Shown one piece after another: positions 1 through 64,000 of a DNA stretch of 64,000 nt (position 1 is its first letter; each line of letters opens with the position of its first letter). The notes below the pieces were generated by a model, which ran no database searches, had not been told where the DNA came from, and was given only the letters and a program-made list of their open reading frames with translations. A program made the position numbers and the translations under genes. Source of the stretch: Thermoguttaceae bacterium (GTDB lineage: Bacteria; Planctomycetota; Planctomycetia; Pirellulales; Thermoguttaceae); assembly GCA_025060325.1 (NCBI GenBank), contig JANXBW010000003.1, positions 1-64,000 on the forward strand. The letters run 5' to 3'.

Positions 1-47
1 TATCCAAACTCAACCCGGATAAGCTCACCAGCGGGAACCTGAAACAT
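1..47 (-). CDS. Possible 5' end of a gene leaving the left edge
   Basis: On the minus strand an ATG at position 47 opens a frame (MFQVPAGELIRVEFG) that stays open to the window edge. A G-rich stretch lies immediately upstream, and the frame is also open back to an in-frame TTG. Only 15 codons are visible, so no family can be assigned. It would be co-directional with the methylase-like gene that ends about 455 bases upstream of it. This could be chance; it is listed because the peptide reads like a normal protein start. Confidence 0.25.
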   Translation of the reverse strand, partial: MFQVPAGELIRVEFG

Positions 48-502
48 CCCCGCCCCCGTTTCCCTCAAGTGACTACCCCGCCTCGCTGGCGGCTCCCGCA
101 GGCGGAAATTTGGGGGCAGGTGCAGGCCCCGCGGAGTTACCATTTCGGCTAACGTAGGACTGAAGCCAGCAGGCAGGGATGACTTTCCACCGCCAGGACC
201 CGGAGAGAGACTCTCAGATTGGCTTGTCTGCCCCTCTGCACCGTTGACTGTCAACGGAGGTGCTGGAGGGAGCCAATATCCCTTTCGGCCAAGGCACGAC
301 TTTACGACCAATTGGTCAACGCGCGTCTGAAAACCCGTGGGTGGGGCGGAGCCCTAAGACCTGTGGACGATCGCCCGTGGCCCGGATATTTTCGGCCAAA
401 ACGAAACTCATCACCCTGGCAACGTGGCGGATCTGGGGGTAAATCACAACGGTGGTTTGCCTTCCTCGGCACAAAAAATGTCAGCCTTACGCGCGACGGC
501 TT
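48..502. other. Intergenic stretch, no gene seen
   Basis: No convincing coding frame is visible on either strand. The stretch contains the near-perfect palindrome at 241-257, listed separately. It follows the stop of the methylase-like gene on the minus strand. A cobalamin-riboswitch-like architecture was looked for and not found. Confidence 0.5.
241..257. repeat. Palindrome CCGTTGAC-T-GTCAACGG
   Basis: Two perfect 8-base arms flank a single central T. The GTTGAC/GTCAAC half-sites recur in inverted pairs in other gaps (for example 25028-25045). It could be an operator or a small hairpin; no function can be assigned from sequence alone. Confidence 0.5.
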
Positions 503-1393
503 TTACTTCTTTTGTCGGTAGGTAATAAAGTCGCCCACGTAAATGAGGTACTCAAACGCCAGCTGGTTGCCCGAAACTTTTTGGGTAATATCCCCGAGCG
601 TGCCGAGGATAACCCGCTCTTTGTCCTTGTAACCTGCATGTTCTACGACTGCTACCGGGGTACTGTCTGGGAGGCTAGTTCGCAATTTTTCGATAAAGCT
701 TTCGAACTCGGCCCGCATCGTAAAAATAGCCATCGGCACCCCAAGGCGTGCTAATTCCGGGATGGTGTCTGTCTTACCGGGCCAGTCATTGGCCGTCAGG
801 ATGACAGATTTGGTCCGTGGACTAATGGTGGGGGACTTGCGCAGGGCGGCATGAGCGGCGTTGAAGGCGCTGACCCCTGGGATAACCACTGGATTAACGT
901 CGGAAAATTCCTCCAATATCCACGCCCATGGGCCGTAAACCAGGGCGTCCCCGTTGTCCAGAATCGCCACTGTTTTTCCTTGAGCAAGCTGTGAGCGCAC
1001 CTGGGCGATAAATTGGCTACGTTGGGCGGTGATTCTTTCAAAAGCTTCTTTTTCTCCCGGGGGTACCTCCTCCGGCTTCATACCGTAGTACCAGAAAAGT
1101 TGCCAGTAGCCCTCGATCACTTGTTTGCCGGCCAGATATTCACGAAGTCGCTCGGCCACACCCGGCGAGACGTAAACGATCTCGGCCTTCTCGATCGTGC
1201 GGGCGGCCCGAATTGTCATCATGTCGGCATCTCCCGGGCCGACCCCTACCAGGTAGAGCGTGCCGGTGCGTGAGGGCTCGGCCAAGCTGGGAGCGCTGAT
1301 TACGCTGACGGTGACTAGCCCAAGGAAACGAACTAGAAATGCCCTCCTTGTAGCGTGGTGATTCCGGGCAGAATGCCGCAAACTATCTTGCAT
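503..1393 (-). CDS. Tat-targeted tetrapyrrole methylase-like protein
   Basis: This 296-residue protein has the fold signature of the SAM-dependent tetrapyrrole (corrin/porphyrin) methylases. Visible motifs are GVGPGD near residue 51, LDNGDALVYGP (the family's GDP..YG region), IPGVSAFNAA, the VVEHAGYKDKERVILGTL strand region and a C-terminal YVGDFI. Before this domain sits an export signal with a twin-arginine motif, TRRAFLV, a hydrophobic stretch and an ASLA-type cleavage region, so the enzyme would be exported folded. The start at 1393 is supported by a GGAGGAGGG ribosome-binding site. Known family members act in the cytoplasm on corrin or sirohaem intermediates, where SAM is available. An exported copy is therefore odd and may bind another ligand. 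The fold assignment is firm; the substrate is unknown. Confidence 0.85.
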   Translation of the reverse strand: MQDSLRHSARNHHATRRAFLVRFLGLVTVSVISAPSLAEPSRTGTLYLVGVGPGDADMMTIRAARTIEKAEIVYVSPGVAERLREYLAGKQVIEGYWQLFWYYGMKPEEVPPGEKEAFERITAQRSQFIAQVRSQLAQGKTVAILDNGDALVYGPWAWILEEFSDVNPVVIPGVSAFNAAHAALRKSPTISPRTKSVILTANDWPGKTDTIPELARLGVPMAIFTMRAEFESFIEKLRTSLPDSTPVAVVEHAGYKDKERVILGTLGDITQKVSGNQLAFEYLIYVGDFITYRQKK

Positions 1394-1656
1394 ATTATCC
1401 CTCCTCCGGCATAAGCGTCAGTAGCAACAAAAGGGCCTGGCGAAATTGGCGATGTCGTACTGCGTGCCTGTGTTTGGCGCTAAAAAAGCTCCTTAGCGTT
1501 TATATCAACAACTTGCCACGCAGGTGTATTTAGTCAGCGTCAAGTCCTGCTAGGCTAGGGGGAGGCGAACGCTTAGGTCCGCGGATCGCAATTCTCACCG
1601 CAAACGGGGCGTGCAGTGAATCGGCATCGGGGCTCGCGGGAGCAGCCGAAGCGTTG
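1394..1656. other. Gap between two minus-strand genes
   Basis: It carries the strong ribosome-binding site of the methylase-like gene at its left end. Around 1476-1500 there is a weak inverted repeat (CGCTAA/TTAGCG) that could act as a terminator for the DUF1559 gene. No gene is seen. Confidence 0.4.
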
Positions 1657-2724
1657 TCAGGGGATGTTTACGGCCTCGCCGCCATTGCGAGATCCGAGGG
1701 CTCGCCACACGTCAAGGTCGACGGTCTGGCTGACGAACCGGACCGAGCCATCGGTAAGGGCCACATTGACACCGCCGGGGTGTCGGCTGCGGGCCATCTG
1801 CCACAAGGCGCGGATGGGTGACCACTTGGCGCAGTCGGGGATATCCGAATTGGGTCCCCACCAGTGGTAGTAAGCGGTATATAGAACAAAGCCATCGACC
1901 CATCGAGCTGTCCGATTTGGCCGAGCGGCAACCGGTTGGCCGTATCGGCTGCACCAAGCGGGATCAAGAGTCGGACCAGCACTGCCGCTACTTGCGCCCA
2001 CGATGACAATATCTTTGTTTTCTTTGGTAAGCACAACACCACCCGAAAGGGACATTTGCGGATCGGGTAGCAGACTTTCCGAAAAGGCGGCAGTATTACT
2101 AGTTCCGTCAGTAACGTCAGCAAACCGGTAAGCCGTTAGCCGGGCGAAAATGCCGTCGGTTTCGAACACGGCCGTACCGTTTTGGTTCGGAGCACCTCGT
2201 CCCCAGCAGGCCATGTAATTGGTTGCCCCAAATTCCGGTTCAACTCGCTGGGCCTTGTCACTGGGACAATAAAAGAAGCTAATCTCCTGCTTGACAGGTT
2301 CCACATTGTCCGGATGGACGCCGTAACCTGGCCCCAGGTATATGCCTGTGTGCCCGTAAAGCGGCACCTCCAGATTAAGCGACTTGTACACGTTGTACTG
2401 CTCCATGTAAGGGGTAAGCATCGCAAGCGCTCCCCACCGGTATTGCCAAGCCGGGATTTGTTCGTAACCGCGGCAGGTCTTTTCCGGTGAGCCAACCGGG
2501 AACTGCCCGTAGACATCATGGAAGTTGTGAAGAGCAAGGACGATTTGCCTGAGGTTATTTGTGCACTTTATTCTTCGGGCGGCTTCTCGGGCGGCTTGGA
2601 CCGCCGGGAGCAAAAGGGCAATGAGCACGCCGATGATGGCGATCACCACCAATAGCTCGACCAGGGTAAAAGCTCGCCTAGGGCGATCCCCGTACTGGCC
2701 AGATGGATTGACGCGTTTACTCAT
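1657..2724 (-). CDS. DUF1559 domain protein with prepilin-type N-terminus
   Basis: This 355-residue protein begins with a type IV pilin/pseudopilin-like leader. A charged segment is followed by [20 protein letters not shown] and then [14 protein letters not shown], the classical prepilin cleavage/methylation motif of planctomycete DUF1559 proteins. The C-terminus has the family's [16 protein letters not shown] motif. The ATG at 2724 is chosen because the leader starts right after it and a GGGAGT site lies upstream; the frame stays open to 2955, but that extra 77-residue part looks non-coding. The family is hugely expanded in planctomycetes and presumed to form secreted pseudopilin-like structures; the exact role is unknown. 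It is isolated, with nearly 1 kb of apparent non-coding DNA upstream. Confidence 0.93.
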
Positions 2725-3685
2725 TGGCTGATACTCCCGTCCGAGAGCGGTTTCCGTGGGAAGCTGAGCCCGATGACTTCGGCCCCTCAGGTGCCGGCCT
2801 AACGCGATGTGGACGTAACCGGATACGAACCACAGGGCTCCCTTCAAGCGCCCATGCGTAGCGAACGATTCGAGCTTACCTGGAAGTGACACGGGTCCCC
2901 GGAGCCGACAGGATTTGTAATACGTTCGCGAAAATCGTGTTACCACCGGCGCCAAAATAATACAGGTTTGCGCAACCGATGCGTAGGTTGTTAGGTTACG
3001 TTTTGCCCGATTTTATTACTCACCGACCGGCTGTCAAGCACCCTGGAGAAATCACCACAAGAAGGCAAGTGACCAAGCTAAGCAATTTGCTTGCCGTGCA
3101 CGCCCAAGATGAGGAGAAAAAGGAGATCATGCAGATGCGGAAAGCCCTACCGGATCCCTCGGGTTGGTGGCCGGCAGAACCTCACGTTTGGAGGAGTAAG
3201 AACTTTGGCTTTATAAACCATCGGGGATCCACGCGGAGAAGGAGCTTCATTGATTGGGCAAGCCCAACCGGTGGTATGCGAAAGCACTGCGCTCTTGGGC
3301 TGGCACAATTTCGGCAGGACAAAAGCCCAGCGTCGACAGCCGGACCGGCTGCTCTTAGCGCTGTCATCTCTTATGGGGATACAAGTCAGGACGTAAGAAA
3401 AAATGCGCTTATCGGCAACACCCTGACCGCGTCTACCCTCCAGCCAGCCCGGACCGGCCAGGTGGTGGGCTTTAAGTTTTTAAACTGGATCTCGTGGGGA
3501 CGATTTAAACCCAGGTTCGCCCGGCTGGGCTCCCCGCGGCAATTCATCTGCGCCTTGGGTAGAAGGCTCGGTCGGCAAGAGTTCTGGTGCCAAAGATCTT
3601 GGCAGTTCTGGCCCAGGGAATATTCTTTCTCGCCGGGTCGCTCGGTTTTGGCAAAACGATCTCGATAACACTTTATCCGGTAGCC
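2725..3685. other. Long intergenic stretch, no credible gene
   Basis: Nearly 1 kb separates the DUF1559 start from the end of the DUF1501 gene. A plus-strand frame at 2979-3668 is open but has no recognisable domain, no clear ribosome-binding site and a composition unlike the real genes here. The promoter of the DUF1559 gene should lie at the left end. Confidence 0.5.
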
Positions 3686-4996
3686 TTACGATGCGCGGCC
3701 GGCACGATATTCCTCTTTTACAAACAAGGGGACTGGCCCAGGTACAGGGCCGAGCACGGGCTCTGCCGGAACGCCAAGCCAATCCTCGAGAAGAGATTTG
3801 TAAACTGCCCGAAAGTCCGTGTGATGAATCAGCCCCCCTTGGTCGAGTTGATAAAGGCTCGGGTGTTTACCCACTAGTCCGCCTTGCACCGCTTTGCCGA
3901 AGACGAATAGGGAGGTCGCTGCACCGTGGTCTGTACCGTGGCGACCGTTTTCGGCGAGGGTCCGCCCGAATTCGGAAAATGTCATCAGCAGGACACGATC
4001 AGCAATGCCCAGCTTTTCGGTGTGGTGAGCAAAACTCGCTATGCCTTGAGCAAGCTCAGTCAACAAAGCATGATGGTTGTCGAGCTGGTTAGCGTGGGTA
4101 TCAAAGCCGCCCGGCTCCGGGCCGCCAAAATCGGTAAAGAAAAATCGGACCCCGACCTCTGCGTCAATGAGCGAGGCGATAAGTTGAAGCCGCCGCTCCA
4201 GTTCAAATCGGGCGGCATCGAGTTGAGGGGCAACTTTCTCTACAGCCGCCTGGACACGTTTCGCCACCCGCTGGGCTTGTGTGGCTGTCTGGCGCAGATG
4301 GCGGAGAAGGTCTTGCGCTTCCGCCGTTAAAGGCGCTGTCCCCTCATCCGGCGGCTCCCCTGAGGAAATTTCCCAATCGCCGGCGGGAAGCGGTTCCCAG
4401 TTGACATTGTTGGCGTCGCGAATTCGTGGGACCACCGCACTTCTCCCCACCAAAGCTTGCGGCAGGGGAATTGTACCCACGAATAATGCATGAACTTCGG
4501 AGGGAAGGGCTTGGTTAAGGATGTCGCATGCCCGTCCGATCCAACCGGTGCGTTCCACTGTGTCGCCGGGCAACGCTGTGTACCAATCACGGATCGCCTG
4601 TTGATGATCTCGCGAGGACTGGGGATAACCTACGCCTTGGAGAATGGCTAGCTGCCCATCCTGGAACAATTCCCGAAGGGGATCCAGCGCCGGGTGAAAG
4701 GCCAAATTGTCGCTAATAGGCCGGGCCTTCTTCGCCACCGAGTTAAGAGTGGGACGAGCCCTGAAGTAAGCGGGATCCTGGTATGGGATCACGGTGTTTA
4801 AAATGTCATTGCCGCCGGTAAGCTGAATAACAATAACCGATCGTCCCTTGGCCCCCTCGACCGGTTGTTTCCCAGCCGGCTGCGTCAACGGAAAGAGGCA
4901 AGCACCGGGAAGCAGGCCGAGAGTGGTCCCGGCTACACTCATCCGGATAAACTTCCGGCGGGAAAGATGTAACCGAAAGCTGGCGTCATCCCTCAT
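3686..4996 (-). CDS. DUF1501 family protein, Tat-exported
   Basis: This 436-residue protein starts with LSRRKFIRMSVAGTTLGLLPG, a twin-arginine signal followed by a hydrophobic core and a Cys (ACLF) that could be lipidated. The mature part shows DUF1501 features: VIVIQLTGGNDILNTVIPY, FHPALDPLRELF, LAILQGVGYPQSSRDH, FGGPEPGGFDTHANQL and LLMTFSEFGRTLAENGRHGTDHGAA. These histidines and acids resemble alkaline-phosphatase/sulfatase-like metal sites, and the family is related to that superfamily. The ATG at 4996 is preferred because AAGGAG sits 12 bases upstream and the Tat signal follows directly; an earlier in-frame start at 5077 would add an unlikely 27-residue leader. It follows the DUF1800 gene on the same strand, the standard planctomycete pair. 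Substrate unknown. Confidence 0.93.
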   Translation of the reverse strand: MRDDASFRLHLSRRKFIRMSVAGTTLGLLPGACLFPLTQPAGKQPVEGAKGRSVIVIQLTGGNDILNTVIPYQDPAYFRARPTLNSVAKKARPISDNLAFHPALDPLRELFQDGQLAILQGVGYPQSSRDHQQAIRDWYTALPGDTVERTGWIGRACDILNQALPSEVHALFVGTIPLPQALVGRSAVVPRIRDANNVNWEPLPAGDWEISSGEPPDEGTAPLTAEAQDLLRHLRQTATQAQRVAKRVQAAVEKVAPQLDAARFELERRLQLIASLIDAEVGVRFFFTDFGGPEPGGFDTHANQLDNHHALLTELAQGIASFAHHTEKLGIADRVLLMTFSEFGRTLAENGRHGTDHGAATSLFVFGKAVQGGLVGKHPSLYQLDQGGLIHHTDFRAVYKSLLEDWLGVPAEPVLGPVPGPVPLFVKEEYRAGRAS

Positions 4997-5192
4997 TGCA
5001 GATGGCTCCTTGCCGGGCCTCGCGTAAACGCACCGTCTATCTGGTATGCCCTTCCCCGACGCGACTGTGGGCTCCATCGATTGCGATTTTTTCGGCTTGC
5101 CCTTTGATCTTCGAAGAAGTCACTTTCGGCTGTTTGCGAGGTTGCCGCCGGGATCAATCGCGCCAAGGGCGTCAGGATTAACCCCTCAGTGA

Positions 5193-6587
5193 CTACGCCA
5201 GTTCGAATTCCGGTTGCTGCACCAACTCCGCCAAGAATACCTTGGCTCCGTCGGCAGGTTGGAAAGGACGTGACGCGCTCAAGCTGTTCCATTTCTGTTG
5301 AAGGGTGCCCATGGTGGTCGAAGGCAGATCGCCTTGGTAAATAAGTTGACTTAAAAAATCGGGAAGCTTGTTTATGCTACCATAGCCGTGCTTTTGAGCG
5401 ACCGCCCACGGGTCCAAAGCCGAGGATACGGCCAGTTGACGAAGAACTTGCTTTCTCCGCAAGAAACTAAGGTGATTGATCCACGCGCGGCCTTCCGGCC
5501 AACCGTCGAAGGTGGGCGGATTGCAAAGGTCCTGCCCTAAGTCGACGAGGTCTTCGCCTAATCTTGCGGTGGGGACGATTTGTCCCAACATCCGCGCAAG
5601 CCCAACGACCGATTCTACGGGGCTTTTGACCCTACTCCGGTAGGCGAGCGTGGAATAGAAGATGTTCGACCGCAAGATCACCCGCACTACCCCCAGGAGG
5701 GACTCGCCTTGAGCCAGACAATCAACAAGCGGCGAGAGAAGTTCTCCGGACGGCGGGTGTTCTTCGCTGATGAAATATCGGAAAAGTTTCCGCACGACAA
5801 ACTCTTGACTTGCCGGATGAGCGGAGATGACGGCCACTAATTCGGGGATGCCAAAATCGCCTTGCCGGCCGAGGATCTTTTTTGGCCGCGGATCGTGTTC
5901 ACTAGCGATAAACCGCAGCCGATTGTTGACGACAAACCAGCCCGTCCACGCCCGAGCGATTTCTTGTAGTTCTGTGGCAGGCAGCCCGTCTGGTGCCAGC
6001 CCGACTTGAGCGGCAAAGATGCGTGCCCACTTTAGGCTGGGCTGCGCCTTTCGATGCTGGGGCGAGCCAGCGGAAAGAAGAAGCGCCGGATGCCCGCAGA
6101 CGGTTGCCAAGACATTTTGCCACGAGCTGAGGCAACTTTCCCGCAGCTGCAAGAGGTAGTCAACAAATAGGGTTGGGTCCCGCAGCCGATCGGCGGAAAT
6201 GGCAAAGTGGCCATGCCAAAATAAAGTCAGTTTTTCTTCCAGGGGAAAGGGACTTTCCACCATCCGCCGCAGCCACCAGGCCCGGATCCCTCCCTGGCCC
6301 TGTCCGCGAGCTGCTTCTCGCAGAAGCGGATCGAATTGCTGGTGAAATTGGGCCAACTTTGGCGGTGGTGTTGTTAGCCGGCTAACGGTCTTTTCCGGTC
6401 CCTCCTCAAGCGCCTGCTGTAACTGGGGCCAACTGCCTGCGAAAGCTGCCCGCCGGAATAGATGTCCTACCTTCCGCAAATCCCATGGGTCGTTGGGCGT
6501 GGGCACAAACGGCTCCCACGCCCAGACCGGATCGACCCGCAGCTGACCGAGGCTTGCGTCCACCTGGTCATTAGCAGAGAGCGTCAT
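5193..6587 (-). CDS. DUF1800 family protein
   Basis: This 464-residue protein has the DUF1800 pattern. An N-terminal DPWDLRKVGHLFRRAAFAGSW resembles the usual HLLRRAGFG motif; then come LTLFWHGHFA (the conserved W.HF motif), FAAQVGLAPDGLPATELQEIARAWTGW, and the C-terminal LVDLGQDLCNPPTFDGWPEGRAWI. The family is almost always encoded next to DUF1501, as here (about 200 bases separate the two genes), and the pair is presumed to work together in the cell envelope. No obvious signal peptide is seen. The sequence just upstream of the ATG (TCTTCCTCCT) is not a Shine-Dalgarno site, so the start is less certain. A GTTGAC element lies about 30 bases further upstream on the coding strand and could be a -35 box. 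Confidence 0.92.
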   Translation of the reverse strand: MTLSANDQVDASLGQLRVDPVWAWEPFVPTPNDPWDLRKVGHLFRRAAFAGSWPQLQQALEEGPEKTVSRLTTPPPKLAQFHQQFDPLLREAARGQGQGGIRAWWLRRMVESPFPLEEKLTLFWHGHFAISADRLRDPTLFVDYLLQLRESCLSSWQNVLATVCGHPALLLSAGSPQHRKAQPSLKWARIFAAQVGLAPDGLPATELQEIARAWTGWFVVNNRLRFIASEHDPRPKKILGRQGDFGIPELVAVISAHPASQEFVVRKLFRYFISEEHPPSGELLSPLVDCLAQGESLLGVVRVILRSNIFYSTLAYRSRVKSPVESVVGLARMLGQIVPTARLGEDLVDLGQDLCNPPTFDGWPEGRAWINHLSFLRRKQVLRQLAVSSALDPWAVAQKHGYGSINKLPDFLSQLIYQGDLPSTTMGTLQQKWNSLSASRPFQPADGAKVFLAELVQQPEFELA

Positions 6588-6748
6588 AGGAGGAAGATCT
6601 CCATGGTACCAAAGTCAACACAGCGTCTGCGCCGGCAGGTGCTTTCCCGCGGATAGAAGCCCCTCAGGGCAAGCTCCAGGGCAGGTCCAAATGACGTCGG
6701 CATATAACCGGAGCCAGCGCAGTTATCGTGCAACTACCTCCGGGAAGG

Positions 6749-8539
6749 CTAATTTTCAGTCCCCGGCAAGGCGACCTCAATTCGGGCTTGGGGCTTGTCC
6801 TCTTGCCGGAGCAGCTCTACGCGGAGCTCGCCCAAAATCGCAACAAGGGCGAAGAGGTTATTTGTTTCTGCCTCGGCTTTTTCCCGGGAGTGACCTCTCT
6901 CCACCATGTTTTGGCGGATAATTGCCTCGCGATTGGTTTTGAGCAGTTTAAGAAGACCTTCCCGATCCGTCTCGAGCACGAAATGACGCCCCGGCAGTCG
7001 AGCGGCGTTTTGATCTTCTTGTTGTAGATAGTCGATGATATCCCGAGCAAGCTGTTCTGTAGATGAAAGGACAAGGTACTCGCCGACAGGGGCCAGCACC
7101 GGACGGAAGTTAAAGCGAACGTCTTTGCGATCTTCCGGGGTTAGCCCGACGGTGGAAAATGCCGCCACGGTGTACCGAACTCCTCGGTATTCCGCGCGAT
7201 CGAGGATCAGACCAGGCAGAGCTTGTTGACCCCGCGTAAAGTTTATGAGGCCCAGGGCCTTCTGCCAGGCCTCCTCGGCCATGGGGACGAACTGCTTCGG
7301 GTCTTTCATCCGGAAGACCAACGCCATGGCAGGTAGGGCAACTGCCGGAACGCCGTAGTCGGGCTGATATTCCTGAGCCGCGACCACTAGCCGAATTTCT
7401 GGGTGAAGATGAGGCAGAACCTCTTCGCTAAAGTGTCGACCGGTGAAGAAAACGCCCATCATGTTCTCGAAGAAGATCAAGCCACTGGTTCGTTCCGGGA
7501 AAAGGACGTCTTTCTGCCGGTAGAACCGGGCCAAGTCGCGATAGAGGCTCACTGCCACAAGACGGCGCGGGACTTCAATGTTTCGGAGACAGCCGCTTTC
7601 ATTCGTCGGCAGAGAGAATGCAGTGGGATGATCGCCACCTGGGAAGGTGCCGTCGGCAACCACATGAAGACCGACCCGGCCGCCGTCGACATTGATGGCA
7701 GCGGCCATCCACGTGGCATTGGAAAGGGCCTCCAAGTTATCGGCCACCATAAGGGCAAGTAGGGGATTGGTCCTCATCGCCCGCTCGATCCGATCGGATC
7801 GTGGGGCTTCCTTAATCAGGCCGATGTTGACAAACGCCCGGACCCAGGCATTTTGAGGCAGGGCGGCCTGAGCCTGTTGATAAGCCGCAACACGCGCCAG
7901 GGAGCCTGCGCCGCCCGTTTCCGCCAAGTCGGCTGCGCTTCGCAAAAGATCCGCCTTGTTTGAAAGCAGGAGCCGTGATCCGACAAGAGCATGGACGTTT
8001 TTGCCACCGTCAAAGGTCCAGCCAGTCCATCCCTTGTATACTCCGGAGGCAACGCGATCCGGATCGCCCGCCTTCTGGGCCTCATCGCGGGCATGTTCAA
8101 GCAACACTTGGTGAAGCTTGCTCAGAAGCTCGGCACTTTTCGTGTCTACCACGATCAATACCTGGTTCCGGGGGAGAAGAGCCGCGGTGATTCGGCCGCC
8201 GAAAAGTTTCCTGACCGCGTCTTTCCAATCGGTGCCGAGACGAAATTCTAGGTATCTTACGATTCCCACAATTTGGGCAAACTGGGGTGATTCGAGAAAT
8301 TGCCTAATTTGCTCGTTTTCGCGAATCCGCCCCTCGAATTCCTTGGACAACAAGCCTTCCACAACCTTAGAGCTGTCTGGGATTTCCAGGACTATCGCGG
8401 CCTCCGCCGGTATCCATTCCGTAGCAGAAGGCAGCTCCTCGCCAGCACCGCAAACATTAGCCGCTGGAAGGATTAGGATTGTGATTAAAGAAGTGAAGAT
8501 GGACCGCTTCACCCGTGCCATCATTGAGACTCTCCTCAT
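6749..8539 (-). CDS. Large exported protein of unknown function
   Basis: This 596-residue protein starts with a signal peptide (positive MMARVKR, then a hydrophobic SLITILILPA segment and cleavage near CGAGEE). The mature region opens with EWIPAEAAIVLEIPDSSKVV, a style seen in planctomycete exported proteins that resemble DUF3352-type repeats. It contains AWVRAFVNIGLIKEA, MALVFRMKDPKQFVPMAEEAW and YLVLSSTEQLARDIIDYL, suggesting two related alpha/beta halves. No catalytic motif is recognised. The gene stands alone with 160 bases before the DUF1800 gene. The start region is unusual: ATG codons at 8539, 8524 and 8521 are in frame, and the first two are each preceded by their own AGGAG because of a 15-base tandem duplication. 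Function unknown. Confidence 0.85.
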   Translation of the reverse strand: MRRVSMMARVKRSIFTSLITILILPAANVCGAGEELPSATEWIPAEAAIVLEIPDSSKVVEGLLSKEFEGRIRENEQIRQFLESPQFAQIVGIVRYLEFRLGTDWKDAVRKLFGGRITAALLPRNQVLIVVDTKSAELLSKLHQVLLEHARDEAQKAGDPDRVASGVYKGWTGWTFDGGKNVHALVGSRLLLSNKADLLRSAADLAETGGAGSLARVAAYQQAQAALPQNAWVRAFVNIGLIKEAPRSDRIERAMRTNPLLALMVADNLEALSNATWMAAAINVDGGRVGLHVVADGTFPGGDHPTAFSLPTNESGCLRNIEVPRRLVAVSLYRDLARFYRQKDVLFPERTSGLIFFENMMGVFFTGRHFSEEVLPHLHPEIRLVVAAQEYQPDYGVPAVALPAMALVFRMKDPKQFVPMAEEAWQKALGLINFTRGQQALPGLILDRAEYRGVRYTVAAFSTVGLTPEDRKDVRFNFRPVLAPVGEYLVLSSTEQLARDIIDYLQQEDQNAARLPGRHFVLETDREGLLKLLKTNREAIIRQNMVERGHSREKAEAETNNLFALVAILGELRVELLRQEDKPQARIEVALPGTEN

Positions 8540-8551
8540 TGAGACTCTCCT
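8522..8551 (-). repeat. Tandem duplication of ribosome-binding site plus start codon
   Basis: The 15-base unit AGGAGAGTCTCAATG (read on the minus strand) occurs twice in perfect tandem. Each copy supplies an AGGAG site, a 7-base spacer and an ATG in the same frame. Translation could begin at either copy, five codons apart, or at the extra ATG at 8521. Confidence 0.85.
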
Positions 8552-9431
8552 CGCAAACTTCTGCGTGGTTAACCGTTGGTTCTAACCGGTGAGTTAGTGT
8601 AGGGCTCGGCCAACTAAGAGATCAATTTGTTTGACCCTGGCCTCCATTCGGCCGGTCGGCTTCCCCGGGGAGACAGCGGACGCCTAAGCCGGTCGTTTCC
8701 GCGAGGGAAGCGCTTCAAGCCGCCTTGCCTCCCGGAGCACCTTCCCCCGATCGCTTTCGCTCACCCGGAGGCTTGGTTCCGTTTTCCGGGTCCCGGTCAT
8801 CAGGGCCGGCGGACCGTCGTGCCAAAACCGTATTCGAAGTTGGGCGGGAAAAATTTGCTGTCAATCGCGAAAAATTGGTTGGAGGCACTGTCGGTGGCCC
8901 TTGGCGGCCGGCGCCACCGAGGAGGTTGGGTGGGTAGCTCGCCCGGAGGCGCCTCGGCAATGCGAATTCAGTTGGGCACTGCGATTTCGGTCTTTCGGCT
9001 TACCCCGAGGGTTTAAGAGGGTGCCCGCGGACAGGCGCTGGCGGTATCCGCTTATGGAGGTCGGACAACGTTCCTGAGTCGCTCATGCCGTGCAGTGAAA
9101 TTCGGTACAAGAGAGGCGGTTTAGGCCTTCGGAACGAGACGAAGTGCCAGAGTAGTTAGAGGGAGCGCCCGAGCGAGTGGGGTACTAGTCAACCAAAAAG
9201 AGGGGACAAGTTGCGAACGGCCTTGAGGAAAAGGGGCCCCGCGCTCCCAAGCGGCTTTGGCATTCCCGCCGGCCTTCGTCTGCTTGGCGGGTGTGAACGT
9301 TTAACGATCGTGTAAGTATTGCCTTGATACCTCCCCCTTCGTGACCGTAATTTGGTTATGAGAGCTTCCTCTTTGAGCGCCACGTGGGGGAGTTAGGGCT
9401 AGGTGGAAGTCCGCGGGGGAGGAGATTCTCG
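8552..9431. other. Long divergent intergenic stretch
   Basis: About 880 bases lie between the divergent exported-protein gene (minus) and the response-regulator gene (plus). No credible coding frame is seen. It must hold promoters for both genes. GC-rich inverted repeats are present, but none is strong enough to name a known RNA. A GTCAAC site occurs near 9188. Confidence 0.45.
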
Positions 9432-10379
9432 ATGCCGACGGTTCTTGTTGTCGATGATTCGCTTACTGATCGTCGTTTGATATGCGATCTTTTGCGCCGG
9501 CAGTCCGACTGGAAGATTGAACAGGCGGCAAGCGGGGTAGAGGCTCTTGCCAGGATCCAGCAGAGTAAGCCGGACGTCCTTGTCACTGACCTCCAGATGC
9601 CCGAGATGGACGGGCTTGAGTTACTTAATGCGATTCGTCAGCGGGAGCTGGATGTTCCGGTCATTTTAATTACGGCATATGGCAGCGAAGCCTTGGCAGC
9701 GGAGGCACTCCGGCGTGGCGCGGCAAGCTACGTACCGAAGACCCAGGTGGCCTTCAAACTTTTGGACACTATGGAGGAGGTACTTGCCCGAGCCAAGGCT
9801 GGCCGAATTCAGCAGCGGCTCCTCCAGTGTCTCAACCGGTGTGAGTTTACATTCCTCCTGGAAAATGACCCCACGCTTTTTGACCCACTGATTGATCTGG
9901 TCCAGCAAATGGTAGCGGCTGTCCACCTCTGCGGATTTAACGGTCGGCTGCAGATAGGTGTTGCTTTGAAAGAAGCTTTGCGTAACGCACTATACCATGG
10001 CAATTTGGAGATCGGCTCCCACCTGAAAGTGCGCCCATGGGATAAACTTTTCCAGGATAAGGACTACAGTTTTCTCAACGAGCGGCGGCAGCAGGAGCCG
10101 TATTGTCGACGAAAGATCTATGTGGACGTTCGGATTACGCCGGAGGAGGCCCGATTTGTGGTCCGCGATGAGGGCCCGGGCTTCAACGTGGCTGCAATCC
10201 CGCGGCCAACAGATCCCTGGACCACAGATTGGGAGGGGGGTCGGGGTCTTGCACTGATGTATTCCTTTATGGACGAAGTCCGCTTCAACGAAAAAGGTAA
10301 CGAAGTGACAATGATCAAGCGGAAGGAAACTTGGGGCACCGTCAAGGAGGGGACAATCGCGGCCGCTGGGACAGGTTGA
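9432..10379 (+). CDS. Response regulator fused to RsbW-like ATPase domain
   Basis: This 315-residue protein has two parts. Residues 1-120 form a receiver domain: acidic pair D8-D9, phospho-acceptor D53 in VTDLQMPEMDG, T81 and K103. Residues 130-300 form a GHKL/HATPase domain like the serine kinases of the RsbW/SpoIIAB type. Its N-box is ALKEALRNALYHGN, its G1 box is DEGPGF and its G2 box is GGRGLALM. No dimerisation/phosphotransfer histidine domain is seen, so it is not a classical sensor kinase. Such fusions are thought to let phosphorylation control an anti-sigma or partner-switching kinase. The ATG at 9432 is chosen because MPTVLVVDDS begins the receiver fold and GGAGGAG lies 8 bases upstream. 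A sigma factor gene follows, which fits a regulatory module. Confidence 0.92.
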   Translation: MPTVLVVDDSLTDRRLICDLLRRQSDWKIEQAASGVEALARIQQSKPDVLVTDLQMPEMDGLELLNAIRQRELDVPVILITAYGSEALAAEALRRGAASYVPKTQVAFKLLDTMEEVLARAKAGRIQQRLLQCLNRCEFTFLLENDPTLFDPLIDLVQQMVAAVHLCGFNGRLQIGVALKEALRNALYHGNLEIGSHLKVRPWDKLFQDKDYSFLNERRQQEPYCRRKIYVDVRITPEEARFVVRDEGPGFNVAAIPRPTDPWTTDWEGGRGLALMYSFMDEVRFNEKGNEVTMIKRKETWGTVKEGTIAAAGTG

Positions 10380-10501
10380 CGATACCGCTTGGAATCATCG
10401 TAAGTCAGTCCACACGGCGCAAGGGAGCTAGAGGTAAGTCGAAAAATTCGCTGAGACCTGGTACAGTATGGCACCTGATCGACCACCAGGCCGATTAACA
10501 C

Positions 10502-11152
10502 ATGGCCACCGGTTCTTCCGCGGAAAAACTCCTTGTCGAAAGTGTTAGGTGCGGTGATGAGGAGGCGTGGCAAAAACTCATCGCACATTTCGAGGGACGA
10601 CTCTTGGCTTTTTTCCGTCCTCGGGTTCGTGATCGATCGATCGCGGAGGACTTGGTTCAGGAGACTTTTCTGGGACTGTTGACCAGTCTTGGGCATTTCG
10701 ATGCCGACAGGCCGCTTGAGCAATACCTCTTTTCGATTGCGGCACACAAGCTGACCGATTATCTTCGCCGGGTGCGAAGCCGGCCTGATTTGCTCCCCGC
10801 GGATCATGCCCCGCAAGGAACCTTGGCTGATTTTGCCGGCCGGGATCGCCGCGCAAGTAGCATCTTTCAGAGTCGTGAACGCAAAAGTTGGGAGGAAAAG
10901 GTCCTTGTTCAGGCCCTTAAAGGACTTGTTGACTATTATAAGACGAAGGGCTACTGGCAGAAGCTTTCCTGCGTCGAATTGTTGATGCTAAGAGGCTGGC
11001 CCAATAAACGCGTTGCAGAGGCCCTGGGCATAAGCGAGCAAGCGGTGGCGAATATCAAGTTCGAGTTTATCGAGAAACTCCGCGAGGCCGTGCGAGCCGT
11101 GGGCGTCTGTCCGGAGCTTTTCCCGGAATTAATGTTGGGGCAAAATCCGTAG
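10502..11152 (+). CDS. ECF-type RNA polymerase sigma factor
   Basis: This 216-residue protein is a sigma-70 family factor of the extracytoplasmic-function type. Region 2 is seen in AWQKLIAHFEGRLLAFF and IAEDLVQETFLGLL, then LEQYLFSIAAHKLTDYLRR. Region 4 is a helix-turn-helix, ELLMLRGWPNKRVAEALGI followed by SEQAVANIKFEFIEKL. The linker between regions 2 and 4 is longer than usual (about 60 residues), a trait of some planctomycete ECF groups. It directs RNA polymerase to specific promoters, which cannot be identified here. It lies 122 bases after the receiver/ATPase protein and before a small acidic protein that may be its anti-sigma partner. Confidence 0.92.
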   Translation: MATGSSAEKLLVESVRCGDEEAWQKLIAHFEGRLLAFFRPRVRDRSIAEDLVQETFLGLLTSLGHFDADRPLEQYLFSIAAHKLTDYLRRVRSRPDLLPADHAPQGTLADFAGRDRRASSIFQSRERKSWEEKVLVQALKGLVDYYKTKGYWQKLSCVELLMLRGWPNKRVAEALGISEQAVANIKFEFIEKLREAVRAVGVCPELFPELMLGQNP

Positions 11153-11268
11153 CTTCGTTTTCGCGAAAAAGTTTGCTTCATTTGTAGCCGGCTACCTGGG
11201 TCACACCATTCGCCACAAATTTTGCCAAGGCCGCTTCGGCCGGAGCTTTTTCGCAAAGCTAGCGCGCT

Positions 11269-11286
11269 GCCATGTGTTGACATGGC
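11269..11286. repeat. Inverted repeat GCCATGT-GTTG-ACATGGC
   Basis: Seven-base perfect arms flank a 4-base centre in the gap between the sigma-factor gene and the small putative anti-sigma gene. It overlaps a TTGACA-like element. It could be an operator or small hairpin controlling the downstream gene. Confidence 0.5.
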
Positions 11287-11387
11287 CCAATCATTCACGC
11301 GTGGGATGAGAAAAGCTCAGTGATCGAGTTTGCTTGGCACTCCAAGGTGAAAACTTGCTGTCGGGTGTGGACAAAGGCTTTTTGCCG

Positions 11388-11816
11388 ATGAATTATCAAC
11401 GGGAAGTAACCCGGGAAGAGTGGGAGGCTTATCTGGACGAAGCGCTTCCGCCGGATGAGATGGCGGAGCTTGAGCAACGTTTACGCGAGGATCCGGCAGC
11501 CCGAGAGGTAGTGGCGGACCTTATTTCGCTGCGGGACGCAGGGATTCACACCCTGGGGGCTGTATGGCGCCGCCATCGCCTCAGCTGCCCGTCGCGGGAA
11601 GAGCTAGGGGAATTTTTGCTGGGCATTTTGGAGGAGGAAATGGCCCAATTCGTACACTATCATGTGAAAGTTGTGGGCTGCCGCTTCTGCCAGGCTAATC
11701 TAGAGGACCTGCAGGGAAAGGAGACGCAGGATCCACAAGAAGTCCTGGCCCGCCGCAAGCGATATTTCCAGTCGAGCACGATTTTGCTCGACCGAAACAG
11801 GGGGAGCGGAACTTAG
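11388..11816 (+). CDS. Small putative anti-sigma protein
   Basis: This 142-residue acidic protein begins MNYQREVTREEWEAYLDEAL, followed by DEMAELEQRLREDPAAREVV. This is the 'embrace the next residues and count layers' helix pattern found at the N-terminus of many anti-sigma factors (..LDGELPPEEAAALEAHLAADPALR.. type). Later it has FVHYHVKVVGCRFCQANLED, where a His and two Cys (C..C spacing of two) could bind zinc, although this is not the standard HxxxCxxC spacing. No transmembrane segment is visible. The position directly after the sigma gene supports a sigma-regulating role by inference. The ATG at 11388 is preferred over an in-frame TTG at 11334, because the conserved-looking part begins there. 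Confidence 0.7.
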   Translation: MNYQREVTREEWEAYLDEALPPDEMAELEQRLREDPAAREVVADLISLRDAGIHTLGAVWRRHRLSCPSREELGEFLLGILEEEMAQFVHYHVKVVGCRFCQANLEDLQGKETQDPQEVLARRKRYFQSSTILLDRNRGSGT

Positions 11817-11938
11817 GGAACCCCAGAGACCGGTAAGCTTCTGTTTTGGATTCCAAGATTGTAAATCGCCTCCGGGCATAGCGATTTTCGGAGAGCAACT
11901 AAGCCCAAGTTGGTGGTGAATTTCTCAGGACTTCGGCG

Positions 11939-12487
11939 ATGGGTGTGGTTTCTCCGCCCCAACCGGTGCTTCTCCTGCTGGCTGCTTTCAGCCGACATCG
12001 GGAGGCACTTGAGTGGGCCAAGGCCAAGGCAAGCGGTGCATGGGGACAACTAGCGCTGGAAAGCCCGCTTTTTGAGTTCCGGGAGACCGATTATTACGAG
12101 CCGACGATGGGACCGGGTTTGCTTAAAAAGTTTTTTGCTTTTGGGGAACTTGTGGACCCGGGCCGATTGGCCGACCTGAAAATTCAAACCAATGGCTGGG
12201 AGCGCGAGTACGCGGAGCTTGGGCTTCATCCGGAAGTGCGTCCACTTAATTTGGACCCGGGCTACATCGCCCTCGGTAAGCTGGTACTTGCGTCCACAAA
12301 GGATTTTTCCCACCGCATTTACTTGGGGCGAGGAATCTATGCGGAAGTGACGCTCTGTTACCGCAAGGGGAACTGGGAAGCTTTGCCGTGGACATTTGCC
12401 GACTATCGCCGGGCGGATTATCAGGAATTCTTTTCCCAGTGCCGTGAGTACCTTCACCGTCAGCTGAGGGAGGCAGGCCGCTTGTGA
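11939..12487 (+). CDS. DUF4416 family protein
   Basis: This 182-residue cytoplasmic protein matches the DUF4416 family: PPQPVLLLLAAFSRHREALE, ESPLFEFRETDYYEPTMGPGL, FFAFGELVDPGRLADLKIQTN, RPLNLDPGYIALGKLVLAST, FSHRIYLGRGIYAEVTLCYR and WTFADYRRADYQEFF. The biochemical role of the family is unknown. Its stop codon overlaps the GTG start of the WecA-like gene (GTGA), so the two are translationally coupled and probably co-transcribed. The ATG at 11939 has a weak AGGA upstream. Confidence 0.88.
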   Translation: MGVVSPPQPVLLLLAAFSRHREALEWAKAKASGAWGQLALESPLFEFRETDYYEPTMGPGLLKKFFAFGELVDPGRLADLKIQTNGWEREYAELGLHPEVRPLNLDPGYIALGKLVLASTKDFSHRIYLGRGIYAEVTLCYRKGNWEALPWTFADYRRADYQEFFSQCREYLHRQLREAGRL

Positions 12488-13644
12488 GCTGGGGCATTGC
12501 CGCGGTTTTGGTCCTGTTTACGCTGGCCGCTTTTCTGATAAGTTGGCTAACCGGCTTTTTGGTTCGAGCGATCGCACCGCGGCTTGGTCTTGTGGACAAG
12601 CCGGGAGGACGGAAGCTTCATCCGGTGCCCATGCCCACTGGGGGTGGCATCGCCATTTGGGCAGGAGTGGTAGTGCCGCTGGCCGCGGGGTTTGTGATGG
12701 CCTTAGTGCTGGAGGGTTCCTTCGGAAAGTATTGGGGCTTTCTTGCTTTCATCAACGAGCTTCTTCCGGAAGATTGCCGCCGGCATCTGAGCGGATTTAT
12801 TGTTCAGTCCCCGCGCATGTGGACGGTGCTGATGGGGGGACTTCTGCTTGGGCTTTTGGGCCTATGGGACGATCGCGTGGGGCTTGACTGGCGTCTCCGG
12901 TTGGCTATTCATTTTGTTGTGGCGGCGATCATGGTGGCGCTAGGTTGGCGAGCAAGTTTATTTCTTGGTGGCAGCTTAATCCCCGCGGTGCTTTCCGCCA
13001 TCTGGATTGTCGCTTTAGTCAACGCCTTCAACATGATTGACAACATGGATGGCCTGGCGGCAGGGGTGGGGATAATTGCCTCGCTGATCCTGGCAGCCGT
13101 CATGCTTCTTGCTCCAGAACCAGGAAGCGGGGAACCGCAGCTTTTTGTCGGAGGTTTTTTCCTTGTGCTTGCGGGCGCTTTAGGTGGGTTTTTGATCCAC
13201 AATTGGCCAACTGCCCGGCTGTTTATGGGCGATGCCGGGAGCTACTTTGTGGGATTTACGATGGCTTTGCTCACGCTTGCCGCGACATTTGCCGGCGACT
13301 CGCATCCCCCGCATGCCGTAATGGCTCCCCTTTGTGCCCTGGCGATCCCGCTTTATGATATGACAACAGTTGTGCTCATCCGAATTTGCTCAGGACGCAG
13401 TCCTTTCGAAGGCGACCGCAGCCACTTTTCCCACCGCTTGGTGGAGTTGGGTTTATCGCCGCTCCAGGCCGTGTTGACAATTTGGCTTGCCACGGCATCC
13501 TGCGGTTTGGGAGCGCTTCTCCTGCACCAGGTAAATCCGGTTGGGGCGATTCTTATCCTGCTAATAGTGCTGGCTAATCTCGTACTCGTGCGGATTCTGG
13601 AATCGGCGGGCCAGCGGCAAAGGGAGCTTCCGCCCGGTGGCTGA
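12484..13644 (+). CDS. WecA/TagO-like undecaprenyl-phosphate sugar-1-phosphate transferase
   Basis: This 386-residue polytopic membrane protein belongs to the glycosyltransferase-4 (MraY/WecA) family. It transfers a sugar-1-phosphate, usually GlcNAc-1-P, to undecaprenyl phosphate and so starts polysaccharide assembly at the inner membrane. Visible motifs are GLVDKPGGRKLHPVPMPTGG, LGLLGLWDDRVGLDWRLRL, FNMIDNMDGLAAG (the catalytic Asp-rich loop) and ARLFMGDAGSYFVG, with about ten hydrophobic segments. The GTG start overlaps the DUF4416 stop. An O-antigen ligase-like gene follows after 42 bases, consistent with a surface-polysaccharide operon. The sugar is not determined by sequence. Confidence 0.92.
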   Translation: MSWGIAAVLVLFTLAAFLISWLTGFLVRAIAPRLGLVDKPGGRKLHPVPMPTGGGIAIWAGVVVPLAAGFVMALVLEGSFGKYWGFLAFINELLPEDCRRHLSGFIVQSPRMWTVLMGGLLLGLLGLWDDRVGLDWRLRLAIHFVVAAIMVALGWRASLFLGGSLIPAVLSAIWIVALVNAFNMIDNMDGLAAGVGIIASLILAAVMLLAPEPGSGEPQLFVGGFFLVLAGALGGFLIHNWPTARLFMGDAGSYFVGFTMALLTLAATFAGDSHPPHAVMAPLCALAIPLYDMTTVVLIRICSGRSPFEGDRSHFSHRLVELGLSPLQAVLTIWLATASCGLGALLLHQVNPVGAILILLIVLANLVLVRILESAGQRQRELPPGG

Positions 13645-13686
13645 CGATCTAGCGAGGGATTGAGAAATTAACGGAGGGGCCTTTGC

Positions 13687-16434
13687 GTGGCCGGTTCTTT
13701 AGGCCGCAATCCCGATAACAAAGGCAAGACTCGGCGCACAAAGGCCGCTGAGCCGGCCGGAGAGGGAAGCCCACCCGGGCTGACTGGGGCGTCCGAGGAA
13801 GAAAAATGGCGGGCGATTTTTCTTGGGGCTGCGGTAGCGTTACTTATCGCCCGGCCCCTCAGTCCGAGCGAGGCAGCTACCATCGGCGACGGCCTTCCTT
13901 TCGTTATGCTATGGCTTCTTTTGGCCACGGCCTGGGGAGCGATGCGGTGCGTTATCCCGGGGCTACCCAGCCGATTCGGAAGCCCGGAGGCCCTCGTGCT
14001 GCTTGGCTCCGCGTGGTACGTGGTAGCATGCTTTGTCAACATCTCTTCTGGCCCGCCGCGGGCTATGATCAACGCCGCTTGGGACTGGGTTGGGATCGTA
14101 ACCGGGTTCCTGCTTATTCGTCAACTGCTAGGCAATCCGCGGGAGGCCCGGGCGTTATTAGCTGCCGGCTTAGGTCTTGCTATAGGAATGGCCCTTTTGG
14201 GCTTGTATCAGTATTTTTACGAATTCCCCTCCATCCGAGCTAGGTTTGCCCACGATCCTGAAGGCATGCTGGCCCAGGCCGGTGTTTACGTGGAGAAAGG
14301 GTCCCGAGAGTGGACGCTTTTTGTTAACCGTTTGCGCAGCAGCGAGCCGCTCGGTACCTTTGCGTTAGCTAACTCTTTAGCCGGCTTTTTGGTGACATGG
14401 CTGGTAATCGGCGTAGGGGTGGGAAGCTACTTCTCTCGTAGACGGAACCCAGGCGCGCCTGACTGTCGGGCCGCGTCCGGCCGTCCTGGGGCCGCTTCCG
14501 AGCAGGCAACGGTACCGGATACTTCCGACCTGCCGCAAGCCCCCGCTGCCCGTGGACTTAGTCCCCCCAATCAACTAAAACGCGTCGCCCGGCAATTATT
14601 TCAGAAAGTCATTGGGGTTCTTCGAACGACAGCAAAGGGCCCGCGGGGCCTCATCTTAATGCTCATGCTTTGTGTTCTCTTATGGGTCCTTCTTTTAACT
14701 AAAAGCCGAAGCGCTCATGCGGCCCTTGTGGTCGGAATAGTGCTTCTCGTTGGCCAAGGGTTAAGAAGGACGTCAATCTGGCCGGGCCAACGTGGCAGAA
14801 GCGAGGCCTGCAAAAATCTGCAGCGAAGCACAGGAGCTTTTACTTCCGCGACTGTCGGCGGACGACGGGCGGTACGCCTGGCCCTTGTGTACTTTCTTGT
14901 AGCCGCTTCGGTCTTGGCATCACTTGTTGGGCTTGGTTTTTTGGTTGGCTGGGACTGGCAGGTGCTGGCGGAAGCCCCCAAATCCTTGGGATATCGTTTA
15001 CAGTACTGGATCGCAACACTTGAGCTGATTGCCGATCGGCCAATTTTTGGGTGCGGGCCCGGGAATTTCCAAGTCGTTTACACGCGATATATGCTGCCTG
15101 AGGCAAGCGAGGTCATTGCCGATCCGCATAACTTCGTTTTGGAACTAATGGCCAGTGCTGGGGTGCCAGCTGGGTGCCTTTTCTTGTGGGCTATTTTGGC
15201 ACTCCTAGGAAGCGAGGGTTGGCGACAAGACCGACGGGCCAGCAAACGGGCGCCGAGCTATCCGGGCGGGTCACCAGGTTGGTCAGGCGAGCCGAGCGAA
15301 GGCTCCAGGAATTCAACAACGCAGTCGCCCCTGCAGCAAACGATGTCGCTAGCTACCCAAGAAAGTCCGCTGGGTGTGCGGGCAATCGCCTGGGGCGCCG
15401 TCCTGGGTGTAGGGTGTGGATGGATCATAGGGTTATTTACCACCGTGCCCCCTTCATTCATTGGCGTTCTTTGCGCAGCGGTTGGAGTAATCCTGGCTCT
15501 CTGGAGCTGCTGGCCCTGGATCGAATCGGGCGAAAATGAGTCGCTTTTGGCCCGGGTGGCGGCCACCACAATGCTTGTTCACCTCTTGGCATCTGGGGGC
15601 ATAAGCTTTGCGGGAGTGGCCGGGGCGCTGTGGATGTGCCTGGCAGTAGCCGGTTTGAAAACGAAAGCCCCCGAAAGCCTTGCCTGGCAGCGGAGGCTTT
15701 CCCGGGAGGGGAAGCCAAGGGATCCCGCGGCGGGGACCGGATGGAGGAGTGGGATTCTCCGGTTCTGGCCGTGGGCTTTTAAAGCTTCCAAACTGCAGGA
15801 AATTGCCCGGCCCCTGTCGCACGCCACAGGGCAGCAGATTGGGCGCAGCGCTCTTGGGATTAGCTTAGGGTTGATGACTCTCGCGTGCTATCTGATGGCG
15901 TATCGGCCGGTGATGATGGCTCGTGGGTATCTCTTGACGGCCCAACGGCTGTCGGCGGAGGGGCGTACCGCGGAGGCCCTTGAACTCTTAAACCGGGCTG
16001 CGTCGGCCGATCCGCTTGCTGCGGAGCCGGCGCTTGCCCTTGCTCAGGCTGCCTGGTCCCGACTGTTAGAGGGGGCCAACGGCGAGGCTGCCAAGCAGTT
16101 TGAGCGCTGGACGGAGCGATTTGTTCGGCTATCCGGCCAGTCAGCCAAAGCTTGGGAAGGGGTAGGTGATCTCTTTTGGCAAGGGGGATTGAAGCTAAAG
16201 GACCCCCAATGGCTTTGGAAAGCGACGGAGGCCTACCGCCAGGCGGCTCTGCGGTTTGCCACAAACGCGGTGGTCAGGGCCAAGTTTGCTCGGGCCTTGG
16301 CCACGGTGGGAAAACTGCCCGAAGCCAAGCAGGAAGCGGGGCAAGCCCTCGAGCTTGACCGACGCAACCCCCATCCGGACCGAAAAATTCCTGCGGATCT
16401 CCGGCAAGAAATTCAAATGATCCTGCAACGGTAG
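13687..16434 (+). CDS. O-antigen ligase family protein with C-terminal TPR region
   Basis: This 915-residue membrane protein has many hydrophobic segments and the Wzy_C/O-antigen ligase core, recognisable from KSRSAHAALVVGIVLLVGQG and the large periplasmic-loop motif FGCGPGNFQVVYTRYMLPEA with DPHNFVLELMASAGVPAG. Members join or polymerise undecaprenyl-linked glycans at the periplasmic face. Low-complexity linkers rich in Pro/Arg/Gly sit between membrane segments near residues 250-300 and 520-560. The last 150 residues form helical TPR-like repeats (AEALELLNRAASADPLAAEP; ATVGKLPEAKQEAGQALELD). It is much longer than a normal ligase of about 400-450 residues. The GTG start has ACGGAGGGG upstream. 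The gene follows the WecA-like gene closely. Confidence 0.88.
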   Translation: MAGSLGRNPDNKGKTRRTKAAEPAGEGSPPGLTGASEEEKWRAIFLGAAVALLIARPLSPSEAATIGDGLPFVMLWLLLATAWGAMRCVIPGLPSRFGSPEALVLLGSAWYVVACFVNISSGPPRAMINAAWDWVGIVTGFLLIRQLLGNPREARALLAAGLGLAIGMALLGLYQYFYEFPSIRARFAHDPEGMLAQAGVYVEKGSREWTLFVNRLRSSEPLGTFALANSLAGFLVTWLVIGVGVGSYFSRRRNPGAPDCRAASGRPGAASEQATVPDTSDLPQAPAARGLSPPNQLKRVARQLFQKVIGVLRTTAKGPRGLILMLMLCVLLWVLLLTKSRSAHAALVVGIVLLVGQGLRRTSIWPGQRGRSEACKNLQRSTGAFTSATVGGRRAVRLALVYFLVAASVLASLVGLGFLVGWDWQVLAEAPKSLGYRLQYWIATLELIADRPIFGCGPGNFQVVYTRYMLPEASEVIADPHNFVLELMASAGVPAGCLFLWAILALLGSEGWRQDRRASKRAPSYPGGSPGWSGEPSEGSRNSTTQSPLQQTMSLATQESPLGVRAIAWGAVLGVGCGWIIGLFTTVPPSFIGVLCAAVGVILALWSCWPWIESGENESLLARVAATTMLVHLLASGGISFAGVAGALWMCLAVAGLKTKAPESLAWQRRLSREGKPRDPAAGTGWRSGILRFWPWAFKASKLQEIARPLSHATGQQIGRSALGISLGLMTLACYLMAYRPVMMARGYLLTAQRLSAEGRTAEALELLNRAASADPLAAEPALALAQAAWSRLLEGANGEAAKQFERWTERFVRLSGQSAKAWEGVGDLFWQGGLKLKDPQWLWKATEAYRQAALRFATNAVVRAKFARALATVGKLPEAKQEAGQALELDRRNPHPDRKIPADLRQEIQMILQR

Positions 16435-16951
16435 ACTGCACCCGGTTCGTTTCCCCAGCGGATTTTTAAGGGTGAGCCGGGCGCTCAAGACTTGTAGGAA
16501 GCTTCTTATCTTCTTCGAGCGTAGATTTTGAGAGCCGCGGCGCTTTCCTGGTAGTTGTGATGTTCCTTGCCAACGAAGTGCAAGGGTTGGGAAGAAAGCT
16601 GGCTAAAGTCTGGACTTGGTGGCTTCCGTGCCGATGGGGCGTAAGGGGAGGGACAAGAGTCCCCGCTCGAGGGAGGACTTGAGGGATTCAGCGTAGCCGA
16701 AATGTAAGGGTAGATGTCAGTACAATATTTTGGATGTGACGCGGGCGCGACAAATCCCAAAGAAGTGCCCAAGCAATTTTGGAAAATGACAGGTAGAAAA
16801 GCCCAGCAACGGGGAGCGAGTCTGCGAAACGGCCTGACCCGCGCCTGAGGAGCAGGTGATCCAATTGCGCGTGGGCTTTTATGATCAATGGCCTATTAGC
16901 ATTTGCGGTAATTTATCCTCTTGTGGATAACAGTTGAGGGGATTGCAACCT
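16435..16951. other. Intergenic stretch upstream of DUF1573
   Basis: No convincing gene is seen. Short frames on the minus strand (16506-16772) are Pro/Ser-rich and look spurious. The stretch ends with a perfect 10-base DnaA-type box at 16921-16930 and a GAGGGG ribosome-binding site for the DUF1573 gene. Confidence 0.45.
16921..16930 (-). promoter_or_regulatory. Perfect DnaA-type box (TTATCCACAA)
   Basis: The 10-mer TTGTGGATAA on the plus strand is the reverse complement of the consensus DnaA box. It lies 22 bases before the ATG of the DUF1573 gene. It is isolated rather than in an origin-like cluster, so a regulatory role or chance are both possible. Confidence 0.5.
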
Positions 16952-18130
16952 ATGACCCAGGGGAGGCAATTTGTCGTCGTTCTTTTGGCCGCTGGTATCT
17001 TGGGCGCTGCCACAGGGTTCCTTTGGGCGGCGAGCGAATTTTGGCTCTGGCCGGTTGTCAAACACACACACCCGGCGGATGTTGCTTCGAAGCTGGGAAC
17101 CACTAAGGGCGAACCGCGAGCGGTTGTGGACAATCCCGTTTATGATTTCGGCGTTCTTGATGAGCATGCCAAAGGCCGGCACGAATTCGTTATCCGAAAC
17201 GAGGGAACTGCCCCCTTGCGGATCGAGCAGGGTTCCACTACCTGCCGGTGTACCACGAGCTTGGTGAACCAAAAAACTGTCGAGCCTGGACAACAGACCA
17301 CTGTTGCAGTGGAATTCGACCTAAAAGGCTTCTCCGGGCCGTACTCGCAGTCAGCCACCATCTTTACCAACGACCCGCGAAATCCGCGGATTGTCCTCAG
17401 TGTTCGAGGCAAGGTTGTTAAGGCCATTCAGGCCATTCCCACCGAGCTGGTGTTCACACGGGTGCCAAGCGGTCAGCAGGTCAGTGCGGAATTTCGCTTA
17501 GTGGGATACCGCCCCACACCGTTAGAAATCCAAGGTTACGAATGGTCCGATACCAACTCGGCACGATTCTTCGAAGTGGAACTTCGGCCGATCTCGCCAA
17601 GTGAATTGCGGGACCAGGAGGGGGCAAGCGGTGGTGTGGTGGGCAAGCTTGTCCTTAAACCCGGGCTTCCTTTGGGAACATTCAATCAGAAGCTGCGATT
17701 CAGGACCAACTATCCCGAAGCGCCTCAGGTTGAACTGCCCGTTCGGGGTACAATCGCGGCGGAAATTTCCATCGTTTCCCGCGGTTGGGACGAATCGCGC
17801 TCCCTTTTGCGTCTGGGAACGTTCAAGTCTGCCCGAGGTTTTGAACACCGGTTTTTGATTCGTGTTAGCCGATCGCTGGCAGATCGGGTGGCTTTCTCAG
17901 TGGCGGAAGTGTTTCCCGATTTTGTTCAGGTGCAGGTAGAGCAGCCAAGGCCGCTTGGCGATGCCCCGGCCCTTCTTGTGCCCGTGGTCCTTAAGTTTCC
18001 CAAAGGTTGCCCGGCCGGAAACTATCTGGGCATTGAAGGCCAACCCGGGGGGCGGATTCTTTTCAAGACCGGTGTGCCGGAGGCTCCCGAGTTGCAGATC
18101 AACTTGAGTTTCCTCGTCGAAAGTGAGTGA
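16952..18130 (+). CDS. DUF1573 family protein
   Basis: This 392-residue protein has an N-terminal hydrophobic segment (QFVVVLLAAGILGAATGFLW), likely a membrane anchor or signal. A DUF1573 domain follows: VVDNPVYDFGVLDEHAKGRH, FVIRNEGTAPLRIEQGSTTC, RCTTSLVNQKTVEPGQQTTV, then GPYSQSATIFTNDPRNPRI. DUF1573 is an immunoglobulin-like domain resembling ASH/MSP domains and is common in exported planctomycete and Bacteroidetes proteins. The C-terminal half contains a second set of similar beta-rich segments. The ATG at 16952 is chosen because GAGGGG lies 10 bases upstream; an in-frame TTG at 16934 is the alternative. It precedes the UshA-like cytochrome gene by 122 bases, so they may be co-expressed. 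Function unknown. Confidence 0.88.
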   Translation: MTQGRQFVVVLLAAGILGAATGFLWAASEFWLWPVVKHTHPADVASKLGTTKGEPRAVVDNPVYDFGVLDEHAKGRHEFVIRNEGTAPLRIEQGSTTCRCTTSLVNQKTVEPGQQTTVAVEFDLKGFSGPYSQSATIFTNDPRNPRIVLSVRGKVVKAIQAIPTELVFTRVPSGQQVSAEFRLVGYRPTPLEIQGYEWSDTNSARFFEVELRPISPSELRDQEGASGGVVGKLVLKPGLPLGTFNQKLRFRTNYPEAPQVELPVRGTIAAEISIVSRGWDESRSLLRLGTFKSARGFEHRFLIRVSRSLADRVAFSVAEVFPDFVQVQVEQPRPLGDAPALLVPVVLKFPKGCPAGNYLGIEGQPGGRILFKTGVPEAPELQINLSFLVESE

Positions 18131-18252
18131 AAAGCCGGGGGAAGGGGACTGGCCGATTGGGGTTGCCCAGTTGGATACCGCCCGCCATACTGCGTCCTCG
18201 TGAGCAAGGCATCGCTCGTTAACGGCCGCTCTCTGGCGGGCCGGCAACCGAT

Positions 18253-20217
18253 ATGTCGCAGCGGTGCCCCGAAGGACCAAACTTTCCTAGCTTTTTGAGA
18301 AAACGCGAAAGGACTTCCTCGGTGGGAAATAAAGCTTCGCAATGTGTTCCTGTTCAAACCCCGGCTTTAATCGAGCTTTTACTGGGGTTGATCCTGACTA
18401 GTGGTATTTGGGGTGGCTGTGGTCGCCCGGATGCCAAGCAGCCCGAAGGTGATGAGCCACCGGTTCCCCGGGTGGCAGTAGAGATGGGTTCGCCCGTCCC
18501 GCAGACTTCGCCGTTAGTGAGGGAAGAAGGCCCATCCTCTGCCGGACACCGGCCTGAGGCTCAATCCACTGCTGTCCCGGATGGAACTTCGCGGGAAGTC
18601 CGTGGGGCCGACCAGGTATCTCGATCGTCGACACAGCCGGCAGTTGGCGCCGCCGTGCCAGGCAGGGATGCAGCTCCTACTCAAGAAGGGGGCATGACCC
18701 GAGTCGATCAGCCTGTGCGGCCCAATCCGCTTCGAGCCGATACGGACCAGCCCCTTTCGGAGCCACTCCGGCAGGCCGAAACGAAAATGCCTGCGGCCTC
18801 CCCTCCCAAACGGGTAGGGAAGGGGAAAGGCGGACCATTTGACCCAATCAAAGAAAACGGGCCAATTTTCGTCGGCTGGCCCAGGCCCAAATTCGCCCTG
18901 GTTTTGACCGGGCGGGAGGATGGGTATCTGGAGCCATGCGGCTGCGCCGGGTTGGACCGAATGAAAGGCGGTTTAAGTCGGCGGTTTTCGATGTTTGCCC
19001 AGCTCCGCCGCGACTGGAATTGCCCGGTTGTGGGCCTTGATGTCGGGGGACTGATTAAGGGGTTTGGCCGGCAAACGGAGCTTAAATTCCACCTCACGAT
19101 CGAGGCCATGCGCCAAATGGGTTATGCCGCCATCGCGCTTGGGGTGAGTGAACTTCGCTTGCCGGCTGGCGAGCTTTTGGCGGCCAGTACAGGTCAGGAT
19201 GGGGAGTCCCTTTTTGTTTCCTGTAATGTAGCCCTCTTTGGTTTCGACCAAGGGTTTACACCGCCGTTCAAGATCGTTGACCTGGGCTTTACTCGGCTCG
19301 GCGTGACCGCTGTCCTAGGTGACAAGTGGCAGGAGGGCCTATTAAATCCGGATATCCACTTGGCTCCCGCCGAGCAAAAACTCCGCGAAGTCCTGCCGCA
19401 GCTTGAAAAGAATGCGGACTTGCTCATCCTTCTGGCACACGCCACTCGGGAGGAATCGTGGGATCTTGCCACGAAGTTTCCCCAATTCGCCGTGGTGGTG
19501 ACGGCAGGTACACCCCCTGAGCCGCCCGCCGAGCCGGTTCAACTCCCGGACGGCCGATTGTTTATCGAAGTCGGCACAAAGGGAATGAATGCCATCGTGC
19601 TTGGCTTTTACGACTCGGGCGAGCCAGTTCGCTACCAGCGGGTTCCCCTGGATAGCCGCTTCCCGCAGTCCGAGCAAGTGTTATTGATGTTGGCGGACTA
19701 TCAAGAGCAGCTAAAACAGCTTGGTCTGGAGGGGCTTGGGCTTCGGCCGGCTCCGAACCCTAAGCTGGCCGAAATGGGTCGCTACGTTGGCTCGAGGAAA
19801 TGCGAATCTTGTCACGAGCCTTCCTATGAAGTATGGCGGAAAAGCGGCCATGCCAAGGCGTGGCGAACGCTGAAAGAGCTCGACATCCCGCGGATTCATG
19901 ACCCGGAATGCATTAGTTGCCATGTCATCGGATGGCATCCCACGGAATACTTCCCTTACGAAGGCGGGTTTTGGAGCGAGGAAAAGACGCCTCATTTGGT
20001 TGACGTAGGCTGCGAAGCGTGTCACGGACCTGGCGAGAAACACATTCAGGCGGAGATGGGCTCCGATACTGATGCTCAGGAGAAGTTCCGCCGGTTAGTC
20101 CGGGTGACTTTGGAAGATGCACGGCAGTGGCAGTGTGTCAGTTGTCACGATTTGGACAACAGTCCCGACTACCAATTTGACACTTACTGGCCGCCGATTG
20201 AGCATTACGAAGATTGA
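18253..20217 (+). CDS. UshA-like protein fused to tetrahaem cytochrome c
   Basis: This 654-residue protein has three parts. Residues 1-200 hold a hydrophobic segment (LIELLLGLILTSGIWGGC), possibly a lipoprotein signal with lipidated Cys, followed by a long Pro/Ser/Glu-rich linker. Residues 210-500 resemble the metallophosphatase fold of UshA/5'-nucleotidases, but the metal-binding DxHG start is replaced by DGYLEPCGCAGLDRMKGGLS (C229, C231), the EPCGC...GGL..R signature. Homologous families are sometimes annotated as UshA-like (seleno)proteins. Residues 510-650 carry four CxxCH haem sites: CESCH (517), CISCH (553), CEACH (587) and CVSCH (628), in cytochrome c554-like order. It should act in the periplasm as a redox protein. 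The start has no clear ribosome-binding site. Substrate unknown. Confidence 0.88.
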   Translation: MSQRCPEGPNFPSFLRKRERTSSVGNKASQCVPVQTPALIELLLGLILTSGIWGGCGRPDAKQPEGDEPPVPRVAVEMGSPVPQTSPLVREEGPSSAGHRPEAQSTAVPDGTSREVRGADQVSRSSTQPAVGAAVPGRDAAPTQEGGMTRVDQPVRPNPLRADTDQPLSEPLRQAETKMPAASPPKRVGKGKGGPFDPIKENGPIFVGWPRPKFALVLTGREDGYLEPCGCAGLDRMKGGLSRRFSMFAQLRRDWNCPVVGLDVGGLIKGFGRQTELKFHLTIEAMRQMGYAAIALGVSELRLPAGELLAASTGQDGESLFVSCNVALFGFDQGFTPPFKIVDLGFTRLGVTAVLGDKWQEGLLNPDIHLAPAEQKLREVLPQLEKNADLLILLAHATREESWDLATKFPQFAVVVTAGTPPEPPAEPVQLPDGRLFIEVGTKGMNAIVLGFYDSGEPVRYQRVPLDSRFPQSEQVLLMLADYQEQLKQLGLEGLGLRPAPNPKLAEMGRYVGSRKCESCHEPSYEVWRKSGHAKAWRTLKELDIPRIHDPECISCHVIGWHPTEYFPYEGGFWSEEKTPHLVDVGCEACHGPGEKHIQAEMGSDTDAQEKFRRLVRVTLEDARQWQCVSCHDLDNSPDYQFDTYWPPIEHYED

Positions 20218-20688
20218 CCTTTCTTTTGGACAATTCCTCGCCGCTGCCACGGGCTTTTCGGTTAGCTCATGCGCCGCCAAATCCTCGCAAATGTGCGTTG
20301 GCACTTAGACGCCGTCTGATCCTCATGGGCTGAGCTTTTCTCACTCTGCACTTGCATCCGGAAGTGCTCGCTTCCCGCGCGTAACTTTTCCGCGTCCGGG
20401 GGCCGACTAAAATGTTTGGTGTTTGGCCCGGAAGGGGCAGAGCCCGATGCCAGGGTGACCGAGCTTGGCGACGGTAAGTTGCCCGCGGCAAGAGCTGCCT
20501 TCGCAAGGAGGGAACGGGCCGCCTATTAGGCTTCGGAACGGACAAGGCCGCCGACGGGTGGCCGTCGTGAGAGTCCGTTCCTGGTGGCGGAATCGGCGAA
20601 CACGGGACCGCGCTCACTAGAGTGCCAGGGGTTGCCAGCCCAGCGATGTTAGGCTTGTGGTAGCCAGAGCGTTGATAAAGGCAAAGCC
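20218..20688. other. Folded non-coding region upstream of glgC
   Basis: No protein-coding frame is credible. The right half is rich in complementary segments; the strongest hairpin, 20535-20581, is listed separately. A left hairpin CCGGG.GGCC/GGCCCGG lies near 20395-20435. The region most likely forms the glgC leader, possibly a structured cis-regulatory or independent RNA. Confidence 0.5.
20535..20581 (+). ncRNA. Strong two-tier hairpin in the glgC leader
   Basis: A 9-base perfect inverted repeat (GGAACGGAC/GTCCGTTCC) encloses a second perfect 6-base stem (CGACGG/CCGTCG) closed by a GTGG loop, with asymmetric internal loops between them. Just outside, CCGCC (near 20520) can pair with GGCGG (near 20587), extending the structure. 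It lies 108 bases before the glgC ATG. It matches no riboswitch or housekeeping RNA recognised here. The fold is seen directly; a regulatory function is inferred. Confidence 0.5.
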
Positions 20689-21966
20689 ATGCACGAGGTA
20701 TTAACACTGGTTCTTGGCGGAGGACGCGGTACGCGACTTTATCCGCTGACCAAATATCGTTCCAAACCGGCCGTTCCGGTGGCTGGGAAATATCGGCTCA
20801 TCGATATCCCGCTCTCCAATTGCCTCAATAGCGGTCTTAATCGAATTTATGTGTTGACGCAATTCAACTCGGTGAGTCTGCACCGCCATATCCGCCGCAC
20901 TTATGTTTTCGACCCGTTCTGCGATGGCTTTGTAGAGATCTTGGCCGCCCAGCAAACGTTGACGACAGAGCGCTGGTATCAAGGGACGGCCGACGCGGTT
21001 CGGCAGAACCTCCGTCATGTTGACCAGCCGGGCGTCCGCTATGTGCTAATCCTCTCGGGCGACCAGCTTTATCGGATGGATTTTCGTTACATGCTGGAGA
21101 CGCACCGGCGCACCGGTGCCGACGTCACCATTGGTGCCGTTCCGGTTGCGCGGGAGGCAGCCTCCGGTTTGGGGATCATGCGTTTGGACGAAAATGGTCG
21201 GGTGGTTGGGTTTTTGGAGAAGCCGAAGACCGACGAAGAGCTTGATCATGTACGGAGCGACCCGGACTGGCTCCGGGCACGCGGCATTGATCCCCAGGGG
21301 CGCGAATTTTTGGCAAGCATGGGCATTTATCTTTTTACCCGGGAACGACTCTGCGATTGTTTAGAAAAGACGGCTTACCAGGACTTCGGTAAAGAGGTCT
21401 TCCCCGCGGCGATCCGCAGCATGCGCGTATATGTGCACTTATTTGATGGCTACTGGGAGGACATCGGGACGATCGGCTCTTTTTACCGTGCTAACCTAGG
21501 TTTAGCCTCTCAGCAGCCACCGTTTAGTTTATTCTCGGCCGATTCGCCCATTTTCACCCGGGCAAGGTTCCTGCCACCGTCGCGGCTAGAAGGCGCAACG
21601 ATTCGAGGCAGCTTAGTGGCGGACGGATGTCAAATTGGGGCTGGCTCCATCGTGGAAAACAGCGTCATCGGCCTGCGAAGCCTTATCGGCCGGAATGTCA
21701 CCATCCGCAATTCCATCATCATGGGCAACGACTTTTACGAACCGCCCAATGCCTGTGATCTTCCCGGCGTACCACCCCTGGGGATTGGCGATGAGACGAT
21801 TATCGATGGTGCTATCGTGGACAAAAACTGCCACATCGGACGGGGTGTGCGAATCGTCAACAAGGATGGGCTGCAAGAATCGGAGGAAACACCCTACGGC
21901 ATGATCCGCGATGGAATAGTTGTCATCCCAAAAGGGACCGTCATTCCCGACGGATTTATCTTCTGA
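20689..21966 (+). CDS. glgC: Glucose-1-phosphate adenylyltransferase (ADP-glucose pyrophosphorylase)
   Basis: This 425-residue cytoplasmic enzyme makes ADP-glucose from glucose-1-phosphate and ATP, the committed step of glycogen synthesis. The nucleotidyltransferase start LTLVLGGGRGTRLYPLTKYR is followed by SKPAVPVAGKYRLIDIPLSN, YQGTADAVRQNL and LSGDQLYRMD, and the sugar-binding segment FLEKPKTDEEL. The C-terminal part has left-handed beta-helix hexapeptide repeats (ADGCQIGAGSIVENSVIGLR and IVDKNCHIGRGVRIVNKDG). Length and motifs are typical. AAAGG precedes the ATG. The gene stands alone, with a long folded leader upstream. It is normally allosterically controlled by sugar phosphates. Confidence 0.96.
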   Translation: MHEVLTLVLGGGRGTRLYPLTKYRSKPAVPVAGKYRLIDIPLSNCLNSGLNRIYVLTQFNSVSLHRHIRRTYVFDPFCDGFVEILAAQQTLTTERWYQGTADAVRQNLRHVDQPGVRYVLILSGDQLYRMDFRYMLETHRRTGADVTIGAVPVAREAASGLGIMRLDENGRVVGFLEKPKTDEELDHVRSDPDWLRARGIDPQGREFLASMGIYLFTRERLCDCLEKTAYQDFGKEVFPAAIRSMRVYVHLFDGYWEDIGTIGSFYRANLGLASQQPPFSLFSADSPIFTRARFLPPSRLEGATIRGSLVADGCQIGAGSIVENSVIGLRSLIGRNVTIRNSIIMGNDFYEPPNACDLPGVPPLGIGDETIIDGAIVDKNCHIGRGVRIVNKDGLQESEETPYGMIRDGIVVIPKGTVIPDGFIF

Positions 21967-22225
21967 TCTGCCGGTTAACTTGATCTTTGTTTATGGGGCC
22001 AGGTACCTCGCCGCGGCAGCTGCTCGAGGCAGGTTACAAGTCTCATCGGAAGGTGGCGAAGTGCCCGGTCAGACTTTCCGGTGGCCGATTAAGCTGTGCG
22101 GGTGAGAGGATTACTTGCTGGGATCGTGCCAGGGTACAGGGAGCGGCCCGTTGCGCGGGGAGGCTCCCGTAGATCGTCAATCGTCTAGATCATGAACATC
22201 GACACTTCCGGCCGCGCAGGGAAGA
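21967..22225. other. Gap after glgC
   Basis: No gene is recognised. This is the convergent space between glgC (plus) and the CoA-disulfide reductase region (minus). A short GC-rich hairpin (GGGAGC.../...GCTCCC type, near 22139-22169) might terminate transcription. Confidence 0.4.
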
Positions 22226-22378
22226 TCACACCTTGCTCCCAAAGTTCATTGCGTCATCTCCCGAGCAGATTCCCGCCTGGTAAAGCTTCTCCGCTTTTGG
22301 CGAGAGATCACCGGTGGCCTCAAGGCCTTGCTGAATCCGGATTACTTCCTCTGTTAGTTCTTTTGAGGAGACAATTGA
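22226..22378 (-). pseudogene. In-frame 50-codon continuation after the CoADR stop codon
   Basis: Directly after the TAG stop of the CoA-disulfide reductase gene the same frame stays open for 50 codons and ends in TGA. The predicted peptide contains KELTEEVIRIQQGLEATGD and LSPKAEKLYQAGICSGDDAM, then NFGSKV. It has helical periodicity and codon use like a genuine protein. No start codon (ATG, GTG or TTG) occurs in this frame. It could be the severed tail of the reductase, a readthrough extension or a chance frame. The peptide is seen directly; the interpretation is inference. Confidence 0.4.
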
Positions 22379-24055
22379 CTACTGCTCTTTGGGAAGCATG
22401 CGATAAGCTGTAATTCCCCCGGAAATATTCTTCACCCGAAAACCGTGCTGTTTAAGAATTCGAGCAGCGTAATAGCCCCGTTGACCTACCGCGCAATGCA
22501 CCCACACCTCATCAGCCTGAGGAATCTCCCCCAGTCTTTTACGCAGTTCCGGGAGGGGAATAGCCAGCGTTCCCGGCACGGCCAGCTGTTCCCGCTCTTT
22601 CGGGTTGCGGACATCTACAACCGGAGGTCGCAAGCCTTCCGGTATACTTTGCCAGTCCTCCCAGTAGGCCACCTCGGTGTCACCACGCAGGATATTTGCC
22701 GCCACAGCCCCCGCGATATTCACCGGATCCCGCGTGCTGCCAAACTGTGGAGCATAAGCGAATTCCCCTTCGTCCAGATCGTAAACGGTGGCCTTTTGGC
22801 GGATGGCAAGGGCAAGAACGTCGATCCGCTTATCCACACCTTGCCCGCCGACAATTTGTGCCCCCAAGACGGTCCCGTCCTCTGGATGGAAGAGGAGCTT
22901 GATCGTCATCCGTTCAGCACCAGGATAATACATGGCATGATGCGGCGAAACGGTGTAGGACTTTTTGTAGGGCAACCCCGCGGCCCGCAGTTGTGCTTCG
23001 CTAGCACCTGTAGCGGCCACCGTCATGTCGAAGAAGGCGACAATATGGGTCACAAGGCAGCCTGTGTAACGAGAATTCCGGCCACAAATGTTCTCTGCCG
23101 CTACCCGGCCTTGCCGGGCAGTAGGACCGGCTAGAAAAGGCAAGCACGGCTGGCCGGTGACGCGGTGCTTAACTTCCACAGCATCACCCACGGCCCAAAT
23201 GGCCGGATCGTTCGTCCGCATGCTTTCATCCACGCGAATGCCGCCCAGTGAGCCAAGCTCTAGACCGCATTGACGCGCAAGCTCCGTATCCGGGCGGACT
23301 CCGGTGGCCACCAGCAAAAAATCCACTTCGAGCCTGCTTCCATCCGTAAGTTCCAGGATAAGGGCCTGGTCATGGGTTTCGATCCGCTGCAGTTCCGTTG
23401 ACAAACGAAGATCGACCTGTTTTTGGCGAAGGTAATCATGAAGCGGGGTGGCCATCTCCCGGTCAATCTGCGGCAGGACCTGCGGCTGTCGCTCGATGAG
23501 GCAAACTTTAAGGCCCCGGCGGAGGAAATTTTCCGCCGCCTCGATCCCGATAAATCCGCCGCCCAGGATAGCTGCGCGACTCACCCCACCCTGATCCAGC
23601 AACTGGCGAAGCCGATCGGCATCTTCCAGCGTTCTTAGTGTGAAAACCCTGGGCGAATCAATCCCGGGAATGGGCGGAATGGCCGGCTGCGATCCTGTGG
23701 CTAGCACCAGGGCATCATACGCTTCTTGACGAAGCTCATTTGTGGACAGGTTGCGGACGAGTACCGTTTTCTTTTGCCGGTCGATGGCCTCGAGACGATG
23801 ATTCGCGTAAACCGAAACGTTGAACACATCGCGGAACCAACTGGGGGCTACCACTTGAAGTTGTTGACGATCGGCAATCACCCCGCCGACGTAATATGGC
23901 AAGCCACAGGTTGCATACGATACGGTACTTCCAAGCTCGAAAATCGAGATTGAAGCTCGCTCATCCAGTCGGCGAAGCCGGGCAGCGCAGGCTGCCCCAC
24001 CAGCATTTCCGCCAACGATAATGACTCGCTTGCCACCCGCAGCAGACGCCGTCAT
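22379..24055 (-). CDS. CoA-disulfide reductase-like FAD enzyme with rhodanese domain
   Basis: This 558-residue protein is a pyridine nucleotide-disulfide oxidoreductase of the single-cysteine NADH oxidase/CoA-disulfide reductase class. It has an FAD-binding VIIVGGNAGGAACAARLRRL near residue 11, the active-site SYATCGLPYYVGG with Cys50, an NAD(P)-binding AAILGGGFIGIEAAENFLRR, the second FAD motif TNDPAIWAVGDAVEV and a dimerisation domain (FAYAPQFGSTRDPVNIAG). Residues from about 470 form a rhodanese domain with catalytic Cys521 in HCAVGQRGYYAARIL. Such fusions reduce CoA disulfide, CoA persulfide or polysulfide. The next gene upstream, an ATC-hydrolase-like protein, also points to sulfur/cysteine chemistry. 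A TAG stop ends the protein at QEK-like residues, but the frame reads on (see 22226-22378). Confidence 0.93.
   Translation of the reverse strand: MTASAAGGKRVIIVGGNAGGAACAARLRRLDERASISIFELGSTVSYATCGLPYYVGGVIADRQQLQVVAPSWFRDVFNVSVYANHRLEAIDRQKKTVLVRNLSTNELRQEAYDALVLATGSQPAIPPIPGIDSPRVFTLRTLEDADRLRQLLDQGGVSRAAILGGGFIGIEAAENFLRRGLKVCLIERQPQVLPQIDREMATPLHDYLRQKQVDLRLSTELQRIETHDQALILELTDGSRLEVDFLLVATGVRPDTELARQCGLELGSLGGIRVDESMRTNDPAIWAVGDAVEVKHRVTGQPCLPFLAGPTARQGRVAAENICGRNSRYTGCLVTHIVAFFDMTVAATGASEAQLRAAGLPYKKSYTVSPHHAMYYPGAERMTIKLLFHPEDGTVLGAQIVGGQGVDKRIDVLALAIRQKATVYDLDEGEFAYAPQFGSTRDPVNIAGAVAANILRGDTEVAYWEDWQSIPEGLRPPVVDVRNPKEREQLAVPGTLAIPLPELRKRLGEIPQADEVWVHCAVGQRGYYAARILKQHGFRVKNISGGITAYRMLPKEQ
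22830..22838 (+). promoter_or_regulatory. DnaA-type 9-mer TTATCCACA inside a gene
   Basis: This is a consensus 9-mer lying within the CoA-disulfide reductase coding region. It is listed because it is one of five such 9-mers in this window; by itself it is probably without function. Confidence 0.3.
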
Positions 24056-24328
24056 CGTTGCTATGCTCCGTGTTTACCTAAAGCAAACCGGATGATTGTT
24101 AACGACCATCAGTCTCCTTGATAAGTTGATCAACAAACGTTAGCCAAGAGATGATCCCGCCCGGTCGATTATGCCCCAGATAAGTCCTGCTAAACTGCCA
24201 CCGCAAGGCAGGGCTCTTGCGCCCAAATACCTTCGGTTCTGGCGCTTTGTCCCGCTGGGGAAATCGTCAGCAGGGCGTTATGCTCCGTATTACCCATATC
24301 AACCAATTACTCATATCCTCCAGCGGTA
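24056..24328. other. Gap with palindrome and short direct repeat
   Basis: The gap contains the perfect palindrome GTTGATCAAC (24125-24134). The 10-mer TATGCTCCGT occurs twice, at 24061 and 24279. No gene is seen. It should contain the promoter for the CoA-disulfide reductase gene. Confidence 0.45.
24125..24134. repeat. Perfect palindrome GTTGATCAAC
   Basis: This 10-base perfect palindrome lies 70 bases upstream of the CoA-disulfide reductase start on the minus strand. It could be an operator for that gene. It resembles the GTTGAC/GTCAAC pairs seen in other gaps. Confidence 0.4.
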
Positions 24329-24832
24329 TTAACCACTTTCCTGAGGCTGCGACTTTCCCGGGCGGATGTGGAGATAACAGCAGCCCGATTCACCAGGCTT
24401 CCAAGTGTCCGCGTGAAATTCAAAGCCTGCGCCCAAGAACGTGCCATCGTCGATTTTGGCGGCAATTCGGCACAAAGTGGCCACAAGTTCGTCGGTTAGA
24501 CCAAGCCGTTGCCATGTCTCCCGCAGAGGACATGCCTGGAATTTGATGTCCAAGGCTTCGTTGTCGCACCGGGTCACTACCGGTTGGAACATCCGTCCAC
24601 CATCAGCCAAGCCCGACAAGAAAGCATCCCGCAGGCCAGCAAGGTCCCCTGGGGCAAAAGATTTGTATTTGTCGCTTCGCATAAGACCGCGGCGATAAAT
24701 CGCGCGGCTCATGACCTCCTCGGCCCGCTCCGGTCCCAGTTCCCGCGAAAGCTCGTCGTAAAAGAGCCAGTACAGGATGGCCCGGTTTTCAAACGCCTCG
24801 TAAAGCTGCCGGCGAAGGAGTTCCTCACTCAT
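24329..24832 (-). CDS. ATC hydrolase-like protein (L-2-amino-thiazoline-4-carboxylate hydrolase family)
   Basis: This 167-residue protein resembles the ATC_hydrolase family, which opens L-2-amino-delta2-thiazoline-4-carboxylic acid on the route to L-cysteine. Diagnostic parts are FQACPLRETWQRLGLTDELV, then ATLCRIAAKIDDGTFLGAGF and SGCCYLHIR at the C-terminus, and the helical YWLFYDELSRELGPERAEEV start. Many homologues in bacteria lack proven ATC activity and may act on other substrates. The ATG at 24832 is chosen because GGGGAGGGC lies 8 bases upstream; a longer start at 24871 is possible. It lies on the same strand as the CoA-disulfide reductase gene. Confidence 0.8.
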   Translation of the reverse strand: MSEELLRRQLYEAFENRAILYWLFYDELSRELGPERAEEVMSRAIYRRGLMRSDKYKSFAPGDLAGLRDAFLSGLADGGRMFQPVVTRCDNEALDIKFQACPLRETWQRLGLTDELVATLCRIAAKIDDGTFLGAGFEFHADTWKPGESGCCYLHIRPGKSQPQESG

Positions 24833-25758
24833 GGTTAAGCCCTCCCCAAAATGTGTAGATCTAGCCGACAATCCTAGATTAGCTGTGGATTAACCCCCGG
24901 CCTAGCCCCTAGGAGTTTCGCTCGTACCTCACCTTCGTCAAAAAGCAAGTCGATATTTCCTACGAAGGCCCTTTGGTAAAACTGCATGCCTTCCCGGGAA
25001 CGATCATCCAACGCAACCGTGATTATTCGTCAACTTGTGTTGACGTTATCAAAACACCTCGCAGCGTACTGCCCGTTGCCACGCAGGAATTCTCTGGACC
25101 GCTAGCCAACCGGATCGATCCGCGTTATTGTATCGCCCGGTAGGCAAATTTCCTATTGCAGGTGGGTGTAGGTGAGGGAGTATTCTTGGGCTGGTGGCTG
25201 CGGTTGACCAACGAAGTATTCGCGGAACTTAAGTGCTGACGTGGATACCGCTAGGCGCAATCCGAGCCTCCGCGCTTGACAGAGTGAACCATTCGGTGGA
25301 CCTACGGGAGCGGCCTGAGTCACGGCGAATCGCCCTTTGTGCCCCCGACCTAGCGCGAGCGAACTCTCCGCGCCGAGCTGGGATTTGCTCAAATCCGCGT
25401 TGCCACCAGGTTGGGGTATACGCGAGGCCGTGCGGGCCGCAAAGGGTCGGCACGCTGCGACGGGTCACCGCCGAACTACGGCCAACTGCAAAGCGCTCAA
25501 AAGGGGTCATCTGCCACCGCCCGGAAACTGTTTGGCAAGGATGCCTCCCGCGCAAAAAAGGGGTATCTTCAAAGGGCTCTGCGATGGGGAAAGTCCGCGG
25601 GTCTTGCCGCACGTTGGAACAGGCTGGGTGACTTTTGGCTTTCAAAATGCGCCTCGGCTTGCCGCCGTTAACCCTCGCACCCAAACCGATTAATTTCGGC
25701 AGTACGGGAGTCTTTAGGCAGAGCGGGCGGCTGGCAAGGGCGCGCCCCCCGCGTCCCT
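24833..25758. other. Long divergent intergenic stretch
   Basis: More than 900 bases separate the ATC-hydrolase-like gene from the PAP2 gene. Overlapping frames exist on both strands, but all are Arg/Ser/Pro-rich and none has a domain or ribosome-binding site. The inverted repeat 25028-25045 is the main visible element. An RNase P-like GGGGAAAGTCCG string near 25592 lacks the rest of that RNA. Confidence 0.45.
25028..25045. repeat. Inverted repeat CGTCAAC-TTGT-GTTGACG
   Basis: Seven-base perfect arms surround a 4-base centre. The right half contains TTGACG, which could serve as a -35 box, so a repressor bound here would block transcription to the right. The half-sites match those of the palindrome at 241-257 in opposite orientation. 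Confidence 0.5.
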
Positions 25759-26616
25759 ATGACCGGACTTTGCCGCCGACTTGGCAACATTGGCTCCGCA
25801 GGAGATCTTAACCAGGTGGAGAGCTTTTCCGGGTACAAGACGACGATTCGGGGTCCTTCCCCCGCCAGGGTGGGGAGCCTTGTCTTTGCCGGGGTAGGCT
25901 TTCTCGTCGCCAGCATCTTGGCTCTTTGGGTGGATCACCCTTTGGGCGCTTGGTGTGTCGCGGATAGAGTCCCTGATTTTGTGGAAGAGATCTGCAATGC
26001 CGCCGAACCATTTGGCGACGGCTTGACTGTCATCTTGCTGTTGCTTGTCCTAGCTCGGCTAGTGCCTCCCGCTCGGCCTTACCTCCCGAGGGTAGCGGCA
26101 ATAAGCCTTGGCTCGGGAGTTTTGGTCAACGTCATCAAGCAGCTTGTTCCGCGGTATCGTCCGCGGCACTTTGATTTCGCCTTGACCATTTGGGAAAGCT
26201 TCGGGGCTACCGTGGCACCAGATGGCCGCAGTAGCACGATCGAAAGTTTTCCCTCCGGTCATACAGCCACAGCGATTGGGCTGGCCATCGGGTTAAGTTG
26301 GCTTTGGCCGGAAGGTCGCGTCATTTTTTGGGGCCTGGCCCTTCTTGTGGGCCTTCAGCGGGTGGAAACCGGTGCCCATTTTCTAAGCGACGTTTTAGCG
26401 GCGGCGGGTCTCAGCTGTTTTGTGGGGGTGGCACTCTTGTCTGAGCGGCTCTTAGGTTGGCCTTTCTCGAGACTGGAAGCCCATTTGATCTCTAGGGGGG
26501 CTTGCGTTGGGGTGGAGCTAGAGGCAATCCACACGGAAGCGGACCGTCCCGCTGTGCCAAGCCGATCGGATCCCGTGGCCTCCTCGGGTGTCATTGATAA
26601 GAGCGCATCGGCGTGA
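25759..26616 (+). CDS. PAP2 family membrane phosphatase
   Basis: This 285-residue protein has the three phosphatidic-acid phosphatase motifs: KQLVPRYRPR, FPSGHTATAIGLAIG and RVETGAHFLSDVLA, with the catalytic histidines in the second and third motifs. Five or six hydrophobic segments place it in the membrane. Members dephosphorylate lipid phosphates, including undecaprenyl pyrophosphate, at the periplasmic face. That would fit the polysaccharide genes nearby, but the substrate is not shown. The N-terminal 30 residues are polar, and there is no clear ribosome-binding site before the ATG at 25759, so the true start may lie further in. The C-terminal tail is soluble and variable. Confidence 0.87.
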   Translation: MTGLCRRLGNIGSAGDLNQVESFSGYKTTIRGPSPARVGSLVFAGVGFLVASILALWVDHPLGAWCVADRVPDFVEEICNAAEPFGDGLTVILLLLVLARLVPPARPYLPRVAAISLGSGVLVNVIKQLVPRYRPRHFDFALTIWESFGATVAPDGRSSTIESFPSGHTATAIGLAIGLSWLWPEGRVIFWGLALLVGLQRVETGAHFLSDVLAAAGLSCFVGVALLSERLLGWPFSRLEAHLISRGACVGVELEAIHTEADRPAVPSRSDPVASSGVIDKSASA

Positions 26617-27248
26617 GTCTTCCCCTGGACAACGGCCGGGCCCAGCTGGCTGGCCCACCGCAATAGAGGGACTTTCGGCGAAGCATTAAGGATTCGCTCG
26701 TGGGGCGAGTTTGGGCGGTAGGCTCGCGGGGCGGCTTGGCTGCTCGGGCGTATTTCTGGTCGCCCCAAGGCTCCTCCAAAAGTAGCTTTCGACAAGCCGC
26801 GCTGAAGTTGGCCGAGAGAATGGGCATCCCTCCAAGGATGGCTGCCTCGTAGCGGCCCCAGAGTTGACAATACCGGCCTACCCGTCTTAGGCTGAAAGTG
26901 GGGAGATTAGGGCCAAGTAAATCCGCTCTGCCGCGCGGGACATGGGCATGGAGGGGAGGCGGGCCGTCGCTCGAGTCCGGCAGATATTCTTGGGCGGAAA
27001 GCCGCCCTCCTGCCGCCCCTGAGAAGTGGATTCGGGACGCCTCCCGGGGCCACCTTCCGCGTTCCGAGGCGCGTTTAGAACAATTCCTTAGGGCGGGGAT
27101 TGTTTAAAGCGGGTGGTCGGCCCCACGAGTACTATATCGACCTTTGCAGCGGCAGGGGGAGGCGGTGGATGCCCAAGAAACGGCGGGAGCAGTGGGTGGT
27201 GCGATGGCGCCGATCCGGTTGTCCGAGCGGTCGGCAGGGGAAACCACC
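26617..27248. other. Intergenic stretch with promoter-like element
   Basis: No credible gene is seen. TTGACA at 26864-26869 followed 18 bases later by TAGGCT resembles a weak sigma-70 promoter and lies far (about 355 bases) before the lipoprotein start, so it could serve a long leader or a small RNA. Confidence 0.4.
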
Positions 27249-27695
27249 ATGACCGCGTCTTTCACTCAGCCTGTCAGTTTGCAAGCTCCGGGGGTGAGTG
27301 CGCGAAGTGGGTGGGAGACAACTCGCCTGTTCGAACTGGGGCTTTTGGTGGTGTGTGCGATAGTGGGAGGGTGTTCGGGTCGCGTCGACACGCCTCCAGT
27401 AAGCAAGGAGTTGCAGCGTGTCGAATATACCCCTCCGGACATCCCGCTTGTCCGACGAAAGCAGGTGTACCGGGAGGTCCAGAAGCTTATCCACGACTTC
27501 GAGGAAAAGACACGGCACATTCGTGAACAGTTTGTTGAGGGGAGAATTTCCGCCGAGGAGCGGGAGCAGCTTTTGAAAGAGGCTCGCGAACGATACGATT
27601 TTGATTTGAAGGCCACGCTCGGCCGGTACGGGCTTAGGTTGAAGGATCTTCCCAATATAATCGCCGAGGCTCGTGACAAAGGTTGGGATGAGTGA
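27249..27695 (+). CDS. Small predicted lipoprotein with helical C-terminus
   Basis: This 148-residue protein has a hydrophobic stretch LFELGLLVVCAIVGGC ending in a lipobox (IVGG-C42), so it should be a lipoprotein. The N-region before it is longer than usual (about 26 residues). The mature part is charged and helical (YREVQKLIHDFEEKTRHIRE then GRISAEEREQLLKEARERYD), probably a coiled coil. No known family is recognised. The ATG at 27249 is preferred because GGGGAAA precedes it; the frame is open further upstream but without a better site. Isolated gene, function unknown. Confidence 0.65.
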   Translation: MTASFTQPVSLQAPGVSARSGWETTRLFELGLLVVCAIVGGCSGRVDTPPVSKELQRVEYTPPDIPLVRRKQVYREVQKLIHDFEEKTRHIREQFVEGRISAEEREQLLKEARERYDFDLKATLGRYGLRLKDLPNIIAEARDKGWDE

Positions 27696-28363
27696 GTAAG
27701 GCCGCATTGGGAGCCTGTCTTTCTGGGCGAAAATGCGGTTATTCACTATGACGGAGGAGTAAACCAGGAAGGATTTCGTTTGGCCGTGCGGCTCGGCCCC
27801 ACAAAGGACCCGTTGGGCTGTTGATTCCGCCAACAGCAATCGAGCTCACCGACCGAAAATCGTCGTGACATCTTGTCAACGAGTCGCCTGAAAGTTAGTC
27901 AGGTTCGAGAACTTGTTTGCAAGCGCCAAGATAAAACTCACTGCTGTCAACTTGCAGCGAACGGGCTTTAGTTTGCGAAAAACACTTGTCCTCTGCCGAG
28001 GCTAACTGCCTGCCTCACTGTCGGAAAACCGTAAAAGCTTTCCGCGTCCGATTCGCCAGGGATTAGGATGCTTTTCTCTCCCGAGGGGTGGCGAAGCTAG
28101 GCAACACGGCGAGCTTCCGGTCTCTGTATGCGCCAACTCAGGAGGGGGGTAGTAGAAAGCAAGGAACAATAGGCGCATCCCCGCGACTAATTCTTTTTTA
28201 GCGCGGGCAAGCGCTTTCAGAGTTTTCTAAGAATTTAGGGGGCACCTTCGGAGAAAATGTTTGCGCGTGGGAAAGGGATTCCCCCACTGAAGACCCGATT
28301 CGATGCCCGATATCTTGGCAGAAGAACCCTACCAGTGGTATCAGCATGGCGCAATGGCGCGAA
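27696..28363. other. Intergenic stretch between convergent genes
   Basis: No gene is seen. A hairpin with CCCGCG/CGCGGG arms around an AT-rich loop lies at about 28178-28205 and could terminate transcription. Two GTCAAC sites occur (near 27877 and 27947). Confidence 0.45.
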
Positions 28364-28753
28364 TTACGTCGATTTGTCGCTAGTGTTTTCTTCGTCCACA
28401 AAGAAAAGATCGCGATCCGGCCAGGAGCCAGGCGAGTGGATGTCGAGAAGCTCGAGCGGTTCTTCGCCAGTGCAGAAAGCATGGAGCGTCCTGGGGGGCA
28501 AGCGAAGAAAAGTCCCTGGAGTGAGCGGGTACGCCTCTCCGTTGAGGATAGCTGTGCCACGTCCGGAAAGGACGTAATAAATCTCTTCTGCCTTACCGTG
28601 ATAACTCGTCCGCGTACGACTATGCGGCGCAAGTCGGACCAAATAGCAAGTTAAGGCCCCTTCTTGTTGACGATCAATGAGCGCTCGGAGTTTATAAGGC
28701 CCAAGTTCCATCCACTGGCCGTTTTCATCGGGGGGACGATAAATGATTTCCAT
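28364..28753 (-). CDS. Cupin-domain protein
   Basis: This 129-residue single-domain cupin has the two metal-binding motifs: RTSYHGKAEEIYYVLSGRGT (cupin 1, with His and Glu ligands) and LTPGTFLRLPPRTLHAF (cupin 2, with His). Such small cupins bind sugars, act as isomerases or sense ligands; none of these can be chosen here. The ATG at 28753 is preferred, with GGAGG about 15 bases upstream, because the cupin fold begins there; the frame is open up to 29083 but that extension has no domain. A small membrane-protein gene lies upstream on the same strand. Confidence 0.85.
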   Translation of the reverse strand: MEIIYRPPDENGQWMELGPYKLRALIDRQQEGALTCYLVRLAPHSRTRTSYHGKAEEIYYVLSGRGTAILNGEAYPLTPGTFLRLPPRTLHAFCTGEEPLELLDIHSPGSWPDRDLFFVDEENTSDKST

Positions 28754-28971
28754 CGAGTTGCTTGGCTGCCTCCTGGAGCGGTTGGTAGGGATTTTTCGGA
28801 GCTCGGTCGAAATGTTGTGAATTGGCAATCTTGTTGATGACAGATGGTCAGCTTTGTGAATAGCCGGCCGAATAAATCCCGGCGCCGCGGGGTCCCGAGC
28901 TTCCCCTTTAAGCGACCTCAAACGCCGCCCGAGGCTGCCCCGGTTCTGGTCCGGAAAGAGTCGCCTCCATC

Positions 28972-29172
28972 TTACCGGGTTTTTCGCAAGGCATATCCGG
29001 TTAAACACCAGATGCCAATCACAATCGCACCCAGCCAGAAGATCGCCCAATGATCTTGGAAGAAAAGCTCGGCCCGTTGCCAAGCTTCTTCAAGAATGTT
29101 CCCCACTCGGTAAACCCAATGGGCCGGATCTATTTGGCGGAGAAAGTTAGAAACGCCGGACATCATTCTCAT
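28972..29172 (-). CDS. Small membrane protein of unknown function
   Basis: This 66-residue frame carries an amphipathic N-terminus (GVSNFLRQIDPAHWVYRVGN), an acidic helix (ILEEAWQRAELFFQDH) and one clear transmembrane segment (WAIFWLGAIVIGIWCLTGYA) ending with positive RKTR, a normal topology for a single-pass inner-membrane protein. Three clustered ATGs (29172, 29166, 29163) make the start uncertain, and the ribosome-binding site is weak. It lies upstream of the cupin gene on the same strand. No family is recognised. The hydropathy pattern argues for a real gene. Confidence 0.5.
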   Translation of the reverse strand: MRMMSGVSNFLRQIDPAHWVYRVGNILEEAWQRAELFFQDHWAIFWLGAIVIGIWCLTGYALRKTR

Positions 29173-30046
29173 TTTCCGCTTACTCTTAAGGCCAAACTGC
29201 GGTGGGCCCAAAGTCCGATTATTTACGCAAATTCCGACTCACGTCTGCTCGTGAACTACAGCTCCAATTGAGTCGTGGCATTGGGTGCGACTTGCCTTGC
29301 CCCACGCGACACCGTGAGACAATCAGTCAAATGGACGGAGCCGCGGGCCCAGTTACTCTCAAATATTGCCCCCAAGGTTCACGAGCGTCTGGAAAACCCC
29401 CTCTGTGAATTGCCGGCTTTAGGTCACCGTCAGAGGACTGCGGCATCAACCTATTGCGGGCATCCTAGGCCCGACCCGTCACGTCTCTAGGCATGGGAGG
29501 GTGGCTTGTCGGGATCCCTCTTAGGCACTTTACTTCACGGCTCAATGCGAAACCTTTACCCGCTTGAAGAGGTATTCAGAGACCTATCTCGACTTTTCGG
29601 CAGCGGTTAGCCCCCACTGTGGGGGAGCCGAGGCGCTTCGCGCCCAGGCACCCTTTGGTCCGTTTTTGTGCAACCCCTACCGGTCTTGCGGTCGGCAAGC
29701 TTCCCCCTAACCCCGCGGATCTCGCTTTTTGGAATCATCACTTGAATTGAGAAGTTAATGGTCATTGCTAAACCGGAAGTAATGGCGAAAATTCCGGTTA
29801 GTAATAGCTGACCGCTTGGACGCGTTTCCGCATGGCCGCTGGTTGATCCAGGGTCCGGGGTTAGGCTAACTCTCAAACTTTATCCCCCAATTTGCGGGCC
29901 TGTTTTTCGGGGTTTATCGCGGTGATTATCCGGCTCTCTCGGATGGGCCGGTGAAGCTTTTGGCGGAGTTGTGGGGAGTCGGATCTGGGGCGGCGAGGTC
30001 GTGACGTTTCGGCGGGGTTGGCACTTTCGGAAAGGAGGGATGGCTT
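29173..30046. other. Long intergenic stretch upstream of ispF
   Basis: No convincing gene is seen over about 870 bases. A TTG-initiated minus-strand frame at 29607-29876 has a hydrophobic stretch but no good start. Several short inverted repeats occur, for example CCGGAA/TTCCGG near 29774-29802. The ispF promoter should lie at the right. Confidence 0.4.
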
Positions 30047-30544
30047 ATGGATATGCGGGTGGGTATTGGGCACGATAGCCATCGGTTGACGATTGGTTCA
30101 CATCTAAACCTGGGGGGAATTACGATCCCGCATGATCGGACCACGATCGCTCACAGTGACGGGGATGTGCTGCTTCATGCGGTAACGGACGCAATCCTTG
30201 GCGCGCTAGCCCAAGGAGATATCGGAGAGCATTTTCCCGACACTGAGCCGGCTGAGGCTGGTCGAAGTTCCCGTGAGATGCTTCTAGCGGTGTGGAAGCG
30301 GGCAACTGATCAGGGCTGGCGCCTCGTCAACTTGGATTGCACGGTGATTCTGGAACGGCCCCGGTTAGGACCGTTGAAAGCGGAAATCCGAGAACAACTA
30401 GCTGCACTTCTCGGGGCAAAACCAGAGCAAATTAGTGTGAAGGCCAAAACCGCAGAAGGGGTGGGGCCTGTGGGGCGGGAGGAGGCAGTCGAGGCACACT
30501 GCGTGGTCCTGCTTCGGAAGGGCACGGACGTATGCGATTGCTAG
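30047..30544 (+). CDS. ispF: 2-C-methyl-D-erythritol 2,4-cyclodiphosphate synthase
   Basis: This 165-residue enzyme cyclises CDP-ME 2-phosphate in the MEP pathway of isoprenoid synthesis. The N-terminal MDMRVGIGHDSHRL carries the zinc-binding Asp/His pair, HSDGDVLLHAVTDAILGALA carries the third zinc His, and GDIGEHFPDT is the family's flexible loop. The C-terminal KAKTAEGVGPVGREEAVEA is the usual nucleotide-binding motif. It is a cytoplasmic trimer in characterised species. AAAGGAGGG lies 12 bases before the ATG. It is not adjacent to ispD in this window. Confidence 0.96.
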   Translation: MDMRVGIGHDSHRLTIGSHLNLGGITIPHDRTTIAHSDGDVLLHAVTDAILGALAQGDIGEHFPDTEPAEAGRSSREMLLAVWKRATDQGWRLVNLDCTVILERPRLGPLKAEIREQLAALLGAKPEQISVKAKTAEGVGPVGREEAVEAHCVVLLRKGTDVCDC

Positions 30545-31071
30545 CACTTTTCCCGCCCTTTGGGGAGGTGGGAAGCTGTTATCGCTTGAGGAGTCGATGG
30601 GCGTAGCCACCCCCCAAAAAGGGCATGTTCATTTCGTCAGAAATGTTGACGGGCTGCAGCCTCGGGATGAAAGCCGATCGCCACCCCGGGGGGAAGTCCG
30701 CATCGCCCAATCAGATAGTCGTTACCTTGTTTGAAACATGCCCGTGGTGCAAGGTCGGGGATCCCGCGTTCCGTTAACCGTTTGGGCTTTTATCGTTCGG
30801 CCGGCCGTCGATAAAATGTCCTCAAAGTAAATTGCAGAATGGACTTTTTTTCAATCTCCAGAGGGGATTCTCCGTCGTCGAAAGCGGGAAATCCCTTACC
30901 GAAGTTGTCTGGCATGATTGCGGTACCGGCCACCGAAATGAGTCATTACTTTATCCAATAAGTGAACTTTCCGGGCCGAGGTGAGGTTGCGCCGCCCAGG
31001 GGGCAAGTAGCAGTCAGGGATTTCCTCGGGCCATAGGGTTCGATCGGTATTAGGAAGGGTGATAGGCGAGG
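30545..31071. other. Intergenic stretch upstream of cysS
   Basis: No gene is seen. A run of seven T at about 30844-30850 follows AT-rich DNA and could belong to a terminator. Short complementary GGGATT/AATCCC segments occur near 30863-30893. A GTTGAC site lies near 30644. No T-box-like motif was recognised. Confidence 0.4.
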
Positions 31072-32616
31072 ATGATCCGCGTTTATAACTCCCTCACACG
31101 GACCAAGGAGGTCTTCGAACCTGTTCGCCCGGGCCAAGTAGGAATATATCTCTGTGGCCCAACGGTTTACCGGCCAAGTCACATTGGTCACATGGTCGGG
31201 CCGGTTATTTTCGACTGCATTAAGCGGTATTTGAGTTATTGCGGTTACAAGGTGACTTTGGTCATCAACATTACGGACATCGATGATAAGCTCATCGACG
31301 AAGCCAATAGGCGGGGGATTACCGTTCCAGCTTTGGCCGAGGAAATGATCGACGACTACATGGCTAATCTTCAAGCCCTTGGTATCGACACAGTCGATCA
31401 TTTCCCCCGGGCAACCGAGCACATTGCAGACATTATCGAGTTCACTGCTGATCTTTTGGCCAAGGGCTATGCTTATGTTTCCGACGGCGACGTGTATTTC
31501 GATGTCGGCAAGAAGGCGGACTATGGAAAGCTAAGTGGTCGAAGTTTGACCTCAATGCGCGGCGAAGGGGGTGAGTGGGCGGAGCGGAAGCGCTCGCCGG
31601 TAGATTTCGCCCTTTGGAAGAGCGCCAAGCCAGGCGAACCCAGTTGGCCAAGTCCCTGGGGCCCGGGGCGCCCGGGGTGGCACATTGAATGTTCGGTGAT
31701 GAGTTCCAAGCTCCTCGGCGAGACGTTCGACATCCATGGCGGGGGACTGGACCTCATCTTCCCCCATCATGAAAACGAAATTGCTCAAAGCGAGGCCAGA
31801 TTTGGCAAGCCCATGGTTAAATACTGGCTGCACAATGGGCTGATGCAAGCAGCCGACGAGGTGGGGAAAGTCGGGGGCCGCACGACCCGGCCGGTGGAAG
31901 GGGACCTTGCCTCGCAGGAAGCCGGGAAGATTAGCAAGTCTCGTGGGGCAAGTCCGTTCCGCGAATTGCTTCAGGATTATGACCCGGAGACCATCCGCTT
32001 CTTCATTATCTCGACGCACTACCGCCGGCCGATCGAGTTTAGCGAGGCTCGGCTGCGCGAAATCGCGACTGCGCTTGACCACTTTTATCGTTTCTTCCAG
32101 CGGTATCAACGATTAACTGGCGAGGATTTCTACCGGCTTGAGTTTGCGCGAACGCGGATGGCCGGTGAGTTCCAGGGCGATGGCAGCACTTTCCTAAAAG
32201 AAGTGGCTGAGCACCGGCAGCGCTTCCTCGAGGCCATGGATGATGACTTTAATACGGGCGCAGCTACGGGGGTTTTGTTTGAGCTTTTGCGCCGGCTCAA
32301 TCGCTTTTGCGATGAGGAGAATTTGGAACAGCGGGCATGCCGGGATGCTGGGCGACTTGGTCAACTGCGCCGGGGAACTCAGGTGCTCCGGGAGCTGGGG
32401 GCGGTGCTGGGTCTTTTCCGCCACCCACCGCGAGAGACCAAAGCTGTGGGCGATGATCTGGTTCGGGAGCTAATCGAGCTACTGGTGGAATTACGGGCAG
32501 AAGCGCGCCGGGCGAAGAATTTTGCCACCGCTGACCGAATCCGGGAAAGGTTGGCCGCTTTAGGCATTCGTCTGGAAGATCGGCCGACGGGCACTGAGTG
32601 GACAATTCAGCGGTAG
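31072..32616 (+). CDS. cysS: Cysteinyl-tRNA synthetase
   Basis: This 514-residue class I aminoacyl-tRNA synthetase charges tRNA-Cys. It shows YLCGPTVYRPSHIGHMVG (zinc Cys and HIGH motif), the zinc-site segments WHIECSVMSSKLLG and DLIFPHHENEIAQSEA, and the KMSKS-type loop GKISKSRG. An extra segment of roughly 20 residues (AADEVGKVGGRTTRPVEGDL) stands between the conserved YWLHNG and the KMSKS loop, where most bacterial enzymes have only a few residues. The C-terminal helical domain is normal. AGGAAGGGTGATAGGCGAGG precedes the ATG, giving a good ribosome-binding site. ruvC follows 87 bases later. Confidence 0.96.
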   Translation: MIRVYNSLTRTKEVFEPVRPGQVGIYLCGPTVYRPSHIGHMVGPVIFDCIKRYLSYCGYKVTLVINITDIDDKLIDEANRRGITVPALAEEMIDDYMANLQALGIDTVDHFPRATEHIADIIEFTADLLAKGYAYVSDGDVYFDVGKKADYGKLSGRSLTSMRGEGGEWAERKRSPVDFALWKSAKPGEPSWPSPWGPGRPGWHIECSVMSSKLLGETFDIHGGGLDLIFPHHENEIAQSEARFGKPMVKYWLHNGLMQAADEVGKVGGRTTRPVEGDLASQEAGKISKSRGASPFRELLQDYDPETIRFFIISTHYRRPIEFSEARLREIATALDHFYRFFQRYQRLTGEDFYRLEFARTRMAGEFQGDGSTFLKEVAEHRQRFLEAMDDDFNTGAATGVLFELLRRLNRFCDEENLEQRACRDAGRLGQLRRGTQVLRELGAVLGLFRHPPRETKAVGDDLVRELIELLVELRAEARRAKNFATADRIRERLAALGIRLEDRPTGTEWTIQR

Positions 32617-32703
32617 GGAAGAAATCAGCTCTTCGGTGCCTGTTGTTTTAAGTACGCGTGGCGCCCCTTTTAGCCTCCCAATCTTGTCCACAAAGGGTGC
32701 CTG

Positions 32704-33264
32704 ATGGATCCAGATGCAAACGTTGTGAGAATCTTAGGCCTTGACCCGGGATTGCGGGTCACTGGCTATGCCGTCATCGAGGGCCGAACTTCTGGCATCA
32801 CCCTGTGTGAGGCGGGGGTAATTCGGCTGGCGAGCAAGGCCCGGTTGGAAAATCGGCTCAAGGAGCTTTTCGATAGTCTTTGCGAACTTATCAACAATTG
32901 GCAGCCCTCAGTTGCGGCACTGGAGGAGCTATTTGCCCATGCCCTTCATCCGCGGACGGCAGTGCTGATGGGGCACGCCCGTGGGGTGATTTGCTTGGCA
33001 TGCGCCCAGGCCAACTTGCCTATTGCCCATTATTCGGCCACGCAGGTTAAAAAGATGTTGACGGCAAGTGGCCGAGCCCCAAAGGCCCAAATCCAACGGG
33101 TGATCGCTCGAGAGCTAGGATTAGATGGAATAGTTGAGCCACCTGATGTGGCTGACGCCATCGCCTTGGCTCTGTGCCATTACCATACGTGGCGCCGTCA
33201 GGGACTAATGGGACCGCTCCTCGGGAGGCATAAACGCTTGCAAAGTCTGAGTAATCGAGCATAA
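32704..33264 (+). CDS. ruvC: Holliday junction resolvase RuvC
   Basis: This 186-residue endonuclease resolves Holliday junctions in recombination and repair, working with RuvAB. The RNase H-like catalytic acids are visible: D14 in ILGLDPGLRVTGYAVIE, E74 in SVAALEELFAH, and D148/D151 in PPDVADAIALA. The HARGVICLACAQANLPI and YSATQVKKMLTASGRAPKAQ segments are also typical. The length is about 10 residues longer at the C-terminus than usual. AAAGGGTG precedes the ATG. ruvA and ruvB are not in the window. It lies after cysS and may share its transcript. Confidence 0.95.
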   Translation: MDPDANVVRILGLDPGLRVTGYAVIEGRTSGITLCEAGVIRLASKARLENRLKELFDSLCELINNWQPSVAALEELFAHALHPRTAVLMGHARGVICLACAQANLPIAHYSATQVKKMLTASGRAPKAQIQRVIARELGLDGIVEPPDVADAIALALCHYHTWRRQGLMGPLLGRHKRLQSLSNRA

Positions 33265-33523
33265 TGTCTTTCCCCTAGCTCCAGCTTTTCTGAAGCATGG
33301 TAATGCAGGTGTCTTTAAGGAGCGTTTACGGCCCGCGAGGGATTGGTGCTCAGCTAAAAAGACAACATAAGTCGACTTTATTAGCCGTATCGTTGTGGCA
33401 CGGACGAGGCAGTCAAGTCTTGGCTGCTTTTATTTTTTGATTTTCGTTGGGGCCGGTTGTCGGGCAAAAGAAAACCACAGGTACTTTCTTTTTGTCGACG
33501 TTACAAAGGGCGATTGAGCAACA
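33265..33523. other. Gap upstream of the SLC13 permease
   Basis: No gene is seen. It contains several T-rich runs (near 33428-33440 and 33484-33492) that could mark a terminator for ruvC and the AT-rich promoter of the permease gene. Confidence 0.4.
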
Positions 33524-35359
33524 ATGTTCGGTGGTTGGGACCTTGCGGCCATCGTGTCGGTTGTTGTGCTGGTGGGGATTTTCGCAGCGATCCAGTGGCG
33601 AGGCGACCTACCGCTTGACGTGCTGTTTTTAGGGGGACTACTCATCGTTCTTTTAGTGGGGGCAATTACACCCCGCCAGGCACTTGAGGGGTTTGCCAAC
33701 TCGGGACTTGTCACGGTGGCGGCACTTCTGGTGGTGGCTGCCGGACTTAAGTCAACGGGTGTGATCGACTGGGTGGCTTACAATTTGATCGGCCGGCTGC
33801 ACACGCCGTTCGAAGTACTTCTGGTCTTGGCGCCTGCGATCCTCCTCCTTTCTGCCTTTTTTAACAACACGCCAATTGTTGCGATCATGGTGCCGCTCCT
33901 TTTGACGTGGTGCCGGCAACATGGTGCCTCTCCTTCCAAGGTGCTTATGCCTATCAGTTTTATTACCATTTTAGGAGGCATTTGTACACTTGTCGGGACA
34001 AGCACTAACTTGATCGTGCAGGGGCTGCTTATCGACAGTGGTTTGCCACCACTTCATCTTTTCGAATTGGCGTATGCCGGGGTGCCCATCGCCATTGTGG
34101 GCACGATTTACATTCTGTTGATCGGCTATCGAATGCTGCCGGAGCGGCCGGACCTTGTGGAGAAATTGGACCAAGAGGCGCGAGAGTACCTCGTGGAGCT
34201 CATTGTCCAGCCGCACTGCCACCTTGTGGGCAAGACTGTGGAGCAAGCGGGGCTTCGGCACTTGCGGGGGCTGTTCCTTGTAGAGATCGACCGGGGCGAT
34301 CAGGTGATCTCGCCGGCCACTCCAGACGATGTCATCATGGCCGGTGACCGGCTTGTCTTCACTGGAGTAGTGACCACGATTGTGGACTTAGTGAAGATCC
34401 CGGGGTTAGTTCCCGCTGCCGAGTTGAAGTATCGCTTGCAGGAAAAGGGCCAGCGATTTCGGCACCTCTGTGAAGCAGTGGTCTCCCATTCCTGTCCTCT
34501 GGTGGGCCAAACCATTCGGGAGGGTAACTTCCGTCGACATTACAACGCGGTGGTGATAGCCGTTCACCGAAACGGCGAGCGTCTTCCCACCAAGATCGGC
34601 GACATTCGTTTACAGCCGGGGGATACGCTGCTGCTGCAAACCCGGCCAAACTTTGTCTCCCAATTTCGACATAGCCGCGACTTTTATTTGGTTTCCAGCG
34701 TGGAGGGTTTCGAGCCGCCACGCCATGAGCAAGCTTGGATTGCGGGCCTCATCTTTTTGGGCTATGTGGCTTGGTTAATCCTCGGAAGTTTGCCGATGGC
34801 AAAGTCGCTGGCTGGGGTTTTGGGGGAGCCGGCGGTGGGGGCTCTTGCCGCTGCCATCTTGATGGTCGTTCTGCGGTGCCTTTCCACGCTCCAAGCCCGC
34901 CAGGCACTGGATTGGCAGTTGCTGCTTACTATCGGGGCGGCGATTGGGCTTGCTCGGGCACTGGAGCAAAGTGGAGCGGCGGCACAGATCGCCAGATGGT
35001 TGGTCGGATTATGCCTCTCCCAACCTATGATTCTGCTTGGCGCAGTCTACCTTTTTGCGAGTATCTTAACCGAATTTGTGACCAATAATGCAGTGGCTGT
35101 TACCCTCTTTCCGATTGTGGTGGCCGCTGCCAAACAAATCGGGGTCGATCCCCGACCGTTTATCATCGCAATCACGATCGGGGCTTCCCTGAGCTTCCTT
35201 TCCCCAATCGGATACGCGACCAATCTGATGGTAATGGGGCCGGGGGGTTATACCCCGCGGGACTATCTACGCATAGGAATCCCCATGAACTTGATCACCT
35301 TTGTTATGGGCATGATAGCCATTTCGATTTTCTGGCCCTTCCGACCTGCCGGGGGGTAG
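33524..35359 (+). CDS. SLC13-family permease with two TrkA-C domains
   Basis: This 611-residue inner-membrane transporter belongs to the DASS/SLC13 family. The sodium/substrate-binding hairpin motifs are visible as FNNTPIVAIMVPLL, GTSTNLIVQGLLIDSG and, in the second half, VTNNAVAVTLFPIVV and SPIGYATNLMVMGPGGY. Between the halves (about residues 215-400) are two RCK_C/TrkA-C domains, ELIVQPHCHLVGKTVEQAGL and SHSCPLVGQTIREGNFRRHY, which usually bind a small ligand and gate transport. Family members carry dicarboxylates, sulfate or other anions; the substrate cannot be told here. AAAGGG precedes the ATG. It stands alone between two gaps. Confidence 0.92.
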   Translation: MFGGWDLAAIVSVVVLVGIFAAIQWRGDLPLDVLFLGGLLIVLLVGAITPRQALEGFANSGLVTVAALLVVAAGLKSTGVIDWVAYNLIGRLHTPFEVLLVLAPAILLLSAFFNNTPIVAIMVPLLLTWCRQHGASPSKVLMPISFITILGGICTLVGTSTNLIVQGLLIDSGLPPLHLFELAYAGVPIAIVGTIYILLIGYRMLPERPDLVEKLDQEAREYLVELIVQPHCHLVGKTVEQAGLRHLRGLFLVEIDRGDQVISPATPDDVIMAGDRLVFTGVVTTIVDLVKIPGLVPAAELKYRLQEKGQRFRHLCEAVVSHSCPLVGQTIREGNFRRHYNAVVIAVHRNGERLPTKIGDIRLQPGDTLLLQTRPNFVSQFRHSRDFYLVSSVEGFEPPRHEQAWIAGLIFLGYVAWLILGSLPMAKSLAGVLGEPAVGALAAAILMVVLRCLSTLQARQALDWQLLLTIGAAIGLARALEQSGAAAQIARWLVGLCLSQPMILLGAVYLFASILTEFVTNNAVAVTLFPIVVAAAKQIGVDPRPFIIAITIGASLSFLSPIGYATNLMVMGPGGYTPRDYLRIGIPMNLITFVMGMIAISIFWPFRPAGG

Positions 35360-35906
35360 CAAGTGCATATTTCGGAGCGAAACGCGGCGTGTAATGGTGG
35401 GACGGCATTCGCCGGGATATTGCACTTCCTTCACACCATTTGATGGGGTGGACATCTTTTCGGCGGGGCGGCCCGGTATGGGCGACGAGTGTGCCGAGAA
35501 AAAGGGATTTCTTTTGTTTTCGGCGCAGGCTTCGTTCTGGGGCTGCCGGACGTGAAGTGGTTGTAATTTTTCATGGGGGCTTCAAACTTCTGCCTAAGTA
35601 GGTGACCGGGTTACTCCTCGCAAACTGGAGTTGTCGGTTGAGCCCATGGGCGGGGTAGTCACCGCTTTGACAGAGCGTCGGTGACGAAGACCGCAAGGTG
35701 AAAAGGGGCAAACTGATCTTGTCCGGTCGGCTAATCAGCAAAGATAATCCCCACCAAAGAAGGATCGGTTGTTTCGGGGGGGCAAAGTTTGCTCTTCTGA
35801 GCCATGTCCTTTTCGAAGAAGTGCCCTCTTCTGCTACTGGGGCAAGATCGTCGCCAAAGAACCATGCAGCATCCCGAACCGCTGAAACTCACGGAGGAGA
35901 GGCAAG
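35360..35906. other. Intergenic stretch with inverted repeat after the permease
   Basis: An inverted repeat AAGTGCATAT/ATATTGCACTT (35361-35370 and 35418-35428, one bulge) follows the permease stop and may be a 3' hairpin; there is no T-run. The rest shows no gene. A plus frame at 35698 overlaps the next gene and looks spurious. Confidence 0.45.
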
Positions 35907-36467
35907 ATGGCGTGTCGTTTATCGCGTCAGTTGCTCGGAGGCGTCATCGTGCTCGTGTTGACAGCGGGGGCAGGATGGGCCTTAGAGCCCGGTAGGGAGC
36001 TGGCCGCTAACCCCCCAGTCCAAGATGTGGTGCTTCAGCCTCAGATCGGGCAGAAGACCAATGTCCTTTTAGGGACCGTCGTTGACGCCAAGGGCCAGCC
36101 CTGCACGGACCAGGAGGTGAAGCTCCTTCGGGATGAGAAAGTCCTGGCTACGGTTCGCAGCGATAAAGACGGCTATTTTGCCTTTACTAACGTGCCGGCC
36201 GGCCTCTACCGAGTCGTGACTAGCGAAGCGCAAACAGTGTGCCGGGCTTGGCTGCCCACGACAGCCCCGCCGGGAGCCTTGCCGGGGGTAGTGGCGGTCC
36301 AAGGGGATGACGTGGTCCGAGGGCAAATCTTGCCTGGTGCCCGGGGCCGGCTCTGGCGGATCCTCCGCAATCCTTGGGTGATAGGCGGGATCGTCGCTGC
36401 CGCAGTGGCTATCCCGGTAGCTATCGCCGTAGCCGACGATGACGAGGAAGCACCGGCAAGCCCGTAG
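35907..36467 (+). CDS. Exported carboxypeptidase regulatory-like protein
   Basis: This 186-residue protein begins with a signal peptide (MACRLSRQLLGGVIVLVLTA, cleavage near GWA-LEPG). Residues 55-130 form a CarboxypepD_reg-like beta sandwich: LLGTVVDAKGQPCTDQEVKL then SDKDGYFAFTNVPAGLYRVV. The C-terminus has a Gly/Ala/Val transmembrane segment (VIGGIVAAAVAIPVAIAVA) and an acidic tail, DDDEEAPASP. Proteins of this shape are common in planctomycetes; function unknown. ACGGAGGAGAGG gives an excellent ribosome-binding site. It precedes the polysaccharide-export block by 363 bases. Confidence 0.8.
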   Translation: MACRLSRQLLGGVIVLVLTAGAGWALEPGRELAANPPVQDVVLQPQIGQKTNVLLGTVVDAKGQPCTDQEVKLLRDEKVLATVRSDKDGYFAFTNVPAGLYRVVTSEAQTVCRAWLPTTAPPGALPGVVAVQGDDVVRGQILPGARGRLWRILRNPWVIGGIVAAAVAIPVAIAVADDDEEAPASP

Positions 36468-36830
36468 CCATCGCCGGGGCGATTCCGCCGAAAATCGGGG
36501 CGGAGAGCCAGCAGCCAATGCGGTCAATGTGGGTGTGGTCTTGTCAGAAAACCGACTCTTTTGTTGACTAATTTCCAGCCAGTTTTTAGTGACAACGTGA
36601 TTTTGATGAGGTTCCGATTGGACCCAGAGGATTCTTTCGACCGCATGGGCTAACGGGCCGGCACAAGGTTGGGGGGCTCACAGGGTGTGTCGGAGCTCTT
36701 TCTAGTAAGTGCCCTACTTGGGAAGGCCTAATGCGGATCGGGATTGATACGCTCCCGATGGTTTAACCCGGCAACCGAGTTTTCTTTTCGTTCTGCGGCC
36801 TAGCAGTGTGACATCCGTGATGGAAAGCGC
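36468..36830. other. Gap upstream of the polysaccharide export gene
   Basis: It carries a promoter-like TTGACT (near 36563) with TAGTGA 17 bases later, and the hairpin at 36737-36759. No gene is seen. It is probably the control region of the export block. Confidence 0.45.
36737..36759. repeat. Hairpin/operator ATCGGGA-N9-TCCCGAT
   Basis: Seven-base perfect arms with a 9-base loop lie 72 bases before the ATG of the Wza-like gene. It could be a repressor site or a leader hairpin. Confidence 0.5.
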
Positions 36831-37940
36831 ATGCGAGTTTTGAAGTCGCCCCTTTTTGTGGCGGTTGCTCTTGTTATGGCGATGTCGGGTAGTGGCTGTG
36901 CCCGGCGGGTTTACCGTGCTCATTCTTTGCCGGCCAGTGTTCAGGCCCCTCCTCGAAGTGGAACTTATCAACAAGCCGTCAGCCAATTAGTGCGAGCGGT
37001 GCCGCCTTCGGATGCCATTCAGCCTGGCGACTTGCTCGAAATCCTTGTTGCGCCGCACTCCTCCCCAAGTGAATTTAAGCCAATTCCCCTCCGTGTTAGC
37101 GAAGAGGGAGCGGTTTTTGTACCGCTGGTTGGTCAGGTGGAAGTAGCAGGTCTTCGTCCCGAAGAGGCTGAGGCGGTTATCGCCCAACTTGCTCGCGATC
37201 GGGGTGTTTACGTTAATCCGGTCGTTTCGGTGACAGTGAAGAAGCCGCGAACTAACCGCGTGACCGTGGTCGGTGCGGTCCGCAAGGAAGGCGTTTATGA
37301 ATTGCCGGTGGCCCAAAGCACGTTGCTTGATGCCTTGGTGGCTGCCGGCAATTTAAGTGAGGATGCCGATCTGCGGATTGAAATTCACCGGGCCCAGCGC
37401 TCTCCCACAGGGGGGCCGAGGATCGGCTCCGGGGAGAAAGCGGTTGAAGGACCCAACGTAGTCGGTGCCTCATGGTCTGGAAATAAAGACACAGGCTCCG
37501 CCGGTCCAGAAACAGTGGTTGTTGATCTTGCTCAGCCGGGCAAGATCCTGGCCGAGGATTATCAGCTTGGGGACGGCGATGTGGTGATCGTACCGAAACG
37601 GCCACCACAATCTGTTTACGTTCTGGGTTTAGTAAACCGGCCGGGGAAGATCGATATACCCCCAAACCAGGATTTGTTTCTTTTGGATGCTTTGGCCATG
37701 GCTGGCGGCCGCACGTCAGAACTTGCCGACCGGGTGGCAATTCTTCGTCAGCATAGTCCGGACGGCGGGCCAATTCAGATCCTGGCTAGTGTGCGGCAGG
37801 CCAAGCGCGATCCTAGGGCCAATATTCGCCTGGCCCCAGGCGATGTAGTGAGCGTCGAAGAAACACCGATCACCATGGTGGAGCGGATGATGCGTTACTT
37901 CCTGCGGATTGGTGTAAGTGCTTCGGTGCCGGTGCTGTAA
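36831..37940 (+). CDS. Polysaccharide export lipoprotein (Wza-like)
   Basis: This 369-residue protein starts with a lipoprotein signal, LFVAVALVMAMSGSGC (Cys23). The Poly_export domain follows: IQPGDLLEILVAPHSSPSEF, then LRVSEEGAVFVPLVGQVEVA and GLRPEEAEAVIAQL. Two SLBB-like domains come next: RVTVVGAVRKEGVYELPVAQ with LLDALVAAGNL, and YVLGLVNRPGKIDIPPNQDL with LLDALAMAGGRT. The C-terminal TMVERMMRYFLRIGV could be the amphipathic helix that forms the outer-membrane pore in Wza. It should export polysaccharide across the outer membrane together with the Wzc-like kinase encoded next. Confidence 0.92.
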   Translation: MRVLKSPLFVAVALVMAMSGSGCARRVYRAHSLPASVQAPPRSGTYQQAVSQLVRAVPPSDAIQPGDLLEILVAPHSSPSEFKPIPLRVSEEGAVFVPLVGQVEVAGLRPEEAEAVIAQLARDRGVYVNPVVSVTVKKPRTNRVTVVGAVRKEGVYELPVAQSTLLDALVAAGNLSEDADLRIEIHRAQRSPTGGPRIGSGEKAVEGPNVVGASWSGNKDTGSAGPETVVVDLAQPGKILAEDYQLGDGDVVIVPKRPPQSVYVLGLVNRPGKIDIPPNQDLFLLDALAMAGGRTSELADRVAILRQHSPDGGPIQILASVRQAKRDPRANIRLAPGDVVSVEETPITMVERMMRYFLRIGVSASVPVL

Positions 37941-38269
37941 ACAGACTAGCTCTTGGTTAATAAGAGTGCGCTAGCAAAAGACGCCCGGAGCGGGCCTGAA
38001 CAGCCATTAGCCTGCCATCAGATTACCTGACCTTTGGGAGGGACAAGGTTTGGGCAAAAAGCCTTGGGTTGACAGGTTCGCAAGTTGCGGCCGGTGGCGC
38101 TAGTGGCTTTTTGCCCCGGGGTGGCGGGAGCTTTGGAAATGAGCTGGGGCGGATCTCCGCCATACGATGTCGTCAACAAAAAGCACGGGACAAACGAGCT
38201 AGTGGACAAGCTTGCTGAGCTTTGGGGCGAAAAGGATCGGCTTCGTTGCTGCAGAGATTAGGGGAAGGA
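37941..38269. other. Gap with long inverted repeat before the Wzc-like gene
   Basis: It contains the 12-base perfect inverted repeat at 38052-38116, listed separately, and GTTGAC/GTCAAC sites near 38068 and 38173. No gene is seen. Confidence 0.5.
38052..38116. repeat. 12-base inverted repeat GGGCAAAAAGCC / GGCTTTTTGCCC
   Basis: The perfect 12-base arms (38052-38063 and 38105-38116) are separated by 41 bases that include a GTTGACA element. It lies between the Wza-like and Wzc-like genes and about 150 bases before the latter's start. In RNA it would form a stable long-range hairpin with a large loop, perhaps tuning expression of the kinase. Confidence 0.6.
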
Positions 38270-40654
38270 ATGCGAAACGAGCTCTCCGCCGGTCCGGCAG
38301 GGATGGAAACGGTCTCGGCCGCCCAAATGGTCCACGCCTTTGCCAGGTTCCTTCTGGCCGTTCGCTCACGTTATTCCCTGCTTGTGGCCAGTTTGATTGG
38401 GTGCGGAGTGCTAGGGGGACTTTATTTACTTGTTGCCACTCGATACTATGCCGCTTCGGCTCAGGTGCTTATCGTGGAGGCCAATCACGAACGGGGCACC
38501 CCCCAATTTGCCTCCGAGGACCGCTGGCAACGCACGTTGATGCCTACCCACCGGAGTCTTATCCGCAGTGCCAAGGTTTTAGAGCGGGCAATTGCGAAGC
38601 TTTCCCCCGAGCACCAAGTTGATTTTCTGGGAAGGCCAAAAGATCGGTGGACAGAATTCCTGCAGGGGAATCTTTCCGTTTCCTCGCCACAGAACACCAA
38701 CATTTTGGAAGTGCGCTATCGATCCCGCGATCCGCATACGGCTGCAGTAGTGGTCGATGCGGTGGTCTCTTCGTACATGCAGTTTATCGACGAGACTTAC
38801 CAAGGAACGGCCCGCCAGATCTTAGAGATCCTCACTCGGGAAAAGACCGAGCTAGAGGCACGGCTAGCCAAGAACGAAAACGAACTTTTGGCCCTTCGTC
38901 AACAAGCGGCGGATCTGGGCTATTCTAGCGAGACCCGCACCACGCATCCGTTGATCCAGCGGGCGATGGATCTAAACGCCAAGTTGATGGAAGCTCGATC
39001 GAAGCGTATCTCGCTGGAGGTCACTTGGCAGCAGGTGCAGCAGGCAATTCAGGCGGGCACGGATCTTAACCAATACGTCCTCAGTGTCGCCGAGCTTGTC
39101 GGGCAGGAGCTAATCCGCTACCGGCTTGGTCTCAACACATCCGATGCCACCCTCCAAGCCCGGCTATCGCAAACGCTTTTGGAGGACCAAGCGAAGCTGC
39201 AGACCCTTTTGACCGAGCGGGGCTATGGGTGGGGGCACCCGGAGGTGGTGGCCCTTCAGGAAAAGATTAGGCGCACTCAGGAATTCCTGCAAAACTTCCC
39301 CCAATGGGTGAAAATGCGTTCAGATAGCTTGACAGCGACCCAGGTCGGACCGGCACTTCTGGAGATTATTTCTCAGAAAGTAGCGGAGGCACAGTTGCTG
39401 GAAGCCTCATTGGCTCGCCAGTACGAGGAGGCTCAGGCGGAGGCGGTGGCCCTCACCGGTACTTTGGCGCGGATCGACATTTTGGCCCGGGAGGTGGAAT
39501 GGCTTCGCAACCTCCGGCAAGTCCTCCTGCAGCGGATGACCGAGCTGGACACCCAGCAAAAAGGTCAGGAGCTTCGGGCATTTGTTATTGCTGAGCCGGA
39601 GGTCAACCCGGTGCCGGTGTCGCCGGATTGGCGGTTTGTTTTGCTTGCGGCTTTGATGGGCGGAATCGGCCTTGGCTTGGGACTTATCTATGTTGTTGAC
39701 ATTTTGGATGATCGCTTCCGGTCGATCGAGGAACTGCAAGCGGCAACCGGTGTGCCGGTGCTAGCTACCGTGCGAAATCTGCAGCTAGCAGGCGACGGAG
39801 GTATCGAAACTCTGCCAGCGTTTGCCAATCCCAATTCGGCCGAAAGCGAAGCTTTTCGAACACTTCGGACGGCACTTGCCCTAACCGATCACGAAACCAA
39901 TTTGCTTGTGGTAACAAGTGCCCAGCCCGGAGAAGGAAAGACGACGATTCTTGCCAACCTGGCGGTGGCGATGGCTCGGGCTGGCAAGCGAACGCTTCTT
40001 ATCGATGCTGATCTTCGTCGGCCGGGTCTGACAGCACTTTTGCGGCTTCGTGGTCGGGTGGGCCTATCGGCTATCATCCGTAGCGAGGACGATCTGGAAG
40101 CAGTGGTTCGTGCAAATATTGTCCACACGCCGCTTGAGACTCTTGACGTCATTCCGGCAGGTGCCCGGCCAAGTAATCCGGCCGAACTCTTGGGAAGCCA
40201 GCGATTCTCCGAACTTCTCGCCTGGGCGGAGGGAGTTTACGACCAAGTTTTCGTCGACAGCCCGCCCATTTTGGCCACAAGCGACGCGGCAGTGATTGGG
40301 CGTCTTACTGGCGCGGTACTTTTGGTCATCCAGCCCGCCAAGACAACCCGGCGGATGATCTTGCGGACGGTGGAATCGTTCCAGCTCCTTCGCATACCGG
40401 TGGTGGGCGTAGTGCTTAACCGTATCGATTCTCGCGAGGGCGGCTACTACGGTTACGAATACTACGGTTACGGCTACGACTCCCATTACGGCGAAGATCA
40501 CGAAGAGCACGAAGTGAGCGAAGAGGCCGAAGCGGCTGAGAAGGCCACACCGGCCTTGGGGTTTGCAGTTGGGGCAGAAGCTCGGGATAAGCCAACCCCA
40601 GCGGAAACTGAAGGCGAGGCCCAGCCGGCGCGAAGAGTTCGCCGTGTGGCGTAG
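38270..40654 (+). CDS. Polysaccharide co-polymerase/tyrosine autokinase (Wzc-like)
   Basis: This roughly 794-residue protein is a BY-kinase/chain-length regulator. An N-terminal Wzz domain has a membrane helix (SLLVASLIGCGVLGGLYLLV); a long coiled coil follows (REKTELEARLAKNENELLAL); a second membrane helix is FVLLAALMGGIGLGLGLIYV. The cytoplasmic kinase has Walker A SAQPGEGKTTILANLAVAMA, Walker A' LLIDADLRRPG and Walker B VFVDSPP. A Tyr-rich autophosphorylation tail, GGYYGYEYYGYGYDSHYG, comes next and is followed by an unusual acidic/Ala-rich extension of about 60 residues. It should work with the Wza-like protein. The start is uncertain: ATG 38270 has GGGGAAGG very close by; TTG 38222 and ATG 38303 are alternatives. 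Confidence 0.9.
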   Translation: MRNELSAGPAGMETVSAAQMVHAFARFLLAVRSRYSLLVASLIGCGVLGGLYLLVATRYYAASAQVLIVEANHERGTPQFASEDRWQRTLMPTHRSLIRSAKVLERAIAKLSPEHQVDFLGRPKDRWTEFLQGNLSVSSPQNTNILEVRYRSRDPHTAAVVVDAVVSSYMQFIDETYQGTARQILEILTREKTELEARLAKNENELLALRQQAADLGYSSETRTTHPLIQRAMDLNAKLMEARSKRISLEVTWQQVQQAIQAGTDLNQYVLSVAELVGQELIRYRLGLNTSDATLQARLSQTLLEDQAKLQTLLTERGYGWGHPEVVALQEKIRRTQEFLQNFPQWVKMRSDSLTATQVGPALLEIISQKVAEAQLLEASLARQYEEAQAEAVALTGTLARIDILAREVEWLRNLRQVLLQRMTELDTQQKGQELRAFVIAEPEVNPVPVSPDWRFVLLAALMGGIGLGLGLIYVVDILDDRFRSIEELQAATGVPVLATVRNLQLAGDGGIETLPAFANPNSAESEAFRTLRTALALTDHETNLLVVTSAQPGEGKTTILANLAVAMARAGKRTLLIDADLRRPGLTALLRLRGRVGLSAIIRSEDDLEAVVRANIVHTPLETLDVIPAGARPSNPAELLGSQRFSELLAWAEGVYDQVFVDSPPILATSDAAVIGRLTGAVLLVIQPAKTTRRMILRTVESFQLLRIPVVGVVLNRIDSREGGYYGYEYYGYGYDSHYGEDHEEHEVSEEAEAAEKATPALGFAVGAEARDKPTPAETEGEAQPARRVRRVA

Positions 40655-40855
40655 ATAACGCTGGCGCCGGTTTGAACTCCGGAGGACTTTCCGTTTACGA
40701 TTGAGGTTTAGGTGTTGCCGGATTAAGTAACATCGGGGGAAGTGACCTTTAGCGAAAGTTGATCGTTGACAACTCAAGGGCCGTCAACAAGGAGAATCGA
40801 AAAGCTCAGGATACGGAGGGCAGGCTAGGCATTCAGAGCGGATACTTTATCCACA
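40655..40855. other. Gap upstream of the second ligase gene
   Basis: It contains paired GTTGAC and GTCAAC sites (near 40762-40787, inverted, 12 bases apart) and the DnaA-type box overlapping the next start codon. No gene is seen. Confidence 0.45.
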
Positions 40856-40856
40856 A
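40847..40856 (+). promoter_or_regulatory. Perfect DnaA-type box overlapping a start codon
   Basis: TTATCCACAA ends on the A of the ATG of the second O-antigen ligase gene. No clear Shine-Dalgarno site is seen at that start. The box may be functional or accidental. Confidence 0.5.
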
Positions 40857-43783
40857 TGTCCACTTTTTTAAAACCCCGTCATAAGCCAAGATTAAAACGA
40901 ATTACCCAGGCCCCTGGTAGCTTAATCGCATCCAGGCCAGGGGCAAAAAGCGCCATTTCGCCCAGTATGCTGGCCCTCCTTGGTGTCCTTTTTGTGGTTC
41001 CCCTTTTTGTGGGCGGCAGACACCCTTGGGGACAAGTAGTGCTCCTTGGCTCGGCGACAGTGGGCATAGTTGCAGCGGGAATCAGCCGGTTCGTCAAGAA
41101 TCCCCCGGCGGTTCACCTAAGTGGGGCTGAATGGATCATCGCAGCGGGCGTCGGGCTTATTCTCCTCCAGATTATGCCGATGCCCGAGCCGACCCTTCGT
41201 TGGCTTTCGCCCGCCATTAGCCGAATCCTGCCCTTGTGGACCGCCCACGGCCCCTTGCCAGAACTTGGGCCTTGGCGACAGATAAGTTTGTCACCTGCCG
41301 AAAGCTGGCAGTGTCTTTGGCTTTTTGTTGCTTACGTCTGCCTTTTTTATCTGGTCTTGTGGACAATCAAGTCCAAGCCGGATGTTATTCGGGTCCTTGG
41401 CCTTGTGGGTCTGGCGGGTGTTTGTGCAGCAGTAGTTGCCTTTCTGCAATACATCGCGGGGACAGATAAGTTCCTGGGAATCTACGAGCATCCGTTCCGT
41501 AAAGCTTCGGAATACCTCACCGGATCGTTTAGCACAAAAAACCATTTTGGCCACTTTCTTTCGCTGTCGGTAGGGCCGCTCCTTTTTTTCGTGGGATGGT
41601 CACGGCGGGAAAGCGTTCATTTACTACGGCTTGCCAGAGGGTCCGAAAAGGTAGTTGCTGCTTTCGGCCGGGTGACGGCAACTTTGGCGTTGACGCTGGT
41701 CCTTGCGGCCGTGGTCCTTAGCCTTTCCCGTGGGGCGATCTTGTCAACGGCGATGGCGCTAGCCTTCTTTTTGGGCGTAGCAGTTTGGCGGGGGATTTGG
41801 CGCTGGCGGGTTGCAGCGGGCCTGTTGTTGGCATGCACATTGGCCGGCACGATCGCCTTCCTGGGAGACGGTGCAGAACTTTACGAGCGGCTTCGTCCAC
41901 TAACATCTGGCGACCTTGAAACGCTGGATCACCGGGCGGCGCGGCGTCTTATTTGGTCAACGACGTTAACAGCCCTTCCCGATTTTGCTCCCTTTGGTGC
42001 CGGAGCGGGGAGCTTCCGCGAGACCTATCCGGTCTACCTTACCCGGCACGATTTCCCGCGATATTTCACGCATGCGGAAAACGGCTATCTCCAAGTGGCT
42101 TTCGAGAATGGATTTCCGGGTTTGCTCCTCTTGTTGATGGCAGCAGGCTATGGCCTAAGCTGGATGTTGCGAGGGCTTGCCCAGCAGGAGGACCGCGACT
42201 TAGCCTTGGCCGCAGGGGCCGCAGGGGCGTCGCTTGTTTCCAGCATTGTCCACAGCTTTGTGGATTTTGTCTGGTACGTCCCGGCATGTATGGGCATGAC
42301 GGTAGTTCTTTTGGGAATTGCCTGCCGAATAGCCCAGCTTGTCAAGACTGCGGCTGGGGCGGAGAAACAGGTCCCCCGCTGGCTTCTTGGAAGTGGCATT
42401 TTGGCCACCGCCGTCCTTGGCGTAGCAGGTCTTGGCTCGTTGGCTTGCCTGGCCCAGGCAAACATCTATTGGGAGCAATACCTGCTAAGTGTGCGAAAGA
42501 GTGCGCCGCCAGGGGATGGTAGCGGCGATCAGGCCCTGGAACCTGCAAGCTTCGCTCAACCTGTTGACGCGGAAGCCCCCGATCTGGGAATTGCTCCCGC
42601 GGATAGCACCCGTGGCCCGGCAAGTGAAGAATGTGACGAGCCATCGGCGGAGACAAATAGCGAAGGGGTACGCGGAACAGTCGGGGGCGGCCATGCTGGA
42701 GAGCGGCCGGCGGGGCTTGCGATCATCAACGCAGCGGATAAGGCACCGGAAAAGCAAGAGGAACGCTCCCGGCAAATCCGCCGGCTGATTGCCATCCTAA
42801 AATCCGCAGTTGGCTGGTTCCCATACCATGCCCGTGCCCATCTTGAGCTTGCCCGGAGATATGTGGAGCTTTTCGAGGCCGAGCAGGCTCGCTCCGAAGC
42901 GCCACTTTCCCTCGTCCACATTCGCGATGCAGCTAGACAAGCCGCCTTTTCGACCCCGGAGGCCCGCCGTCGGTGGCTGGCTACCGTGCTGGGGGATCGC
43001 CGGGAATACCTTGATAGGGCAAGGGAGCACGCTCTCACGGCGCTTAAACTTTGTCCACTATTGGCGGAGGGATACCTGCTTCTTGCCGACCTGGCTTTCG
43101 TGGTCGACCAAGACGAAGCCGTGGAAAAACAACTTGTGCAGCAAGCGCTCCAAGCGCGGCCAAAGGACGGCACCATCTTGTTTGTCGTTGGCCAGCGGGC
43201 GATGGCGGTGGGCGATTTGGAAAGTGGCCTTCGCTTCTGGCAGGAGGCCTTCCAGTGTGGCACGGTTTATCAGGAACGGATCATCCGCTGGCTTGCAGGG
43301 CGGATTTCTCCTGCGGACATCGCTGCAGAAATCGAATTCTTCCTGCACTTCTTCCGTCCCCCGCTTTCCGTGCTGCAGGTTCTCCACGACTACTACCAGT
43401 CTCGGGGGGCAGAGGAAGCACTCAGCCGTTTACGCGAGCAAATTGCCGCTCGGGCGGTGGCCGAGGCCAAAGCAGCTAGCAATCTAGCGGCAGTGGACAA
43501 TTGGCTCCTGGCCGCTCGGATGTACCAGAAGCTTGGGCGCCATGGGGAGCGGCTCGCCGCGGCAAAGGAGGCTTTTCGGCTGGCACCGGCCAATTATCGT
43601 GTACGATACTTTCTTGCCGAGGCTTATCTTGCCATCGGCGACCTCCGGGAAGCAGAAAAGCACTTCCAGTGGTGTCTTTTTCGGCAGCCGACTAATGAGT
43701 CACTACGGCGAAAGCTTGAGCAAGTCCACAGTCGGTTGGTCAATGGGGGTGCGCTACCTGCCGGCAGCGATCGCGGAGCGTGA
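40856..43783 (+). CDS. Second O-antigen ligase family protein with TPR C-terminus
   Basis: This 975-residue membrane protein has an O-antigen ligase/Wzy_C core with about twelve hydrophobic segments. Typical motifs are SFSTKNHFGHFLSLSVGPLL, VVLSLSRGAILSTAMALAFF and the loop FGAGAGSFRETYPVYLTRHD, with FTHAENGYLQVAFENGFPGL. A polar insert (about residues 540-640) precedes a long helical TPR region: HARAHLELARRYVELFEAEQ; LRFWQEAFQCGTVYQERIIR; AYLAIGDLREAEKHFQWCLF. The overall plan matches the 915-residue protein at 13687, though the sequences are far from identical. It lies in the Wza-Wzc block and probably polymerises or ligates that polysaccharide. No ribosome-binding site is obvious. Confidence 0.88.
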   Translation: MSTFLKPRHKPRLKRITQAPGSLIASRPGAKSAISPSMLALLGVLFVVPLFVGGRHPWGQVVLLGSATVGIVAAGISRFVKNPPAVHLSGAEWIIAAGVGLILLQIMPMPEPTLRWLSPAISRILPLWTAHGPLPELGPWRQISLSPAESWQCLWLFVAYVCLFYLVLWTIKSKPDVIRVLGLVGLAGVCAAVVAFLQYIAGTDKFLGIYEHPFRKASEYLTGSFSTKNHFGHFLSLSVGPLLFFVGWSRRESVHLLRLARGSEKVVAAFGRVTATLALTLVLAAVVLSLSRGAILSTAMALAFFLGVAVWRGIWRWRVAAGLLLACTLAGTIAFLGDGAELYERLRPLTSGDLETLDHRAARRLIWSTTLTALPDFAPFGAGAGSFRETYPVYLTRHDFPRYFTHAENGYLQVAFENGFPGLLLLLMAAGYGLSWMLRGLAQQEDRDLALAAGAAGASLVSSIVHSFVDFVWYVPACMGMTVVLLGIACRIAQLVKTAAGAEKQVPRWLLGSGILATAVLGVAGLGSLACLAQANIYWEQYLLSVRKSAPPGDGSGDQALEPASFAQPVDAEAPDLGIAPADSTRGPASEECDEPSAETNSEGVRGTVGGGHAGERPAGLAIINAADKAPEKQEERSRQIRRLIAILKSAVGWFPYHARAHLELARRYVELFEAEQARSEAPLSLVHIRDAARQAAFSTPEARRRWLATVLGDRREYLDRAREHALTALKLCPLLAEGYLLLADLAFVVDQDEAVEKQLVQQALQARPKDGTILFVVGQRAMAVGDLESGLRFWQEAFQCGTVYQERIIRWLAGRISPADIAAEIEFFLHFFRPPLSVLQVLHDYYQSRGAEEALSRLREQIAARAVAEAKAASNLAAVDNWLLAARMYQKLGRHGERLAAAKEAFRLAPANYRVRYFLAEAYLAIGDLREAEKHFQWCLFRQPTNESLRRKLEQVHSRLVNGGALPAGSDRGA

Positions 43784-44008
43784 TTCCGGCCGGGCAACAA
43801 GATCTATCTGATTTATCTTGGGGACGGTCGCTAAAACCGGAGCGCTTATCTCTTTGGCTTCGGTTGAGTATGTGCCGCTGGCCGGGTCGACAAAGGTATT
43901 TCGCTCGGCGGCGAATACGCCGCCTGGCGGGCCTTGTCGTTGCTTGTTGAATGGGCTTTTTCCTAAGCGGATAGCGCACCAGGTGAGAAAAGCTGAGGGC
44001 ACTTGTCT
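43784..44008. other. Gap upstream of the CapD-like gene
   Basis: No gene is seen in this 225-base gap. The right end carries GAGGG, the ribosome-binding site of the CapD-like gene. A GC-rich inverted segment (GGCGGCG.../...CGCCGCC, near 43908-43925) is present. Confidence 0.4.
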
Positions 44009-45943
44009 GTGAAGATCTTTCAAACGCAGATGAGTAGCAGGTTTTTCGGTGGGCAATCCCGACTGGCACTTGGTGGGCGTGATCTTGCCGGCCTACTGGT
44101 GTTGGCAATTGTCTTTGCTGTCAGTTATTGGGGCAGCTTTCTTCTCCGGTTTGAGTTTCAACCCGGACCAAACGAACTGCGGGCGCTTAAAGCCACCATC
44201 GGTCTTGTGGTTTTCGTCAAATTAGTTGCGTTTGCGCTGGTGGGCGTCCATCGAAGTTGGGGGCATTTGTTGACTTTTTATGATCTGCTTGCCTTGGTGA
44301 AGGCGGCTACGGCGGCGTCGTGCTTGCTCGTGGTCGTTGACCGGGTTGTCTTTCCGGCCCGGCTGATTCCGCGGAGTATTTTCCTCCTTGACTGGGGCAT
44401 GACCTTAGTGATCTTAGGGGGCCTTAAGGCCATCGTCCGGATTGCCTACGAAGGCTCCTGGCGGCTTTTTTTGCCCGGGGACAGGATCCCCGCCATTATT
44501 GTCGGCGCCAATGAGGAAGGGGAGGCACTTCTTCGTTCAATCATTCGCAGCGGCCAAGCCATTTACGAGGTGGTGGGCTTTGTTGACAAAGACGCCCGCC
44601 GGGTGGGGCAGCGGATTGGCGGCGTGCGGGTACTGGGCACACTTGAGGATGCCTGCCTTATTGCCGATCGCCATGGCGTGCGGGAACTCCTTGTTGCCGG
44701 GGGAAGTCTCTCGGGCAAGGAAATTCGTCGACTAATCGATGAAAGTCGCCGGCTTAATATCGCGGTTAAGGTCCTGCCCAGCTACGAGCAACTAATCAAC
44801 AACAAGGTAGTGATTCGGCCCCGGCCTGTTGCTATCGAGGATCTCCTCCGACGCAAACCGGCCGAGCTAGATTTGGACCAAATCCGCGAGTGGATCGACG
44901 GCCGGGTGCTCCTTGTCACAGGAAGTGCGGGGAGCATTGGCTCGGAAATATGTCGACAGCTCCTGCGCTTTCGTCCGGCGGTGCTTGTGGCCATTGATCG
45001 GGCGGAGACGGGCCAATTCTTCCTAGAGCAGGAGCTTGCACCGGCGGCCCGGCATGTTGAACTTCATGTACTCTTGGCCGATGTTTTGGACCGCGGCCGA
45101 ATGAGTTCCCTTTTTGAGCGGTATCGGCCCGATATAGTCTTCCACGCGGCCGCCTACAAGCATGTGCCACTCATGGAACTTCACCCCGGCGAGGCAGTGA
45201 AAAATATCGTGCTTGCCACCAAGCGGGTGGCCGATCTGGCCGATCGTTACCGCACAGGATCCTTTGTGCTTATTTCCACAGACAAAGCCGTCAATCCAAC
45301 TAGTGTTATGGGGGCATGCAAACGCGTGGCGGAACTGTACATCCAGTGTTTAAAGGAACGATCCGACTGCCGGTGGATTACCGTGCGATTTGGCAACGTG
45401 CTTGATTCGGCCGGAAGTGTGGTTCAAGTTTTTCGTCAGCAAATTGCCGCCGGGGGACCGGTCACCGTTACCGATCCGCGAATGACCCGCTTTTTTATGA
45501 CCATTCCGGAGGCTGCCCAGCTTGTTATCGAGGCAGGCGCTATTGGCAGAAGCGGAGAGATCCTCCTTCTAGAAATGGGCGAGCCTATTCGCATTGTTGA
45601 TTTGGCCGAGGAAATGATTCGGCTCTCCGGGCTACGGCCGGGGGAGGATATTGAAATCCAATTTACGGGGCTTCGGCCCGGGGAAAAGCTCTACGAGGAG
45701 CTTTATGCGGCCGACGAGCAGCTTTTGCCTACAAGGCATCCAAAGGTTCTCATCGCAGGGCGGGCCGGCCAGATACCGGAAAACTTCGAGTGGAACTTAC
45801 ACAAGTTGCTTCAGCTTGTGGACGCCGAGCCGGAGGAAATTATTCAGGCGCTTAGAGAAACTGTTCCGGAATATAATCCGCAGCGCGCTACGCTTCCGTT
45901 TGCACCAGTCGTTCTTCCTGCGGACAAACGGCAGGCAGCCTAG
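44009..45943 (+). CDS. CapD/FlaA1/PglF-type nucleotide-sugar dehydratase
   Basis: This 644-residue protein has four or five N-terminal transmembrane helices (LAGLLVLAIVFAVSYWGSFL and so on). A CoA-binding-like domain follows (PAIIVGANEEGEALLRSIIR), then a Rossmann short-chain dehydrogenase of the UDP-GlcNAc 4,6-dehydratase type: LLVTGSAGSIGSEICRQLLR, FHAAAYKHVPLMELHPGEAV, ISTDKAVNPTSVMGACKRVA, VRFGNVLDSAGSVV. In this membrane-bound subfamily the usual catalytic Tyr is replaced by Met, as seen here (SVMGACK). It makes a UDP-4-keto-6-deoxy sugar for surface glycans. GTG 44009 is preferred because GAGGG lies 9 bases upstream; TTG 44003 and ATG 44030 are alternatives. It ends the export block. 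Confidence 0.92.
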   Translation: MKIFQTQMSSRFFGGQSRLALGGRDLAGLLVLAIVFAVSYWGSFLLRFEFQPGPNELRALKATIGLVVFVKLVAFALVGVHRSWGHLLTFYDLLALVKAATAASCLLVVVDRVVFPARLIPRSIFLLDWGMTLVILGGLKAIVRIAYEGSWRLFLPGDRIPAIIVGANEEGEALLRSIIRSGQAIYEVVGFVDKDARRVGQRIGGVRVLGTLEDACLIADRHGVRELLVAGGSLSGKEIRRLIDESRRLNIAVKVLPSYEQLINNKVVIRPRPVAIEDLLRRKPAELDLDQIREWIDGRVLLVTGSAGSIGSEICRQLLRFRPAVLVAIDRAETGQFFLEQELAPAARHVELHVLLADVLDRGRMSSLFERYRPDIVFHAAAYKHVPLMELHPGEAVKNIVLATKRVADLADRYRTGSFVLISTDKAVNPTSVMGACKRVAELYIQCLKERSDCRWITVRFGNVLDSAGSVVQVFRQQIAAGGPVTVTDPRMTRFFMTIPEAAQLVIEAGAIGRSGEILLLEMGEPIRIVDLAEEMIRLSGLRPGEDIEIQFTGLRPGEKLYEELYAADEQLLPTRHPKVLIAGRAGQIPENFEWNLHKLLQLVDAEPEEIIQALRETVPEYNPQRATLPFAPVVLPADKRQAA

Positions 45944-46050
45944 GTGGGAGGAGACGGCCATTTTTCTTGCCTAGCTCAGGAAGTGAGTCGCGCCCCTTCT
46001 ACTTTTGGCAAAGTCGCCCCCCGGCTGGAATTATCGCCTGATACCCCTGT
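45944..46050. other. Short convergent gap
   Basis: This is the space between the CapD-like gene (plus) and the sulfatase gene (minus). Nothing beyond a T-rich stretch after the CapD stop is seen. Confidence 0.4.
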
Positions 46051-47871
46051 TTACGACCCTTCAGGAAGTCGATAAACCCACACGAAGTATGCGCCAAACT
46101 CGGGGCCGTCTGGCGGTGTAAGCCAGGTTTGAAGAAGCGTCCTGCCCGCCGGCAGCTCTAGCTCGAAGACCGCTGCCGGCGCTTGCGGATCGATCTCCTT
46201 TTCGGCTACCTTCTCGCCTATTTTGATACGTGCCCGACGGCAGCCCGTTGGCCGCATTAGATGCTTGGGCCAGCGGTAAAGCTCAAAGCGGTAACGGCCC
46301 GGCCTTTCCACCATCACAGCCCATGGCCCACTACTTCGGAGATTGTCAGCCACCAGCTGTTGATTCCAAGGACATGCCTTCACGTCTTCCACCAGCCAAT
46401 CGTGACTCATCAACACCGTCGGATTTTCTGCCGGCGAGCCAATGTGGATAGCCACGGGTGGATCAAAGGCCGGCTGAATGCTTTGCCACCATTCCTCATA
46501 GGCAGCAGATAATTTGGCAACAACTTCCGGATACTTGTCGGCTACATTGTATTGCTGGCCCGGGTCGCTTTCCATGTCATAGAGCTCTTTGCCGTTTACT
46601 AATCGCCACCGTTTGGTCATCACAGCCGTCTGATGCCACTTCTGAACGGTATAACCGCGCTGCGAGTGCACAAAGAGGATTCGCTCTGGCCAATCTTCGT
46701 TTTTACCGTAAAGAAGTGGCACCAGCGATTTTCCGTCAAGGGGCGGCCCTTGGGGGCGATCAAGTCCACAAAGCTCCATCAAGGTGGGAAGGAGGTCAAT
46801 GTGGGCTGTCAGTTCGGTGATGTCCCGCCCCCCTTTTAGGCCTCCGGCTGGCCAGTAGAGAAAACAGGGCACGCGGTGGCCGCCGTCATATTCGGAGCCT
46901 TTCTGGCCTCGCATGCCGGCATTAAAGCCGCGCCATTGGTTAGGGCCAGCTTGCGGAGCTACTCCTGCCGCTGTGCCATTGTCCGTTAAAAAGATAAGCA
47001 GCGTGTTTTCTTCTAAGCCCCAGGATCGCAACTCGGCCCGGAGGCGGCCGATATTTTCGTCGATATTTGTAATCATACCATAAAAGCGAGCCATTGGCTC
47101 AGGCACGCCTTTTTCGGCGTAAGGCAACCAGTATTTTTCGTCTACTAAGTACGGGGCATGCGGAGCGTTAGTGGCGATCCAGCAAAAGAAGCGTTCCTGA
47201 CGGTGTTGCTCGATAAACCGAAGCGCTTCCCGGAACCACACGTCCGTACAGTAGCCAGAGAAACGCTCTGGGATACCGTTGCGGAAGTAAACGTCGTCAA
47301 AGTAATCGTTGCCCCACCAATCCGGCCCTTGTCCCACACCTCCGCCTTTGTGATAGACGGCCACTTCAAAGCCCCGATCTTGTGGCCGCAAGGGATAGTT
47401 GTCCCCCAAGTGCCATTTTCCGAATAGCCCCGTTCGGTAGCCCGCGGCCCGGAACAGCTGGGCCAATGTCACCTCGTCCGGATGCATCAGCGAGCGGCCC
47501 ATAATGGTGTGTCTTGACCCCGAACGGATGGAGTAACGTCCTGTCATCAAGGCCGCCCGCGTCGGCGTGCAGGTAGGATCCACATGAAAATCCACAAGCC
47601 GGACCGATTCGGCCCACAGCCGATCCAGTTCCGGCGTCTTGATCATCGTGTTGCCATGAGCACCAATGTCGCCGTACCCCTGGTCATCGGTGATGATGAC
47701 AATCACATTCGGCCTGGTTGGACGCCCTTGGGCCGAAGTAGGTTGTGCCCGGACAATCTCCCCAAAAACCAACAATGCGACGATCGTCAACAAAGCCTGC
47801 GGCAGGTACGGCGACTCACTGACGAGAAGCGCGACCAAATTCAACCGGTTGACTCGCAACCGACGGCGCAT
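46051..47871 (-). CDS. Exported sulfatase (arylsulfatase family)
   Basis: This 606-residue exported enzyme begins with a signal region (LPQALLTIVALLVFGEIVRA). It shows the sulfatase fold: NVIVIITDDQGYGDIGAHGN (metal Asp pair), the formylglycine-site CTPTRAALMTGRY with Cys101 as the residue to be oxidised, TGLFGKWHLGDNYPLRPQDR, and TLLIFLTDNGTAAGV. Because it has a Cys-type site it needs a formylglycine-generating enzyme, which is not in the window. The C-terminal 130 residues form an extra beta domain. Planctomycetes carry many such enzymes, used to desulfate algal and other polysaccharides; the substrate is unknown. The start has GGAC upstream. It converges on the polysaccharide block. Confidence 0.93.
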   Translation of the reverse strand: MRRRLRVNRLNLVALLVSESPYLPQALLTIVALLVFGEIVRAQPTSAQGRPTRPNVIVIITDDQGYGDIGAHGNTMIKTPELDRLWAESVRLVDFHVDPTCTPTRAALMTGRYSIRSGSRHTIMGRSLMHPDEVTLAQLFRAAGYRTGLFGKWHLGDNYPLRPQDRGFEVAVYHKGGGVGQGPDWWGNDYFDDVYFRNGIPERFSGYCTDVWFREALRFIEQHRQERFFCWIATNAPHAPYLVDEKYWLPYAEKGVPEPMARFYGMITNIDENIGRLRAELRSWGLEENTLLIFLTDNGTAAGVAPQAGPNQWRGFNAGMRGQKGSEYDGGHRVPCFLYWPAGGLKGGRDITELTAHIDLLPTLMELCGLDRPQGPPLDGKSLVPLLYGKNEDWPERILFVHSQRGYTVQKWHQTAVMTKRWRLVNGKELYDMESDPGQQYNVADKYPEVVAKLSAAYEEWWQSIQPAFDPPVAIHIGSPAENPTVLMSHDWLVEDVKACPWNQQLVADNLRSSGPWAVMVERPGRYRFELYRWPKHLMRPTGCRRARIKIGEKVAEKEIDPQAPAAVFELELPAGRTLLQTWLTPPDGPEFGAYFVWVYRLPEGS

Positions 47872-48446
47872 GAGCGAGTCCTTTCGTAAATGCGGTAAAT
47901 CCGGGGTTACAAGGTGGGCCGGTACTCCGGAAAGGATCCGAACCGGCTGAAGCTCTTGCTACTCAGGCGCATTCTCTGAATCTACAGTGGCGAAGTGCTC
48001 GTCGCGACTTACCGGGGCTGATAGACCGAGCCTTGGTCTTTCCGGGGGCAAATTGTCTTGGTTAATGGGAGGATGTTGCCGGGCGGAATCGCTCTCCAAT
48101 TTGGGAGCCCAAGGTCACCCGGGATAAGGCCCCAGCTTGCCCCGGCCCAATGCCGCGTCAAAGAGCGGATCCACTTTTCCAGAACTGTAGGCCACCCTCA
48201 CCACGCGCGTGGCTGAAACTGCTTTCAACTTGAGCAAAAAGTAGCCGGCTACCGCCTCTCCCGAGGCATTTTCCGGGGATTGATCGCTGATCCATCGCCC
48301 TTGACCGTTTCTGCAAGAAGGATCACAAATATACCCAACTTTGGGAGCAAAGGCTGGAGGGAAGGGTTGAGACATATCCCTAGGTCGGGGGGATTGGCCC
48401 GCTCGGCCAGTTGGAAGAGGAAATTTGGTAATAAGGGTGCATCTCC
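47872..48446. other. Divergent gap upstream of pheS
   Basis: About 575 bases separate the divergent sulfatase and pheS genes. A minus-strand frame at 48115-48375 is listed separately as a weak candidate. No other gene is seen. The promoters of both flanking genes should be here. Confidence 0.4.
48115..48375 (-). CDS. Weak candidate for a small unknown protein
   Basis: This 86-codon frame reads unusually coherently for a non-coding gap: VGYICDPSCRNGQGRW, SGEAVAGYFLLKLKAVSATR, VVRVAYSSGKVDPLFDAALG. It includes two Cys (CDPSC). There is only a weak AGGG before the ATG, and no homologous family is recognised. It is divergent from pheS, with its start 71 bases from the pheS GTG. It may be a genuine small gene, a remnant or chance. 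Confidence 0.3.
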   Translation of the reverse strand: MSQPFPPAFAPKVGYICDPSCRNGQGRWISDQSPENASGEAVAGYFLLKLKAVSATRVVRVAYSSGKVDPLFDAALGRGKLGPYPG

Positions 48447-49487
48447 GTGATCGGGGTCGAAAGTATTTTGCGGGAATTGGAGGCGGCGCTGGCGGAGGCT
48501 CAAACGCCGGAGCAAGTCGAGCTGGTCCGCGTCCGGTTTCTTGGCCGAAAGGGGACTATCACTCTTTTGGGAAAGGAGACGGACTTTCGGAGTCTTGGGC
48601 CGGAAGAGCGTCGGACTTTTGGTTCGCAGCTTAATGAGCTAAAGCGACAAGCGGAGGAGTTAATCGCGGCCGCCCTTGCCGACCGCAGGCAGCGGGCCCA
48701 GGCCCGGGCCGAAGCAGAAGCCCGAGCCAAACTCGACTTAACCCTCCCCGGCAAGGATCGTCGCCTAGGGGCACTCCATCCTATCACACTTGTCCAGATG
48801 GAGATGGAGGCGATTTTCGAGGGCATGGGCTTTATGGTCCTGACGGGGCCTGAGGTGGAGACGGAATACTACAACTTCGACGCTTTGAACATCCCGCCTG
48901 ACCATCCGGCTCGGGACATGCAGGACACTTTCTGGCTGGAGGGGGGATTAATCCTGCGGACGCACACCTCGGCCAACCAGGTGCGGGCCTTGGAGCGCTA
49001 CGGTGCGCCGTTGCGGGCAATCTTTCCGGGCCGATGTTTTCGCTACGAGGCCATGGACGCCAGCCACGAAAACACCTTTTATCAACTGGAAGGCCTTGTT
49101 GTCGACCGGGATATCTCGGTGGCCAACCTAATTGCTGTAATGAAGGCCCTTCTGGGCGAGGTGTTTCAACGCGAAGTGAAAGTTCGTTTGCGGCCGGGTT
49201 TCTTCCCGTTTGTGGAGCCAGGGTTCGAGCTTGATCAGCAATGCCCCTTCTGCCAAGGAAATGGTTGCTCGGTTTGTAAACATAGCGGCTGGATTGAACT
49301 AATACCCTGCGGCTTAGTTCACCCAAAGGTGTTGGAAGCAGGGGGCGTAGATCCGCACAAATTTAGCGGATTTGCGTTCGGCATGGGGATGACGCGGCTG
49401 GCGATGCTTAAGTTCGGCATTCCGGATATACGCCTGTTTAATTCGGGCGATTTGCGGTTCTGTGAACAGTTTCCTGTGGTTTTGTAG
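48447..49487 (+). CDS. pheS: Phenylalanyl-tRNA synthetase alpha subunit
   Basis: This 346-residue catalytic subunit of the (alpha-beta)2 enzyme charges tRNA-Phe. An N-terminal coiled coil (ELEAALAEAQTPEQVELVRV, LGRKGTITLLGKETDF) binds tRNA. Class II motifs follow: GFMVLTGPEVETEYYNFDAL, PPDHPARDMQDTFWLEGGLI, LRTHTSANQVRALERYGAPL (motif 2 region), and GFAFGMGMTRLAMLKFGIPD (motif 3). A Cys-rich insert CPFCQGNGCSVCKHSGW (CxxC pairs) could bind zinc or be structural; this insert is seen in some bacterial PheS. The GTG start has TAAGGGTG upstream. pheT follows, but 304 bases away. Confidence 0.95.
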   Translation: MIGVESILRELEAALAEAQTPEQVELVRVRFLGRKGTITLLGKETDFRSLGPEERRTFGSQLNELKRQAEELIAAALADRRQRAQARAEAEARAKLDLTLPGKDRRLGALHPITLVQMEMEAIFEGMGFMVLTGPEVETEYYNFDALNIPPDHPARDMQDTFWLEGGLILRTHTSANQVRALERYGAPLRAIFPGRCFRYEAMDASHENTFYQLEGLVVDRDISVANLIAVMKALLGEVFQREVKVRLRPGFFPFVEPGFELDQQCPFCQGNGCSVCKHSGWIELIPCGLVHPKVLEAGGVDPHKFSGFAFGMGMTRLAMLKFGIPDIRLFNSGDLRFCEQFPVVL

Positions 49488-49791
49488 GTAAATGCTGCGC
49501 GGGCCGGGGGTAGGCTTTCGGCCCTTGCCCGTTAGCCCCGTCGCTCTTTCTGACCAAGATGCATTACTTTCGGCAGAAACATGCTTTGCGAGAACACCGG
49601 GCAGGCTACCCGGGAGTTAACGCCCGCCACTTGAAGCATGTGCATATTCAGTTGGCCAAGCCCCGCGACAGGCTGAAAATTTACATGCGCAGACCGCGGG
49701 CCGGCAGTTTGTTGGACGCTAGGGATTCCATCTGGCCGCCGCGATTCTAGGGATCACAAAATCCACATCGCAGTCCTGGGAGCTTCAGACG
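49488..49791. other. Gap between pheS and pheT
   Basis: Most bacteria have pheS and pheT adjacent or overlapping, so 304 bases is long. A basic 63-codon frame (49559-49750) lies here without a ribosome-binding site and is probably spurious. A hairpin-like GGCCGGGGG.../...GGCCC near 49502-49520 is visible. Confidence 0.45.
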
Positions 49792-52185
49792 GTGAAGATA
49801 TCGCTCGATTGGCTTTCCGACTTTGTCGACATTGCTGATATTGAGCCTGAGCGAATTGCCGATCGGTTGACGATGTGCACGGCGGAGGTCGAAGGCCTTG
49901 AGACTATCCGCCGGAGCGTTGACGGGGTGCTTGTAGGGAAGATCACCTCCGTTGAGATCATCCCGGACGTTGATCCACGGCTCAAATGGGTTGTCGTTGA
50001 CTGCGGCAAGCAGACCTATGGGACGGTTTGCGGGGCGCCTAATGTCCGGGTGGGGCTTACTTCCGCATTTGCTCCCCCAGGAACGAAGTTGGCCGACGGT
50101 CAGACCGTAACTATTTGCGAGGTTGCCGGCCGGAAGAGTAACGGCGTTCTTTGTTCGCCTCGGGAGCTTGGCTTTAGCCGGTGGCACGAAGGAATTGTGG
50201 AACTGCCGGCTTCTTTGGCCCCGGGTGCTTCCCTTGCGGAATTTGTTCCGGGGCAAGATGTGCTCATCGAGATTGACAACAAAAGTCTGACTCATCGCCC
50301 GGACTTATGGGGCCACTACGGTTTTGCCCGAGAGCTAGCGGCGATTTTAGAACGGCCCCTGCGTCCGCTACCTATGGCCGATTTAAGCGCCTTCGACCAT
50401 TTGCCGGCCATACCGCTGCGGGTGGAGGACCTCGAGGATTGCCCCTGTTACGGGTGTTTAATGCTTGAGTTCCCCGCGGCGGATCCCGCCCCCCTTATCA
50501 TTCAGCGACGACTTCATGCCGTTGGGCAGCGCACGTTTAACTTGGCCGTTGACCTAACTAACTACATCCTTTGGGAAATCGCCCAGCCGATGCACGCCTT
50601 CGACGGCGAGCTGGTCCAGATGATTCGCGTAGCCCACGCCGGCAATGTGACAACGTTTGTCACCTTGGACGGCCAGGAGCGAAAACTTTTGCCCGATGAT
50701 CTTCTCATCTGGGATGATAAACAGCCGGTGGCTTTGGCGGGGATCATGGGTGGCTTGGCCACGGAAGTTCGTCCGACTACCCGCAAGGTCCTTTTGGAAA
50801 GCGCAAACTTCAAGGCCTCCCGAATTCGCAAGACCTCAGTTCGGCTGGACTTGCGCACGGAGTCGGCCCAACGATTCGAAAAAAGCCAGCCGCCGATCAT
50901 TGTCAAATGGGGCGTGGCCCGGTTTGTTCACTTGCTGCGTGAGGCCAGGGCAGAGCCGAGGGTCCTTAGCCGTTTTACCGTGGCGGGGGATCTGGGGGAA
51001 AATTGGCGAACTGTCGTCCTTGCACCGGGGGAGCTCAATCGCCTGGCAGGGACCACCATTTCCGAAAAAACCGCAGTGAATATTCTTGAGCGACTGGGCT
51101 TTCAAGCACAGACCACGTCAGCGGGGGAGCTTGTTGTGAAAGTTCCACCCTTCCGTAGCTCCAAGGACATTTCCATCCCTGCTGATATCGTGGAGGAAAT
51201 CCTCCGGATCTACGGCTACGACAACATCCCACCGCAGATGCCTATTTTCCCGTTGCGACCGCTCCCTGTTAATCATCGCCTGCGGTTGGAGCATCGTGCC
51301 CGGCGCCTTCTTGCTGGTGCCTACGGGTTTGTGGAGGTTCAAACATACGGCTGGATGGACGATCGGTTTTTGGAGGCGATTGGGTACCAACCGGAAAGGC
51401 CCATTGTGTTGAAGAATCCGCTAGTATCCTTCAATCGGTTAATGCGGACCAGTCTTCTGCCCAATTTGTTTGCGCTTGTGGAGAAAAACCGCCCCCATCG
51501 GCAGGCGTTTCGTATTTTCGAGCTGGGCCACGTCTACTGGTCGGGGGAAGATGGCCAGGTTCGAGAGGAGGCACGGCTGTCGGGCCTAAGTTTTACGGCC
51601 GACGAAAAGGCCGATCCGGAAGAGCACTTCCTAGCCATTAAGGGCGCGATCGAAGATTTGGGCCAACTCCTAGCAGGCGGACCGATGCGGTTTCAACTCC
51701 AGGAGCAAGATGCCCGGCCGTGGCAACGGCGGGGTAAATGGCTTAGTGTCTTTCAGGGGGATCGGTGCATCGGAAGTGTAGGCATCTTGGATCGCGGACT
51801 CCTCGAGGTAGTTTCGCCCGAAGGCGGGCAGCTAGTATGGTTCGAGCTGGATATGGATGCCCTGCGGGGGATCCTGTGGCCTGCACCGAAATATATGCCG
51901 CCCCCAAGTTTGCCCGGATCGGTGCAAGACTTTTCACTGTTGTGGGAGGCCGCCCGTGGATTTGCACCACTGGAAGAGATCCTCGCCGGGTTTGAGCATC
52001 CGCTTGTCCAAAAGCGACAGTTTCTCTACGTTTATCGGGGTAAGGGCTTGCCCGAGGGGATGGGCAGCTATACCTTCCGCTTTTGGATCGGTCATCGAGA
52101 CCGAACGATTACGAGCGAAGAGATCGAAAGCTTCCGGGCGGACTTCCTGGCTTATTTGGAGAAGCATGGGATCCGGTTACGTTGA
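49792..52185 (+). CDS. pheT: Phenylalanyl-tRNA synthetase beta subunit
   Basis: This 797-residue subunit binds tRNA-Phe and edits misacylated products. The order is normal. An N-terminal MKISLDWLSDFVDI is followed by an EMAP/OB-fold tRNA-binding domain (WVVVDCGKQTYGTVCGAPNV, NGVLCSPRELG). The B3/B4 editing domain has HRPDLWGHYGFARELA and RTFNLAVDLTNYILWEIAQP with MHAFDGELV. B5 follows (ISEKTAVNILERLGF, SKDISIPADIVEEILRIYGY), then the catalytic-like core (GFVEVQTYGWMDDRFLEAIG, RTSLLPNLFALVEKNR) and a C-terminal anticodon-binding FDX-ACB domain (PSLPGSVQDFSLLWEAA, YRGKGLPEGMGSYTFRFWIG). The GTG start has GGGAG 12 bases upstream. It should have its own promoter or be read from pheS. Confidence 0.95.
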   Translation: MKISLDWLSDFVDIADIEPERIADRLTMCTAEVEGLETIRRSVDGVLVGKITSVEIIPDVDPRLKWVVVDCGKQTYGTVCGAPNVRVGLTSAFAPPGTKLADGQTVTICEVAGRKSNGVLCSPRELGFSRWHEGIVELPASLAPGASLAEFVPGQDVLIEIDNKSLTHRPDLWGHYGFARELAAILERPLRPLPMADLSAFDHLPAIPLRVEDLEDCPCYGCLMLEFPAADPAPLIIQRRLHAVGQRTFNLAVDLTNYILWEIAQPMHAFDGELVQMIRVAHAGNVTTFVTLDGQERKLLPDDLLIWDDKQPVALAGIMGGLATEVRPTTRKVLLESANFKASRIRKTSVRLDLRTESAQRFEKSQPPIIVKWGVARFVHLLREARAEPRVLSRFTVAGDLGENWRTVVLAPGELNRLAGTTISEKTAVNILERLGFQAQTTSAGELVVKVPPFRSSKDISIPADIVEEILRIYGYDNIPPQMPIFPLRPLPVNHRLRLEHRARRLLAGAYGFVEVQTYGWMDDRFLEAIGYQPERPIVLKNPLVSFNRLMRTSLLPNLFALVEKNRPHRQAFRIFELGHVYWSGEDGQVREEARLSGLSFTADEKADPEEHFLAIKGAIEDLGQLLAGGPMRFQLQEQDARPWQRRGKWLSVFQGDRCIGSVGILDRGLLEVVSPEGGQLVWFELDMDALRGILWPAPKYMPPPSLPGSVQDFSLLWEAARGFAPLEEILAGFEHPLVQKRQFLYVYRGKGLPEGMGSYTFRFWIGHRDRTITSEEIESFRADFLAYLEKHGIRLR

Positions 52186-52881
52186 CGCCCGGGATGAGAG
52201 GTTTAGCGAACGATCCTGAGCAAGCATTAGCCGACGCGTTAGTGGCTTTCGGGCCAGCCGTTGTTAGGATCGAGAGATCTTTGCACTGGTGGCGCACCGA
52301 GGGAAGGCCTTCATGGCGGCACGGGGGAGGGGCACCCAATGCCTGCTTGGGGCGGGTCTGAGGAAAAAGTCGGTTGTCGGCCGAGGGCTAACCGGGTTCG
52401 GAGGCTGTCCTAGGAGGGAGCCCAGCTTGCTTTTGCTAACAAACGGGAGCAGCGATCGATCGAGAGGATCGGCGGACTCAAGATCGTAGCTTGCCGTGAC
52501 GGCGGAAATCCCTCCGCATTTGTTCCGGGGGTGTTTGCTGACTCGGCGGTCCGGTTTGAGAACCCGGTGGTTAGGGTGTTTTCCCTGAGGTGCTGCGGGC
52601 TAATCCTGGCGGACCAAGCAGGCGAACGCCGGGGGCGTTTGGAAGTAGCGAGGGGCAAATTCTTAACCGACCGACCTCGCCGGGCAGTCTCCGCTGGTGG
52701 GTGGCCGGGAGGACCCAAACTTGGGGCACCTTTTTTGGGGACCTTTACTGGCGGGCTCACAGCCAGAGGGGAGCTGAGGTCAGCAGCTTTAAATTTTTTT
52801 AGCCGGCCTTGACATTTGCGTGAAAATCGAGCATTAGAATTTATTGCACGCAGGCCGCCATATGGTTGGCCGTCCCAACTC
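52186..52881. other. Intergenic stretch upstream of tRNA-Asp
   Basis: About 700 bases show no gene. The tRNA promoter region lies at its right end. Short frames on both strands are Arg/Gly/Pro-rich and lack domains. Confidence 0.45.
52809..52840 (+). promoter_or_regulatory. Promoter-like element upstream of tRNA-Asp
   Basis: TTGACA at 52809-52814 is a perfect -35 hexamer. TAGAAT at 52835-52840 is a good -10 match, but the 20-base spacing is longer than usual, so a slightly different -10 may be used. It lies 42 bases before the tRNA. Confidence 0.5.
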
Positions 52882-52955
<74 letters not shown>

Positions 52956-53011
52956 CTGCGAATAGGCCAATCGGGAATTGCATGCAAAAACGGTTAAGCG
53001 GCGATCCACGC

Positions 53012-53042
53012 CCGGCGGGAGGTTTTTCCTCGCCGGTTTTTT
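53012..53042 (+). terminator. Rho-independent terminator after tRNA-Asp
   Basis: The stem CCGGCG..AGG pairs with CCTCGCCGG (two unpaired G), closed by a TTTTT loop and followed by six T. It lies 57 bases after the tRNA. Confidence 0.8.
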
Positions 53043-53723
53043 GTTTCTCTAAATCTACCGGGTTTCAGAAGCTCCCGCACCTCCCTTGCGGTGGGCGGCA
53101 AGCTGGTTGGCGGTGCCGTGTATGAGCCATCGCACGAACGTGCCGGAAGAGCGTAGAGATCCGGACGTTGCCGAGGGCGTCAACCGGGGCCCCACCGGTC
53201 GGGCAGGTACCGTCGGCCAAGGGGCCGCGTGTTGTTTTTGTGCGCTGAGGGGCACCGGTGCGGTTTTTGCGGCAGCAATGGTAAGGAACTCGGTGGGAAT
53301 CGGTGGCAATAGGGATCTTACTCCCCCTTTGGGGTTTTCGAGTTTTAGCTAGCTACTTTTCCGCGGCCATCTTGGGCCGATCGCCTCCCGATAAACGGCC
53401 GGCGGGACTCATAGGGTGAGGTGAAACTTCCGCGCTTTCCAAAGCGCACGGCGTCAGGTTTCAGCCAAACTAAAGGGATCTTACCCCCGGCGAAAATCCC
53501 CCATCACCGGCTGATTCAGGGGGAGCCAAAGGAAGACTCGACGGCGCCAATCCCCTGGTAAACCATGGCGGAATTGGCGCAAGTTAGGCGCTCCTCAAGC
53601 CGCGGCGAAGTCTTTCGGCGGGGCGATCGGTTCGGGAATCCGGGCACCTTGATCAGGGCAGATCATGGGGATGGGAGGTGCCAGGTACTGTACCCCAGTG
53701 AAGGGCCTAGACAGATCACCCGG

Positions 53724-53740
53724 ACCGAATAATATTCGGT
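53724..53740. repeat. Palindrome ACCGAAT-AAT-ATTCGGT at the gltB promoter
   Basis: Perfect 7-base arms around AAT. The right arm ends on the first T of the predicted gltB -35 box, the position expected for a regulator that controls polymerase binding. It could be the operator through which nitrogen status controls gltBD. Confidence 0.6.
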
Positions 53741-53767
53741 TAACATAGGGCTTTTTAGTATTAGAAT
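53740..53767 (+). promoter_or_regulatory. Predicted sigma-70 promoter of gltB
   Basis: TTAACA (53740-53745) and TAGAAT (53762-53767) are each one base from consensus and are separated by 16 bases. The gltB start lies about 90 bases downstream. Confidence 0.6.
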
Positions 53768-53856
53768 CGCTTAAGTCGCGGCGAGCAAATTTGGGATTTG
53801 GCATTTAACCCGATGCGACAAAGCGTCATCGGGTCGGACTTTCGCAGAGGGCATTG

Positions 53857-56800
53857 GTGAAGATGAATGGACATTTGCAAGAGGAATGGCCTTCCCAGTG
53901 GGGGTTGTATCACCGCCGGTATGAGCATGACTCGTGCGGGGTGGGGGCAGTCATCCGGGTTGAAGGCGATCCTGATCATTCCATCATCCAAGATGGTTTA
54001 AAGATCCTCATCAACCTGATGCATCGGGGCGCAGCCGGAGCCGATGGCGTCACGGGGGACGGCGCGGGCATCCTTTTCCAAGTGCCTGATCGGTTCTTCC
54101 GAGAAGAAGCGGCAAAACTCGGTGTAACCCTGCCCCAGGCCGGATATTACGCCCCGGCAATGGTGTTTTTCCCGCAGGATGACCGTATTCGCGAACAGTG
54201 TCGGGACATCTTTGAGCAATGTTTTCGCCGCAGCGGCCTAAGAGTTTTGGGCTGGCGATTGGTGCCCACGGACAATCGCTGCTTAGGGGAAATTGCCCGT
54301 CGGTCGGAGCCGGTGGTCGAGCAGGGATTTGTAGACGGGTTGGGACTCACCGGCGAGGCTTTTGAACGACGCCTTTTCATAGCTCGTAAACGAACCGAGC
54401 ATCAAGTTCGCCGGGAACTAGGACCTGCTGCCGCCGACTTCTACGTGTGCACGGCTTCTGCCCGAACGATTTGTTACAAAGGGATGTTTTTGGCCCCGCA
54501 ACTGGGGGCATATTACCCTGATCTTTCCGACCCGCGGATCGAAAGCCGGTTTGCCCTTGTCCACCAGCGCTATAGCACCAATACGTTCCCTTGTTGGCGG
54601 CTGGCTCAGCCCCTGCGGATGATCTGCCACAATGGCGAAATCAACACCCTGCGGGCGAACATCAACAGGATTTTTGCCCACGAGAAGCGGATGACCTGCC
54701 CCGAGCTGCTGGAGGATTTATCCGAACTTTTCCCGATTCTGGAGCCGGAAGGCAGCGACTCGGCGATGTTTGACAATGTGATGGAGCTTTTGGTCCGCGC
54801 CGGTCGCTCCACGCCGCATGCCATGATGATGATGGTGCCGGAGGCATTTGGCCCAAGCTTCCACATGGGCGTGGATAAGCGGGCATTTTACGAATATCAC
54901 GCCGCCATCATGGAGCCGTGGGACGGCCCCGCGGCCATTCTTTTTACGGACGGGCGGTTTGTCGGAGGTGCGTTGGACCGAAATGGGCTGCGGCCTTGTC
55001 GGTACTGGGTCACTACCGATCAGATGGTGATCATGGCCAGCGAGGCTGGGGTCATCGACATCCCCCCGGACCGCATTCGCGAAAAAGGCCGACTTCAGCC
55101 CGGCAAGATGTTCCTTGTGGACTTAGAGCAGGGCCGGATCCTTACCGATAGCGAGGTAAAGGGCAGAATCGTTCGCCAGAAACCTTATCGCCGGTGGCTG
55201 CAAGATAATCGGATTGAGCTCCGTGGACTTTACCAACCTTTAAGTCGATTTCCCGTTGATTTGCCGACCCTTTCTCGGCGGCTGAGGGCATTCGGCTACA
55301 CTCAAGAGGAGCTGCAGTTGATCATTGCCCCAATGGCCCGCGACGGTCAGGAGCCGGTGGGCTGCATGGGGAACGACGCCGCTTTGGCCGTTCTATCCGA
55401 CCAGCCTAAGCTCCTTTTTAATTACTTCAAGCAGCTTTTTGCTCAGGTGACCAATCCGCCAATCGATCCGTTGAGGGAAGGATTGGTCATGTCGTTGATG
55501 GCCTTCACGGGCAAGCAGGGCAATCTTTTGGAAGAGTCGCCGGAGCATTGTCGACAGCTGAAGTTGCCCCATCCTATTTTGACCGATGAGGACCTTGCCT
55601 ATATTCGATCGGCAGAGGTCAAAGGGATCCGCGTGGCGGACCTGGAGATGCTGTTTGATGCCAGTCATCCTGAGCCGGGTAAGGCGCTAGAAGTGGCCCT
55701 GGAACGCCTTGTGGACGAGGCGGCGGCTGCCATCGAAAAGGGAGCAACACTTATTGTCATTAGCGACCGGCATGTCAGTCCCACTCGAGCGCCGATTCCC
55801 AGCCTGTTGGCCACTGCGGCTCTTCATCACGGCCTTTTGCGGCGACGGCTTCGCGGGGAGGTGGGGATTATTGTCGACAGCGGCGAACCTCGCGAGGTGA
55901 TGCACTTCTGCTTGCTTTTGGGCTATGGCGCTAACGCTATTAATCCCTATCTGATCTGGGAATTGCTCCACAAACTGCAGTTGGATGGGCTTTTGCCTCA
56001 GGATGTGGAGCTGTCCGTGTTGGCCGACCAATACATCACGGCAATCAAAAAGGGCATCCTCAAGACAATGTCCAAATTGGGCATCTCGACTTTGCGAAGC
56101 TACTGGTCAGGCCAAAACTTCGAGGCGATAGGCATCTCTTCGGCAGTGATTCAAAAGTATTTCCCGGGCACGCCGTCGGCCATTGAGGGACTAGGTTTGC
56201 AAGAGATCGCTTGCGAGGCGATTGCCCGCCACCGGGAGGCATTTAGGACACCCACACCGGGTGAACTTCCCCTGCCTTTCGGTGGCGAATACCACCTCCG
56301 CTTTGATGGAGAAAAGCATGTGTGGGATGCGGAGGTGGTCAGCCTCCTTCGCCAGGCAGTGCAGAATGGGGATTGGCAAAAGTACTGCGAATATGCGGAG
56401 GCGATGAACCGCCGAATTGGGCAGTGTACACTCCGGGGCTTGCTGGAGTTTGTCCCGGGCGAGCCAGTGCCGCTTGAGGAGGTGGAGCCAGCGGAGGAAA
56501 TCATCAAGCGCTTTTGCACTGGGGCGATGTCGCACGGGTCTATCAGCCGGGAAGCTCACGAAACAATCGCCCAGGCCATGAATCGCCTCGGCAGCATGTC
56601 CAACTCGGGCGAAGGCGGTGAGGATCCGCGGCGGTATTATCCCGGTTATCGGCCGGAGTTCCCCGGCGACTCGTTTAACTCGGCCATTAAGCAGGTCGCA
56701 AGTGGGCGGTTTGGCGTCACGATTGAATATCTGGCCAGCGCGAAGATGCTTCAGATCAAAATTGCTCAGGGCGCCAAGCCTGGCGAGGGGGGCCAATTAC

Positions 56801-58443
56801 CGGGCCAAAAGGTCACCGAAGAGATTGCTCGGCTTCGCTACGCCACGCCCGGGGTTTCGCTGATCTCCCCGCCGCCCCATCACGACATTTACTCGATTGA
56901 AGACCTGGCCCAATTGATCTACGACTTAAAGGCCTCCAACCCGGGTGTCAAAGTGTCGGTGAAGCTTGTCTCCGAGAGTGGCGTGGGAACGGTGGCGGCC
57001 GGGGTGGCCAAGGGGAACGCCGACGAAGTTGTCATCAGTGGCCATGATGGTGGCACTGGGGCAAGCCCCTGGTCGTCGATTAAACATGCGGGCACGCCCT
57101 GGGAGCTGGGGCTAGCGGAAACTCAGCAGACATTGGTGCGGAATAACCTCCGCGATCGTATCCAAGTGCAGGTGGATGGCCAGCTCCGTACCGGCCGCGA
57201 TGTGGTCATCGCTGCCATGCTCGGGGCGGACCGCTTTGGCTTTGGCACCGTCGCTTTGGTGACGATGGGCTGCATTCTCTTGCGCAAGTGCCATCTGGGC
57301 ACTTGTTCAGTAGGCGTAGCGACGCAGCGCCCGGAATTGCGAGCGCGTTTTGCGGGCAAACCGGAATATCTGATGCGATTCATGCAGTACCTGGCTGAAG
57401 ACGTGCGGCGGATTATGGCCCAGCTTGGCTTCCGGCGCTTTGAAGAGATGATCGGTCGGGTCGACCGCCTGCGTGTCCGCAGCGACATTACCCATCCAAA
57501 GGCACGGACGCTTAACTTGTCGCGGCTGTTGACACCGCCGGATACTTCTAATGGCTCGCCGCTTCGCCACACAAGACCGCAAGAGGACAAATTGCGGGAT
57601 CATTTGGACTGGCAAGTCCTGGCCGAGGTGGCTCCGGCACTTGAGAATATGTCCCCGGTGCGGCTGGAAGTGCCCATTCGTAATCAACATCGGGCTGTCG
57701 GGGCGATCCTGAGCAACCATGTTGTCAAGCGTTTCGGAGCCAAGGGTTTACCGGACGGCACAATCGAAATCACATTCCGCGGGACAGCCGGGCAGAGTTT
57801 CGGCGCTTGGCTTGCCCCGGGGATAACTTTTCGCCTTATTGGCGATGCCAACGACTATTTGGGCAAAGGGCTTTCCGGTGGGCGGATCGTGGTTCAGACA
57901 CCGCCCGAGGCGGCCTACGCAGCGGCGGAGAATATCATCGTTGGCAACACCGTTCTTTATGGGGCAACTAGTGGGCAAGCGTTTATAAACGGGCTGGCAG
58001 GCGAGCGATTTGCCGTGCGCAACAGCGGAGCAATCGCTGTGGTCGAAGGCGTGGGCGATCATGGCTGTGAATATATGACAGGTGGCATCGTCGTCGTGCT
58101 GGGCCGCACTGGTTACAACTTTGCCGCGGGGATGAGCGGCGGGATTGCGTTTGTCTTTGACGAGGCGCAGCTTTTTGACACCATGTGCAATTTGGATATG
58201 GTCGACTTGGAGCCGGTGGTTAATCCGCGGGATGTCCAGCTGCTGCGCCGACTAATCACGCAACACTACAAGTGGACAGGAAGCCAGCGGGCGGCACAAA
58301 TTCTGGACCGCTGGCCGGACATGCTCGGCCGATTCGTCAAAATTATGCCGTTGGAATACCGCAAGGTCTTGGAGCGGGCCAAGGAACTGGAGTCTGCCTT
58401 CACCGAGCAAGTGCCGGCAACGGAGGAAGTCTACAGTGGGTAA
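53857..58443 (+). CDS. gltB: Glutamate synthase large subunit
   Basis: This 1528-residue ferredoxin/NADPH-type glutamate synthase alpha subunit makes glutamate from glutamine and 2-oxoglutarate. The N-terminal class II amidotransferase has its nucleophile Cys in [13 protein letters not shown], so about 26 residues must be removed to free it. FMN-domain segments include [33 protein letters not shown] and [31 protein letters not shown] is also visible. The 3Fe-4S motif is [20 protein letters not shown]. The C-terminal GXGXG beta-helix domain has [15 protein letters not shown]-type repeats. GTG 53857 is preferred (AGAGGG 5 bases upstream); TTG 53854 and ATG 53863 are alternatives. It overlaps gltD by 8 bases. 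Confidence 0.96.
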
Positions 58444-59857
58444 GCCAACCGGTTTTATTGAATACACCCGTGAGGAGCCGCCGCATCGGCCGGTGGCTGA
58501 GCGAATCCAGGATTGGCAGGAAATTGATCTTCTGCTGCCTGAAAGTCAACTTCGGCGGCAAGCGGCTCGCTGCATGGACTGTGGGATTCCGTTTTGCCAT
58601 GTGGCAGGATGTCCCTTATGGAACCGTATCCCGGAGTTTAACGACCTGGTTTATCGTGGCCGCTGGCGGGATGCGCTTGAGAATCTTCACTCCACCAACA
58701 ATTTCCCGGAGGTCACTGGTCGGGTTTGCCCTGCTCCCTGCGAGCCGGCGTGTACACTTTCGATTAATGACGATCCGGTGACAATCAAGCATATCGAGCT
58801 CCAGATTGCCGAGCGGGGCTTCCGAGAAGGGTGGATTTATCCACAAATGCCGGCGAAGAGATGGCCGTATCGGGTGGCAATCGTTGGCTCCGGTCCAGCG
58901 GGATTGGCCGCGGCCCAGCAACTTGCGCGCTGCGGGCATGAGGTTACGGTCTTTGAGAAAGACGATCGCATCGGCGGTCTATTGCGGTATGGCATCCCGG
59001 ATTTCAAGTTGGCTAAGTCTGTCCTCGATCGCCGGTTGGCCCAAATGGAGGCCGAAGGCGTCCGCTTTGTCAGCGGCGTCCACGTGGGCGAGGACATCTC
59101 CGCCCGATATTTGCGGCAGAGCTTCCACGCAGTTTTGTTGACGATGGGGGCCGGCAAGCCGCGACCGCTTGACATTCCTGGTTCCGACTTGCGGGGCGTG
59201 CACTTCGCGATGGAGTTCTTGACCCAGCAAAATCGTCGAGTAGCCGGCGACCCGCCCGGAAAACTGGGAGAGCCTATCTGGGCCGGCGGGAAGAAAGTCC
59301 TTGTCATCGGGGGCGGGGACACCGGTGCCGACTGTGTGGGAACTGCCATTAGGCAGGGTGCAACCTCTGTTTATCAAATCGAAATTCTCCCCAAGCCTCC
59401 GGAAGGTTATAACCCGGAGACTCCGTGGCCCATGTGGCCACGAATCCTTCGCACATCAACTTCCCACGAAGAAGGATGCATCCGCGATTGGGCGGTGTTG
59501 ACGAAACGACTGGAAGGGGAGAACGGCTGGGTAAAAGCAGCCCATGCTTGCCGGGTGGAATGGATCCGCCAAAATGGGCGCTGGGTAATGCGGGAAATTC
59601 CGGGAAGCGACTTTGTCATCCCTTGCGAGCTTGTCCTCCTGGCGATGGGCTTCCTCCATGTCGTTCACGAGGGGCTTGTGCGGAGTTTGGGAGTTGAGCT
59701 TGATAGCCGGGGTAACGTCATCGCCAACAACTGGATGACAAGTGTGCCGGGCGTCTTTGTAGCAGGCGATTCGCGGCGAGGGGCCTCGCTTGTGGTGCAT
59801 GCGATCACTGAAGGCCGGCAAGCGGCCGCCGCTATCCATGAGTATCTCACCTCTTAA
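58436..59857 (+). CDS. gltD: Glutamate synthase small subunit
   Basis: This 473-residue subunit passes electrons from NADPH through FAD and two 4Fe-4S clusters to the large subunit. The N-terminal cluster ligands are in [20 protein letters not shown] and [19 protein letters not shown]. The FAD site is [20 protein letters not shown] with [13 protein letters not shown]; the NADPH site is [20 protein letters not shown]. The C-terminal [20 protein letters not shown] closes the FAD fold. The GTG start lies within the end of gltB, so the two are translationally coupled. A DnaA-type box occurs inside the gene at 58837. Confidence 0.96.
58837..58846 (+). promoter_or_regulatory. DnaA-type box inside gltD
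   Basis: A perfect TTATCCACAA occurs within coding sequence (residues IYPQM). It is one of three perfect 10-mers in the window. It is probably incidental but is included for the count. Confidence 0.3.
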
Positions 59858-60199
59858 GCAGTCCCGCCAAGGCAACGGACTTCTCTCGGCTTCTTCGCTA
59901 AGCAAAACCCGTCTTTTTTCCCGCCGGCAAACTATGTGATCAAGAGCCTCGGTAGGGATTGTGTTGATTTGCGTTAGCATTTACACCTGCCAACAGGGCT
60001 AACAAGCAAGAAATCACGCCACATATACTAGTTTTCGATACTGTCCAGCCGGCTGGATTGTCTGGCCTCCCTTAGCCGGCTTGGCAAAGCATGTGCCGGG
60101 TGCTTCTCTTTTCAACGGCGCGAGGCTAAAATTCCTGACCGTTTGCCGAGAAGTAATCAGCAAAGCAAGATCGGTGTCATTTGGTTAGAGGCATGACCG
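59858..60199. other. Gap between gltD and the FMN reductase
   Basis: No gene is seen. A six-T run after CCCGTC (59908-59918) could be part of a terminator for gltBD. GAGG before the ATG at 60200 is the ribosome-binding site of the next gene. Confidence 0.4.
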
Positions 60200-60805
60200 A
60201 TGAAGATTGCTGTCATATGTGGGAGCCATCGCCGGGAGGCCGAGTCACTGCGAGTAGCACGCTACGTTGTTCGTCAACTTAACGAATTGGGCGTTGACGA
60301 CGTCTACTTATTGGCGCTTACCAACAACCCCTTGCCGCTGTGGGATGAGGGAATTTGGGAGGATGATCCTAAGTGGCACGAGCTTTGGCGCCCCATAGCG
60401 GCCCAGCTGCGCTCCGCGGAAGGATTGGTGATTATTTCCCCGGAATGGTCGGGCATGGTGCCTTCCGGACTAAAGAATTTCTTTCTCCTTTGTGGAAAGG
60501 ACGTCCTTGCGCACAAGCCCGGATTAATTATCTCGGTGTCGGCCTCGCTGGGCGGAGCCTATCCAGTCGCCGAATTGCGGATGAGCAGCTATAAAAACAC
60601 CCGAATTTGCTACATCCCGGATCATATGATCATTCGCAACGTGGGCCAAATGCTGCACGGGGATAGTCCGCAAAGCCAGGAGGACGCAGCTGTCCGGGAC
60701 AGGCTGAGGTATTGTCTGGTAGTGCTGCTTGAGTACACGAAAGCCCTTCGACTTGTCCGTCAAAGCGGTGTCATCGATCTGGACACTTTTCCGTATGGCC
60801 TGTGA
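60200..60805 (+). CDS. NAD(P)H-dependent FMN reductase family protein
   Basis: This 201-residue flavodoxin-like protein has the flavin-phosphate loop VICGSHRREAESLRVARYVV and the characteristic ISPEWSGMVPSGLKNFFLLC segment that forms the isoalloxazine site, plus SASLGGAYPVAELRM. Members reduce FMN, quinones, azo dyes or chromate using NAD(P)H and are usually dimers in the cytoplasm. The length is normal. GAGG lies 9 bases upstream of the ATG. It stands alone; the physiological substrate is unknown. Confidence 0.88.
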   Translation: MKIAVICGSHRREAESLRVARYVVRQLNELGVDDVYLLALTNNPLPLWDEGIWEDDPKWHELWRPIAAQLRSAEGLVIISPEWSGMVPSGLKNFFLLCGKDVLAHKPGLIISVSASLGGAYPVAELRMSSYKNTRICYIPDHMIIRNVGQMLHGDSPQSQEDAAVRDRLRYCLVVLLEYTKALRLVRQSGVIDLDTFPYGL

Positions 60806-62026
60806 TAGCGGGGAAGCGTCCTGGGCGCCGCCGTCGAGGCGCTCCGGCCTTAGCCGGCTTGTTCCGCAGGCAAGTCTAGCTAGCTTGCCGGTTGATCAAG
60901 GGGGAATGTCACTTTAGGGGGGCCCCTCGGGACTTCACACAGAAGCCACTCGACAAAGTTAGCTTGTAACTGGATCGTGATGGGGGCCGCCGCCCATTTA
61001 AGCTCTTATCCTTACGGATGTTTGACCGACCTAACTCCCTTCGTGGTCAGCAAAACATGCTTTTTCTCTTCACTCCTCCAACTGCCGCCCATGCCTGCTA
61101 CTAGTTAGCGGGGTTTTGGGGGTGCGCTTGGGAGGGTCGGCCGGAGGGAATCCTCCGGGGCTTAGGCCCCTGAGGAAATCTCGGATTACTCCAAATAATT
61201 GGTCTGTGTCGAATGTACCAGTTCGGTCGCGGCCGTGCGCCCGTTTTTCTTCGGAGAAGTGCCCCGCACAAAAGCCAAATCCCTTCTATCCGTGCTCTCA
61301 AGGTTCTTTTGTGGCGGCTGGGGAAGAGAGTCGGTTTCCGGAATTTGTTCAAGTCCCATAAAGTCGGAGCCCGCCGAAAAAATCCTGCAAGCGACGACAA
61401 CCGGCAAACCGAATTGGCAAGACAAGGGGAACTGGGTCGGCTGCCCGGAAAAGATCGTCCACGGCCGCTGAGTGCTTCTGGCTCCCGCCAATCCTTGCGA
61501 CTCGGCGAGGCAACTGGCCGAAGGGTATGCTGTCGCGGCTTGCAGCCAGGACCTTTCCCTCCCTGCCGAGGAACGGAAGCCTCTTCACATTAAGCGCATC
61601 TGACTTCCTGCGGATCATGGACGGTCCTCCTAGCGCTTTAAGCGGGACGATTTGCCAACCGCGTTGACGAAGGCAGAAGATCAACCTGTTGCCTGGCCAC
61701 GCAGTGGCAAGTCGTCAAAGGGGTAGGACGATTTGTAAACGGTAAAGCGCTTTTAGGACCAAATTGCCCATGCCTGCCACCGTTCCAACGGATCGTCTCG
61801 CAATTGCTTCGACCAGTAGCCCATGCCGGGATACGGTCACTCCGAGGATTAAAAATTGTCCTCGCGGCTTGGAGTGGGCTCGATTACGACAACGGCTACT
61901 TACGATGATTGTCCGCCGAGAGGCCGAACGACGGTTTCGGCCGGAAGCAGCAGCAGGGTCCTAAGCGATCGTTGAAGGAAACCCACTCGGCTCGCGTTTG
62001 ACAAAGATAGCAGGATCGTTGTCCGC
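60806..62026. other. Longest gene-free stretch (1.2 kb)
   Basis: No credible gene is seen. GC-rich hairpins occur, for example CCTC-GGGGC...GCCCC-GAGG near 61150-61176. At 61632-61751 a 9-base inverted repeat (AGCGCTTTA/TAAAGCGCT) encloses two direct copies of GGACGATTTG (61645 and 61726). A promoter for the following protease gene should lie at the right. Confidence 0.45.
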
Positions 62027-64000
62027 ATGCATACAAGTAGCACGCAGCATCCCTTGCCCCGGGCACCTGTGGATAATCTGCTAGTGGCGGTGAAGCTTTT
62101 GCTTTCCTCACGGAGAATCAAGCCGCTTATCCGTGAGCTTATGTCCACATTTTTGGCTGCCTGGCTTGTTGTTGGTGTGATTCTTGGTTCCGGCCGGGTT
62201 TGTGCTTTTCCGTTATGGTGGTCCGGCAGATGGGAGCGGAATGTCGTTTCGGTTAAACCGCATCCTGCCGTTGCCCGGATCATTGCTGCCGAAGGTGCTG
62301 CTCTTTCCTGTGGCTCGGGGACTCTGATCGCCCAAACGGAGCAATATGGCCTTGTGTTGACCAATTGGCACGTGGTCCGCGAAGCTCGGGGCACCATTGC
62401 CGTTGTCTTCCCGGATGGTATGCGTGTCCCCGCGGTGGTTGTAGCTGGTGATGCCGTGTGGGACCTTGCCTTGTTGATGATTCCGCCGGTGGCGATCCCC
62501 CCAATTCCTTTAGCTGATGCCGTCGCACAGCCGGGCGAATACCTGGTGATTGCCGGTTATGGCCGGGGAAATTATCGCGCTGCCGCTGGCCGGTGTGTAC
62601 AGTATGTGGCACCGGGTATTGGCTACCCGGCGGAAATGCTGGAAGTCAGTGTGGGCGCCCGACAAGGGGATTCGGGGGGACCAATCCTCAACGCGCAAGG
62701 ACAATTGGCAGGCGTCCTATTTGGCACAACCGGCGGAAGAACAATCGGAAGCCATGCAGGCCGAATCCGGCAGTTTTTACTCAGAGCCCAGAACCACCTG
62801 CCAGGGGTTTATACCCAGCTTGTTACCCTTTGCCGGGCCATTGGTTACCCCATGGGGCAAAACGGGGGTCCACCTTCACAATTTGCCAGTTCGGATGGGG
62901 TGTCCACGGTTGCCCCAACTGCATTTGTTCAGGAGTTTGGCGAAACGGTTGAAGAGGGCGAGCAAATCGGGCGCCAGGCAGCCATCACCCCGCCCAACTA
63001 TGACCCGGTGGCGGCCGTCGATTCCAAGGTGCGTTCGACACTTCTTCCGGGAGCGGTTTCCTCGTTTGGACGAAGTTCGACGGGGGCGGCGACGCCCTGG
63101 CGAGCGTCCGATTCGGATCGCCCCCCGGCCGTGCAGGTTGCTTCTAATCCTTGGGCAGGGGATCGGAGATATCAGTTTTCCTCAAGTTCAACCGGCTTGT
63201 CGCGGAGTTCCTCTACCGCCGGTTCCTCCCAACAAAATGAGAGTTGGGGGACCGCCGGCAGCACGATATCCGAAAGCCCATGGCCTGGGGGTTTGGCGGA
63301 CCGGGACAAAGGATATCGTTCGGAGTCGGGTACCCTCACCCACCCGGAGTGGGAGACGGAGAGCTATGCGTCCTCGAGCCAGTGGTCAGGGCCCGGCAGC
63401 AGCCTGAAAGCGGGTACCGCCGGAGCAGGGAGCTCGACGAAAGTCGGCACTCTTAACGGAGACTCCGTTAGCCCTTCAGGGGGGTTAACTAGCAGCTTTA
63501 GTGGGGGATCTTGGGGAAGCCCCGGGTCCTCGGGAACCAGCGGGGGGTCAAGCGCTGCAGCAGGCGGGCGTTCTTCCGCCGGTTCCCTGTCCCGCACCGC
63601 CGGGCGGGCAAGTGGCGGCGTTACTTCTCAAACGACTGGCTACCAGTCAGGCGCCACCGGAGAGGGTTTTCAGGGCGAATCCAAACCCGACTTCGGCGCG
63701 GCCGGTAGCGTTTACGACTACAGTTCCGAATATAGTCACGAATATGAATCCCAATATAGTCAGGAAGAAACGCGCGGCACCGTTTCGCCCGAGCCGAGCT
63801 GGGGTGGTAAGGAGGAATCCGAAACCAGTGAACCGTCCTCCCTGCGGGGAGGTCTTTCGTCCCAAAACAAGTCTCGAGGGGAGGCAAACCGTGCTGGCCT
63901 CTCCGCCCGGGAGCGGACAACTGCAAGCACTTCGTGGCAGAACGGTGATCGGTCAGGAAAAGTAGTCGCCGGTAGCCGGTACCAGTCTCCTGCGGCCGGC
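62027..64000 (+). CDS. Secreted trypsin-like serine protease with Ser/Gly-rich tail (truncated by window edge)
   Basis: A frame of 658 codons runs to the window edge without a stop. It starts with a signal peptide: a basic SSRRIKPLIREL segment, then a hydrophobic FLAAWLVVGVILG core. The ATG at 62027 includes the basic part; ATG 62141 would start just at the hydrophobic core. Residues 85-260 are a chymotrypsin-fold protease domain of the DegP/trypsin_2 kind. The catalytic triad is His115 in VLTNWHVVREA, Asp146 in VWDLALLM and Ser216 in RQGDSGGPIL. From about residue 300 the protein becomes low-complexity, rich in Ser, Gly, Thr, Gln, Tyr and Glu, including YDYSSEYSHEYESQYSQEE. Targets unknown. 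Confidence 0.85.
   Translation, partial: MHTSSTQHPLPRAPVDNLLVAVKLLLSSRRIKPLIRELMSTFLAAWLVVGVILGSGRVCAFPLWWSGRWERNVVSVKPHPAVARIIAAEGAALSCGSGTLIAQTEQYGLVLTNWHVVREARGTIAVVFPDGMRVPAVVVAGDAVWDLALLMIPPVAIPPIPLADAVAQPGEYLVIAGYGRGNYRAAAGRCVQYVAPGIGYPAEMLEVSVGARQGDSGGPILNAQGQLAGVLFGTTGGRTIGSHAGRIRQFLLRAQNHLPGVYTQLVTLCRAIGYPMGQNGGPPSQFASSDGVSTVAPTAFVQEFGETVEEGEQIGRQAAITPPNYDPVAAVDSKVRSTLLPGAVSSFGRSSTGAATPWRASDSDRPPAVQVASNPWAGDRRYQFSSSSTGLSRSSSTAGSSQQNESWGTAGSTISESPWPGGLADRDKGYRSESGTLTHPEWETESYASSSQWSGPGSSLKAGTAGAGSSTKVGTLNGDSVSPSGGLTSSFSGGSWGSPGSSGTSGGSSAAAGGRSSAGSLSRTAGRASGGVTSQTTGYQSGATGEGFQGESKPDFGAAGSVYDYSSEYSHEYESQYSQEETRGTVSPEPSWGGKEESETSEPSSLRGGLSSQNKSRGEANRAGLSARERTTASTSWQNGDRSGKVVAGSRYQSPAAG
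62068..62076 (-). promoter_or_regulatory. DnaA-type 9-mer near the protease start
   Basis: TGTGGATAA (TTATCCACA on the minus strand) lies between the two candidate starts of the protease gene, upstream of the ATG at 62141. It is one of five 9-mers in the window. Confidence 0.35.

Follow-up and report, generated by a model that had tools for sequence, protein, structure and literature searches.

The window analysed here is a 64,000-nucleotide stretch of DNA from a Thermoguttaceae bacterium (contig JANXBW010000003.1). Near its beginning, positions 503..1393 of the reverse strand hold an open reading frame (ORF) with an ATG start and a TAA stop, which encodes a predicted exported tetrapyrrole-methylase-like protein of 296 amino acids plus stop; the assignment is based on the ORF, a PF00590 match and an AlphaFold2 model. 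A sequence-only reading of this DNA had described a tetrapyrrole-methylase fold behind a Tat export signal, and the motifs that it quoted were all located in this ORF, namely TRRAFLV, GVGPGD (residues 50-55), LDNGDALVYGP (145-155), IPGVSAFNAA (171-180) and YVGDFI (285-290). The strong ribosome-binding site claimed for the gene is also present, as the Shine-Dalgarno sequence GGAGGAGGG positioned 5 nt 5' of the ATG (1399..1407, reverse strand).

The N-terminus of the protein, MQDSLRHSARNHHATRRAFLVRFLGLVTVSVISAPSLAEP, contains an RR motif and a hydrophobic stretch. As delimited by eye and by a crude rule, the signal peptide would comprise residues 1-38 (1280..1393, reverse strand), with the Tat-like TRRAFLV at residues 15-21 and a putative cleavage site, judged by eye, between SLA and EP. 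The Tat-like signal proposed earlier is therefore recognizable, and the window protein is a candidate Tat substrate, its RR motif being accompanied by a hydrophobic region that passes the crude rule. From the RR to the GVGPGD motif, the sole in-frame ATG, GTG or TTG codon is a TTG at residue 37, and no Shine-Dalgarno-like sequence was observed upstream of it.

The TP_methylase domain (PF00590, profile match) covers residues 45-269 (587..1261, reverse strand). Residues 95-104, GYWQLFWYYG (1082..1111, reverse strand), belong to the GYWxLFxYYG region, an insert of the exported family relative to CobM that is aligned with a gap in 19/19 CobM-like sequences compared. The LDNGDALVYGP loop (929..961, reverse strand) keeps the SAM-site motif GD(P/A)xxYG, with P155 where SUMT has its arginine. 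The upstream neighbour of the gene encodes a DUF1559/N_methyl (pseudopilin-like) protein (1657..2955, reverse strand; Pfam). DUF1501 and DUF1800 genes, also identified by Pfam, stand side by side at 3689-5077 and 5196-6587 of the same strand.

Fold, family assignment and cofactor site

The window protein matches PF00590 with 134.5 bits, compared with a gathering score of 27.8 (E = 6.7e-39). The AlphaFold2 model of residues 40-296, calculated with a 63-sequence alignment, has a pLDDT of 95.1 and a pTM of 0.90. Among solved structures it comes nearest to CbiF (1cbf; Z 23.8, 2.1 Å over 227 residues), and its best structural matches are SAM-dependent enzymes. Both the profile and the predicted fold place the protein in the TP_methylase superfamily (PF00590), in line with the fold assigned from the motifs.

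The best NCBIfam equivalog is TIGR01465 (CobM/CbiF), for which the protein scores 104.2 bits, below the cut-off of 259.65. An assignment as CobM was dropped because of this score and because of residue differences. The glutamate present in 19/19 CobM-like sequences is replaced by tryptophan (W158) in 18/18 planctomycete members and in 56 of the 69 family domains; we infer that glutamate at this place may be a CobM-defining residue. The arginine that follows the GDPxxFG loop in SUMT (CobA/NirE/CysG; R111 in NirE) is not kept, and its place is occupied by proline in the window protein (P155) and in 18/18 planctomycete members, with the correspondence between NirE and window residues drawn by hand from motif spacing. 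Borosin-like peptide methylation, raised by the fold and the YY-rich insert, is disfavoured, as the structural match (Z ~17, 16% identity) is weaker than that to CbiF.

A whole-genome search of the window genome (95.6% complete) returned three PF00590 matches. One is a long ORF on contig C14 (L001) that by similarity resembles a SUMT fusion, another is a 414-aa ORF on contig C6 (L188, 4975-6216) matching PF00590 and a PCMT-like methyltransferase, and the third is the gene at 503-1393. Since the corrin pathway needs several methylases, a full corrin set is not evident among these three matches, and the tetrapyrrole methylase set of this genome looks incomplete.

Textbooks describe tetrapyrrole methylases as SAM-using enzymes of the cytoplasm. 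The SAM/SAH contacts of NirE described in PMC4731766 include D105, I108, T133 and M186, and R111 is proposed there as the base. Judged by hand from motif spacing, D105, I108, T133, M186 and R111 correspond to D149, V152, S175, M226 and P155 of the window protein. Whether the SAM pocket is kept, a point left to be checked by the sequence-only reading, has a divided answer. G148 and G287 are invariant in the family (69/69 domains), and A253, G254 and D149 are retained in 68, 66 and 61 of the 69 domains, respectively; by comparison, P53 (50/69), S175 (50/69), D55 (45/69) and M226 (35/69) have partly decayed. Each of the listed pocket residues is kept in at least 16 of the 18 planctomycete members, M226 being kept in 16. 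These patterns suggest that selection maintains most of the SAM pocket, with planctomycetes the stricter group, and that the substrate side differs. A retained SAM pocket would fit catalysis as well as ligand binding.

Distribution and export signals

Within the taxonomic family of the window, the gene was detected in 14 of 101 genomes, its own included (E <= 1e-12). Matches below E 1e-50 occur in 13 of the 296 genomes of the order, and the eight other genomes listed with matches at E <= 1e-12 score as general methylases. When 294 genomes were drawn from the phylum, a strong match was obtained only in the window's own genome and in G167, the others being at 1e-15 or weaker. Among the 80 loci listed from a scan of genome contigs, L076 (MAG bacterium HOT.CON.50), which comes from outside the planctomycetes, was the sole clear family member. 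In the phylum of L076, the family is found in four of nine genomes at scores of at least 160 bits, and two more genomes, at 121-130 bits, score as ordinary CobM proteins do. In Desulfobacterota it is found in 36 of 345 genomes (E <= 1e-42). One scan for viral homologues gave 179 pattern matches, none of them a relative. The 325 plasmid records were all below 60% identity, and the matches listed were general corrin/sirohaem methylases or unannotated.

A FastTree tree built from 145 domains unites the 69 family domains in a single group (0.90) beside CobM-like sequences, a clade that is not independent of the selection of the tree sequences by profile score. The 18 planctomycete members are nested among Desulfobacterota members in this tree. 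IQ-TREE, applied to 91 rows, recovered the same family group with weak support (64% SH-aLRT). Together, the trees place the exported family beside CobM/CbiF with modest support. Read from sequence, the fold, the signals and the grouping suggest that the window protein represents the planctomycete lineage of a family that is extracytoplasmic and akin to methyltransferases of the CobM/CbiF type. Among the papers listed by a literature search, at the level of titles and the beginnings of abstracts, there was no description of an exported tetrapyrrole methylase.

Export signals were scored with a crude rule, a hydrophobic 11-mer with a preceding K/R. The rule is satisfied by 58 of 64 family ORFs, the window protein included: 36/40 in Desulfobacterota, 6/6 in the phylum of L076 and 16/18 in planctomycetes, whose genomes had been singled out earlier as the place to look for signal-bearing orthologues. 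Three ORFs that fail the rule (L168, L170 and L235|13) are signal-like by eye, which brings the total to 61/64. Orthologues that lack a signal had been named as evidence that would speak against export; counting the three signals judged by eye, they amount to just three of the 64 ORFs (L255, L256 and L257, all from Desulfobacterota). L255 and L256 adjoin an FmdE-type gene that itself starts without a signal. The general homologue set contained 85 ORFs (76 distinct), and the comparison covered 79 of them, all but 6 fusions whose core lies past residue 120; of these 79, none has a signal by the crude rule (0/79), 13 having been tested and 66 being decided by core start, because a core that begins before residue 15 leaves no room for a signal.

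A loose RR pattern is present in 6/64 family ORFs (the window protein, L156, L228, L232, L242 and L248), and among the 18 planctomycete ORFs it is restricted to the window protein and L156 from the same genus. L183 and L184, both from the phylum of L076, carry a lipobox. The orthologue in the single-contig genome G167 (L005; 55-59% identical) starts with MKRPLTILLWVCWIGWSWSVFAELP, a Sec-like signal. As predicted from these N-termini, the conserved trait is export and not Tat, with orthologue signals that are mostly Sec-like or lipoprotein-like. The earlier claim of a Tat-like export signal holds for the window protein; across the family it is export that is kept, and the Tat motif is not conserved. 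Export of the tetrapyrrole-methylase fold appears to be real as far as can be told from sequence alone, and to extend beyond the genus and phylum of the window.

Genomic neighbourhoods

The neighbours of orthologues, which the sequence-only reading had asked to be noted, were recorded at 36 Desulfobacterota loci. Each locus represents a different genome, and they were chosen, mostly as the best-scoring, among 65 listed match places. The controls comprised 16 arbitrarily placed stretches of 13.5 kb from 8 of these 36 genomes, with all genes counted. A TonB-dependent receptor lies within five genes in 32/36 Desulfobacterota loci and 0/16 controls. It does so too in 6/6 loci of the L076 phylum. 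The search profile contained members from six loci of that phylum already seen near TonB receptors or DUF4198. The receptor gene is the immediate same-strand neighbour in 21/36 Desulfobacterota loci and in 5/6 loci of the L076 phylum. Genes were counted as receptors when BLAST linked them to a single receptor confirmed by Pfam (L076), so that divergent receptors may escape in loci and controls alike; Pfam identified a plug domain in four of four further receptor genes.

Other gene families recur within the same distance. DUF4198, detected by HMM, was found in 17/36 Desulfobacterota loci, 5/6 loci of the L076 phylum and 0/16 controls. The corresponding counts are 16/36, 4/6 and 0/16 for APC permeases, 11/36, 3/6 and 0/16 for NikL-like proteins, and 5/36, 1/6 and 0/16 for one FmdE cluster. 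PBP-like proteins lie within five genes in 4/36 Desulfobacterota loci (controls 0/16), and ExbB-like and ExbD-like clusters were each counted at 6/36 (controls 0/16). Pfam confirmed examples of DUF4198, CbiQ, FmdE, AA_permease, ExbD, TonB_C and receptor neighbours; for the NikL-like proteins, the only Pfam match was CarboxypepD_reg, with DUF4198 matching weakly. Natural fusions were also identified, joining the methylase domain to DUF4198 (DUF4198-TPM, L224), to a second methylase domain (TPM-TPM, L225) and to Oxidored_molyb (Oxidored_molyb-TPM, L252 and L254, by Pfam). An Oxidored_molyb-like domain ahead of the methylase domain, with a signal-like N-terminus, is seen in L247, L250-L254, L258 and L259, those other than L252 and L254 being assigned by similar N-termini and length. 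At L234, a signal-bearing nucleoside-hydrolase and FmdE protein (4753-6240) adjoins the exported methylase; L243 has a similar nucleoside-hydrolase ORF with no FmdE match.

The planctomycete loci present a different picture; the controls all come from Desulfobacterota. No TonB receptor cluster lies within five genes in any of the 18 loci (0/18), the window included, and TonB_dep_Rec has no match in the window's own genome, compared with matches in 3 of 14 control genomes. DUF4198 is found within five genes at 3/18 loci and is absent from that range at the other 15, the window among them. At L164, a 5.4-kb contig, DUF4198 precedes the gene on the same strand, and the opposite strand carries CbiQ, an ABC ATPase and the end of a CbiM. 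In the window genome, the genes for DUF4198 (G000:C22:80606-81232), CbiM and a NikL-like protein are consecutive. Across the window's taxonomic family, with kinship ignored, DUF4198 scores over the cut-off in 12/14 genomes with the gene vs 14/87 without it (p 5e-7), CbiM shows a weak association (12/14 vs 44/87, p 0.02), and DUF4198 and CbiM lie less than 2 kb apart on one contig, by the listed match positions, in 10/14 vs 7/87 (p 8e-7).

A secreted DUF4198 protein from Ideonella binds nickel with a Kd of 18 nM and has its N-terminal histidine among the ligands, and DUF4198 genes adjoin TonB receptors and NikR, according to PMC12537917. An N-terminal histidine after the signal occurs in 17 of our 25 DUF4198 hits by a strict pattern and in 24 of 25 by eye; in the remaining one, L161, the histidine lies further inside the called ORF. 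PMC545781 puts forward NikK and NikL as periplasmic components of nickel transporters. NikR boxes, searched with the consensus from that paper, were not enriched, with 2 in 426 kb of Desulfobacterota loci vs ~4 in shuffles. No riboswitch was detected in 59 fetched loci (L034 left out) or in positions 1-12000 of the window, the only matches at the Rfam gathering score in the loci being tRNAs and the window positions giving none. Taken together, the neighbourhoods point to a genomic link of the exported family with TonB-dependent receptors, the DUF4198 family and Ni/Co ECF transporters, which is strong in Desulfobacterota and the phylum of L076 and indirect in planctomycetes. It is this link of an exported methylase fold to TonB, DUF4198 and Ni/Co transport that is new here.

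Possible roles and related systems

We propose that the exported protein binds a ligand outside the cytoplasm as one component of an acquisition route of the Ni/Co type, a joint reading to which we give about an even chance. The two-lobed cleft would bind a small metal-bearing ligand, such as a nickel/cobalt tetrapyrrole or corrinoid, or another chelate. In Desulfobacterota, the outer-membrane receptor would deliver this ligand to the exported protein. The ligand or its metal might next be handed to DUF4198 and from there reach a transporter in the inner membrane. For the window organism, which showed no TonB receptor match, the recipient of this step would be the DUF4198-CbiM transporter, whose genes lie elsewhere in its genome. 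As no SAM is expected beyond the cytoplasm, the protein is most likely a binding or handling protein rather than a methyltransferase. The nature of the ligand, the metal and any catalysis we infer; binding of a porphyrin or corrin is possible. A bolder version, to which we attach rather little weight, holds that this is a hitherto unrecognised family, that it catches metal-loaded tetrapyrroles (for instance F430-like or corrinoid) for TonB- and ECF-linked Ni/Co uptake, that the metal is handed to the His-site protein DUF4198, and that extracytoplasmic use of SAM may even occur in some of its members. Recruitment to a periplasmic role, suggested earlier for this protein, is plausible. If true, a conserved exported branch, linked to receptors and to a nickel-binding partner, would show that a fold from the B12 pathway had found a new use in catching metals or cofactors on the outer side of the cell membrane, and would suggest a function for a gene that fails to qualify for its best NCBIfam match, a precorrin methyltransferase. 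It also raises a directly testable question, whether the exported family binds tetrapyrroles, metals or SAM in the periplasm.

Alternatively, the protein could be an active SAM-dependent methyltransferase outside the cytoplasm, which would modify an incoming metallophore or tetrapyrrole with SAM carried through Tat or present in the periplasm. Retention of the cofactor-site residues G148, D149, A253, G254 and G287 in 61-69 of 69 domains and the SAM-dependent enzymes among the best structural matches favour such an activity, and a Tat signal could carry a cofactor-loaded protein out. However, the Sec-like or lipoprotein-like signals of most orthologues imply that these are probably exported unfolded and without SAM, and P53, D55, S175 and M226 have decayed in part of the family, planctomycetes keeping them in 16-18 of 18 members. 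Moreover, we know of no periplasmic SAM supply, and we regard this activity as rather unlikely.

A lineage-specific planctomycete role with DUF1559 pseudopilin-like proteins, unrelated to metal uptake, is in our view quite unlikely. A DUF1559-type gene does occur within five genes at 9/18 planctomycete loci and adjacent on the same strand at 7/18, as raw counts, and the window genome offers no TonB receptor match. Such genes are very abundant in planctomycetes, however, and FastTree places the planctomycete members of the family within a set of TonB-linked ones; they also co-occur with DUF4198-CbiM.

The sequence-only reading had also considered a membrane-anchored cytoplasmic enzyme, here a methyltransferase of the corrin type whose N-terminal helix stays uncleaved and ties it to the membrane. 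In favour, the SAM motifs are retained and some cleavage sites are unclear by eye, yet positive charge ahead of the hydrophobic stretch predicts, by an established rule, that the domain lies outside. Signal types also vary among members (Sec-like, Tat-like, lipobox), and the methylase domain of L224 is fused behind DUF4198, a family reported as secreted in PMC12537917. We consider this arrangement very unlikely because of the mixed signal types, the leading positive charge and the extracytoplasmic partners (TonB receptor, DUF4198). Finally, an ordinary CobM/CbiF with a mis-annotated start and an artefactual signal is highly improbable and was rejected: CobM/CbiF are the closest solved relatives, but the strong ribosome-binding site stands only ahead of the signal and not at the internal TTG, orthologues share the signal, which upholds the start against the doubt raised with the first reading, the TIGR01465 score is well under its cut-off, and a full corrin methylase set is not evident from the three PF00590 matches.

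A ligand-binding role in metal acquisition can be set beside several known systems. Like the exported family, NikK/NikL and DUF4198, periplasmic parts of nickel systems, are secreted, and DUF4198 and NikL-like genes lie beside many family members, with one DUF4198 fusion; these proteins have other folds, DUF4198 being a beta-sandwich with an N-terminal histidine site, and the passages of PMC545781 and PMC12537917 at hand mention no methylase-like part. The precorrin-4 C11-methyltransferases CobM/CbiF (TIGR01465; 1cbf, 3ndc, 4e16) share the fold and the GxGPGD, GDxxxYG and PGxS motifs and are the nearest group in the tree, whereas the exported family falls below the equivalog cut-off, is predicted to be exported, and has the GYWxLFxYYG insert and W158 in place of glutamate. 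Borosin N-methyltransferases (OphMA, 5n0s), whose substrate is their own peptide, show that the TP-methylase fold can function outside tetrapyrrole synthesis, although they are only 16% identical to the window protein (Z ~17). The periplasmic cobaltochelatase CbiK(P) of Desulfovibrio vulgaris is a chelatase without the methylase fold, and we claim no homology to it; like the exported family, it places the fold of a tetrapyrrole-pathway enzyme outside the cytoplasm, where, reportedly, going by the title of Lobo et al. 2017, it became a haem-binding protein.
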